Source: Candidatus Pelagibacter communis (lineage in GTDB: Bacteria > Pseudomonadota > Alphaproteobacteria > Pelagibacterales > Pelagibacteraceae). Taken from it: 43,911 bases of DNA. Position 1 is the stretch's first letter, and each line of letters begins with the position of its first letter. This document shows, piece by piece, positions 1 through 43,911 of this stretch. The notes beneath the pieces are model-generated. The model searched no databases, was not told the origin of the DNA, and worked only from the letters and a program-made list of their open reading frames with translations. The DNA lies in the NCBI RefSeq assembly GCF_001179965.1, contig NZ_CVSH01000049.1:1-43911 (forward strand), read 5' to 3'. A program made the translations under genes and the position numbers.

Positions 1-445
1 ATAATAAACAGGACATTAATTTTTCTTCAATATCGCAATGTGGTTTCAGCCAAAAACCTTTTCTATCACATATAACTTCTACCCTTATGTATGAATTAGA
101 TAGGTCTTTCCCCACGAGTTTTGAAACTTTTTCATACGTATTTTTATTTTGCAATTCTTTAATTAGCTTCATTAAATGTGGAAATTCTATGGAATTTTCT
201 TTGGTTATAAAACATCTAAACTTAAGTGCTTTCCCTCCATGAGAAAGTCCTTTTCTAAATTCTGGAGCACCTCCATCAATAGCTCTTGTACCATCATAAT
301 TTAGATCGTGGTCAATTGGATTTGCTATATCGGCATTAACTATTTCATTTATTTGTCCATCAGTGAGAGGTTTATCTAATTCCCAATGTAAAAATGGATC
401 CTCAAATTTTTTTGAATTATTTTCAATAGATTTTAAAAATGACAT
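1..445 (-). CDS. 2OG-Fe(II) oxygenase-like protein, C-terminus cut off by window edge
   Basis: An open frame read on the minus strand from an ATG at 445 runs off the window, giving about 148 N-terminal residues. Near the visible end is the segment GFWLKPHCDIEEK. Its HxD resembles the first two iron ligands of Fe(II)/2-oxoglutarate dioxygenases of the prolyl-hydroxylase type; the distal His and the 2OG-binding Arg would lie outside the window. The start codon overlaps the stop of the upstream ELM1-family gene by one base (TAATG), so the two are probably co-transcribed. The substrate cannot be told. The family call rests on one motif and is moderate. Confidence 0.55.
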   Translation of the reverse strand, partial: MSFLKSIENNSKKFEDPFLHWELDKPLTDGQINEIVNADIANPIDHDLNYDGTRAIDGGAPEFRKGLSHGGKALKFRCFITKENSIEFPHLMKLIKELQNKNTYEKVSKLVGKDLSNSYIRVEVICDRKGFWLKPHCDIEEKLMSCLL

Positions 446-1380
446 TATATTTTTTTTTTAATTATATTAGCTACCCTATTAGTTTCATCAAGTTTTTCAT
501 AGTTCCATACTTCTAATTTATCTTCCAAATTTCTAATAATATTTAATTTAGTAAATAATTTCCTAAATTGTCTAAACCTATAGTCATCTTTTTTTGATTG
601 AATTTGAGCTACATATATTGGTTTACCCGTCAAAGCAGCTTCGGAAATCATCGATGTTGAGTCGCATGTAATCACTAAAAATTCAGAAATAGATAGAGCA
701 GATAAGTAAGCTTTTTTATCTACATTTTTAACGATTATGGTTTCTTTATCAAAAAAACTGCTTGCATGTTCTATTGTGTTAATTGGGGTTCTCATGGATG
801 GTATTATAATAATTTGAAGATCATATTTTTTTGCTAAATTTTTTAGATTTTCAAAAATTTTTTCTAAATTATTTCTATCATAGCTATAGTACTTATTGGG
901 TCCACCTAAAACTAAAAGTAGCTGTTTTTTATCTCTATTAATATTATTTAATAAATAGCCATGATTATCTTTAATTTCTTTTAATGAGAGATAATGTAAT
1001 GCACCTTTTGAATTAATTACATTCTCACCACTTAAGCCGTCGTGCTCTGGTGCAATTATATAATCAAAGTTTTTTAAAGAAACTTTCGGGTCCTGAATAT
1101 GTATATTAATTAATTTTTTTTTTGAATTTTTTTTCAAATATAAAGATGGTATTACACTTTTTCTACCACAAGATATAATTAGATCTATCTCGGGCACAAT
1201 AAATTTTTTGAAAAATAAATTTGAAACTGGTGTTATTTTAGGCGTGATTAACTTTGCAAATAAATTAAGTTCAACTTTTTGGTGTATGTAATCAATGTCT
1301 AATGCTTTTGCTAAACCTTCGACCTGGCTAATCATGCCATGCATACCTTCTGTTAACAATAACCCTTTTAATTTGTACAT
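445..1380 (-). CDS. ELM1-family protein (mitochondrial fission ELM1-like, DUF1022)
   Basis: A 311-residue soluble protein. Recognisable parts are an N-terminal LLLTEGMHGM segment, the central IISCGRKSVIPSL, LINIHIQDPK and YIIAPEHDG motifs, a LLLVLGGPNKYY strand-loop near the middle, and VITCDSTSMISEAALTGKPIYV near the C-terminus. The last resembles the nucleotide-sugar binding region of GT-B glycosyltransferases. This pattern is typical of the bacterial ELM1/DUF1022 family, whose biochemical role in bacteria is not established to my knowledge. It is divergent from trxB across only 21 bp and overlaps the downstream oxygenase-like gene by one base. Confidence 0.75.
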   Translation of the reverse strand: MYKLKGLLLTEGMHGMISQVEGLAKALDIDYIHQKVELNLFAKLITPKITPVSNLFFKKFIVPEIDLIISCGRKSVIPSLYLKKNSKKKLINIHIQDPKVSLKNFDYIIAPEHDGLSGENVINSKGALHYLSLKEIKDNHGYLLNNINRDKKQLLLVLGGPNKYYSYDRNNLEKIFENLKNLAKKYDLQIIIIPSMRTPINTIEHASSFFDKETIIVKNVDKKAYLSALSISEFLVITCDSTSMISEAALTGKPIYVAQIQSKKDDYRFRQFRKLFTKLNIIRNLEDKLEVWNYEKLDETNRVANIIKKKI

Positions 1381-1401
1381 AAATTACTATATAGCTGTGA
1401 T
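1381..1401. promoter_or_regulatory. Bidirectional promoter with a palindromic -10 between ELM1-family gene and trxB
   Basis: The whole 21-bp gap between the two divergent start codons contains one perfect palindrome, CTATATAG at 1387-1394. Read rightwards it offers TATATA ending 8 nt before the trxB ATG. Read leftwards it offers TATAGT about 8 nt before the ELM1-family ATG. Both transcripts would then be nearly leaderless. No good -35 hexamer is evident on either side. This is an inference from motif and geometry only. Confidence 0.4.
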
Positions 1402-2346
1402 ATGAATCAAAATCCAACTAAACACACAAAAGTGTTAATAATTGGATCCGGTCCAGCCGGATACACTGCAGCAGTTTATGCGGCTCGAGCAATGCTTAAT
1501 CCAGTTTTAGTTCATGGTATGGAGCCTGGAGGCCAATTGACTACTACTACTGATGTTGAGAATTATCCCGGATTTGCGGAAGTAATACAAGGTCCTTGGC
1601 TTATGGATCAGATGAAAGAACAAGCTAAAGCGGTTGGTACAGAAATGATAGAAGATCATATCTCCTCGGTTAATCTTAAGTCAAAACCCTTTGAAGCCAC
1701 AGGAGAAAGTGGTCAAAAATATACAGCTGACTCAATAATAATATCGACTGGTGCCCAAGCAAGGTGGCTAAATTTAAAATCTGAACAAGAGTATAGAGGT
1801 TTTGGTGTATCGGCATGTGCAACATGTGATGGATTTTTTTTTAAAGAAAAAACTGTTGCTGTTGTAGGTGGTGGAAACGCAGCTGTTGAAGAAGCTATGT
1901 TTTTAACAAAGTTTGCATCAAAAGTTAAACTTATCCATAGAAGGAATGAACTGAGAGCTGAAAAAATGCTTCAAAAAAAACTTATGGAAAATAAGAAAAT
2001 TGAAATTATTTGGGATACAGTTATTGAAGATGTAATCGGCGATAAAGACCCTAAGAATGTTACTGGGATAAAAATTAAGAATGTAAAATCAAATAAAATT
2101 GATGAATTAAAAGTTGATGGTTTATTTATTGCAATTGGCCATGATCCAGCAACTAATTTATTTAAAGATCAGGTCAATATGGATAAAGAAGGATATTTAA
2201 TTACAAAACCTGACTCTACAGAAACAAATATACCTGGTGTTTTTGCAGCTGGGGATGTTAAAGATAAGATATTTAGACAGGCAGTAACTGCTGCGGGAAT
2301 GGGTTGTATGGCTGCACTAGAGGCTGAAAAGTACTTATCTCACTAA
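1402..2346 (+). CDS. trxB: Thioredoxin-disulfide reductase
   Basis: A 314-residue flavoprotein that passes electrons from NADPH to thioredoxin in the cytoplasm. The FAD-binding GSGPAGYTAA lies at about residues 15-24, the redox-active CATC at Cys139/Cys142, the NADPH-binding GGGNAAVEEA at about 156-165, and the FAD-binding AAGD near the C-terminus. The length is normal for the low-molecular-weight bacterial enzyme. There is no Shine-Dalgarno motif; a TATATA box lies just upstream. It is convergent with aspC, with a 7-nt gap between the stops. Confidence 0.97.
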   Translation: MNQNPTKHTKVLIIGSGPAGYTAAVYAARAMLNPVLVHGMEPGGQLTTTTDVENYPGFAEVIQGPWLMDQMKEQAKAVGTEMIEDHISSVNLKSKPFEATGESGQKYTADSIIISTGAQARWLNLKSEQEYRGFGVSACATCDGFFFKEKTVAVVGGGNAAVEEAMFLTKFASKVKLIHRRNELRAEKMLQKKLMENKKIEIIWDTVIEDVIGDKDPKNVTGIKIKNVKSNKIDELKVDGLFIAIGHDPATNLFKDQVNMDKEGYLITKPDSTETNIPGVFAAGDVKDKIFRQAVTAAGMGCMAALEAEKYLSH

Positions 2347-2353
2347 TTTTAAA

Positions 2354-3565
<1,212 letters not shown>

Positions 3566-3589
3566 TTATTTTAATACTTTGTTTATTAT

Positions 3590-5764
3590 ATGCAAAATAC
3601 ATATCAAGATTTAATTACTGATTTAGAGGGAAAAAAGCCAGAAATAAGTGGAAAACTTGAAGGTGGCAAAAAATTCAAAATAGTATCCGATTTTAAACCT
3701 GCTGGTGATCAGCCAGCTGCAATTAAAAAATTAGTTGATGGTGCAAATAAACAACAATTTAACCAAGTTTTGTTGGGAGTCACTGGATCTGGAAAAACTT
3801 TTACCATGGCCAAAATCATAGAGACTACCAATAGACCAGCTTTAATTTTAGCGCCAAATAAAACTTTGGCAGCACAGCTTTATGGGGAAATGAAAAGCTT
3901 TTTTCCAAACAACGCAGTAGAATATTTTGTTTCTTATTACGATTATTATACGCCAGAGGCATACGTTCCAAGATCAGATACTTACATAGAGAAAGAGGCA
4001 TCGATAAATGAACAGATTGACAGAATGAGGCACTCTGCTACGCGATCTCTTTTGGAAAGAGATGATGTTTTAATAGTAGCAAGCGTTTCATGTATTTATG
4101 GATTGGGCTCTGTTGAAGCATACAGCAAAATGACTTTAACTCTTCAAAAAAATTACGACTATAATAGAGAACAAATAATAAAATCCTTAGTTGCTCTACA
4201 ATATAAAAGAAATGATCAAAATTTTTATAGAGGAACATTTAGAGCTCGTGGGGAATATCTTGAAATATTTCCTTCACATCTTGAAGATAGAGCTTGGAGA
4301 TTAAGTCTATTTGGAGACAAGTTAGAAAAAATCGAGGAGTTTGATCCTTTAACAGGAGATCAGGTTAGAGAACTTAATTTAATAAAGGTCTATGCAAACA
4401 GTCATTACATAACTCCAAAACCAACAGTGGAACAAGCAATTATTAATATAAGAAAAGAATTAGAAGTTACTTTAAAAAAACATAAATCAGAAAATAAATT
4501 ACTTGAAGCACAAAGATTAGAGGAAAGAACAAGATTTGATTTAGAAATGATTGAAGCAACTGGATCTTGTGCAGGTATAGAAAATTACTCAAGATTTTTA
4601 TCCGGCAGAAAGCCTGGTGAGCCACCGCCAACACTATTTGAATACTTTCCTGACAATACTCTAATCTTTGTTGACGAGTCTCATGTAACTGTACCGCAAT
4701 TAAATGGTATGTATAAAGGGGATAGATCAAGAAAAAGTACTTTAGCAGAATATGGTTTTAGACTTCCATCTTGTATGGATAATAGACCTTTAAAATTTGA
4801 AGAATGGGATTTAATGAGAACACAAACGGTTTTTGTTTCTGCAACTCCTGGACCATGGGAACTAGAGCAAACTAAAGGAAAATATATTGACCAAGTTATT
4901 AGACCAACTGGTTTAATAGATCCTCCAGTGGAAATAAGACCAGCAAAAAATCAAGTTGATGATTTAATGCATGAGTGTAAAAAAGTAATTGAAAACAATC
5001 ATAGAGTTTTAGTAACTACTTTAACAAAAAAAATGGCTGAGGATCTCACAGAGTATCTTCATGAGAATGGTATCAAAGTAAGATACCTTCATTCCGATAT
5101 CGATACTTTGGAAAGAATAGAAATCATGAGAGATCTTAGAATGGGAGTATTTGATGTTCTTGTTGGAATAAATCTTTTAAGAGAGGGTTTAGATATTCCA
5201 GAGTGCGCTATGGTTGGAATTCTTGATGCAGATAAAGAAGGTTTTTTAAGATCTGAAACTTCTTTAATTCAAACTATCGGAAGAGCTGCTAGAAACATAG
5301 AGGGAAAAGTAATTTTATATGCTGATAAAGAGACTAAAAGTATAAAAAAAGCAATTCAAGAAACAGAAAGACGAAGAAAAATACAATTAGCTTATAATAA
5401 AAAACATAACATTGATGCTAAAACTGTAAAAAAAGAGATTAGCGACATATTAGAAAGCGTTTACGAAAAGGATTATGTCAAAATAAGCGAGGGGTCGAAT
5501 ATTGGTGGAAACCTAAAAAAACACCTTAAAGGGCTTGATAAAAAAATGAAAGAAGCTGCATCCAACTTAGAATTTGAGGAAGCAGCAAAGATAAGAGACG
5601 AAATTAGAAAATTACAAACCACAGAACTTGAAATTACTTTAAATCCAAAAATTAGACAGTACGATGTTAAAAATAAAATATACCCAAAAGGAAGATCAAC
5701 TTTAGGAATGCCTGGTACAAGAGTGACTAAAAAAAAGGATAAAAAATGGAAGCAAAAAAGATAA
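3590..5764 (+). CDS. uvrB: UvrABC excinuclease subunit B
   Basis: A 724-residue DNA-damage-verifying helicase-like subunit of nucleotide excision repair. Visible are the Walker [13 protein letters not shown] near residue 62, the [15 protein letters not shown]-type beta-hairpin region (here [15 protein letters not shown]), a DESH Walker B, TIGRAARN helicase motif VI, and a C-terminal UVR motif ([16 protein letters not shown]) that contacts UvrC. uvrC lies about 1.1 kb downstream in the same overlapping run. The last 19 nt overlap the next gene. An N-terminal extension of about 25 residues precedes the conserved [14 protein letters not shown] block. Confidence 0.97.
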
Positions 5765-6501
5765 TTATTACTGGTGGAGCCACAAGAATTGGTGCTGCAA
5801 TTGCCAATAAGTTATCTGGCCCAAATAAAGAAATAGTTATTCACTTCAACAAATCAAAGTCTAAAGCCGAGGATTTAAAAAAAAAATTATTTTTAAAGGG
5901 ATCAAAAATATATTTAATAAAAGCTGATCTTAATAAAGATAGTGATTTAAAAAAAATTATCAAATTTGCAAAGTCAAAATTAAAATATTTCGATTGTTTG
6001 ATAAATAATGCCTCTTTATTTGAAAACGATAAATTGGACAATTTTACATCTCAAAGTTGGGAAAAACACATAACGACTAACTTAAAGGCCCCTGCCTACC
6101 TCTCAAAAGAATTTTCAAAAAATATAAAAGGAATAAACAATAATATTATTAATATTCTTGACCAAAGGGTTTTTAAACTAACGCCATTTTTTTTCTCTTA
6201 TACTTTGAGTAAAACCGGTTTATATACCTTGACCAAAACAAGTGCAATGAGTTTAGCCCCTCAAATTAGGGTTAACGGTATAGCTCCTGGACCTACAATT
6301 AAAAATAAAAGACAATCAATGAAACATTTTAAAAATCAATACCTGGCGACACCACTAAAAAAACAAGTTAATGTAGATGAAATTTGTAATGCTGTTGACT
6401 TCTTTATTAAAAACAGCTCTATTACTGGACAGGTTGTAGCTTTGGATAGTGGTCAAAGCCTTAATTGGCAAACACCAGATATTTTGAAGGGAAAAGAATG
6501 A
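5746..6501 (+). CDS. Short-chain dehydrogenase/reductase, FolM/pteridine-reductase-like
   Basis: A 251-residue SDR enzyme. The Rossmann glycine motif is [12 protein letters not shown] at the N-terminus. The NNAS motif lies near residue 87, the catalytic YTLSK near 150, and NGIAPGP after it. The TRIG/RRIG form of the dinucleotide motif is typical of pteridine reductases and FolM-type dihydromonapterin/dihydrofolate reductases. It overlaps uvrB by 19 nt and shares an ATGA with folB directly downstream, which supports a role in folate or pterin metabolism. The substrate is inferred from motif and context only. Confidence 0.75.
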
Positions 6502-6923
6502 AAAAAAATAATTTTAAGATTATAAAATTAGATAAAAGTAAAAGTCTATTTAATTACGAAAAAAAAGTTATTATAAGTGAATTAATTTTAAATCTTAAGT
6601 TGGGCTATTATGACTTTGAAAAAGAAAAACCTCAAAAAGTAAAGTTTAGTTTAGAAGCAAATTACGAGGATAAAAAACCAACAAATGATAAAGATTTAAA
6701 ATCAATAGTAAATTACGCTAAGCTTGTAAGATTAGTAAAAAAACTTGTTAAAAATAGACATTATAATTTTCTTGAAACTTTAGCTGAGGATGTATTTGAT
6801 GAATTATTTAAAGATAAACGAATTGGTAAAATATCTCTTAAAATTGAAAAACTAGAGGTACTAAAAGATTGTTCCTCTGTAGGAATTCAAATATCAAAAA
6901 AAAGAAGCCATGATCAGCTCTGA
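6498..6923 (+). CDS. folB: Dihydroneopterin aldolase family protein
   Basis: A 141-residue protein of the tunnel-fold FolB family, which cleaves dihydroneopterin to glycolaldehyde and hydroxymethyl-dihydropterin in folate synthesis. The conserved blocks are [19 protein letters not shown], the IVNYAKL stretch (the Tyr contacts the pterin), [10 protein letters not shown] (conserved Glu) and LKIEKLEVL (probable catalytic Lys). The start was placed at ATG 6498, which overlaps the preceding stop as ATGA and follows GAAGG; an in-frame ATG at 6465 would force a 36-nt overlap and add non-conserved residues. About 20 residues precede the conserved core. It overlaps uvrC by 14 nt. Confidence 0.8.
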
Positions 6924-8745
6924 AATAGGAAAAGAAGTAATCAAAAAAGAACTAGCACTAATACCTAAGCTCCCGGGTGTTTACAAAATGATTAACTCAA
7001 AAAATGAAATTTTATATGTCGGAAAAGCTAAGAATTTACCTAATAGATTAAAAAGCTACGTGTCAGAAAAAAATCACATAATTAGGACAGAGCGAATGTT
7101 GTCTCAGACCAAAAAAATTGAAATAACAACTACTTCTAACGAAAGCGAAGCTTTATTACTTGAAGCAAATTTAATAAAAAAACATAAACCAAAATTTAAT
7201 ATTCTTTTACGAGATGATAAATCTTTTCCATTTATTTTTATTGGTAAAGAAGATAAATGGCCTCAAATTAAAAGGCATAGAGGTAAAAAAGAAAAAAAAG
7301 GATTTTTCTTTGGTCCATTTGCATCAGCTGGATCTGCAAATTGGACAATTAAGATGATTCAAAAAATTTTTCATCTTAGAGTATGCGATGATACAGTATT
7401 TAAAAATAGAGAAAGACCTTGTATCTTATATCAAATAAAAAGATGTTCAGCTCCATGCGTAGGGTTTATTGAAGAAAAGGAATATAAACAATCAGTTGAC
7501 GATGCAATAGAATTTGTGTCAGGGAAATCAAGAAAGATACAAAAAAATCTTTCTCAGCAAATGGAAAAAGCTAGTGAAGAACTTGATTTTGAAAAGGCGA
7601 CAATTTTAAGAGATAGAATTAAATCACTAAATATTATTCAGTCTTCTCAAAGAGTAAATGAAGCAAATCTGGTAGAGGCAGATGTAATTGCTGGTTATAA
7701 AGAATCTGGAAAAACTTGTATTCAAGTTTTTTTTTATAGATCAAAACAAAATTGGGGAAACCAAGCTTTTTATCCCAAACACGATGCTGAGGAAAATCTT
7801 AGTGAAATATTAAATTCATTCGTATCTCAATTTTATGAAAATAAAAGTGTCCCCGCATCAATAATTCTTTCTGAAAATATAAGAGAAAAAGACTTAATTG
7901 AAAAAACTCTATCAAAAAAAGAGGATAAACAAATTAATATTTCTGTTGCAAAAAAAGGATCAAAATTAAAAGTAATCAATCAAGCAATTAAAAATGCAAA
8001 GGATAGTTTAAGTAGAAAACTTTACGAAAGCCAAAATAATAAAGAATTATTTGAGTCAGTAGCTAAAAAATTTAATTTAGAAACAAACATTAATTTAATT
8101 GAAGTTTATGATAATAGCCATATTCAAGGCACAAATAGTGTTGGTGCTTTAATAACATATGGAGAAGAAGGATTTATTAAAAAAAGATACAGAAAATTTA
8201 ACATTAAAATTAGAGAAAACAGTCAAGATGATTATGGCATGATAAAAGAAGTTTTAGAAAGAAGATTTAAAAGAGCACTTCAAGAAAAAGATAACTATCT
8301 GACTTTTCCTGATCTTGTTTTAATAGATGGTGGTAAAGGTCAATATTCAAGTGCAAGATCAAGTCTTAATGAACTAGGACTTCATGATATCCCCGTAATA
8401 GCTATAGCAAAAGGCAAAATGAGAAACAGTGGTAATGAGGTTTTCTTTCATAACGGAAAAGAGCTTAAATTTGAAAAAAATGATCCAACTCTATTTTTCT
8501 TGCAAAGAATTAGGGACGAAGCGCATAGATTTGCGGTGAGTGCACATAGAGCTAAAAGAAAGAAAGGTATGACAAGTTCTTTGCTTGATCAAATCGAGGG
8601 AATTGGATCGATTAGAAAGAGAGCATTATTAAATCATTTTGGATCAGCTCGAGCTGTTGAGTCAGCAAGTTTAGATGAGATTCAGTCAGTTGATGGAGTT
8701 GAAGAAAAGGTTGCAAAAAAAATTTATAATTTTTTTCACGAATGA
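6910..8745 (+). CDS. uvrC: UvrABC excinuclease subunit C
   Basis: A 611-residue nuclease that makes both incisions in nucleotide excision repair. Domains in order: an N-terminal GIY-YIG nuclease ([25 protein letters not shown]-type block), a CCxxR-like cysteine region with [16 protein letters not shown], a UVR motif ([13 protein letters not shown]) that pairs with UvrB, the RNase H-like endonuclease domain ([21 protein letters not shown]), and a C-terminal double helix-hairpin-helix ([17 protein letters not shown]). The length is usual for the family. It overlaps folB by 14 nt and shares ATGA with pgsA. Confidence 0.97.
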
Positions 8746-9326
8746 AAATAAAAATTCCAAATTACTTGACTATAGGAAGAATTATTATAGTACCAATTTT
8801 TGTATTCGCATTTTATCTTCCTGGCTTTTATGGAGATTTAATACCATTTGTTTTATTTTTAGTGGCTTCTTTTACTGATTTTCTTGATGGACTATTAGCT
8901 AGAATGTTCAAAGAAGAGTCTAAATTAGGAGAGCTATTAGACCCAATTGCAGACAAAATTATTGTAGCTACAGCACTTATTTTATTAGTGATGGATGGAA
9001 CAATTAGAAATTATGAAGTTATCGCTGCAATAATTATTTTAACCAGAGAAATTTTGATATCAGGTTTAAGAGAATTTTTAGCTAAAGGACAAATTAAACT
9101 TCCTGTCTCTAATTTAGCAAAATTAAAAACTTTTCTTCAAATGTTTTCTATTGCACTTTTACTTACTGGTGAAACTGGGAATAAATTAATTAATTTTCAA
9201 GACTATAATGCTCAAACAATCGGGATGCTTTTACTTTGGCTGTCAGCTTTTCTGACACTTTATACAGGTTATGATTATTTGAGAAAAGGTATCGACCATG
9301 CAATTTCTGAAGATAATAAAAATTAA
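8742..9326 (+). CDS. pgsA: CDP-diacylglycerol-glycerol-3-phosphate 3-phosphatidyltransferase
   Basis: A 194-residue inner-membrane CDP-alcohol phosphatidyltransferase that commits CDP-diacylglycerol to phosphatidylglycerol synthesis. The family signature D-G-x2-A-R-x8-G-x3-D-x3-D is visible as [11 protein letters not shown] followed by [11 protein letters not shown]. Hydrophobic segments surround the motif, and the N-terminus ([10 protein letters not shown]) is typical. It begins inside the uvrC stop (ATGA). uvrC-pgsA adjacency is a common bacterial arrangement. Its TAA stop shares the palindrome TTAA with the stop of the convergent ilvE. Confidence 0.93.
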
Positions 9327-10204
9327 GCAGCGATTTTCTTTCTTACAATATCTTGATAGCTTTTAGAAAGTTCCATAATAGTATTGCATACTTTAAAATT
9401 AAATCTATCAATGGATGAAACTGGAGTTACCTCTGCAGCGGTACCTGTCAAAAAACACCCAACAAAATTTGATAATTCTGATACCTCTATCTTTCTTTCA
9501 AATACTTTAATATTTTTTGTTTTTGCTATTTCAATAATCGTACGTCTTGTTATTCCATCTAAAAATGAATCTGGGGTTGGGGTATGTAAATTACCATCTT
9601 TATCCTTAAAAAAAATATTTGCACCAGTTGCTTCTGCAACTTTTCCTTCATGATCGAGCATTAAAGAATCTGTGTAACCTTGACTTTCTGCATCATGTTT
9701 AGATAAAGTACATATCATATATAAACCAGCAGCTTTTGTATCCCAGGGAATTGACTCTGGTGATGGCCTTTTCCATTTTGAAATGTTTAATTTAATGCCT
9801 TCTGTTTTTAATTTTGGGTCAAAGTATGAGCCCCACTCCCATGTTGCAATAGCAACATGAATTTTTGTTTGTTGAGCGGATATTGCCATCATCTCACTTC
9901 CACGCCAAGCGACTGGTCTTACATAACCATTATTTACTTTTTGTATAGATATTATTTTTTTACTCGCTTCATTGATTTGATCTTGTGAGAACGGTATAGT
10001 GAAACCCATTCTTTTTGCTGAATAAAAAAATCTCTCTGTATGCTCTTCAAGTTTAAAAATAGCTCCATCGTAAACCCTTTCACCTTCAAATACACAGCTA
10101 GCATAATGTAAGCCGTGGCTAAGAACATGCAATTTAACATCGCCCCAATCTACTAGATTGTCATTATACCAAATTTTGCCAGATCTTTTATCGTAAGGTA
10201 TCAT
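9323..10204 (-). CDS. ilvE: Branched-chain amino acid aminotransferase
   Basis: A 293-residue fold-type IV PLP enzyme that makes or degrades Val, Leu and Ile by transamination with glutamate. Typical blocks are VHVLSHGLHY-like KLHVLSHGLHYASCVFEGER, YVRPVAWRG, the PLP-lysine segment DTKAAGLY, the EATGANIFF motif, and DGITRRTIIEIA. The ATG at 10204 is preceded by a good promoter on the minus strand. The upstream neighbour in the opposite direction is a MarR regulator, an order seen in other alphaproteobacteria. Confidence 0.94.
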   Translation of the reverse strand: MIPYDKRSGKIWYNDNLVDWGDVKLHVLSHGLHYASCVFEGERVYDGAIFKLEEHTERFFYSAKRMGFTIPFSQDQINEASKKIISIQKVNNGYVRPVAWRGSEMMAISAQQTKIHVAIATWEWGSYFDPKLKTEGIKLNISKWKRPSPESIPWDTKAAGLYMICTLSKHDAESQGYTDSLMLDHEGKVAEATGANIFFKDKDGNLHTPTPDSFLDGITRRTIIEIAKTKNIKVFERKIEVSELSNFVGCFLTGTAAEVTPVSSIDRFNFKVCNTIMELSKSYQDIVRKKIAA

Positions 10205-10226
10205 AAGAAAAATATATTTTATTAAA

Positions 10227-10255
10227 AAAATATCTTTCTAAATATAATATGTCAA
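10227..10255 (-). promoter_or_regulatory. Sigma70-type promoter of ilvE
   Basis: On the minus strand a perfect TTGACA (plus-strand positions 10250-10255) is followed after exactly 17 nt by TATTTT (10227-10232), a 4/6 match to the -10 consensus, about 22 nt ahead of the ilvE ATG. The spacing and the perfect -35 make this one of the most convincing promoters in the window. It overlaps the -10 of the divergent MarR gene. Confidence 0.6.
10243..10248 (+). promoter_or_regulatory. -10 element of the MarR/response regulator/kinase operon
   Basis: A perfect TATAAT lies 21 nt upstream of the MarR-gene ATG. No clear -35 is present at 16-18 nt spacing, as expected for an activator-dependent or extended promoter. 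It lies inside the 17-nt spacer of the minus-strand ilvE promoter, so the two polymerases would exclude each other. Confidence 0.5.
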
Positions 10256-10269
10256 TATAACTTACCAAT

Positions 10270-10713
10270 ATGAAAGATCTTTTATATTTAAAAGATGATC
10301 ATTTAAAAGAGTTTATTGAGAAGCTTTTTGTAAGCTACAGGGAGTCATTTAATGATGCAAAAAAAACACTCGATAAACATTCATTGGGAATAGCTCATCA
10401 CAAGGTAATACATATCATTTCCATCAATGAAGGGATAACAATTTCTAATCTTTTAAAAAAGCTCAAAATAACAAAACAAAGTCTTAATCGAGTTATTAAA
10501 GAGCTTGTTAAATTAGATATCATACTATTTAAAAAAGGGGAAAAAGACACAAGATTAAAACATGTTTACCTGACAAAAAAAGGTATGAAAATTTTTGAAG
10601 AAATTTTCTCAGCCCAAAAAAAAAGAATTTACAATGCTCTTTTAAATTCTACTTCGAATGAGGTAAATAATTTTAATAATGTTATAAAAAAAATAATTAA
10701 TGAAAAAATTTGA
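10270..10713 (+). CDS. MarR-family winged-helix transcriptional regulator (PetP-like by position)
   Basis: A 147-residue protein with the MarR winged-helix arrangement: an N-terminal dimerisation helix, the helix-turn-helix ITISNLLKKLKITKQSLNRVIKELVKLDII, and a wing around KKGEKDTRLKHVYLTKKG. It overlaps the response regulator by 14 nt and is divergent from ilvE. In Rhodobacter the MarR-like PetP and OmpR-like PetR form such a pair, so this may be the equivalent. That link is inferred from family and order, not from a ligand or target visible here. Confidence 0.8.
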   Translation: MKDLLYLKDDHLKEFIEKLFVSYRESFNDAKKTLDKHSLGIAHHKVIHIISINEGITISNLLKKLKITKQSLNRVIKELVKLDIILFKKGEKDTRLKHVYLTKKGMKIFEEIFSAQKKRIYNALLNSTSNEVNNFNNVIKKIINEKI

Positions 10714-11377
10714 AGCACATATATTAGTTGTAGATGATGATGATGGAATAAGAAATTTATTAAAAAAATATCTTTCTGAGAAAAATTTTTTAATCACCAC
10801 AGCTAGTAGCGCAGAGGATGCTCAAGAAAAAATACTTGCAATTAAATTTGATTTAATTGTCCTAGACATAATGATGCCAGGTCAAAGTGGCTTAGATTTT
10901 ATCTCACAAAATAGAGGTAAAATTAATACTCCAGTAATTCTTTTAACTGCAAAAGGTCAACCTGATGAGCGTATTGAGGGTCTAGAGATAGGAGCTGACG
11001 ATTATCTACCAAAACCCTTTGAACCTAGAGAGCTTGTTCTGAGAATTAAAAATATATTAGTGAAAACAAAAATTAGAAGCACAAAAAGACTTATAGAATT
11101 TGATAATATTACAATTGATTTAAATAAACTTATAATTCAAAAAAAATCAGAACAATTTAAAATTAATAATACTGAAAAAATTATTTTAGAAAAAATGATA
11201 AACTCGCCAGGAGAAATTTTTTCAAGAGACTATATTGGCAACTTGATAGATATAGATAAAGAGAGATCTGTTGATGTAATAATTACAAGATTAAGAAAAA
11301 AAATAGAAATAGACTCAAAAAAACCAAAATATCTACAAACAATACGAGGTTCTGGTTATGTTTTATGGATTGAATAG
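10700..11377 (+). CDS. OmpR-family two-component response regulator (PetR-like by position)
   Basis: A 225-residue two-domain regulator. The receiver has the acidic pocket at Asp12-Asp15 (VVDDDD), the phosphoacceptor Asp56 in VLDIMMPG, the conserved Thr in LLTAKG and the Lys in YLPKPFEPREL. The C-terminal winged helix ends with VDVIITRLRKKIE and TIRGSGYVL, typical of OmpR/PhoB DNA-binding domains. It overlaps both neighbours, so MarR, regulator and kinase should be made together. Its target genes are unknown. Confidence 0.93.
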   Translation: MKKFEAHILVVDDDDGIRNLLKKYLSEKNFLITTASSAEDAQEKILAIKFDLIVLDIMMPGQSGLDFISQNRGKINTPVILLTAKGQPDERIEGLEIGADDYLPKPFEPRELVLRIKNILVKTKIRSTKRLIEFDNITIDLNKLIIQKKSEQFKINNTEKIILEKMINSPGEIFSRDYIGNLIDIDKERSVDVIITRLRKKIEIDSKKPKYLQTIRGSGYVLWIE

Positions 11378-12671
11378 TTTTATAAAAAAATTATTACCTA
11401 AACAATTATTTTATAGAGCATTATTAATTGTTGCCGCACCAATAATTATTCTACAAATAACAATATCAATTGTTTTTTTTGATAGTCTTTGGATAAAAAC
11501 TAATAAAGGAATGACTAGGGCTTTGATTGGAGAAATTAAATTTTTTATAGATGCTTATGATAATGAACAATACAATAAGGACTCTCTTACAAAACTTTTT
11601 TTTGAGTCACATAATGTAAAAGTAGATTATCTGCCCCATTCGGTTTTACCAAAAGAGGATTTGGAGAGGTGGTTTAGCCCTATGGACAGAACATTAAGAA
11701 GAGAACTTAAGTCAGAATTTTCAAATTATTGGTTTGATACAACTTCTTTAAAGGATTTTATTGATTTAAAAATTAAATATCTAAATGGATATTTTCAGTT
11801 TGTTATTCCAAAAGACAGAGTGGCTAATTCTTCTGCAAGAATTTTTGCTTTATGGATTACCTTGCCAGCATTTTTATTAATTATTGTGGCACTAATTTTT
11901 TTAAAAAATCAAACTAGGCCTATTATAAATTTAGCAAAGGCATCTGAAAAGTTTGGTCGAGGTGAAGATATTGGAGAATATAGACCCTCGGGCGCATTAG
12001 AGATAAGACAAGCTGGATATGAATTTGATAAAATGAGAAAACGTATAATTAGACACTTAAATCAAAGATCAGAAATGTTATCAGGAATAAGCCATGATTT
12101 ACGAACACCTTTAACGAGAATTAAACTCCAGCTTGCGTTTATTAAAGATAAAGAAATAGAAAAAAAACTGTCTGATGATGTCATTGAAATGGAAAAAATG
12201 CTTAATGAATATCTTCAATTCTCTAGCAATAGGTCGAACGAGAAAAGTGAGAATTTTGATATTTCTGATCTAGTATCAAAAACCGTAAGTAAGTATGAAA
12301 CAAAAAAAATTTTCTTTGAAAAAAAATCTGAAATTCTTTTTATAGGTAGAAAAAATCTTATAAAAAGATCATTGAGTAATTTTATCGATAATGCACTAAA
12401 ATATAGTGATAAAGTAGTAATTGATATTAAAAAAAGTGCAAACAATATTGTAATTAATATAGATGATAATGGCATAGGTATACCTGAAAAAGAACGAGAA
12501 AATGTTTTCAAACCATTTTACAAAATAGATAAAAGCAGAGGAGATTCTAAATCAAGTGTTGGTCTTGGGATGTCAATAGCATCAGACATGATACAATCAC
12601 ATGGCGGTAGTATTAAGTTGGAAAACTCAAGTTTGGGTGGGTTAAGAGTTAAGATTTTTTTACCTTTTTAA
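11358..12671 (+). CDS. EnvZ-like sensor histidine kinase
   Basis: A 437-residue membrane kinase. There is a transmembrane helix around residues 20-40, a periplasmic domain of about 130 residues, a second helix around 170-190, a HAMP-like linker (TRPIINLAKASEKFG), and a DHp helix with phospho-His246 in GISHDLRTPLTRIKL. These are followed by the N box (FIDNALKYS), G1 (DDNGIGIP) and G2 (GLGMSIA) of the ATPase domain. The start overlaps the response regulator by 20 nt. Its last 23 nt overlap the 3-prime end of the convergent UbiK-like gene. The signal is not identifiable. Confidence 0.92.
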   Translation: MFYGLNSFIKKLLPKQLFYRALLIVAAPIIILQITISIVFFDSLWIKTNKGMTRALIGEIKFFIDAYDNEQYNKDSLTKLFFESHNVKVDYLPHSVLPKEDLERWFSPMDRTLRRELKSEFSNYWFDTTSLKDFIDLKIKYLNGYFQFVIPKDRVANSSARIFALWITLPAFLLIIVALIFLKNQTRPIINLAKASEKFGRGEDIGEYRPSGALEIRQAGYEFDKMRKRIIRHLNQRSEMLSGISHDLRTPLTRIKLQLAFIKDKEIEKKLSDDVIEMEKMLNEYLQFSSNRSNEKSENFDISDLVSKTVSKYETKKIFFEKKSEILFIGRKNLIKRSLSNFIDNALKYSDKVVIDIKKSANNIVINIDDNGIGIPEKERENVFKPFYKIDKSRGDSKSSVGLGMSIASDMIQSHGGSIKLENSSLGGLRVKIFLPF

Positions 12672-12894
12672 TTTTAGTCGATTTGTTTTTTTTATTTAAT
12701 TTCTTTTCAAGTATTTCTAGTCTTTTTTTTACTATTTCTAATTCCTCTTTGGTGGATAAATCTAATTTAAAAATAATCTCATCTTTTTTTGACTTTATAA
12801 TATTGAGTATTTCGTTACTAAGATCTTTGTATGATATCAAACCTTGCTCTAATAATTTAGCAATTTTATCAATTACGAATTTTGATTTTGTCAT
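12649..12894 (-). CDS. UbiK/BMFP-family accessory factor
   Basis: An 81-residue, highly charged helical protein. The C-terminal half (LSTKEELEIVKKRLEILEKKLNK) is a short coiled coil with the register of the BMFP/UbiK family (formerly DUF526). It ends in a Lys-rich tail. UbiK-type proteins help aerobic ubiquinone synthesis in E. coli and show membrane-fusogenic activity. Position next to lgt on the opposite strand is also known from other alphaproteobacteria. Being short and low in complexity, the family call is good but not certain. Confidence 0.75.
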   Translation of the reverse strand: MTKSKFVIDKIAKLLEQGLISYKDLSNEILNIIKSKKDEIIFKLDLSTKEELEIVKKRLEILEKKLNKKNKSTKIKKVKKS

Positions 12895-12922
12895 ATTATG
12901 CTTAAAAAAATTAATATATCCT

Positions 12923-12928
12923 TATAAT
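12923..12928 (+). promoter_or_regulatory. -10 element upstream of lgt
   Basis: A perfect TATAAT ends 13 nt before the lgt ATG at 12942 within the 47-bp divergent gap, so the leader would be only about 6-8 nt. No convincing -35 is seen 17 nt upstream. The gap is very AT-rich, so a chance match is possible. Confidence 0.35.
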
Positions 12929-12941
12929 ATAATTTTAAATA

Positions 12942-13712
12942 ATGTTTATAAATAATTTTGACCCAGTTGCATTTACCGTATTTTCAATAGAAATAAGATG
13001 GTATTCGTTAGCATATATTTTTGGGATTTTATTTGGATGGCTGATAATTAAAAAATTTTTAGATAAAGATCAAAAATATTTCAAAAATTTAGATGACCTT
13101 TTGACCTATATAATTTTAGGTATAATTCTTGGGGGACGATTGGGTTATGTAATTTTCTATAACCCACAATACTATCTAAGTAATTTTTCAGAAGTTTTTA
13201 TGATATGGGAAGGTGGTATGTCTTTTCATGGGGGACTAATTGGAGTTATTATAGGAACCTATATATTTTCAAAAAAAAATAATTTCAATCCTTACATATT
13301 TTTAGACTTGATTTCTTTAGTTGCGCCTATTGGTATTTTCTTTGGAAGAGTTGCCAATTTTTTAAACTCTGAATTGTATGGAAAAGAGACAACTGTTTCA
13401 TGGGGTGTAACTTTTGCAAAGGTTGATAACGTGTCTCGTCATCCTTCGCAACTTTATGAAGCTGGTTTTGAGGGTATTATACTTTTTTTAATTTTAACTA
13501 TTTTAGTAAAAAATAATTTTTTAGAGAGAAAAGGTTTTATATCTGCGTTATTTTTAGTGTTTTACTCAACTTTTAGATTTTTTATTGAATTTTTTAGAGA
13601 ACCAGATCTACAAATTGGATATTTATTATTTAATCTAACGCTGGGGCAAATTTTATGTCTAATTTTTTTTTCAATTGGTTTTTTTTTATTAAAGAAAAAT
13701 GAAAGATTATAA
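12942..13712 (+). CDS. lgt: Phosphatidylglycerol-prolipoprotein diacylglyceryl transferase
   Basis: A 256-residue integral membrane enzyme that transfers diacylglycerol from phosphatidylglycerol to the lipobox Cys of prolipoproteins. About seven hydrophobic helices are visible. Signature blocks are the early RWYSLAYIFG, the LGGRLGYVIFYNP segment, GGMSFHGGLIG, the GRVANFLNSELYG motif and HPSQLYEA. It overlaps the downstream methyltransferase gene by 14 nt. pgsA, which supplies the lipid donor, lies about 4 kb upstream but in another run. Confidence 0.95.
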   Translation: MFINNFDPVAFTVFSIEIRWYSLAYIFGILFGWLIIKKFLDKDQKYFKNLDDLLTYIILGIILGGRLGYVIFYNPQYYLSNFSEVFMIWEGGMSFHGGLIGVIIGTYIFSKKNNFNPYIFLDLISLVAPIGIFFGRVANFLNSELYGKETTVSWGVTFAKVDNVSRHPSQLYEAGFEGIILFLILTILVKNNFLERKGFISALFLVFYSTFRFFIEFFREPDLQIGYLLFNLTLGQILCLIFFSIGFFLLKKNERL

Positions 13713-14745
13713 AAATAAGATAATCGGTCTAGATAAATTTATCAAAAATTCATTATATGATAAAAGAGATGGGTATTATATGTCAAAAGACCCTTTTGGT
13801 AAGAAAGGTGATTTTATAACATCCTCAAATATATCAATTTTCTTTTCAGAGATGCTAGCGATATGGATTTTAAGTTTTTGGGAAAAGTTAAATAAACCAA
13901 AAAAAATTAATATTATTGATATGGGTGGAGGTAATGGAGAAATGTCTTTTAATATCTTAAATACTTTAAATAAGTTTTCACAATTTAAAAAAAATTATTG
14001 TTTTTATATTCATGAAAAAAGTCCATATCTCAAAAGAAAACAGAAATTTAAAATTAAAAATAGTAGTATAATTTGGATTAATAATTTGGAAAAAATTAAA
14101 GACGGTCCATGTTTATTTTTAGCCAACGAATTTTTTGACTCATTTCCTATTAAGCAATTTTTAAAGAAAGATAAAGCATGGTTTGAGAGAAAAGTAAAAT
14201 TTTCTAGAAACAAAAGTTTAGTTTATGTTGACCAAAAAACTAATATAAATTCTTTAGATAAAAAAATAGGAGTTAAGTTAAGTAACAATCAAACTTTTAT
14301 AGAAATTTCTGAAAATATGATCAAATATTTGAAGTCTATTTATAAAATAATTGCAAAAAAAAATGGTGGTCTTCTGATTATTGATTATGGTTATTTCGAC
14401 AAAAAGATGAAAAATACATTACGAGGTTTTTCAAATCATAAAATTGTCAATATTTTAGAGCATTATAAAAAATGTGATATTACACATAGTTTATCCTTTG
14501 ATTTTTTAAAAAAAATTGCAAAGAAAGTTGGATTTAATATTTCTGGAATTACAACACAGGGCAGTTTTTTGAAAAAGTTAGGTATTGTTGAAAGAGCAGA
14601 AATGGTATCAAAAAAAATGAATTTTTCAGATAAGGCGAACATTTATTATAGGTTAGAAAAATTGATTGGAAAACAATTTATGGGTGATGTTTTTAAAGTG
14701 ATGCTTCTAACAAATAACAAAACTAAATTTAAAATTGGTTTTTGA
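13699..14745 (+). CDS. SAM-dependent methyltransferase, MidA/NDUFAF7 family
   Basis: A 348-residue class I methyltransferase. The SAM-binding glycine loop is IIDMGGGNGEMSFNIL near residue 80. Other family traits are the YYMSKDPFGKKGDFITSSNIS block near the N-terminus, ANEFFDSFPIKQF in the middle, and LLIIDYGYFDKK. The eukaryotic relative NDUFAF7/MidA methylates an arginine in a complex I subunit; a similar job is plausible in this respiring organism but is inferred. It sits between lgt and pgeF, an order found in alphaproteobacteria. Confidence 0.85.
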   Translation: MKDYKNKIIGLDKFIKNSLYDKRDGYYMSKDPFGKKGDFITSSNISIFFSEMLAIWILSFWEKLNKPKKINIIDMGGGNGEMSFNILNTLNKFSQFKKNYCFYIHEKSPYLKRKQKFKIKNSSIIWINNLEKIKDGPCLFLANEFFDSFPIKQFLKKDKAWFERKVKFSRNKSLVYVDQKTNINSLDKKIGVKLSNNQTFIEISENMIKYLKSIYKIIAKKNGGLLIIDYGYFDKKMKNTLRGFSNHKIVNILEHYKKCDITHSLSFDFLKKIAKKVGFNISGITTQGSFLKKLGIVERAEMVSKKMNFSDKANIYYRLEKLIGKQFMGDVFKVMLLTNNKTKFKIGF

Positions 14746-15503
14746 AATTGATTAAGACAAAAAAATTATCGCCCCAAAGGAGTGTTACATATGGGTTTTT
14801 TGGATCGAAAGGAGGTGTCTCAAAAGGAATTTATAAAAGTTTAAATTGTGGAGTCGGATCAAACGATAAAAAAAACAATATAAAAAAAAATTTAAGTATC
14901 GTATTAAAAAAACTAAAATCAAATACAAAAAAAATTCATTTACCAAAACAAATTCATAGCAATAAATTTTATTTTATTAAAAATAAATCAATCAAAAATA
15001 GATTTAAGTGTGATGCATTAATAACCAAACAAATTAATACCCCTATAGGAGTGTTAACAGCCGATTGTGCGCCAATAGTTTTATTTGATCCAAATAAAGA
15101 GATAATTTCAGTAATACATGCAGGCTGGAGGGGAGCGCTTAGTGGAATAGTTAGGAATGTGACCAATTTTTTTATTAAAGAAGGATCAAAAGTTGAAAGT
15201 CTTGAAATTATAATTGGACCCTGTATATCGCAAAATAGTTATGAAGTAAAAGGTGATTTTTTAAAAAAATTTCTTAAAAAAGATAAAAAAAATAAAATTT
15301 TTTTTAAATCTAAAAATAAAAAATATTTTTTTAATCTCAAACAGTACATTATATTAGAGATGAAAAAGCTTGGGATTAAAAAAATTAAACTTATTAATAA
15401 AGACACCTTTTCAGGGGTAAATACTTATTTTAGTGCAAGAAGATCACTAAAAAAAAAAGAAAATGATTATGGTAGAAATCTCTCATTAATTATGATTAAT
15501 TAG
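14742..15503 (+). CDS. pgeF: PgeF/YfiH-family laccase-domain protein (peptidoglycan editing factor)
   Basis: A 253-residue cytosolic protein of the YfiH/DUF152 family. The metal or active-site residues are visible in LPKQIHSNKF (His), GVLTADCAPIVLFD (Cys) and VIHAGWRGALSGIV (His). E. coli PgeF removes wrongly incorporated L-Ser-containing precursors from peptidoglycan synthesis; related enzymes were reported as purine nucleoside phosphorylases. The start is a TTG whose last two bases are shared with the preceding TGA (TTGA), the same coupling geometry as ATGA elsewhere in the window. Confidence 0.88.
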   Translation: MKLIKTKKLSPQRSVTYGFFGSKGGVSKGIYKSLNCGVGSNDKKNNIKKNLSIVLKKLKSNTKKIHLPKQIHSNKFYFIKNKSIKNRFKCDALITKQINTPIGVLTADCAPIVLFDPNKEIISVIHAGWRGALSGIVRNVTNFFIKEGSKVESLEIIIGPCISQNSYEVKGDFLKKFLKKDKKNKIFFKSKNKKYFFNLKQYIILEMKKLGIKKIKLINKDTFSGVNTYFSARRSLKKKENDYGRNLSLIMIN

Positions 15504-15512
15504 GTTATCTCA

Positions 15513-16445
15513 ATGAAATTATTAACCGGAAATAGTAATAAACATTTAAGCGTTAAGTTATCAAAATATCTTAAAACAAAACTTGTTAATTCAAATATAA
15601 GAAAATTTTCTGATGGTGAAATATATGTAGAGATTAATGAAAATATTAGAGGTAATAATATTTTTTTGGTTCAATCTATATCATCACCTGCTAACGATAA
15701 TCTGCTTGAAATGCTATTATGTATAGATGCATTGAAAAGATCATCAGCAAAAAATATTACTGCGGTAATTCCCTATTTTGGTTATGCAAGACAAGATCGA
15801 AAAGTAGTTCCAAGAACTTCTATATCCGCAAAGCTTATATCGAACCTTATAACCAAGGCTGGTGCAGATAGAGTTGTGACTGTTGATTTACATGCAGGAC
15901 AAATTCAAGGATTTTTTGATATTCCAGTAGACAACTTATATGCTACGCCAATATTTTTTAGACACATTAAAAAGAAATTAAAATTAAATAATATTGTTTG
16001 TGTTTCACCTGATGTTGGAGGGGTAGCAAGAACAAGAGGATTGAGTAAACTTTTAAATGTTAATTTAGCTATTGTGGATAAGAGAAGACCTGCTCCTGGA
16101 AAATCAGAGGTTATGAATATCATTGGAGATGTGAAAAATAAAATATGTATCATGGTTGATGACATAATTGACTCTGGAGGAACAATTGTAAACGCTGCAA
16201 AAATGTTAAAAAGTAAGGGTGCCAAAGAAATTCATGTTTACATTACCCATGGAGTACTTAGTGGAGATGCGGTCAAAAAAATTAGAAATTCTCCAATAAA
16301 AAATTTAGTAATAACAGATACAATTGATAATTCTAAAAAATTAAAAAATGCAAAAAACATTGAGGTATTGAGTATATCTAATTTACTTGGAGAGGCTTTA
16401 AAAAGAATTTCAAATTCCACATCGGTTTCGGATTTATTCAAATAA
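15513..16445 (+). CDS. prs: Ribose-phosphate pyrophosphokinase
   Basis: A 310-residue PRPP synthetase supplying nucleotide, His and Trp synthesis. The motifs are FSDGEIYVEI, the ATP-binding YFGYARQDRKV flexible-loop region, DLHAGQIQGFFDIPVDNL (divalent-cation site) and the PRPP-binding VDDIIDSGGTI. The length is that of class I bacterial enzymes. It starts 9 nt after the pgeF stop with no Shine-Dalgarno motif and is followed by rplY and pth, a common bacterial order (prs-rplY-pth-ychF). Confidence 0.96.
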   Translation: MKLLTGNSNKHLSVKLSKYLKTKLVNSNIRKFSDGEIYVEINENIRGNNIFLVQSISSPANDNLLEMLLCIDALKRSSAKNITAVIPYFGYARQDRKVVPRTSISAKLISNLITKAGADRVVTVDLHAGQIQGFFDIPVDNLYATPIFFRHIKKKLKLNNIVCVSPDVGGVARTRGLSKLLNVNLAIVDKRRPAPGKSEVMNIIGDVKNKICIMVDDIIDSGGTIVNAAKMLKSKGAKEIHVYITHGVLSGDAVKKIRNSPIKNLVITDTIDNSKKLKNAKNIEVLSISNLLGEALKRISNSTSVSDLFK

Positions 16446-16491
16446 TTTACTTGAGTTATTAAATGAGTTGGGTTAAAACGCGTTTATTTTT

Positions 16492-17247
16492 ATGAATTCA
16501 ATTGAAGCAAACTTAAGATTAACAAAAACAAAAGGTGACCTTAATTCATTAAGGGCTAAGGGTGAAATTCCTGCTGTTATTTATGGCGGTAAAGAGAAAA
16601 ATCAAAATATATCTTTTTCAAAAAAAATTCTTAAAACATTTATAGATAAAGAGAATTTCTTATCAAATATAATTAATATTAAGATTGAGGGAAAAGATTT
16701 AAATGTTTTACCAAGAGAAGTAGTTTTTGATACGGTTACTGATGAACCAATACATGTTGATTTTTTGAGAATTGTAAAAGGGGGGAAAGTTAAACTTGAA
16801 ATTCCAGTTAAATTTATTAATTCGGAAAATTCGCCTGGTTTAAAAAGAGGTGGTGTTCTTAACATAGTAAGAAGAAAAGTAGAATTAAATTGCCCCACAG
16901 AAAATATTCCATCAGAGTTAATTGTCGATCTAGATGGTGTGGATATTGGTCAAAGTTTCAAGATTTCTTCAATTAAACTTCCAGAAAATGTTGAACCGAC
17001 AATTAGAGGAAGAGACTTTGTAGTAGCAACACTTGCTGCACCAACTGTAATTAAAGAACCTGAAAAGCCTGCAGAGGCTGCGGAAGGAGCTGAGGGTGCT
17101 GAAGGAGAAGCTGCAGCAGCAGAGGGCGCCGAAGGAGAAGCTAAGACAGCATCACCAGACTCAGATAAGGGCGAGAAAAAAGACGATACAAAAAAAGGTG
17201 ATGATAAAAAAGCTCCTGCTGATAAAAAAGCTGCAGGCAAGAAATAA
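16492..17247 (+). CDS. rplY: Ribosomal protein bL25, CTC (long) form
   Basis: A 251-residue 5S-rRNA-binding protein. Residues 1-90 are the L25 domain (GEIPAVIYGG near the start), and about 95-185 the TL5/CTC beta domain (IPVKFINSENSPGLKRGGVL). The remaining 65 residues are a low-complexity tail, first Glu/Ala/Gly-rich and then Lys/Asp-rich. Such tails occur in alphaproteobacterial L25, but the DNA under this one is much richer in G and C than its surroundings. The gene follows prs by 46 nt. Confidence 0.93.
   Translation: MNSIEANLRLTKTKGDLNSLRAKGEIPAVIYGGKEKNQNISFSKKILKTFIDKENFLSNIINIKIEGKDLNVLPREVVFDTVTDEPIHVDFLRIVKGGKVKLEIPVKFINSENSPGLKRGGVLNIVRRKVELNCPTENIPSELIVDLDGVDIGQSFKISSIKLPENVEPTIRGRDFVVATLAAPTVIKEPEKPAEAAEGAEGAEGEAAAAEGAEGEAKTASPDSDKGEKKDDTKKGDDKKAPADKKAAGKK
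17060..17150 (+). repeat. GC-rich degenerate repeat in the bL25 tail
   Basis: Short degenerate units coding Ala-Glu-Gly (for example GAGGGTGCTGAAGGAGAAGC and a similar copy about 30 nt later) repeat across about 90 nt. Two imperfect copies of an about 30-nt block encoding EGAEGEA are visible. The local base composition is clearly richer in G and C than the surrounding AT-rich genes. Confidence 0.55.
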
Positions 17248-17277
17248 CTTAATTGGAAACTCTAAATAACTCATAAT

Positions 17278-17838
17278 ATGCTTTTATTTGTAGGCTTAGG
17301 TAACCCCACGCCAAATTCTGAGAATAATAGACATAACATTGGTTTTAAAATTATTGATGCAATAAATCAAAAGTTTGGATTATCAAAACAAAAACCAAAA
17401 TTTAAGGGTTTATTAACGACAGGTACTATAAGTGGTAAAAAGGTTTATGCTATAAAACCCCTTACATTTATGAATAACTCAGGTGTTTGCATCAGAGAAT
17501 TAATTGAATATTTTAAAATTGATGCTGAGGATGTAATCGTTTTTCATGATGACCTAGATATAGACTTTGGAAAGATAAAAACAAAATTTGGAGGATCCAG
17601 TGCAGGGCATAATGGTATTGAATCAATAGATAAATTTATCGGAAAAGAATATTCTAGAGTAAGAATTGGTATTGGTCAGCCAAAAAATAACATTCAAGTT
17701 GCAGAACACGTTCTTCAAGATTTTAATGATGAAGAAAAAGAGGAAATTGGAACAATAACAAAAAATATAACAGAATCACTTCCAATTTTGTTAGATAAAA
17801 AGTTGGATCTATTTTCAAGCACTGTTAATAATAAATAA
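17278..17838 (+). CDS. pth: Peptidyl-tRNA hydrolase
   Basis: A 186-residue enzyme that frees tRNAs from prematurely released peptidyl-tRNA. It shows LFVGLGNPTPNSENNRHNIGF with the catalytic His in RHNIGF, KPLTFMNNSG, the VFHDDLDIDFGKIK block and GGSSAGHNGIESI. The last base of the stop is shared with the first of the ychF ATG (TAATG). The length is that of the bacterial family. Confidence 0.96.
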   Translation: MLLFVGLGNPTPNSENNRHNIGFKIIDAINQKFGLSKQKPKFKGLLTTGTISGKKVYAIKPLTFMNNSGVCIRELIEYFKIDAEDVIVFHDDLDIDFGKIKTKFGGSSAGHNGIESIDKFIGKEYSRVRIGIGQPKNNIQVAEHVLQDFNDEEKEEIGTITKNITESLPILLDKKLDLFSSTVNNK

Positions 17839-18911
17839 TGGGATTTAAGTGTGGTATAGTTGGGTTACCAAATGTTGGTAAGTCTACTTTATTTAATGCT
17901 TTGACTAATTCTAATAAAGCTCAAGCGGAGAATTTCCCGTTTTGTACAATTGATCCAAATATAGGAATAGTTCCAGTACCAGACGAGAGACTTGATAAGT
18001 TAGCGGAAATATCATCATCAAAAAAAAAAATTAATACTACAATTTCTTTCGTTGATATAGCCGGCTTAGTAAAAGGTGCATCTAAAGGTGAAGGCCTAGG
18101 GAATAAATTTTTATCTCATATACGAGAGGTGGATGCAATATTGCACATGATCAGATGTTTTGACTCCTCAAATATTCAAAATGTCAATCAAACAGTTGAT
18201 CCGGTTAGAGATTTAGAAATAATTGAGACAGAAATGATGCTGGCTGATCTTGAATCAATACAAAAAAGATTAGATAAAAAAAATAAAAAAAGCTTAGATA
18301 AAGAACAGCAAGATATTTTAGAGACTACCGCCGACTGTTTAAATAATAATAAAGACCTTATCAAAATAAATGAAAAATTTGATCTTGCTACCATAAATAA
18401 ATCTGGTCTTCTATCGCTTAAACCTAAAATATACGTATGTAATGTAGACGAGAAAAGTATTAAAAATGGAAATAAATATACCAATTTATTCACTGAAAAA
18501 TTTGGTAAAAAAAATACATTAATAATTTCAGCAGATATTGAAAATCAAATTAATCAATTAAGCAACGAGGAAAAAGTAAACTACATGAAAATGATTGGTT
18601 CGGATGAAACAGGCCTAAAATTAATGATCAAAAAAGGTTATGATATATTAGAATTAGACACATTTTTTACATCTGGTCCTGAAGAAACAAGAGCATGGAC
18701 CATTAAAAAGAATAGTACTGCACCTAATGCTGCTGGCAAAATACACTCAGATTTTGAGAAAGGATTTATTAAAGCAGAGACTGTTTCTTATGTAGATTTC
18801 ATAAACAATCAAGGTTGGACACAATCTAGGAGTAGCGGAAAAATGAGGTTAGAGGGTAAAGACTATATCGTAAAAGATGGCGATGTATTAAACTTCAGAT
18901 TCAACACGTGA
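17838..18911 (+). CDS. ychF: Redox-regulated ribosome-binding ATPase/GTPase YchF (OLA1 family)
   Basis: A 357-residue Obg-family P-loop protein. The G1 motif is GLPNVGKSTLFNAL, the G2 region carries the ENFPFCTIDPN block, G3 is VDIAGLVKGASKGEG, and a C-terminal TGS domain includes ETRAWTIKKNSTAPNAAGKIHSD-type sequence. It binds ATP preferentially in characterised homologues and is linked to ribosomes and stress. The 3-prime 24 nt overlap the 3-prime end of petC on the other strand. Confidence 0.95.
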   Translation: MGFKCGIVGLPNVGKSTLFNALTNSNKAQAENFPFCTIDPNIGIVPVPDERLDKLAEISSSKKKINTTISFVDIAGLVKGASKGEGLGNKFLSHIREVDAILHMIRCFDSSNIQNVNQTVDPVRDLEIIETEMMLADLESIQKRLDKKNKKSLDKEQQDILETTADCLNNNKDLIKINEKFDLATINKSGLLSLKPKIYVCNVDEKSIKNGNKYTNLFTEKFGKKNTLIISADIENQINQLSNEEKVNYMKMIGSDETGLKLMIKKGYDILELDTFFTSGPEETRAWTIKKNSTAPNAAGKIHSDFEKGFIKAETVSYVDFINNQGWTQSRSSGKMRLEGKDYIVKDGDVLNFRFNT

Positions 18912-19664
18912 CCAAATTTTTTTCATACTGAAATAAACTAGTATAGTCAAAATAGTCAAATATATAATTGCTCTAAAACCCATTTTATGTCTTGCCTCTA
19001 AATGTGGCTCTGCTGACCACATCAAAAACGTAACAACATCCTTCGCCATTTGCTCTTCTGTAGCTAAAGTACCATCTCCATACTCTATTAAGTCATCCTC
19101 AAGAACTTTTGGCATTTTAATTTTGTTTCCATACATAAACTTATTGTAATAAACGCCTTCATCCAAAGTAACTCCAGCTGGAGGCTCTGTATAACCTAAT
19201 AAGACTGAATAAAGATAATCTACGCCTCCTTTTCTAGCTTTAGCCAAAACAGACATGTCTGGTGGGTAAGCGCCTCCATTAGCTGCTTGGGCTGCCTTCT
19301 CATTTGGATATGGCATTGGAAATTTATCAGATAATCTTGCGGGTCTTGAAAACATTTCTCCATCAGCATTTGGACCATCAGTGACCTCAAAACTTGCTGC
19401 TATAGATTTTGCTTGAGCCTCTGAAAACTCAGGTCCACCCTTTTCCATTAAATTTCTATAACTTAAATATTTCATTGAATGGCAGGCTGCACACACCTCG
19501 GTGTACACTTGATATCCTCTTTGTAATGATGATCTATCAAACTTGCCTAGAGGTCCTTTAAAAGACCAATCTGTCTTTAATAATTCAACTTTTTCAGCGC
19601 TATTTATTTGAAGAGGTACGGTAAAAAATAAAAAAGTGATTAATAGAATTTTAAAAGCTCTCAC
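18888..19664 (-). CDS. petC: Cytochrome c1 of the cytochrome bc1 complex
   Basis: A 258-residue membrane-anchored c-type cytochrome. It has an N-terminal signal peptide (ILLITFLFFTVPLQINSA), the covalent haem motif CAACH about residue 55, typical SLSDKFPMPYPNE-like and PPDMSVLAKAR segments, and a single C-terminal transmembrane anchor (IIYLTILTILVYFSM) followed by a positive tail. It accepts electrons from the Rieske centre and passes them to cytochrome c. It lies 3 nt after petB. A separate fused b/c1 gene (fbcH) is not used here. Confidence 0.95.
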   Translation of the reverse strand: MRAFKILLITFLFFTVPLQINSAEKVELLKTDWSFKGPLGKFDRSSLQRGYQVYTEVCAACHSMKYLSYRNLMEKGGPEFSEAQAKSIAASFEVTDGPNADGEMFSRPARLSDKFPMPYPNEKAAQAANGGAYPPDMSVLAKARKGGVDYLYSVLLGYTEPPAGVTLDEGVYYNKFMYGNKIKMPKVLEDDLIEYGDGTLATEEQMAKDVVTFLMWSAEPHLEARHKMGFRAIIYLTILTILVYFSMKKIWSRVESEV

Positions 19665-19667
19665 TCC

Positions 19668-20927
19668 TCAACCCTCTTTTTTATCACTTTTTGCCATAGA
19701 TAAATTGGCTGATCCTCCTAAAACTGGATCTGATATACTAAATGGTAAAGGCAGAGTTTTCTCTTTAAATCCAAGTAATGGAAGAATTATTAAGAAGTGC
19801 GCAAAATAATAAGCGGTAGCAACTCTTGCGATTAGTAAATATAATCCCTCAGCTGGCATTGCTCCCACGTATCCTAAAACTAGTACGTCTAAAACTAAAA
19901 TCCAATAAAATTGTCTATACAAAGGTCTAAATACAGCAGATCTTATTTTAGATGTGTCTAACCACGGCAAGGCAGCGAGTATTAAAATTGCAGATAACAT
20001 CGCAATCACCCCTAAGAGCTTATCTGGTACAGATCTTAAAATTGCATAAAAAGGTAATAAGTACCACTCCGGTACAATATGCGCTGGTGTTACCATTGGA
20101 TTTGCCTCAATATAATTATCTGCGTGCCCTAAAACGTTTGGAGAATAAAAAACAAAAAAAGCAAAAATTATCATAAACATTAATAATGCGAATGTATCCT
20201 TGATTACAATATACGGATGAAACGGAACCGTATCTTTAGATGGTTTCTTTATATCAATACCAACTGGGTTATTATTTCCAGGAACGTGTAATGCCCAAAT
20301 ATGTAATACAACTAAACCTAATATTAAAAATGGAATTAAATAATGTAATGTAAAAAATCTTGTAAGCGTAGGATTATCAACAGAATAGCCGCCCCATAAC
20401 CATGTGACTATACCTTCTCCAACTAGTGGAATAGCACTAAAAAGATTTGTTATAACTGTTGCTCCCCAAAAACTCATTTGTCCCCATGGAAGAACATATC
20501 CCATAAATGCAGCCGCCATCATCAGTAAATAAATTATAATTCCTAATATCCAGATTATCTCTCTTGGAGCTTTATAAGATCCATAAAATAGAGATCTAAA
20601 TATATGAATGTAAACGGCTAAAAAAAACATAGAGGCTCCATTGGAATGAATGTATCTAATTAACCAACCGTAATTTACATCTCTCATGATATGCTCAACA
20701 CTATCAAAGGCCATATCAGCATGAGCAATATAATGCATGGCTAATGTTAAGCCTGTAACAATCTGTGTAATTAAACAAAAAGTTAAAATGCCTCCAAATG
20801 TCCACCAATAATTTAGGTTTTTTGGTGTTGGGTAATCAGTAAGATGGTTTGCTAATGACAATAGAGGTAATCTATCGTTAAACCACTTTCCGAATTTAGA
20901 TTTTGGTGTGTAATTATGATCACTCAT
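19668..20927 (-). CDS. petB: Cytochrome b of the cytochrome bc1 complex
   Basis: A 419-residue polytopic protein with about eight transmembrane helices and the paired haem-ligating His residues on helices B and D. The quinol-oxidation site PEWY is in [11 protein letters not shown], the [21 protein letters not shown] block is complete, and the N-terminal region contains [11 protein letters not shown]. It sits between the Rieske gene (5-nt gap) and cytochrome c1 (3-nt gap) as the middle of petABC. The complex pumps protons by the Q cycle. Confidence 0.97.
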
Positions 20928-20932
20928 TAGTT

Positions 20933-21442
20933 TTATCCAATTTTAATTATGTTATTTTCTAAAAATTCATAGTTCGGGATTGACATATTTGTTGGTGCAG
21001 GTCCTTTTCTAATTCTTCCAGATGTATCGTAATGTGATCCGTGACATGGACAAAACCAACCATTGTAGTCTCCTTTATCATTTAAAGGTACGCAGCCAAG
21101 ATGAGTACAAACTCCTAACATCACAAGCCACTCTGGATTTTTCGCTCTATCCTCATCTTTTTCTGGATCTGGTAAATCTTCCATCCTTACAGACCTTGCT
21201 TCATCAATTTCATTTTGAGTTCTTCTTTTAATAAATACTGGTTTGCCTCTCCACAAAACAGTTATGGTTTTACCAGGTTCAACTGAACTCACGTCTACTT
21301 CTGTGCTAGCTAAAGCTTTTACAGATGCATCAGGGTTCATTTGATCTACTAAGGGCCATACTGTAGCTGCAACACCCACCGCACCAACAGCATAAGTTGC
21401 TGTGAATATAAAATCTCTTCTTTTAACTTTTTTCTCGGACAT
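20933..21442 (-). CDS. petA: Rieske iron-sulfur protein of cytochrome bc1
   Basis: A 169-residue protein. It has a twin-arginine-like N-terminus ([20 protein letters not shown]) forming the membrane anchor, the flexible hinge, and the 2Fe-2S ligands in CTHLGC and CPCHGSH. The start was placed at ATG 21442 because MSEKK directly precedes the RRDF signal; an upstream in-frame ATG at 21523 would add 27 unconserved residues and overlap trmL. First gene of the petABC operon. Confidence 0.95.
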
Positions 21443-21480
21443 TTTTAAATATAGTTTAAGGTACCTAATATATGATTTCA

Positions 21481-21486
21481 TATAAT
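21481..21486 (+). promoter_or_regulatory. -10 element upstream of trmL
   Basis: A perfect TATAAT lies 28 nt ahead of the trmL ATG in the 72-bp gap shared with the divergent petABC operon. No good -35 is present at the right distance. The minus-strand promoter of petABC must lie in the same gap, but I could not pick a unique candidate; TATATT-like boxes occur close to the petA start. Confidence 0.35.
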
Positions 21487-21514
21487 ATAAAAATGAATAA
21501 TTTCTACTGAAACA

Positions 21515-21979
21515 ATGACACATAAAGCCATTTCAGCGTTCAAAATAGCACTATATGAGCCTGATATTCCTCAAAATACTGCGTCTATCATCAGAACTTG
21601 CTCTTGTCTGGGGGCGAGTCTTGAAATTATTGAGCCTTGTGGTTTCTTATTAAGCGATAAAAGATTTAAAAGAGTTGTATTAGATTATATGAATTTAGAT
21701 AAAATAAAATTTTATGAGAGTGCAGAAGATTTTCTTCAAGCAAAAAGTAAGCAAAGAGTTATTTTAATGACTACAAAAGGAAAAGAAAATTATACAGACT
21801 TTAAATTTAAAAAAAATGATACTATTTTATTTGGTAAAGAAAGTGCAGGAGTGCCTGAAAAAATACATAAATTAGTAAATCATAGGTTAAAAATCCCAAT
21901 GGTAGACAAAAAAAGATCTTTAAATTTATCAACATCAGTTTCTATTGTTGTGGCAGAATGTTTAAGACAACTTAATTAA
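21515..21979 (+). CDS. trmL: tRNA (cytidine/uridine-34 2-prime-O)-methyltransferase TrmL
   Basis: A 154-residue SPOUT-class methyltransferase that modifies the wobble base of tRNA-Leu species in E. coli. The N-terminal block [19 protein letters not shown], the middle [15 protein letters not shown], and the C-terminal [13 protein letters not shown] (trefoil-knot SAM site) are diagnostic of the small TrmL group. It starts a plus-strand run with hemF, whose ATG follows after one base. Confidence 0.93.
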
Positions 21980-21980
21980 A

Positions 21981-22808
21981 ATGAACGAAAAACTCAAAAA
22001 AAAACTTACGTCTAATTGGTTTAAAATTTTACAAGATTCTATTTGTGATGACATTGAAAAAATTGAGGGAAAAAAAAATATATTTAATTCAAATAGCTGG
22101 AAAAGAAATAAAAATAGAGATGAAGGTGGTGGTGAATTTAGAATATTTGAAAATGGAAAAGTTTTTGACAAAGTTGGAGTTAATTTTTCTGAAGTCTATG
22201 GAAAATTATCAAAACAATTTAAGAACAAGATTCCTGGAACTAACAAGAGTGCAAAATTTTGGGCCTCAGGCATCTCGGTTGTGATGCACATGAGAAATCC
22301 GCATGTTCCAGCAATGCATTTCAATACGAGATATATTCACACATCATCTGGATGGTTTGGTGGAGGGATGGATATAACACCGTGTATTAAAAATAATAAT
22401 TTAAAGAAAAAATTTCATCAAACACTTAAGAAATCTTGTGATCAACATAATAAAAATTATTACAAAAAATATAAAAAATGGTGTGATGAATATTTTTTTT
22501 TGAAACATAGAAATGAACCCAGGGGAATAGGTGGTATTTTTTTCGATTATAAAAAAAAAAATTGGGAAAAAGATTTTGAATTTGTAAGGGATGTTGGTTT
22601 AACTTTTCAAATGATTTATAATGAAATTATTTTTAAGTATAAAAATAAAAAATGGACAAAAAAAGATAAGGAAAAACAATTTTTGAAACGTGGAAGATAT
22701 GTAGAATTTAATTTAATATATGATAGAGGAACTAAATTCGGACTACAAACAGGTGGAAACGTAGAGGGAATTTTAATGTCGTTACCGCCTATTGCTAAAT
22801 GGAAATAA
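21981..22808 (+). CDS. hemF: Oxygen-dependent coproporphyrinogen III oxidase
   Basis: A 275-residue enzyme that decarboxylates coproporphyrinogen III to protoporphyrinogen IX in haem synthesis. Signature segments are [64 protein letters not shown] and the final MSLPP. It is somewhat shorter than the about 300-residue E. coli enzyme. It needs molecular oxygen, which fits an aerobic lifestyle. One base separates it from trmL. Confidence 0.96.
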
Positions 22809-22810
22809 GA

Positions 22811-23287
22811 ATGGATAAAGAGCCAATAACAATTATAGGTTTAGAGAAACTAAAAGAAGAACTAGTTTTTAGAAAAGAAAAAAAACGTCCGGAAATAGTT
22901 TCGGCTATATCTGAGGCAAGATCTCATGGCGACCTTAAAGAAAATGCGGAGTACCACGCAGCCAAAGAGCAACAATCCCATAATGAAGGAAGAATTGAGG
23001 AAATTAATGATTTAATTGCAAGAGCAAATGTAATTGATGTGACTAAACTTGCAAATGAAGGCAAGGTTATATTTGGATCAACTGTTTTTTTAGTAAACTT
23101 AGATAATGATGAAAAAGTAAATTATAAAATAGTTGGTAAAGATGAGGCTGATATAAAAAATAAATTAATTTATTTTAAATCTCCAATAGGTAAAGGATTG
23201 ATTGGCAAAAATAAAGGCGACCTAGTTGAAATTAAAACTCCTGCAGGAGATAAAAATTTTGAAATAAAAGATGTAAAATATATTTAA
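22811..23287 (+). CDS. greA: Transcription elongation factor GreA
   Basis: A protein of 158 residues (the same length as E. coli GreA) that stimulates RNA-cleavage rescue of backtracked RNA polymerase. The N-terminal coiled coil ends in the acidic-tip region [20 protein letters not shown], and a C-terminal FKBP-like domain follows ([23 protein letters not shown]). ATG 22811 was chosen over an in-frame ATG at 22799 that lies inside hemF, because it gives the family length. The stop shares TTAA with the convergent cca. Confidence 0.94.
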
Positions 23288-24549
23288 TTTTTAACAATTC
23301 TTTCTAAGTCTTTTTCTGTAATAGAAAAATTATTTTTAATCCAAAAATCCTCTAAAAGTTTTAAGTATTCACCAACTTTTTTTCCCTCAGTTAAATTAAA
23401 TTTTTTCATTAAATCTTCTGCTTTAATAGGAAAGACTGGTAACTCTTGATTTTTAAAGTACTCAATAAACTCTAAAAATTTTTTTTCAGCTTTTTTTGAG
23501 GTTAATACTTTATAATTTAAAATATCTAATAAACTTTCTTTACCATGCAAATAGTAATATTTCCAAAGTGATTTGGAGTCTATTTTGACTGTAGTTTTAA
23601 CATTATAAAAAAAATCTTTAATATTTTTAATTCGTTTTTGATCCTTTTTGGAAATATTAAATTTAAATAGGAAATATTCTAAATTATCTGTTTCATCTAT
23701 GCTTATCACGGCTAACAAAACAGGAAAATCAATATTTTTTAACTTTTCTTTAGCCTTAGGATTTAAATTTTTTATAATTTCTAGTTTTTTAAATTGTGGA
23801 AATATAAATTTCAGTATCTCTAAAGAATAATTATTTAAACATAGTTTTTCTAATGAACCTGAAATAGTAATTTTTTTAAATTCATCTAATAGTCGTTCGG
23901 ATGATATTTTAGAAATACCACTTAAATTTTTTTTAATACTTTTTAAAGTATTTAAATCGTGGTCTGTTTTGCTATACATGGAAAAAAATCTTAAATACCT
24001 AAGAATTCTTAAATAATCCTCTTGAATTCTTTGGTCTGCTTTACCAATAAAAATAACTTTACCGGCCTCAAGGTCTCTTTTTCCATCAAAGGGATCAAAC
24101 AGGTTTCCATTTATGTCTGAATAAATAGCGTTTATTGTAAAGTCTCTTCTTTCAGCATCTTTTTTCCAATCTTTGGTAAATTCAACTTTTGAATGTCTTC
24201 CATCAGGCAGTACATCGCTTCTTAAGGATGTAATTTCAAATTTTTCATTATCAATTTGTGCAGTAATTGTTCCATGTTGGATACCTGTTTCATAAAACTT
24301 GATATTACTCTCATTTAGTGCTTTTTGAATGTCATCTGGTTTAAGGTTGGTTGCAAGATCAATATCATCAACTTTTTCATTCATGAGAATTTTTCTAACA
24401 CAACCACCAACATATCTAACTTCGGAGTCTGCTGAAAAATCTTGAATTGAATTAAATATTTTTTTTACATTTGAATTATTTTGTAGATCAATAAATTTGG
24501 ACTCAATTTTATTTGAATTACTTAAAATTTTATTTAAAAAGTTTAACAT
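23284..24549 (-). CDS. cca: CCA tRNA nucleotidyltransferase / poly(A) polymerase family (class II)
   Basis: A 421-residue nucleotidyltransferase. It shows [12 protein letters not shown] and DDIDLATN (GG plus the DxD metal site), an [10 protein letters not shown] motif and the RNA-binding head region [13 protein letters not shown]. In this family such proteins add CCA to tRNA 3-prime ends or poly(A) tails; one such gene in a reduced genome is most likely the CCA-adding enzyme. Its ATG lies only 3 nt downstream of the encoded CCA of the tRNA-Gln gene on the same strand, with no ribosome-binding site between. Confidence 0.88.
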
Positions 24550-24552
24550 ATT

Positions 24553-24627
24553 TGGCTGGGGCGCTAGGATTCGAACCTAGGAATGGCGGTACCAAAAACC
24601 GCTGCCTTACCACTTGGCTACGCCCCA
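24553..24627 (-). tRNA. tRNA-Gln (anticodon UUG), CCA encoded
   Basis: A 75-nt cloverleaf on the minus strand. The acceptor stem pairs TGGGGCG with CGCCCCA, the D-arm is around GCCAAGTGGTAAGGC, and the anticodon stem GCGGT/ACCGC closes the loop TTTTGGT, with anticodon TTG at loop positions 3-5. The T-arm is CTAGGTTCGAATCCTAG. The discriminator is G and the 3-prime CCA is encoded. The weak U1-A72 pair is a known tRNA-Gln identity feature. It lies between ispE and cca on the same strand. Confidence 0.95.
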
Positions 24628-24659
24628 AAGTTTATTTATTTTCTATCAAAAATAAATTT

Positions 24660-25502
24660 TTATATAACTTTTGATAAAATGCACCAACAATTATTTAATT
24701 TCCTTTTGGACATTTTCAACGCATTTTTTGCAGATACTTCTTTAGTAAAATACATCACTAAAGTTGAACCAGATCCTGTCATTCTTACAAATTCAGCTTT
24801 TTTCCAACTTAATAGCTTATTTTTTAATTTAAAAAGGTTTGGATAAAGTCGGAAAGCACTATTTTCAAGATCATTTTCACTATTTATTATCATAGTTTTA
24901 CTAACATTTTTTAATTTGCCTAATTTACTTTTAGAAAATACTTTATTTGCAGAAAAAACTTTTCTTGTTGAGCAGCCAAAATTGGGTTTTACTAATAATA
25001 GATAGTATTTAATTCTAGTTTTGAGTACACGTATTTTTCCACTAGGTAGGTAAACTTTTGGAAATTTATTAAGCCCCAAAATTACATCTGATCCAATTTT
25101 TTTAGCAAATTTTTCACTTAGTTTTTTTGTTAATATTTTTTTTTTTAAAAAAAAACTCAAAATTGAAGCTGCATTCATAGATCCACCGCCCATGCCTGAT
25201 TTTTGAGGAATATTTTTTTTTACTAATATTCGATATTTTTTTTTTATAATTTTTTCTTTTTCTAATAATGCCAATAAGTGGGTGATTGTATTAAATTTTG
25301 GTATACCTTTAGAATATTTTCCTCTAAAAATTACCTTATGTTTTTTACTTCTAATTTCACTAATTTTAATCTCATCAGCCAAATCAATTAAAGCAACTAA
25401 ACTTTCAATTTGATGTAAATTATTTATCTTTCTTTTGCTGACAATATTTAAATTTAAATTGATCTTAGCGTATGACTTAATTGTATGAGTTATTGTTATC
25501 AA
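24660..25502 (-). CDS. ispE: 4-diphosphocytidyl-2-C-methyl-D-erythritol kinase
   Basis: A 280-residue GHMP kinase of the non-mevalonate isoprenoid pathway. The catalytic Lys is in SYAKINLNL, the phosphate loop is KSGMGGGSMNAAS, the catalytic Asp is in KIGSDVILGL, and the GHMP motif 3 is RMTGSGSTLVMYF. The substrate-loop DGYH of most homologues is here NNLH, keeping the His. The first 26 nt overlap the upstream TPR-protein gene. It contributes the precursors used by the carotenoid genes at 37.8-41.1 kb. Confidence 0.93.
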   Translation of the reverse strand: MITITHTIKSYAKINLNLNIVSKRKINNLHQIESLVALIDLADEIKISEIRSKKHKVIFRGKYSKGIPKFNTITHLLALLEKEKIIKKKYRILVKKNIPQKSGMGGGSMNAASILSFFLKKKILTKKLSEKFAKKIGSDVILGLNKFPKVYLPSGKIRVLKTRIKYYLLLVKPNFGCSTRKVFSANKVFSKSKLGKLKNVSKTMIINSENDLENSAFRLYPNLFKLKNKLLSWKKAEFVRMTGSGSTLVMYFTKEVSAKNALKMSKRKLNNCWCILSKVI

Positions 25503-27180
25503 TATTTGGGCCCACTAATAATTTTTTTTTTACTTTTTCTAACATATCTTTTTCTGTATCTTTAAATCCTATAACGCTATTCCAATAATACTTTGCTTGT
25601 ATTTTTTTATTAAGACTCCATAAAATATCACCATAATGGTCATTTACGATTGGATCATTGGGCATTAGCGTTATCGCTTTTCTCATGAATTTTTCTGCTT
25701 CTGTATATCTTCCTGTTAAATAATAACCCCAACCAACTGAGTCAGTGATATATGGATCATCCTCATTATTCTTATATGCAATCTCCAACATTTTTACAGC
25801 TTTCGAAATATTAATTTTTCTCTCAAGCCAAGAATAGGCTAAATAATTTAAAGTATAAGAATTATCTGGAACAATTTTTAATGCCGTTAATAAATCTTTA
25901 TCGCTCCTTTCAAAATTTGATAATCTTTCATAACTACCACCTCTTCTAAATAATAAATCAGCATAGGTATCTGAGTTAGTGTCATAATTTTTCATTAACT
26001 TAGAATAAAGTTCTATTGCTTCTTTATATTTTTTATAATTTTTATAAATATTTGCCATATCAAAGATAATCTTATCTGTTTTGTTTTCTATTTTATTAAA
26101 CTTCGTTTTAATATAATTCAACGCTTGTTGATCATCATGTTTCTCTGCAATTATTTTAGTTTTAATTTTCACTTTGAACCAATAAAATAGCTTATCCTGC
26201 TTACTAAAATTTTTTAATATTTTTTCAGCTTCTTTGTACTTTTTAGAATTAAAATAGTTTTCAACTGTTAATAGCTTATTTGCTTTAAATTTTTCATTTA
26301 AAAAATTAGAAACACTTAAGTAAAAGTTAGATCTTTCAAAATCTTCATCAGATGAATACAAATTTGAAATTAAGAAAAAAAATTCGGCTAAAAGATCAGT
26401 TTCGGACTTGCATGAAAATATATCGGTAATTTTTTTTGTTTGATTATTTTTTAACCAGTCATTTGTTTGAAGAATAAGCAGCCCACTTGTGAGTTTATCT
26501 TGTTTCAAAAAAAGTTTTTTTGCCTCTTCGAATTTATTTTGATTGATCAAATAATTAGAATAAAAGAATAAGTATCTTGAATAATCTACATTTGAAGAAT
26601 TAACCAAAGTATAGAATGACTTAGACGTGGTATCATCTTCTAAATAACATTTTAAAAATGTAATATTCAGAAGATCTAAATTATCAAAATTCGATTTTTG
26701 AAAAATCAGTTTTTTGTTTTTAAAAGTCGATAAGTATAACGTTAATGTATCATAGATTGCATTTTCATAAACGCTTGAACTTTTTAGTTCATTTAAATAT
26801 TCAAGATAATTTTCGCTCTCTTCATATTTCTCTTTTAAAATTGAGTCCAATGTCAAAAGCACCTGGGACTCAAAAAAATCAAAATCTTTTTTATTTTCTA
26901 AAATTTTTATTTCTTGAATTGCTTTTTTTACTTTCTGATTTATAGCTAGTGAGAAGATATATTTTCTTAAGTAATTATCACGTTTTTTTACTAATGCTTT
27001 TGACGAATTAAAATAACTTAACGAATCTTGGTTTTGTTGGTTATTATAAGAAATTATAGCTGAGAGATAATTGGTTAGTTCATTCTCATTTAAATCATTA
27101 TTTGTTACTTTGGAATTCGCCTGTTTGGCGAAAAAAAAGATCATTAGAATAAAGAAAAATTTAATAAATTTTGATATCAT
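25477..27180 (-). CDS. Secreted or periplasmic tetratricopeptide-repeat protein
   Basis: A 567-residue protein with an N-terminal signal peptide (FFFILMIFFFAKQANS) and otherwise helical sequence. The C-terminal 200 residues contain recognisable TPR units (ANIYKNYKKYKEAIELYSKL, the ADLLFRRGGSYERL region, GWGYYLTGRYTEAEKFMRKA). TPR proteins act as assembly platforms; the partner is unknown. A large TPR protein directly upstream of ispE recurs in alphaproteobacteria. Its start codon is 8 nt from that of the divergent uracil-DNA glycosylase. Confidence 0.8.
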   Translation of the reverse strand: MISKFIKFFFILMIFFFAKQANSKVTNNDLNENELTNYLSAIISYNNQQNQDSLSYFNSSKALVKKRDNYLRKYIFSLAINQKVKKAIQEIKILENKKDFDFFESQVLLTLDSILKEKYEESENYLEYLNELKSSSVYENAIYDTLTLYLSTFKNKKLIFQKSNFDNLDLLNITFLKCYLEDDTTSKSFYTLVNSSNVDYSRYLFFYSNYLINQNKFEEAKKLFLKQDKLTSGLLILQTNDWLKNNQTKKITDIFSCKSETDLLAEFFFLISNLYSSDEDFERSNFYLSVSNFLNEKFKANKLLTVENYFNSKKYKEAEKILKNFSKQDKLFYWFKVKIKTKIIAEKHDDQQALNYIKTKFNKIENKTDKIIFDMANIYKNYKKYKEAIELYSKLMKNYDTNSDTYADLLFRRGGSYERLSNFERSDKDLLTALKIVPDNSYTLNYLAYSWLERKINISKAVKMLEIAYKNNEDDPYITDSVGWGYYLTGRYTEAEKFMRKAITLMPNDPIVNDHYGDILWSLNKKIQAKYYWNSVIGFKDTEKDMLEKVKKKLLVGPNIDNNNSYN

Positions 27181-27188
27181 TTGTTTTT

Positions 27189-27875
27189 ATGAATAATGAA
27201 GTTTTAAATGATGAGTTTCTAAAATCAATAGACTCAAATTACGAATTTAGTAATAAACCAATAAGACGCCTGAAAAAGTCACAACAACCAGGTGAAATTA
27301 AATTACAACTAGAAAATCTTAAAAAACAAATTGCTGAAATTGACGCTTGTGATCTTAAAAATCATGCTAACCAGTTAGTTTTTAGTGATGGAAATTTTAG
27401 AAGTAAAATAATGCTTGTAGGTGAAGGCCCGGGTCAAAAAGAGGATGAAATAGGAAAACCTTTTATGGGCGATGCAGGAAAATTATTAAATAAAATGTTA
27501 GCAGCCATAGATATTAAAAGAGAAAGTATCTACATCACAAATGTTGTCAATTACAGGCCACCAAATAATAGAAAGCCAACAACTGCTGAGATAAATAAAT
27601 ATTCAAAATTTCTATATGAACATATTTCTATAATTAATCCTAAAATACTAATAATTATGGGTGGTACAGCAATGGAAGCATTGATTGGTAATAATTTTAA
27701 AATTTCTAAAGAGAGAGGAATATGGAAAGATGTTATTATAAAGGGCAAAACTTACTTATCCATTGTAACATTTCATCCTGCATATCTTTTAAGGCAACCA
27801 GATCAAAAAAAATATTCATGGATAGATTTAAAAGAAATAAGAAAAAAAATTAATGAATTGAATATCATTTTGTAA
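27189..27875 (+). CDS. Uracil-DNA glycosylase, family 4-like, lacking most Fe-S cysteines
   Basis: A protein of 228 residues from ATG 27189 (an in-frame ATG at 27171 would overlap the divergent gene). It has motif A GEGPGQKEDEIGKPFMGDAG, the NVVNYRPPNNRKPT segment and the HPAYLLRQP motif. It removes uracil from DNA in base excision repair. Classical family 4 enzymes bind a 4Fe-4S cluster with four Cys; here the Cys in NVVxCRPP is Tyr, the one in EIxxCxxFL is also Tyr, and only one of the first pair (DACDLKNHA) remains. A cluster is therefore unlikely. Confidence 0.85.
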   Translation: MNNEVLNDEFLKSIDSNYEFSNKPIRRLKKSQQPGEIKLQLENLKKQIAEIDACDLKNHANQLVFSDGNFRSKIMLVGEGPGQKEDEIGKPFMGDAGKLLNKMLAAIDIKRESIYITNVVNYRPPNNRKPTTAEINKYSKFLYEHISIINPKILIIMGGTAMEALIGNNFKISKERGIWKDVIIKGKTYLSIVTFHPAYLLRQPDQKKYSWIDLKEIRKKINELNIIL

Positions 27876-27876
27876 A

Positions 27877-28452
27877 ATGAAAAAAACTTTAGCTGGTGTG
27901 GATGAAGTTGGAAGAGGAAGTTTAATTGGTCCAGTCTTTGCTGCTGCTGTAATTCTTAATAATGACATCAATAAGAAAATACTTAAAGATTCAAAAAGTT
28001 TATCAAAAAATAAGCGTGAAAATTTAGAAAAATATATAAAGAAAAATTCAAAATGGTCAGTTGGTTCAGCGTCCGTAAAGGAAATAGAAAAATATAATAT
28101 TTTAAATGCAAGTCTGCTTGCAATGAAAAGAGCTATAAAAAAGTTAAAAATAAAACCAAAAATTATATTAGTTGATGGTAACAAAATTCCTGATATGAGG
28201 AGTTATAATTTAAAGTACGTAATTAAGGGTGACCAAAAGATACCTGAAATATCTGCTGCATCTATAATTGCAAAAGTATCACGAGATAGATTAATCAAAA
28301 AATTAGCAAAGATACATCATAGGTATTTCTGGCACAAAAACGCTGGCTACGGAACAAAAGACCATCTTAGGGCTCTTAAAAAATTTGGAGTTACCAAATA
28401 CCATAGAAAAAAATTTAAACCTATACACAACATATTGAGTCTCGAGAAATAA
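27877..28452 (+). CDS. rnhB: Ribonuclease HII
   Basis: A 191-residue nuclease that removes misinserted ribonucleotides and RNA primers from DNA. The acidic active site starts with AGVDEVGRGSLIGPV (Asp and Glu), continues with ILVDGNKIP, and the C-terminal FWHKNAGYGTKDHLRAL holds the GYGT block typical of type 2 enzymes. It follows the uracil-DNA glycosylase by one base and precedes ccrM, an order shared with other alphaproteobacteria. Confidence 0.96.
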   Translation: MKKTLAGVDEVGRGSLIGPVFAAAVILNNDINKKILKDSKSLSKNKRENLEKYIKKNSKWSVGSASVKEIEKYNILNASLLAMKRAIKKLKIKPKIILVDGNKIPDMRSYNLKYVIKGDQKIPEISAASIIAKVSRDRLIKKLAKIHHRYFWHKNAGYGTKDHLRALKKFGVTKYHRKKFKPIHNILSLEK

Positions 28453-28513
28453 CCACCACAAAAAGACTCAAAATAATTCAATCACAAGTTGACGAGGACT
28501 CTAGCCTAGAGTC
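28437..28513. promoter_or_regulatory. Cluster of four GANTC (CcrM) sites in front of ccrM
   Basis: GANTC sites lie at 28437-28441, 28465-28469, 28497-28501 and 28509-28513. The last two form a perfect inverted repeat, GACTCTA-GCC-TAGAGTC (28497-28513). GANTC is the known target of the CcrM family, whose gene starts at 28530. By rough base-frequency reasoning for so AT-rich a genome, fewer than one site would be expected in this span. Confidence 0.8.
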
Positions 28514-28517
28514 TAAT
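28489..28517 (+). promoter_or_regulatory. Near-consensus sigma70 promoter of ccrM containing the GANTC palindrome
   Basis: TTGACG at 28489-28494 (5/6) and TCTAAT at 28512-28517 (5/6) are separated by exactly 17 nt. The GANTC inverted repeat at 28497-28513 fills the spacer and enters the first two bases of the -10. A start site about 7 nt further on would leave a leader of only about 6 nt before the ATG. The repeat could alternatively act as a weak terminator hairpin for rnhB (it is followed by TTTTT). Confidence 0.6.
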
Positions 28518-28529
28518 AAGTTTTTAAAA

Positions 28530-29606
28530 ATGATCGATAATAAATTAAAAAATAAAATTGTTAATGGAAACAGTATTAAAGAACTAAAAAAAATTCCAAG
28601 CGAAAGTTTTGATTTAATTTTTGCGGATCCACCTTACAATTTACAATTACGAAATAATTTAATTAGACCAGATAGATCAAAAGTAAATGCTGTAAACGAT
28701 AAATGGGATCAATTTGAAAGTTTCAAAACATACGATGATTTTACTTATACTTGGCTTAGTGAGTGTAAAAGAGTTTTAAAAAAAAATGGAGCAATTTGGG
28801 TGATTGGAAGTTACCATAATATATTCAGAGTTGGTACAGCAATTCAAAACCTAGGTTTTTGGATTTTAAATGATGTTATATGGAATAAAAAAAATCCAAT
28901 GCCAAACTTTAGAGGCACACGTTTTACCAATGCGCATGAAACTTTGATTTGGGCTTCAAAATCTGAAAAATCAAAATATACTTTTAATTATCAGTCTTTA
29001 AAATGCTTAAACGATGATATTCAAATGAGATCTAATTGGGATTTACCCATTTGTAGTGGTACTGAAAGACTAAAAAAAAATGGAAAGAAAATACACTCAA
29101 CACAAAAACCTGAAGCTTTATTACATAGAATTTTATTAGCAACCTCAAATAAAAGCGATTATATCTTAGATCCTTTTTTAGGATCTGGAACAACAGCTGC
29201 AGTTTCAAAAAAATTAGGAAGGAATTATTTTGGCATAGAAAAAGATAAAAATTACTGCAAGGCTGCAGAACAAAGATTAAGTGAAACAAAACCTATTGAA
29301 GATGATTATTTAGATACACTCCAAAATAATAGATCTAAACCGAGAATACCTTTTGGCTCGTTAGTTGAATTGGGAATAATTAAACCGGGAACTACTATTT
29401 TTGATAATAAAAAGAAAATTAGCGCAAAAATCATGGTCGATGGTAGTATAAAACATGCTCAAACTGAGGGATCAATCCATAAAGTAGCAGCAACAATTTT
29501 AGGTGCTGAAAGTTGTAATGGTTGGACATTTTGGCACTACAATAGAAACGGATCCATTTTTCCTATTGATAATTTAAGAGATCGATTTTTAAAAAACAAA
29601 ATTTAA
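28530..29606 (+). CDS. ccrM: Adenine-specific DNA methyltransferase CcrM (GANTC family)
   Basis: A 358-residue beta-class N6-adenine methyltransferase. The catalytic DPPYNL is near residue 33, and the SAM-binding motif I LDPFLGSGTTAAVSKKLGR comes later, which is the beta order. The C-terminal about 90 residues (LVELGIIKPGTTIF to GWTFWHYNRNGS) form the RAMA domain found in CcrM. Family members methylate GANTC and in Caulobacter coordinate replication with gene expression. No restriction endonuclease is nearby, which fits an orphan cell-cycle methylase. Four GANTC sites lie directly upstream. Confidence 0.93.
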   Translation: MIDNKLKNKIVNGNSIKELKKIPSESFDLIFADPPYNLQLRNNLIRPDRSKVNAVNDKWDQFESFKTYDDFTYTWLSECKRVLKKNGAIWVIGSYHNIFRVGTAIQNLGFWILNDVIWNKKNPMPNFRGTRFTNAHETLIWASKSEKSKYTFNYQSLKCLNDDIQMRSNWDLPICSGTERLKKNGKKIHSTQKPEALLHRILLATSNKSDYILDPFLGSGTTAAVSKKLGRNYFGIEKDKNYCKAAEQRLSETKPIEDDYLDTLQNNRSKPRIPFGSLVELGIIKPGTTIFDNKKKISAKIMVDGSIKHAQTEGSIHKVAATILGAESCNGWTFWHYNRNGSIFPIDNLRDRFLKNKI

Positions 29607-29615
29607 TTTCAAAAT

Positions 29616-30758
29616 TTATCTGTAAATTTTACCAAGATAGTTTTCTAAAAACTTTTTATTTTTAACTAATTTTTTTAAAAAAATATTTCTTAAAAAAATT
29701 GTTAAAGGGTTAGATAAATGAAATATAAATTGGTTGATTTTTGATCTTTTATTCACCATTTTTATTTTTTTTACTCTCTCCTCAAAAAAACTATTTTCTG
29801 TATTGCTATCTATTTTTTTAAATAATTCATAAGCTCCCTCTATCGATTGAGAAGCACCTTGTGCAAATGATGGGGGGAAAGCAAAAAAAGCATCTCCAAT
29901 TGGGTAAATGTTATTTTTCTTAATTTCAAAAAAATGATCGGTTACGAATACTGGAAATATTTTTAGTTGTTTAATTTCATCAAAAAATTTCTTACTTTCT
30001 TGAGGTATATTTTTTAAAACTTTTTTTATAAAAGCGTTATCATTAAATAATGAATAATTCTTAAGCTCTTCGTCTGAAAGCTTGTATTTCATAATAGCTA
30101 TAAAATTTAAATCACCATCTGGATTTAGTGGATAAATAACGTGGTGAAAATCAGAACCGAAGAATAAGGAAATATTTTTTTTATCAATAATATTTGAGGA
30201 ATTAGGGATCATCCCTCTTATAGCTAAAGTATTATTATATCTTGGTTTAGTATTATTATTTGAAATAAGATTTTTACTCTTTGAAAAAACTCCGTCTGAA
30301 ATTATCAAATAATCGCACTCAAAAGTTTCATTATTTTCAAAAGTTAAATGAATTTTTTCATTTTGTTGGTCTATCTTTGAAATACTGTGGTTAGTTTTTA
30401 TTAAATCCTGAATTTTATCTTTTAGGAAATTTACTAAATCTGATCGTTTAAGTGTTGTATATTTACAATCATGTGAATTGAAATCAGAAATATATAGATC
30501 ACAAAACCTATCCTGGCTTTTATTTGAATAAAAAATTATTTTATCAGGATTAAACTTTTTATCATTTTGAAATTTATGAAATTCGATTTTATTTAAAAGT
30601 CTAACACTATTGACTGATAATTGAATTCCATACCCCTCATCTAAATTAATTAATTTGTCTTTTTCAAAAATTTTAATTTCATAATTTGAATTATTTTTAA
30701 AAAGATTTGCAATAAATAATCCTGAAATTCCTGCTCCAATAATTGCAACTTTTTTCAT
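29616..30758 (-). CDS. FAD-dependent monooxygenase (UbiH/aromatic hydroxylase superfamily)
   Basis: A 380-residue flavoprotein. The N-terminal Rossmann motif is VAIIGAGISGLFIA, followed by an acidic residue at the end of strand 2 (IFEKD). The second FAD block is YPIGDAFFAFPPSFAQGASQSIEGA, and the DG motif is LIISDGVFSKS. This is the pattern of class A flavin hydroxylases (UbiH, salicylate hydroxylase, zeaxanthin epoxidase). The substrate cannot be told; a role in ubiquinone or aromatic metabolism is one possibility. Its start codon overlaps the mutY stop. Confidence 0.8.
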   Translation of the reverse strand: MKKVAIIGAGISGLFIANLFKNNSNYEIKIFEKDKLINLDEGYGIQLSVNSVRLLNKIEFHKFQNDKKFNPDKIIFYSNKSQDRFCDLYISDFNSHDCKYTTLKRSDLVNFLKDKIQDLIKTNHSISKIDQQNEKIHLTFENNETFECDYLIISDGVFSKSKNLISNNNTKPRYNNTLAIRGMIPNSSNIIDKKNISLFFGSDFHHVIYPLNPDGDLNFIAIMKYKLSDEELKNYSLFNDNAFIKKVLKNIPQESKKFFDEIKQLKIFPVFVTDHFFEIKKNNIYPIGDAFFAFPPSFAQGASQSIEGAYELFKKIDSNTENSFFEERVKKIKMVNKRSKINQFIFHLSNPLTIFLRNIFLKKLVKNKKFLENYLGKIYR

Positions 30759-31738
30759 TAGTTGCTCTCTAAATATTGAACTATTTTTTTTGTAAAGGTT
30801 GGCAGCAGATAATTATCAAGTTTTTTTTGATCTATCCAATTAGAAGATGGAAAGTCCTCATGATTTTTTTTATATTGAATTTTAATATTCATGTTCATAT
30901 TCGAAATTTTAAAATTTAGATTTTCATTAAAATTTTTTGGTTTAGCAACCTCCTCCATAGGAAATATATTAAGATTCTTTAAAAAATTAAATTTTGTATT
31001 CTTTATAAGAAGATATTTTTTATCCCTCTTGTAAACTTTTAAAATAAAATATTTGTTTACATTTTTTTTATTTTTCTTTGTTAATCCAAAATCCTGTTTT
31101 TTAAAAGATTTACATTTTTTTTGGATAGGGCATTGATTACATAAAGGATTACTTGGTTTACAAATAAGTGCACCTATTTCCATAAGAGCCTGTGCATAAT
31201 CACTAGATCTATTGGACTTGCCAAAAATAGATTTTTTTTGCGCGAGATTTTCTTTCTTAATTTCACTTTCTTTTTTTAAATATAGATATCTTTTCAAAAC
31301 TCTTTCTATATTTCCATCTAGTGGTATGTACGGTTCATTAAAAGCAATGGCAAGTATTGCGCTAGCAGTGTAATTACCAATACCTGGCAATGCTTTTAAA
31401 TCTTCAAAATTATTAGGTATCTCTCCTTTATGCTTCTTAAGTATAATTTGTGCAGTTTTTTTAAGATTTCTGGCTCTTGAATAGTAACCTAGGCCTTGCC
31501 AACATTTCATTAACCTTTTGTTATTTACTTTTGCTAGTTTTTCTAAATTAGGAATTAATCTTACAAAATTATTAAAGTAAGGAATCACAGTCTTAACCTG
31601 TGTTTGTTGCAACATAAACTCACTAACAATTATAAAATATTGTTTTTGTTTTTTTGAAAGATGGCTTCTCCATGGTAACTTTCTCTTATTATTATCGTAC
31701 CAATAGAGAATTTTTTTTGATAAGCTATCTTTCTTCAT
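30758..31738 (-). CDS. mutY: Adenine DNA glycosylase MutY
   Basis: A 326-residue base-excision enzyme removing adenine opposite 8-oxoguanine. It has EFMLQQTQVKTV (catalytic Glu and intercalating Gln), the helix-hairpin-helix LPGIGNYTASAILAIAF followed by the catalytic Asp in PLDGNIERVL, and a 4Fe-4S site of spacing C-x6-C-x2-C-x5-C (CKPSNPLCNQCPIQKKC). A short C-terminal Nudix-like domain reads the 8-oxoguanine. The start codon abuts that of the divergent dciA-like gene with no base between. Confidence 0.95.
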   Translation of the reverse strand: MKKDSLSKKILYWYDNNKRKLPWRSHLSKKQKQYFIIVSEFMLQQTQVKTVIPYFNNFVRLIPNLEKLAKVNNKRLMKCWQGLGYYSRARNLKKTAQIILKKHKGEIPNNFEDLKALPGIGNYTASAILAIAFNEPYIPLDGNIERVLKRYLYLKKESEIKKENLAQKKSIFGKSNRSSDYAQALMEIGALICKPSNPLCNQCPIQKKCKSFKKQDFGLTKKNKKNVNKYFILKVYKRDKKYLLIKNTKFNFLKNLNIFPMEEVAKPKNFNENLNFKISNMNMNIKIQYKKNHEDFPSSNWIDQKKLDNYLLPTFTKKIVQYLESN

Positions 31739-32221
31739 ATGAAATTAAAATCTTATAGTAAGCAACGAACGAGGTCCGTTCAAGGATTAAGATCTTTCAA
31801 GGATACATTGCCACTAAAAGTTAGAGGAATTTTAAAAAAAAAAGGACGCATATACTCTGAGTTGTTAGATAACTGGAGGCATATTGTAGGAAACGACTTA
31901 TTTAAAATTTGTTATCCAAAATCATTTAAAAGTGAAAATAAATTCAGAGGAAGTCTTTTAGAAATAATGGTTAAAAGAGGACATGAGGTAGATTTGGAAT
32001 ATTCCAAAAAAATAATAATCGAAAAGGTAAATAAATATTTTGAACAAAATATTCTTAAAAATATAAAGCTCATTACATTTGAGGGTGTGAATGATAAATT
32101 TAAAATAAAACATAACGACAATGTGACAAAAAGTGAGTATACAAAAAAAATATCAAATATTAAAAATGATAAGATTAAAAATTCTTTATTAGAGATGAGT
32201 AAATATTTTAAAAAAATATGA
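31739..32221 (+). CDS. DUF721 / DciA-like protein
   Basis: A 160-residue basic protein. The core LLDNWRHIVGNDLFKICYPKSF followed by a beta-strand region with LLEIMVKRGHEVDLEYSK and INKYF-like sequence matches DUF721, whose member DciA loads or recruits the replicative helicase DnaB in bacteria lacking DnaC. The first about 30 residues are rich in Arg and Ser. It shares ATGA with the following thiol oxidoreductase gene. The order mutY-DUF721-dsbA-smc recurs in alphaproteobacteria. Confidence 0.8.
   Translation: MKLKSYSKQRTRSVQGLRSFKDTLPLKVRGILKKKGRIYSELLDNWRHIVGNDLFKICYPKSFKSENKFRGSLLEIMVKRGHEVDLEYSKKIIIEKVNKYFEQNILKNIKLITFEGVNDKFKIKHNDNVTKSEYTKKISNIKNDKIKNSLLEMSKYFKKI
31755..31783 (-). promoter_or_regulatory. 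Possible mutY promoter inside the divergent dciA-like gene
   Basis: On the minus strand TTGAAC (plus positions 31778-31783) precedes TACTAT (31755-31760) by 17 nt, each a 4/6 match, with the mutY ATG starting about 17 nt after the -10. It lies wholly within the coding sequence of the divergent neighbour, as the abutting start codons require. The evidence is weak because of the AT-rich background. Confidence 0.25.
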
Positions 32222-32796
32222 AAAAATTTATTTTTAAACTTTTTATAATATTATTTTTATCACCTATTGCTAATTCGTCTGAAATAAAAAAAATAGTTGA
32301 AGGTGATTTAAATGCTAAAATAAAAATAATTGTTTACGAATCTCTAACTTGTAGTCATTGCGCAAACTTTCACAAAGATGTCTACCCTGAATTAAAAAAT
32401 GAATTTATTGATACTGGGTTAGCATCAATAGAATTTAGAAATTTTCCACTTGATATGGCTGCTTTCAATGCAGCAAAGATTGCACACTGTAAGAATGATG
32501 GAAATTCAGAAATTCTTCATTTCTTATATGCTAATCAAAGTAAATGGGTTAAAGGTAAAGATCTTAGTGAGTTTAATCAGAATTTACGTGATTTAGTTAA
32601 AGATCAAAATTTTAATATTAATATTGATAAATGTTTGAATAATAAAGAAATGGAAGATCATATTCTTTCAGATCGAATCGAGGGAGTTAAGGAATTTCAA
32701 ATAAATTCAACTCCTACTATTATTATTAATAATAAAAAATTTGAAAAAAGCCTTACATTTAAAAATTTAAAAAAATACTTACAAAAAATGATATAA
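32218..32796 (+). CDS. DsbA-like periplasmic thiol:disulfide oxidoreductase
   Basis: A 192-residue thioredoxin-fold protein with a signal peptide (FIFKLFIILFLSPIANS). The redox motif CSHC is in YESLTCSHCANFHKDV at about residues 45-60, and a cis-proline is in NSTPTIIIN near the C-terminus. The alpha-helical insertion places it in the DsbA/thioredoxin_4 group, which oxidises or shuffles disulfides in exported proteins. Its location between dciA-like and smc genes is a conserved neighbourhood rather than a functional clue. Confidence 0.88.
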   Translation: MKKFIFKLFIILFLSPIANSSEIKKIVEGDLNAKIKIIVYESLTCSHCANFHKDVYPELKNEFIDTGLASIEFRNFPLDMAAFNAAKIAHCKNDGNSEILHFLYANQSKWVKGKDLSEFNQNLRDLVKDQNFNINIDKCLNNKEMEDHILSDRIEGVKEFQINSTPTIIINNKKFEKSLTFKNLKKYLQKMI

Positions 32797-32803
32797 GCAT
32801 TTA

Positions 32804-35377
32804 ATGGAGTTTAAAAAAATTCAATTAAATGGTTTTAAATCGTTTGCCGAAAAAACAACCTTTATTATTGAAGATGGTTTAACTGGAATTGTGGGACCAA
32901 ACGGATGTGGAAAATCTAATATCGTTGAGTCATTAAGATGGTGCATGGGTGAAACCTCAGCAAAAAGTATGAGGGGATCAGGAATGGAAGACGTAATTTT
33001 TTCTGGAACATCAAATAAACCATCAAAGAATATTGCAGAAGTTACAATTAATATTTCAAACGAAAATAAAGATGGTCCAATACAATATAAAAATTTAGAA
33101 AATATAGAAATTAGAAGAAAAATAGAGAAAGATAAGGGATCAAAGTTTTACATTAATGGTAAGGAGGTAAGAGCAAAAGATGCCCAAATGTTTTTTGCAG
33201 ATCTGTCCACAGGTGCGCATTCTCCTTCAATTATTAGCCAAGGCAGAATTGGGGCTTTAGTAACTGCAAAGCCAACTGATAGACGAGCGGTTTTAGAGGA
33301 GGCAGCAGGTATTGCGGGTCTGCATGTAAGAAGACATGAAGCAGAATTAAGACTTGGTGCAGCAGAAAATAATTTAAAACGTGCAGATGAGCTAAGAAGG
33401 CAGCAAGAAAGACAATTACTTAATCTTAAAAAGCAAGCTGAGGAGGCCACAAAATATAAAACTATATCTGAAGAAATTAAAAAGATTGAAGCCGGACTAT
33501 ATTATTTAAGACTTAGGGATATTGATCATGAAATAAAACTAGAAAATGAAATCAATGAAGAAGCAGACAGTGAAGTACAAAAGTTTAATGATAAAATAAA
33601 CGAATTAGAAAATAAAATCCAGGAAGAAACCAATAGAGTTAATCCAGTAAGAGATAAAAATTATGAGATTTTATCAAAAGTTCAAAGACTTAACTTGGAG
33701 CTTAAAAGCTTGGATGATGAGAATGATAGAATTGAAAAAGAAATTGAAAATATAAAAAGTTCTCTAAAAACTATTGAGGAAGATACAGATAGAGAAAAAA
33801 GTATAATTATTGATGCCAATTCAAACGAGAAAAGACTAAAAGAGGAAAAGCAAGAATTAATAGAAATTGACTCAAAATATTATGATACTGAAAAACAATC
33901 TAATGCTGACCTAGAAGTTGCCAAAAATGATCTAAAGAATGAACAAGAAAAAGTTGATAATCTTTTAAAAAATTTTAGCTCTGAAAGCTTAAAAAAAAAT
34001 CTTCATACGATAAATGAGGTGAAATCTAATATCGATAAAATTATTCAATTACTAAACTCTAACAATAGTTCTGAAGCATTAGTTGTGCTTGAAACATGCA
34101 AAACAACTTTAAATTTTCTAGTACAAACTATTAATGAAAATGACGACAATAAAAAAATATCAGATATAAGCTCAAAAAACGAAACAATAAAAAAACTTCA
34201 AGAAGTTTACGCAGATATTTATAGTAAAAATCAAAATCTTAAAAAAGAATCCATCAAGAGAAGTGAAAGAGTTAAAACTATTGATAAAGAAATTGATAGC
34301 TGGAGAAATCTTTTAAAAAATTCAGAAAAAATGGTTCAAGAATTAAGGGAGAGAAAAAATAAATTAAATTTTAAATTTACCGAACTAGAAAAACAACCCC
34401 AATCACAAGCAGAAAAAAAGGGACAAATTTCTGAAAACCTAAGATTATCCGAAAATGAAAAAAATGAGAATGAAACTTTAATTGAGGAAATTGATAAAAA
34501 AATAAATGATCTCAGGGAGGAATTGGATAAAATTAAAGAAAGCTCAATTGAAATAAGAGAAAGAAAGGCAAGTTCTGGTGCAACAATTGAAGGACTAAAT
34601 AAAAGAAGAAATGATTTATTAGAAAGAATAGATACTGAGCTGAACTTAAACGAAAATAATATTCTTGAATATTCTAATTTAGATAAAGAGGAAGAATTTC
34701 CTGATGCCGTTTCTCAGGAAGAAATGCTCGATGAAAAAAAACGGGAAAGGGAAAAACTTGGATCAGTAAATTTAAGAGCAGATGAGGAAACAACAAAATA
34801 TGAAACTGAAATTAAAAAAATGGAAACAGATAGACAAGACCTTGTTCAAGCAATTACAAAGCTGAAAGAAAGCATAAATGAACTTAATCAAAAAGGTCGA
34901 GAACGACTTCTTGAGGCATTTGAGAGAGTGAATAGAAAATTTAATGAAGTTTACACAAAACTTTTTAACGGAGGTAATGCGAAGCTTGAGCTTGTAGACT
35001 CTGATGATCCGTTAGATGCAGGTTTGGAAATGCTAGTTAGTCCTCCTGGGAAAAGGCTTCAATCGATAACACTTTTATCAGGAGGTGAGCAAGCATTGAC
35101 TGCACTATCTCTGATATTCGCAGTTTTTTTATCTAACCCTTCCCCTATATGTGTCTTGGACGAGGTTGATGCTCCACTAGATGATGCCAATGTAACAAGA
35201 TTCTGCAATTTATTAGATGAATTAACAAAAATAACTCAGACACGGTTTATAATAGTAACACACCATGCATTAACAATGTCAAAGATGAATAAGTTATATG
35301 GAGTTACTATGCCTGAAAAAGGAATAAGTCAGTTAGTTGCTGTTGATCTTCAAAAAGCAGAGAGCATGGTTGCTTGA
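32804..35377 (+). CDS. smc: Chromosome segregation protein SMC, short form without an obvious hinge
   Basis: An 857-residue ABC-type ATPase. The Walker A GPNGCGKS is at residues 31-38 within the typical FKSFAEKTTFIIEDGLTGIVGP head, the signature LSGGEQ is at about 758-763, and Walker B is VLDEVDAPLD near 785. Between the heads are two Glu/Lys-rich coiled-coil arms meeting at about residues 396-445. That apex is a short helical segment (around NSNNSSEALVVLETCKTTL) instead of the globular hinge with conserved glycines. Full bacterial SMCs are about 1150-1190 residues. The gene is intact, with no frameshift visible. Confidence 0.9.
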   Translation: MEFKKIQLNGFKSFAEKTTFIIEDGLTGIVGPNGCGKSNIVESLRWCMGETSAKSMRGSGMEDVIFSGTSNKPSKNIAEVTINISNENKDGPIQYKNLENIEIRRKIEKDKGSKFYINGKEVRAKDAQMFFADLSTGAHSPSIISQGRIGALVTAKPTDRRAVLEEAAGIAGLHVRRHEAELRLGAAENNLKRADELRRQQERQLLNLKKQAEEATKYKTISEEIKKIEAGLYYLRLRDIDHEIKLENEINEEADSEVQKFNDKINELENKIQEETNRVNPVRDKNYEILSKVQRLNLELKSLDDENDRIEKEIENIKSSLKTIEEDTDREKSIIIDANSNEKRLKEEKQELIEIDSKYYDTEKQSNADLEVAKNDLKNEQEKVDNLLKNFSSESLKKNLHTINEVKSNIDKIIQLLNSNNSSEALVVLETCKTTLNFLVQTINENDDNKKISDISSKNETIKKLQEVYADIYSKNQNLKKESIKRSERVKTIDKEIDSWRNLLKNSEKMVQELRERKNKLNFKFTELEKQPQSQAEKKGQISENLRLSENEKNENETLIEEIDKKINDLREELDKIKESSIEIRERKASSGATIEGLNKRRNDLLERIDTELNLNENNILEYSNLDKEEEFPDAVSQEEMLDEKKREREKLGSVNLRADEETTKYETEIKKMETDRQDLVQAITKLKESINELNQKGRERLLEAFERVNRKFNEVYTKLFNGGNAKLELVDSDDPLDAGLEMLVSPPGKRLQSITLLSGGEQALTALSLIFAVFLSNPSPICVLDEVDAPLDDANVTRFCNLLDELTKITQTRFIIVTHHALTMSKMNKLYGVTMPEKGISQLVAVDLQKAESMVA

Positions 35378-35386
35378 TCAAGAAAA

Positions 35387-35665
35387 ATGTCTGATAAAAA
35401 ATTTAAAACTCGCCTTGAAATTGCAAAAAATAAAATATCAAGAAAAAGTAACGAAAATGCTGGAAATAAATCCTCAGTTTTAGGGATGGCTTTTAAAATG
35501 AGCACCGAATTTGTGGCCGCAGTAGCAGTAGGGACTATTATTGGGTTTATTTTTGACAATTGGTTTGGTACTAAACCATGGTTAATTTTAATATTTTTTT
35601 TTGTTGGTGTTGTGGCGGGAATTATGAACGTGATAAAATCTGCAAAAAACATGCAAATAAAGTAA
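35387..35665 (+). CDS. atpI: ATP synthase protein I (AtpI/AtpZ family)
   Basis: A 92-residue protein with a charged N-terminus of about 35 residues and two hydrophobic helices (EFVAAVAVGTIIGFIFDNWFG and PWLILIFFFVGVVAGIMNVI). The GFIFDNWFGTKPW block is typical of AtpI/AtpZ. Such proteins help c-ring assembly or Mg2+ entry but are not part of the final enzyme. It leads the Fo operon, 9 nt after smc and 4 nt before atpB. Confidence 0.88.
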   Translation: MSDKKFKTRLEIAKNKISRKSNENAGNKSSVLGMAFKMSTEFVAAVAVGTIIGFIFDNWFGTKPWLILIFFFVGVVAGIMNVIKSAKNMQIK

Positions 35666-35669
35666 ACTT

Positions 35670-36404
35670 ATGGCAGCAAATCCAATGACACAATTCGAGG
35701 TTTATCGAATTGGACCTGAAATAAAAATCAATCAAATCGATATATCTTTTACTAACGCTAGCTTGTTCATGATTATAAGTGCTTTGAGCATATTATTAAT
35801 TTTTAATTTAGGCTCCTCAAAAAAAAATATTATTCCAACCAAAATTCAACTTCTTGCAGAGCTTAGTTATAGTTTTATATCAAAAATGATAAGTGATACT
35901 GCTGGTAATAAAGGAAAACCATATTTTAACCTAATATTCTCTTTATTCATGTTTGTTCTTTTTTGTAATATGTTTGGTATGTTACCCTACTCTTTTACTG
36001 TAACGAGCCATATAATCGTAACTTTTTTTCTTGCAGCATTAATTTTTATTGGGGTCACTGTTATTGGGTTTATAAAACATGGCTTTGGATATTTAAAACT
36101 GTTTGTGCCGAGTGGAGTACCTTTAGTTCTTTTGCCATTAATAGTAGTTATTGAAATTATATCATATCTTAGCAGGCCTATAAGCTTATCGGTTCGTTTA
36201 TTTGCAAATATGATGGCTGGTCATACAATGATGAAGGTTTTTGGAAGTTTCGTAATAAGCCTTGGAATAGTTGGTGGTTGGCTTCCACTAAGTTTTTCGG
36301 TTGCCTTAACAGGTTTGGAGATATTAGTTGCTTTTCTTCAGGCTTATGTTTTTGCAATTTTAACATGCATATATTTAAATGATGCATTAAATTTACACCA
36401 TTAA
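35670..36404 (+). CDS. atpB: F-type ATP synthase subunit a
   Basis: A 244-residue membrane subunit forming the two proton half-channels. Five to six hydrophobic helices are visible. The essential Arg is in RPISLSVRLFANMMAGH, and the last helix carries AFLQAYVFAILTCIYLNDAL. The N-terminus (MTQFEVYRIGPEI) is alphaproteobacterial in style. The following 14-nt gap holds a strong ribosome-binding site for atpE. Confidence 0.96.
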   Translation: MAANPMTQFEVYRIGPEIKINQIDISFTNASLFMIISALSILLIFNLGSSKKNIIPTKIQLLAELSYSFISKMISDTAGNKGKPYFNLIFSLFMFVLFCNMFGMLPYSFTVTSHIIVTFFLAALIFIGVTVIGFIKHGFGYLKLFVPSGVPLVLLPLIVVIEIISYLSRPISLSVRLFANMMAGHTMMKVFGSFVISLGIVGGWLPLSFSVALTGLEILVAFLQAYVFAILTCIYLNDALNLHH

Positions 36405-36408
36405 CAAT

Positions 36409-36414
36409 AGGAGG
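36409..36414 (+). promoter_or_regulatory. Consensus Shine-Dalgarno site for atpE
   Basis: AGGAGG is placed 4 nt before the atpE ATG. It is the only perfect Shine-Dalgarno I found before a gene in this window, where most starts have none. It precedes the one subunit (c) required in many copies per complex, so it probably raises translation of atpE within the shared mRNA. Confidence 0.8.
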
Positions 36415-36418
36415 AATA

Positions 36419-36646
36419 ATGGAACTAGAAGCAGCAAAAATGATTGGCGCAGGATTGGCAGCCATTGCTCTTGCAGGTGCAGGAGTAGGTATAGGAATTA
36501 TTTTTGGTAATTACCTATCAGGCGCTATGAGAAATCCATCCGCAGCTCAAAAGCAATTTCCTAACTTACTTTTAGGATTTGCGTTAGCTGAAGCTACAGG
36601 ATTGTTTGGATTAGTAGTTGCGTTGATAATTTTATTTGCATTTTAA
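36419..36646 (+). CDS. atpE: F-type ATP synthase subunit c
   Basis: A 75-residue hairpin of two hydrophobic helices forming the rotor ring. The polar loop is GAMRNPSA, and the ion-carrying Glu is in FALAEATGLFGLV on helix 2. Helix 1 lacks the Gln of sodium-binding rings (GVGIGIIFGNYL), so proton specificity is expected. Very similar to alphaproteobacterial c subunits in both length and motif. Confidence 0.97.
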   Translation: MELEAAKMIGAGLAAIALAGAGVGIGIIFGNYLSGAMRNPSAAQKQFPNLLLGFALAEATGLFGLVVALIILFAF

Positions 36647-36649
36647 TTA

Positions 36650-37240
36650 ATGTTAAAAAAAATTATTTTTTTTAACTTAATATTTAGCACTTTTATTACT
36701 CAAATTTCTATAAGTGCTGAGAGTGGAGGTATGCCTCAGCTAAATCCTGAATTTTGGATTTCTCAAATTTTTTGGTTGATCATTTCGTTTGGAATTTTGT
36801 TTATAGTACTATCAAAATTTATTCTTCCAAAAATAAGAAACAATATTGAGTTTAGAAAGTCTGAGATACTTGATAATATTGAGACTGCTGAAAAACAGAA
36901 AACTGAGGCTGAAAATACATTAAAAAACTATGATGAGCTTATAAGAAAAAGTAAAAATGAAGCCAAAAATTATTTTAATGATGCAAGAAAAAAAATAATT
37001 GAAGATATAGAAAAAAAAAAGCAGGCATTAGATAAGGAAATAAATATCGAGATTAGCAAAGCTGAGGCTGAAGTTGCCGAATTAGTAAATAAAGCTCCAG
37101 AAAAAATTCAAAAAATTGCAATCGAAACATCTTCTGATCTCATACGCCAATTAATTGGTGAAGAGGTGAACAATAGTAGCATATCCGCCATTGTCGATGA
37201 TCTATATAAGAAAAATAAAGGTAAGTATTATGGCAATTGA
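36650..37240 (+). CDS. atpF2: F-type ATP synthase subunit b-prime
   Basis: A 196-residue stator subunit. An N-terminal hydrophobic stretch that looks like a cleavable signal (IIFFNLIFSTFITQISISA) is followed by the membrane helix WISQIFWLIISFGILFIVLS and a long charged coiled coil (about residues 60-160). Two non-identical b-type genes (b-prime then b) are typical of alphaproteobacteria and phototrophs. It starts 3 nt after atpE and overlaps atpF by 11 nt. Confidence 0.9.
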   Translation: MLKKIIFFNLIFSTFITQISISAESGGMPQLNPEFWISQIFWLIISFGILFIVLSKFILPKIRNNIEFRKSEILDNIETAEKQKTEAENTLKNYDELIRKSKNEAKNYFNDARKKIIEDIEKKKQALDKEINIEISKAEAEVAELVNKAPEKIQKIAIETSSDLIRQLIGEEVNNSSISAIVDDLYKKNKGKYYGN

Positions 37241-37727
37241 TGCAACATTTTGGGTAGCAGTATCGTTTATAATTTTCATTCTAGCTTTAGTTTATTTAAA
37301 GGTTCCCAATAAAATAAATGAAACTTTAAGCAAAATGATTTTGGATATTAAGAATGAAATCGATGAGAGTGAAAAACTTCGTAATGAATCAAAGGTATTA
37401 TTAAATAATGCTCAGAGTAAACTTGAGAAAGCAAAAATAGAAACTAAAAAAATTCGAGAACAAGCTAAAAAGGATAGTGAAAATTTAATTTTAGAAATGA
37501 ATGATAAATTTCATAAATCAGCTGAAATCAAAAAAAATTTAGCGCAAACAAAGATCTCACAAATGAAAAATCAAGCTTTAAAAGAAATTAAAAATACATC
37601 AGTAAAAATAGCCGTAGACTCAGTAAAAAAGATTCTTTCAACTTCTGTTGACCAGTCCAAGTTAGACAATTTATTTGATAAAAATTTAGAGGAAAGCAAG
37701 GAACTTCTAAAAAAAATTAATTCTTAA
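37230..37727 (+). CDS. atpF: F-type ATP synthase subunit b
   Basis: A 165-residue stator subunit with an N-terminal membrane helix (ATFWVAVSFIIFILALVYL) and a Lys/Glu-rich coiled coil. ATG 37230 was chosen because MAIDATFW begins the conserved region and AAAGG lies upstream; a longer frame from 37191 would run deep into atpF2. It ends the Fo operon. The F1 genes (atpHAGDC) are not next to it, in keeping with the split operons of alphaproteobacteria. Confidence 0.9.
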   Translation: MAIDATFWVAVSFIIFILALVYLKVPNKINETLSKMILDIKNEIDESEKLRNESKVLLNNAQSKLEKAKIETKKIREQAKKDSENLILEMNDKFHKSAEIKKNLAQTKISQMKNQALKEIKNTSVKIAVDSVKKILSTSVDQSKLDNLFDKNLEESKELLKKINS

Positions 37728-37757
37728 AGATAATTTCGTTACTTTTTTAAAAAATAA

Positions 37758-37763
37758 TATAAA
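37758..37763 (+). promoter_or_regulatory. Possible -10 element of the retinal gene cluster
   Basis: TATAAA lies 8 nt before the crtI ATG in the 44-bp gap after atpF. The hexamer 17 nt upstream (TTCGTT) matches the -35 poorly. No terminator hairpin is seen between atpF and crtI, so read-through from the ATP synthase operon is equally possible. Confidence 0.3.
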
Positions 37764-37771
37764 TTACAATA

Positions 37772-39232
37772 ATGAATTCAATTGTAATTGGTTCTGGTTT
37801 TGGTGGTTTAGCTGCTGCTCTCCGCCTTAAAGCTAAAGGCCATAAAGTAACTTTAGTTGAAAAACACCAAGATCTTGGAGGAAGAGCAAGGGTTTTCAAA
37901 AGAAATGGATTTACTTACGATGGCGGCCCTACTGTAATTACTGCTCCATATTTAATAAATGAATTATTTGAATTATTCAAAAAAGACCCAAAAAATTATA
38001 TTGAATTATCTCCTCTCAATACTTGGTATCAATTTGTTTTTGAAGACAATTCAAAGTTTAATTACTCTGGTAATGAAACTGAAATGAAGAGCCAAATTGA
38101 GAAAATTAGTAAAGAGGATGTTAAGGGATACGAAAACTTGGTTAGTTTTACAAAAAAGATTTTTGATAAAGGATTTACAGAACTTGCTGATGTACCTTTT
38201 GATAAACCTTTTGTTATGATGAAGCAACTACCTGCTCTACTAAAACTTAAAAGTTATAAATCAGTTTATTCTCTAGTCTGCTCGTATATTAAAAATGAAA
38301 AATTGAGGAGAATGCTAAGTATGCATCCTCTTTTAGTTGGAGGAAATCCTTTCACGACAACATCTATTTATGGATTAATTTTATATTTAGAAAAAAAATG
38401 GGGAATACATTACTCTATGGGTGGCACCGGAAATATCATAAGGGGTTTGGAAAAGTTAATGACTGAGGTAGGTATCCAAATAATTAAAGGTCACGAAGTT
38501 AAAAAAATTATCTCAACCGGTAATAAAATAACCAGTATAGAGTTAGATGATAAAACTAATATCAAAGCAGATAATGTTATATGCAATGCTGACCCGCCAG
38601 CAGTTTATGAAAAAATGTTAAATGGAAATGCCAATAAGTCTATTTTATTTCAATGGAAAAAAAGAAGAATGGAATATTCAATGGGTCTCTTTGTTTACTA
38701 TTTTGGAACAAAAATAAAATATGAAAACATAGAACATCATACAATAAAATTCGGTAATAAATATAAAGAGCATCTTGATGATATATTTGAAAATAAAAAA
38801 TTGAATGATGATATTAGTTATTATCTTCATAGACCGTCTGCGACTGATAAATCTATGGCCCCTAATGGAAAAGATTGTTTTTACGTCTTAGTCCCCGTGC
38901 CTAATAACCAGTCAAAAATTAATTGGTCTAAAGAGGGTGAGAAAATGAAAAATTTAGTAATTAATAAAATGGAAAAAGATTTAATGCCAAACTTAAAGGA
39001 GAACATTGTTGAAGATTTTTATTTGACACCTGATTACTTTGAGAATGACCTTAATACTAAATATGGCTCAGGTTTTTCAATTCAGCCAAAATTTTCGCAA
39101 TCAGCTTATTTTAGATTTCATAATAAATCTGAGATATATGATGGACTTTATTTTGTTGGAGCGGGAACTCATCCAGGAGCTGGTGTGCCAGGAGTTCTAT
39201 CTTCGGCTAAAGTTTTAGACAAAATTCTCTGA
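37772..39232 (+). CDS. crtI: Phytoene desaturase
   Basis: A 486-residue FAD enzyme that converts phytoene to lycopene by four desaturations. The N-terminal dinucleotide fold is VIGSGFGGLAAALRL with the LVEKHQDLGGRA continuation and GFTYDGGPTVIT. The C-terminal signature is LYFVGAGTHPGAGVPGVL. The length is usual for bacterial CrtI. The TGA stop overlaps the crtB ATG (TGATG), and the cluster continues crtB-crtY-blh. Confidence 0.95.
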   Translation: MNSIVIGSGFGGLAAALRLKAKGHKVTLVEKHQDLGGRARVFKRNGFTYDGGPTVITAPYLINELFELFKKDPKNYIELSPLNTWYQFVFEDNSKFNYSGNETEMKSQIEKISKEDVKGYENLVSFTKKIFDKGFTELADVPFDKPFVMMKQLPALLKLKSYKSVYSLVCSYIKNEKLRRMLSMHPLLVGGNPFTTTSIYGLILYLEKKWGIHYSMGGTGNIIRGLEKLMTEVGIQIIKGHEVKKIISTGNKITSIELDDKTNIKADNVICNADPPAVYEKMLNGNANKSILFQWKKRRMEYSMGLFVYYFGTKIKYENIEHHTIKFGNKYKEHLDDIFENKKLNDDISYYLHRPSATDKSMAPNGKDCFYVLVPVPNNQSKINWSKEGEKMKNLVINKMEKDLMPNLKENIVEDFYLTPDYFENDLNTKYGSGFSIQPKFSQSAYFRFHNKSEIYDGLYFVGAGTHPGAGVPGVLSSAKVLDKIL

Positions 39233-40080
39233 TGTCCCAAAATCTATTATCAATTTATGCAAAATCGTTTAATTGGGCTGGTTTTTTTTTACCTAAAAAA
39301 ACTTATCGACAATGCTCTGATTTATATGATTTTTGTAGAACCTTAGACGATATAGCTGACAAAAACCAAGATTTACAAATAAAAAGAAAATTATTCAATG
39401 ATTTAAAACAAGATTTTATTAATAAAAATTTAAACAACAAAAATATTAATAAAATTTATGAACTGAGTAATAATTTTAATATTTCCAGTAAAATAATATT
39501 AGATTTATTTGATGGAGTTGAGTCAGATTTAAAAGATAGTGTAAAATTAAAAACAAATAATGAATTAATTATATATTCATATCAAGTTGCGGGCACTGTA
39601 GGTCTGATGATGGCTAAAATACTAAACGTTAAATCAAAGGATTCACTTAGGTCAGCAATAGATCTAGGTATTGCGATGCAGCTAACAAATATTGCACGAG
39701 ATGTAATTGAAGATAGCAATCGAAACAGAAAGTATATAAACCTCGATTTTGATACTATAAGGGAAACATTAAAACTCGCTGATATTTTTTATGAAAGTTC
39801 ATTTAAATCTATAAATAAAATTCCATTGAATTGTAGATTTGCAATTATTGTTGCAAGAAGAGTATATAGGCAGATAGGAAATGAAATTCTTAAAAGGAAA
39901 AATATAGAAAATTATAAAAATTCAGGAAAAATTTATGTATCTAATTTAGGTAAATTAAATCAAACTATTTTGAGTATTTTAGACTTTATTAGACTACTAT
40001 TTATTAAATCAGACGAGCATTTACGAAAAAATGAACATAATATAATTAATGATAAAATAAATTTAGATGAAAGATTTTGA
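39232..40080 (+). CDS. crtB: Phytoene synthase
   Basis: A 282-residue prenyltransferase that joins two GGPP molecules to phytoene. The first aspartate-rich motif DDIAD is at residues 39-43, and the second block is LGIAMQLTNIARDVIED. The Arg-Arg-Val-Tyr segment (ARRVYRQIGNEI) is also conserved. It overlaps crtI by one base and crtY by 14 nt, so the three are translationally linked. No GGPP synthase (crtE) gene lies in the window, so its substrate must come from elsewhere. Confidence 0.95.
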   Translation: MSQNLLSIYAKSFNWAGFFLPKKTYRQCSDLYDFCRTLDDIADKNQDLQIKRKLFNDLKQDFINKNLNNKNINKIYELSNNFNISSKIILDLFDGVESDLKDSVKLKTNNELIIYSYQVAGTVGLMMAKILNVKSKDSLRSAIDLGIAMQLTNIARDVIEDSNRNRKYINLDFDTIRETLKLADIFYESSFKSINKIPLNCRFAIIVARRVYRQIGNEILKRKNIENYKNSGKIYVSNLGKLNQTILSILDFIRLLFIKSDEHLRKNEHNIINDKINLDERF

Positions 40081-41134
40081 TTACATAATAATTGGTGGAG
40101 GTTGTGCCGGTTTATCGTTAGCTCATGAACTCAATTTATATAAAAAATTTGAAAATAGGACATTGGCAATTATTGAACCAAGAGAGGAATATAAGAGAGA
40201 TAAAACTTGGTCATTTTGGAAAGTTATAGATCATAATTTTGACGATTGTGTTAAAAAGAGTTGGGACAATTTTACCATAAATTCCAAATACGAAACACAA
40301 CATTTGCAATGTAATGATTTTCCGTATCAAAGTATAGATAGTGGTTTATTTTACTCTAAAATCATTAATGAATTAAAAAAAAATAAAAATATAAGTTTTT
40401 TTAAAGATATTAAGGAAATAAATATAAACAACTCTTTTATTTTTAATAGTGTTCCAACAATTAATAAAAATATAGAAAATCTTTGGCAACATTTTTGTGG
40501 TGTAGAGATACAAACAAAAAATGATATTTTTGATAATAAGATTATAAATTTGATGGATTTTAACTGCGATCAAAGAAATAGTGTACATTTCTTTTATACA
40601 CTTCCATTTGAAAAAAATAAAGCACTTATAGAGACTACTTGGTTATCAAATATGACTGACGACTCAATCATGGATTATGACGAACAAATTAAAGAATATA
40701 TAGAGCAAAATTTAAAAATAAAAAATTATGATATTATTTTTAAAGAACAAGGTGCAATTCCATTATTTACACCAAAAAATATAAATGAAAAAAATAAAAT
40801 TAATATCGGTACTGCCGGTGGTATGACACGATTAAGTACTGGCTATACATTCCTTAATATACAAGAGCATAGTAAGTATATAAGAGAAAACTTTGATAAT
40901 TTAAAAAAACTTAAAAGTTTTAAAATTCAAAGTAAATACAAATTTTTAGATCAGGTTTTTTTAAAAGTTTTAGAGAGAAATCCCAAAATAATGCCAAGGA
41001 TATTTTGTGATATGTTTAAAGTTAAAGCTAATACTGTGATAAAATTTTTATCCAATAAAAGTAATTTTATTGAGGACATATCAATTATTTTAAAAATGCC
41101 AAAATCAACTTTTATAAAAGCGTTATTCTACTAA
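40067..41134 (+). CDS. crtY: Lycopene beta-cyclase, CrtY type
   Basis: A 355-residue flavoprotein that cyclises lycopene ends to give beta-carotene. It has an N-terminal dinucleotide fold (YIIIGGGCAGLSLAHEL), the DKTWSFW motif near residue 45, a central ALIETTWLS segment corresponding to the catalytic Glu region of CrtY, and NIGTAGGMTRLSTGYTFLNI near the C-terminal half. It is followed with no gap by blh, which uses its product. Confidence 0.92.
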   Translation: MKDFDYIIIGGGCAGLSLAHELNLYKKFENRTLAIIEPREEYKRDKTWSFWKVIDHNFDDCVKKSWDNFTINSKYETQHLQCNDFPYQSIDSGLFYSKIINELKKNKNISFFKDIKEININNSFIFNSVPTINKNIENLWQHFCGVEIQTKNDIFDNKIINLMDFNCDQRNSVHFFYTLPFEKNKALIETTWLSNMTDDSIMDYDEQIKEYIEQNLKIKNYDIIFKEQGAIPLFTPKNINEKNKINIGTAGGMTRLSTGYTFLNIQEHSKYIRENFDNLKKLKSFKIQSKYKFLDQVFLKVLERNPKIMPRIFCDMFKVKANTVIKFLSNKSNFIEDISIILKMPKSTFIKALFY

Positions 41135-42049
41135 ATGAATTTATTAAAACTTAACAGACAATATTCTATCATTATTTTTTTCTTCAACATATTAGTCATA
41201 TTCTCAGTTTCAAAGTTTTTAGAAATAAAAAATATTACAATACCTTATCAAACTGTTATTTGTTTTTTTTTAATATCTATTATTGGAGTTTCTCATGGCG
41301 CCCTAGACCATGTCAAAGGCTCTCAGCTAATGAAAATTTATAAAGTAAAAAATAATTTTTATTTTTATTTAGTATATATTTTTCTTTCTCTGTTAGTTAT
41401 TCTTTGTTGGACAATACTACCTTTATTCACTTTAATTATATTTTTATTAGTTGCATCATACCATTTTGGTAAAGAAGATAGTTCAGTCGGACTTATTAAT
41501 AACAGAGGATTTAAGAATATTTTATATTTGTTTAAAGGATCTTTAATAGTAGTTGCTCCTTTATTTTTTCACCAAGAAGAGACCCTAAAGATTTTTCAAT
41601 CTCTTGATGTGGATATTATAACTACTAATGAAAATTTAATAATTTTTTTTCTTATAATTAGTTTCTCTGCAAATATAATTTTAATGAGTCAATTAAACTA
41701 TAATGTTTTTTTATTAGCAGATTGGTTAACTATTTTATTACTTAATATATTTTTATCTCCACTAGTTGCTTTTACTTTATACTTCTGTTTCTTGCACTCA
41801 GTAAGGCACTCTTTTTCATTAATTTATGAAATTGATAAAAAAAACTTTAAAAATGGAGTTGTGAAATTTATAAAGAAAGCAGTGCCCCTAACTGTTATTA
41901 CCGCAATATTATTTATTATCGCTATTTATTTTTTAACTAATTATTATGTTTTAGACGAAGCAATATTAAAAGTAATATTTATTGGTTTGGCGTCCTTGAC
42001 CTTTCCGCATATATTGCTCGAATATTTAATTGAAAAAAATGAAAAATAA
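41135..42049 (+). CDS. blh: Beta-carotene 15,15-prime-dioxygenase, Brp/Blh family
   Basis: A 304-residue polytopic membrane protein that splits beta-carotene into two retinal molecules, the chromophore of proteorhodopsin. Candidate iron ligands are the His in SHGALDHVKG, SYHFGKED, LHSVRHSF and FPHILLEYL, which match the conserved His positions of the family. Seven or more hydrophobic helices are visible. Its ATG follows the crtY stop directly. The presence of blh marks the pathway as leading to retinal, not to a storage carotenoid. Confidence 0.92.
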   Translation: MNLLKLNRQYSIIIFFFNILVIFSVSKFLEIKNITIPYQTVICFFLISIIGVSHGALDHVKGSQLMKIYKVKNNFYFYLVYIFLSLLVILCWTILPLFTLIIFLLVASYHFGKEDSSVGLINNRGFKNILYLFKGSLIVVAPLFFHQEETLKIFQSLDVDIITTNENLIIFFLIISFSANIILMSQLNYNVFLLADWLTILLLNIFLSPLVAFTLYFCFLHSVRHSFSLIYEIDKKNFKNGVVKFIKKAVPLTVITAILFIIAIYFLTNYYVLDEAILKVIFIGLASLTFPHILLEYLIEKNEK

Positions 42050-42983
42050 AGAAATAAAAATTTTATTAGCCGCTCCAAGAGGTTTTTGCGCAGGAGTAGA
42101 TCGTGCGATTGAGATAGTAAAAAAAAGTATAGAAAAATATGGAGCTCCAGTTTATGTAAGACATGAAATAGTTCATAATAAACATGTCGTTGAAAGTTTA
42201 AAAAAGATTGGTGCAGTTTTCGTAGAGGAATTAAACGAAATAAAGGATAAAACGAGACCAGTCATTTTTTCAGCACACGGAGTTCCAAAAGTTGTTCCTG
42301 CGGAGGCAAAAGAATTAAAAATGGATTATATTGATGCAACATGTCCATTAGTTTCTAAGGTTCACAGAGAGGCTGAAAATTTAAATAAAAGTGGATTTCA
42401 TGTTTTGTTAATTGGTCATAAAAATCATCCAGAAGTGATTGGTACAATGGGTCAAATTCCAAATGGATCAATAGATTTAATAGAAAATATTGAAGATGTT
42501 AATAAATTTGAAATCAAAAGAAATGGAAAGTTAGCTTATGTTACACAAACTACTTTGTCAGTAGATGACACAAAAGATATAATTAATGCTCTTAAAGAAA
42601 AATTTTCAAATATTAAAGAACCAAAAAAAGAGGATATTTGTTACGCAACAACTAATAGACAAGCTGCAGTAAAAAAAATTGCAAAACTCTGTGATATGTT
42701 TTTTGTAATTGGTAGTAGAAACTCGTCTAATTCATTAAGATTAGTTGAGGTTGCAAATAATTCTGGGTGTTCTGAGGCAGTTTTAATTCACTCTGAAAGT
42801 AGCATACCCTTAGAAAAAATAACAAAATGCAAAACAATAGGAATTTCATCGGGTGCATCTGCCCCTGAAATTTTAGTTGAAAATTTTATTAAAAAATTAA
42901 AAGAACAATTTAGTGTCAATATCGAAGAAGTAGAGATTATAAAAGAAGATATAACTTTTAAAATTCCCGGAAGATTAAACTAA
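42039..42983 (+). CDS. ispH: 4-hydroxy-3-methylbut-2-enyl diphosphate reductase
   Basis: A 314-residue 4Fe-4S enzyme giving IPP and DMAPP in the last step of the non-mevalonate pathway. The three cluster Cys are in PRGFCAGVDRA, DATCPLV and ICYATTNRQ. ATG 42039 was chosen over an upstream in-frame TTG (42030) because it lies next to the conserved start. It overlaps blh by 11 nt, and the next ATG shares its stop (TAATG). ispH-thrB order is common in alphaproteobacteria; the retinal genes appear to have been placed just before it. Confidence 0.96.
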   Translation: MKNKEIKILLAAPRGFCAGVDRAIEIVKKSIEKYGAPVYVRHEIVHNKHVVESLKKIGAVFVEELNEIKDKTRPVIFSAHGVPKVVPAEAKELKMDYIDATCPLVSKVHREAENLNKSGFHVLLIGHKNHPEVIGTMGQIPNGSIDLIENIEDVNKFEIKRNGKLAYVTQTTLSVDDTKDIINALKEKFSNIKEPKKEDICYATTNRQAAVKKIAKLCDMFFVIGSRNSSNSLRLVEVANNSGCSEAVLIHSESSIPLEKITKCKTIGISSGASAPEILVENFIKKLKEQFSVNIEEVEIIKEDITFKIPGRLN

Positions 42984-43911
42984 TGGCGGTTTTCACTAAA
43001 GTTACGAAACTAGATATATTAAATATTGAAAACCAATTTAATCTTGGAAAAATTAAAAAATTTAAAGGGATTAAAAAAGGTATTGAAAACACAAACTATC
43101 TTATAACTATAAAAAATAAAAAATATATACTTACAATCTTTGAGAAAAGAGTAAATTCTCGTGATCTTCCATATTTTATGAATTTAATGTCGAGATTGTC
43201 AAAATTGAAAGTGAAATGTCCAAATCCAGTCAAAAGTAAAAATGGAAAATTTATTTTTAAAATAAAAAAAAAGAATGCATGTATTGTTTCTTTCCTTGAA
43301 GGTAAAGACAAAAAGGAATTAAATTATAACGATTGTTTTATAGTTGGCAAAAATGTAGCCAAACTTCATTTAGCATCAAAAAAAATAAATCTTTATCGAA
43401 GAAATTCTTTATCTATTTCATCTTGGCCAAATTTGCTATCAAAAATAAATATTAAAATAAATAAAATATCAAAGAACTTAAAAAGTCTTATGAAAAATGA
43501 ATTAATTCAGATTAAAAAAAATTGGCCTAGAAACTTACCAAAAGGAATTATACATTCAGATTTATTTGTAGATAATATTATTTTTCATAAAAAAAAATTT
43601 CATGGTTTTATTGATTTTTATTTTTCATGCAACGACTATTTATCATATGAGCTTGCTACATGTGTTAATGCTCTATGTTTTGAAAAAAAAAATAGTAAAT
43701 ATGTTCTAAATAAAAGAAAGTCCTCAAATCTTCTTAAAGGTTATGAAAGTATTAGAAAATTAAAAGATATTGAAAAAAAAAATTTCAATACAATGTGTAA
43801 AGGATCAGCTTTAAGATATCTTTTAACTAGAGCTTATGATTATTTAAATACACCAAGAAATGCTATTATAAAAATTAAAGACCCAAAAGAATATATTCAA
43901 AAATTAAATTT
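42983..43911 (+). CDS. thrB: Homoserine kinase, type II (ThrB, APH family), 3-prime end cut off
   Basis: The frame is open from ATG 42983 to the window end, 309 codons, and is probably almost complete. Motifs are GIENTNYLI near residue 38, ILTIFEKR, VSFLEGK, the catalytic-loop IIHSDLFVDNIIF and the FIDFYF block carrying the metal-binding Asp. This is the aminoglycoside-phosphotransferase-like homoserine kinase of proteobacteria, which phosphorylates homoserine in threonine synthesis. It shares one base with the ispH stop. Confidence 0.92.
   Translation, partial: MAVFTKVTKLDILNIENQFNLGKIKKFKGIKKGIENTNYLITIKNKKYILTIFEKRVNSRDLPYFMNLMSRLSKLKVKCPNPVKSKNGKFIFKIKKKNACIVSFLEGKDKKELNYNDCFIVGKNVAKLHLASKKINLYRRNSLSISSWPNLLSKINIKINKISKNLKSLMKNELIQIKKNWPRNLPKGIIHSDLFVDNIIFHKKKFHGFIDFYFSCNDYLSYELATCVNALCFEKKNSKYVLNKRKSSNLLKGYESIRKLKDIEKKNFNTMCKGSALRYLLTRAYDYLNTPRNAIIKIKDPKEYIQKLN

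Follow-up and report, generated by a model that had tools for sequence, protein, structure and literature searches.

The segment at positions 28437-28529 of the window (the whole stretch of 43,911 nt analyzed here, which is contig C49 of a source genome available as an 801,227-base draft, 67.7% complete) appears, on balance, to contain the core promoter of ccrM in an old alphaproteobacterial design that reads methylation, with GcrA and sigma70 as the likely reader in SAR11. The conserved core promoter of ccrM, with methylation sites embedded in it, is itself real; the GANTC cluster by itself says little against chance, and the inverted repeat within it nothing, so that the case for function rests on conservation. 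The features of the locus are as follows.

27877-28452, plus strand: rnhB (ribonuclease HII), the gene 5' of ccrM, whose final codons hold the first GANTC
28437-28441, no strand assigned: GANTC site 1 (GAGTC), within rnhB, found in part of the relatives
28465-28469, no strand assigned: GANTC site 2 (GACTC), 5' of the promoter, found in part of the relatives
28477-28483, plus strand: TTCAATC box, with 98-100% conservation in each column of the genus set, a value raised by inclusion of the box in the search anchor
28489-28494, plus strand: −35 hexamer TTGACG, from the sequence and genus conservation
28497-28501, no strand assigned: distal GANTC (GACTC), offset +8 from TTGAC
28509-28513, no strand assigned: proximal GANTC (GAGTC), offset +20, overlapping the first two −10 bases
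28512-28517, plus strand: −10 hexamer TCTAAT, with C, not A, at position 2
28523-28525, plus strand: predicted transcription start, placed from the −10 position, about 5-7 nt before the ATG
28530-29606, plus strand: ccrM, GANTC adenine methyltransferase with a RAMA domain, 358 aa (NF050803, E 3.8e-174)

The ccrM product combines an N6 methylase with a C-terminal RAMA domain and full-length similarity to CcrMI (residues 9-351 align to the solved structure 6pbd, E 4.2e-140), and its closest named relatives are from Pelagibacteraceae, which places the source genome among SAR11-type bacteria; it should be noted that its score against NF050803, 578.6 bits, is under the model cut-off of 830. An earlier start codon was considered, the frame being open 5' of the ATG in close kin, yet in other relatives stops are present there, and the ATG at 28530 was therefore kept. 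Genes for DNA maintenance flank ccrM in the window (27171-32221), comprising a uracil-DNA glycosylase family member, rnhB, a MutY-like glycosylase (named by reading its sequence only), and DciA.

The initial annotation placed four GANTC sites in 77 bp just before ccrM. All four are present, at 28437, 28465, 28497, and 28509, and three do lie just before the gene, but the first is inside the rnhB frame. The −35 and −10 hexamers are separated by a spacer of 17 nt (28495-28511), and the inverted repeat GACTCTA-GCC-TAGAGTC occupies 28497-28513; the repeat had been described as filling the spacer and touching the −10, and both repeat and spacer are as described, but the fill is not exact, since the repeat begins 2 nt into the spacer and ends 2 nt into the −10. 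Both GANTC sites of the pair lie between, or touch, the −35 and −10 hexamers, and the lower-strand adenine of the proximal site, a predicted CcrM target, is opposite the T at −10 position 1. A consensus promoter scan misses this promoter because the scan requires A at −10 position 2, where C is found here. In 69 of 72 genus sequences, 12-13 nt separate TAAT from the ATG, from which a leader of about 5-7 nt is predicted, so that the ccrM mRNA would be nearly leaderless. The TTCAATC box is also visible in an unanchored print of the genus upstream sequences. The ATTCAA in this region stands at the place where other Alphaproteobacteria often carry an upstream GATTCAA; TTCAATC is 34 bp before the proximal site here, and GATTCAA is at 33-35 bp in 31 of 37 cases in the class. 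The box is possibly, to judge from this placement, a remnant of the upstream GATTCAA of other orders.

Considered alone, the GANTC cluster is only mildly unusual, and the palindrome is not unusual at all. The window has fewer GANTC sites than its shuffles (65, against a mean of 115.8), and when 65 sites were placed at random, four fell within 77 bp somewhere in a window of this size in 51 of 5000 trials; in dinucleotide shuffles, which hold more sites, this occurred in 11 of 200. These frequencies leave some room for a chance clustering of GANTC without function, but the genus-wide and class-wide conservation described below, compared with shuffles, makes that explanation virtually negligible. 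Perfect 7-bp inverted repeats (loops of 3-5) are frequent, the window having 56 of them. The 17-mer repeat pattern has a single occurrence in the 0.8-Mb draft genome. GANTC being palindromic, any two sites with complementary middle bases yield a 5-bp inverted repeat for nothing.

These considerations bear on the proposal, made in the initial annotation, that the palindrome acts as a unit and may be an operator for an unknown dimeric protein. The repeat is perfect over 7 bp here, and 28 of the 57 genus pairs have arms that match at 6 or 7 of the 7 positions, but random re-pairing of the arms gives a mean of 24.4 and a largest value of 32, and exact 7-bp arms are found in just 2 of 61 distinct genus promoters. 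The corresponding values for the class are 10 of 44 pairs, with a mean of 6.7 and a largest value of 13 on random re-pairing (two SAR11-family genomes, G307 and G198, were left out of this comparison). Since the arm match equals that from random re-pairing, the pairing of the arms is not itself conserved; the palindrome as a unit was accordingly abandoned, and an operator, in a window where equally good repeats abound, is highly improbable.

The position and spacing of the sites, as opposed to their pairing, are maintained in the genus. A ccrM match was obtained in 77 of 101 genus genomes, and in 15 of the 16 genomes with a completeness of 90% or more. From these, 73 upstream loci (L003-L075) were taken, 71 of which were anchored by script, giving 61 distinct sequences, one of them probably mis-anchored (its −10 was given as TTAGGC); the two loci missed by the anchor were judged by eye, and L029 has both sites whereas L047 has the proximal site only. 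TTGAC was the anchor of the alignment and is hence fixed. Relative to it, the distal GANTC is at +8 in 33 and at +9 in 25 of the 61 distinct sequences (58 in total), the proximal GANTC is at +20 in 59, both sites are intact in 57, and TCTAAT is present in 58. No sequence of the 61 has A at −10 position 2, and 60 have C. The distal site moves by one base between clades while the distance from TTGAC to TCTAAT stays constant. The comparison of the rnhB-ccrM gap across SAR11 that the initial annotation had proposed therefore has a divided outcome, the −35/−10 spacing being constant and the repeat arms not, and its view that methylatable sites lie inside the ccrM core promoter holds far beyond the source genome.

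The paired motif occurs 71 times in 92 SAR11 loci (366,871 bases, some of the loci coming from the same genomes), and every occurrence is of the ccrM type. A related paired pattern gave 69 sites in 65 of the 101 genus genomes, 63 of the sites being at ccrM when compared with the ccrM matches; this pattern missed the window and some of its kin because it required T after TAAT. In a further SAR11 clade (L190-L203), 10 of 14 loci have GANTC at +9 and +25; L196 and L202 carry the +9 site only, L201 the +25 site only, and L203, which was beyond the range of the script and was judged by eye, has the +9 site. In three deep SAR11 relatives (L205, L206, and L213) TTGAC has no GANTC in its vicinity. The +8/+20 pair is present in a further SAR11 relative, L204.

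The repeat might instead form a hairpin that serves as an intrinsic terminator of rnhB. A terminator scan does flag a stem at 28496-28514 followed by AATAAGTTTT (1 found, against 0.1 in shuffles), and folding of six genus sequences yielded a hairpin in each, which in one case was strong (z −5.68), but the fold in the window is unexceptional (z −1.55, matched by 13 of 200 shuffles), and another of the six does no better than chance (z 0.33). Furthermore, the T tract is late here and absent in several relatives, and the pairing varies between clades while GANTC remains, so that an intrinsic terminator of rnhB is very unlikely here.

The arrangement extends to the class. Among 230 alphaproteobacterial genomes of about 150 families, 189 gave a CcrM match, and 129 upstream regions were taken, mostly the best-scoring ones, with lower-scoring and some contig-edge regions left out; 126 were used, L294 being too short and L229 and L234 not being located by script. 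The pattern TTGAC-N1-5-GANTC-N4-7-GANTC is present in 45 of the 126 and in none of 100 rounds of shuffling, and at least one GANTC within TTGAC-N0-14 is present in 84 (shuffles, mean 2.02 and largest 7). When one genome per family was counted, 30 of 74 have the pair and 51 of 74 have at least one spacer site. The remaining 42 of the 126 regions have no GANTC within TTGAC-N0-14, and 20 of these are without any TTGAC. Measured from TTGAC, GANTC sites in the class are concentrated at +7 to +10 and, in a sharp maximum of 50 sites, at +19; another peak is seen at −15, and minor ones at −5 and +2. The distance between proximal and distal sites is 11, about one helical turn, in 26 of the 45 pairs.

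The two most important bases of the −10 are the A at position 2 and the T at position 6. In all 50 class regions with a +19 site, the −10 that follows a 17-nt spacer reads C-A-n-n-n-T, where the C is the last base of GANTC but A2 and T6 were not part of the search. The presence of both in 50 of 50 argues strongly, from within the data, for genuine promoters whose −10 is abutted by the proximal site. The SAR11 proximal site is shifted by one base relative to the class and covers the first two −10 bases, with C in place of A; the SAR11 ccrM promoters without A2 stand in this respect against 50 of 50 class +19 promoters with it. Retention of the site at the cost of A2 suggests, from these comparisons, that the site matters and that the promoter may need help in opening.

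Some other elements occur near ccrM promoters of the class. Boxes of the form TTAA-N6-8-TTAA, which are CtrA-like, are present in 11 of the 126 upstream regions (for example, L225 and L226), and a proximal GANTC is found in 2 of these 11 as against 55 of the 115 other regions (Fisher p 0.11), which hints at two alternative types of ccrM promoter, one with a CtrA box and one with a proximal GANTC. Nine-mers resembling DnaA boxes (TTATCCACA, its complement, and close variants) lie near the ccrM promoter in 14 of the 126 (for example, L314, L327, and L338), and in L314 one such 9-mer occupies the spacer where the distal GANTC would otherwise be.

GcrA binds promoters with methylated GANTC and helps sigma70 to open them, according to the accessible text of several reports (PMC3667746, PMC7403470, PMC7987155). 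The protein is encoded in the source genome, where its residues 1-52 and 99-148, the DNA-binding and sigma-binding parts (domain names as in the accessible part of PMC7403470), align to solved GcrA structures, and it was found in 89 of the 101 genus genomes and in 14 of the 16 most complete ones (90% or more). For the class, a GcrA profile was built that recovered the protein in 16 of 16 Pfam-positive test genomes kept apart from its construction, and in none of the 26 GcrA-negative genomes. CtrA was not among the four OmpR-type regulators of a 99% complete relative (G081) scanned with NCBIfam, the best CtrA model scoring 124.6 bits against a cut-off of 350; the OmpR-type regulators of seven genus genomes fall into four groups by eye (six of the genomes, including the source genome, were judged by eye only). 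The accessible part of a 2010 survey by Brilli reports no ctrA in Pelagibacter (PMC2877005), and no CtrA box of the form TTAA-N6-8-TTAA was seen by eye before ccrM in the window. With CtrA not found in the scanned relative and GcrA encoded, GcrA-sigma70 is the first choice as the reader in SAR11. Also recurrent in the genus is a small winged-helix protein of the OmpR type, about 190 aa long (L137-L142, one in each of six genomes), with an N-terminal part that does not resemble an ordinary receiver.

Several results bear on how far GcrA accounts for the design. The expected association of the pair with GcrA was not found in the class, where 34 of 100 GcrA-positive and 11 of 26 GcrA-negative genomes have the pair, and the proximal site likewise does not follow GcrA (42 of 100 and 15 of 26, respectively). 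Of the 26 GcrA-negative genomes, 19 are at least 90% complete. The GcrA-negative lineages may have another reader, or their GcrA may be too divergent to be recognized or lie outside the draft assemblies. The suggestion in the initial annotation that hemimethylation could switch ccrM without other regulators thus has points on both sides, the GcrA encoded in the source genome speaking against it and the GcrA-negative genomes with a proximal site for it. The extended motif YGAKTCG, described for Caulobacter GcrA promoters and, in the accessible text, not detected in Brevundimonas (PMC7987155), does not match the ccrM sites of the window (GGACTCT and AGAGTCT). Few Pelagibacter orthologs have a high probability of GcrA control in a regulon model, as far as the available part of the same source reports (PMC7987155).

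It may be that RNA polymerase reads the methylation itself, without GcrA, through effects of m6A at the −10 or −35 on melting or on sigma contact. The GcrA-negative genomes that keep the proximal site or the pair favor such direct reading, as does the base pairing in SAR11 of the lower-strand adenine with the first −10 base. However, a lack of GcrA in drafts does not prove its absence, it is present in most of the genus, and it is an established reader of such promoters (accessible parts of PMC3667746 and PMC7403470); direct reading is thus possible, although we consider it rather unlikely, and GcrA-sigma70 is preferred for SAR11.

The methylation state of these sites can be considered in light of published data. 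In one cultured Pelagibacter, full methylation was recorded at 3477 of 3482 GANTC sites, and in several sea samples the methylated fraction is lower near the origin, which was read as hemimethylation linked to replication (accessible part of PMC9516812). A different type of switch would arise by competition, if bound GcrA or RNA polymerase shielded the sites from CcrM, so that methylation would report occupancy and not replication. The observation that 42 of 1719 Pelagibacter GANTC sites, mostly intergenic, are unmethylated in all sea samples is in keeping with shielding, but the near-complete methylation in culture is not, and ccrM is not named among the unmethylated sites in the accessible text (PMC9516812). 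Competition is, in our judgment, quite improbable, and the reading of replication through GcrA-sigma70 is retained.

Promoters sensitive to methylation are already known, and those of Caulobacter provide the closest comparisons. The Caulobacter ftsZ promoter has GANTC between the −35 and −10, as here, and mipZ has GANTC close to the start; the output of both depends on methylation, and both are activated by CcrM methylation (accessible part of PMC3708114). The present promoter differs from these in that it belongs to ccrM itself and carries a pair of sites spaced by one turn, the proximal one lying against the −10 or overlapping it. In Caulobacter ctrA P1, GANTC is also within a sigma70 promoter, whose activity depends on GcrA and hemimethylation, and GcrA protects the region from −35 to −10 when P1 is fully methylated (available text of PMC3667746); that GANTC is at about −29, however, and controls ctrA (available text of PMC4287350), a gene that seems to be absent in SAR11. 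GANTC between −10 and −35 also marks one timing cluster of Caulobacter transcription starts (PMC4287350, in the part available). The Caulobacter ccrM promoter likewise contains GANTC and is reportedly active only from a hemimethylated chromosome (accessible parts of PMC2217572 and PMC8865702), but it is driven by CtrA, whereas before ccrM in the window no TTAA-N7-TTAA was seen and CtrA was not found. Brilli and coworkers counted GANTC in 500-bp promoter regions of alphaproteobacterial cell-cycle genes, and the accessible part of their report draws no conclusion on control (PMC2877005). We did not find a conserved +8/+19 GANTC pair on ccrM in the open-licence literature, which was searched in part only, and the two-site ccrM design is, within that scope, a variant of these known promoters.

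A second promoter with the pattern TTGAC-N3-5-GANTC-N-GATTC, often TGTGATTC, recurs in the class (L352-L369), and in 14 of 18 chosen loci a start codon follows after 9-13 nt. Of the proteins encoded downstream, the three that were scanned are DivIC/FtsB-like initiators of septum formation (PF04977, Pfam, full-length), and others resemble them by eye; a fragment of 60 residues from a DivIC-like protein had no NCBIfam match, and in L360, L365, and L368 the longest frame picked is not DivIC/FtsB-like. Like that of ccrM, this promoter has TTGAC and two GANTC sites in or next to the spacer, but the second site is about 2-3 nt further downstream and the gene is different. A looser search for members of a wider regulon (TTG-N17-GANTCTANT) had matches in at least 100 of the 101 genus genomes, mostly several sites each beside that of ccrM; among the matches listed, those to controls were fewer but not few, and some near-identical sites that recur in several genomes look like shared coding sequence. 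The gene gcrA itself has no GANTC in the 150 bp upstream at 13 of 13 loci.

The observations outlined above suggest a mechanism in which two CcrM targets, spaced by roughly one helical turn and lying between the −35 and −10, with the proximal one abutting the −10 in other orders and overlapping it in SAR11, would normally be methylated, so that the ccrM promoter would read the methylation state of its own locus. Passage of the replication fork would leave the promoter hemimethylated until CcrM restored full methylation, and ccrM transcription would follow this cycle, giving a self-timed supply of the enzyme. In SAR11, where CtrA is apparently missing, the likely reader is GcrA on sigma70-RNA polymerase; its DNA-binding domain would contact methylated GANTC, and its sigma-binding domain would help to open a TCTAAT that lacks the key A2. 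In SAR11 and in many other Alphaproteobacteria, CcrM therefore probably senses its own work through the methylation of its promoter, and by analogy with Caulobacter the activity of the promoter would be expected to peak soon after the fork passes. More tentatively, the ancestral alphaproteobacterial ccrM promoter may have been a built-in sensor, even without GcrA or CtrA, that allowed CcrM to time itself, with CtrA added later in some orders.

SAR11, in which this promoter is present, are among the most abundant bacteria in the sea, and their cell-cycle control is little known. The timing of CcrM in Caulobacter is explained through CtrA, and the use of CcrM sites as bases of the core promoter would be a simpler and perhaps older circuit. 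The exact bases are given here for mutation or for inspection in existing long-read data, and the lineages with and without GcrA would separate methylation sensing that depends on GcrA from sensing that does not.
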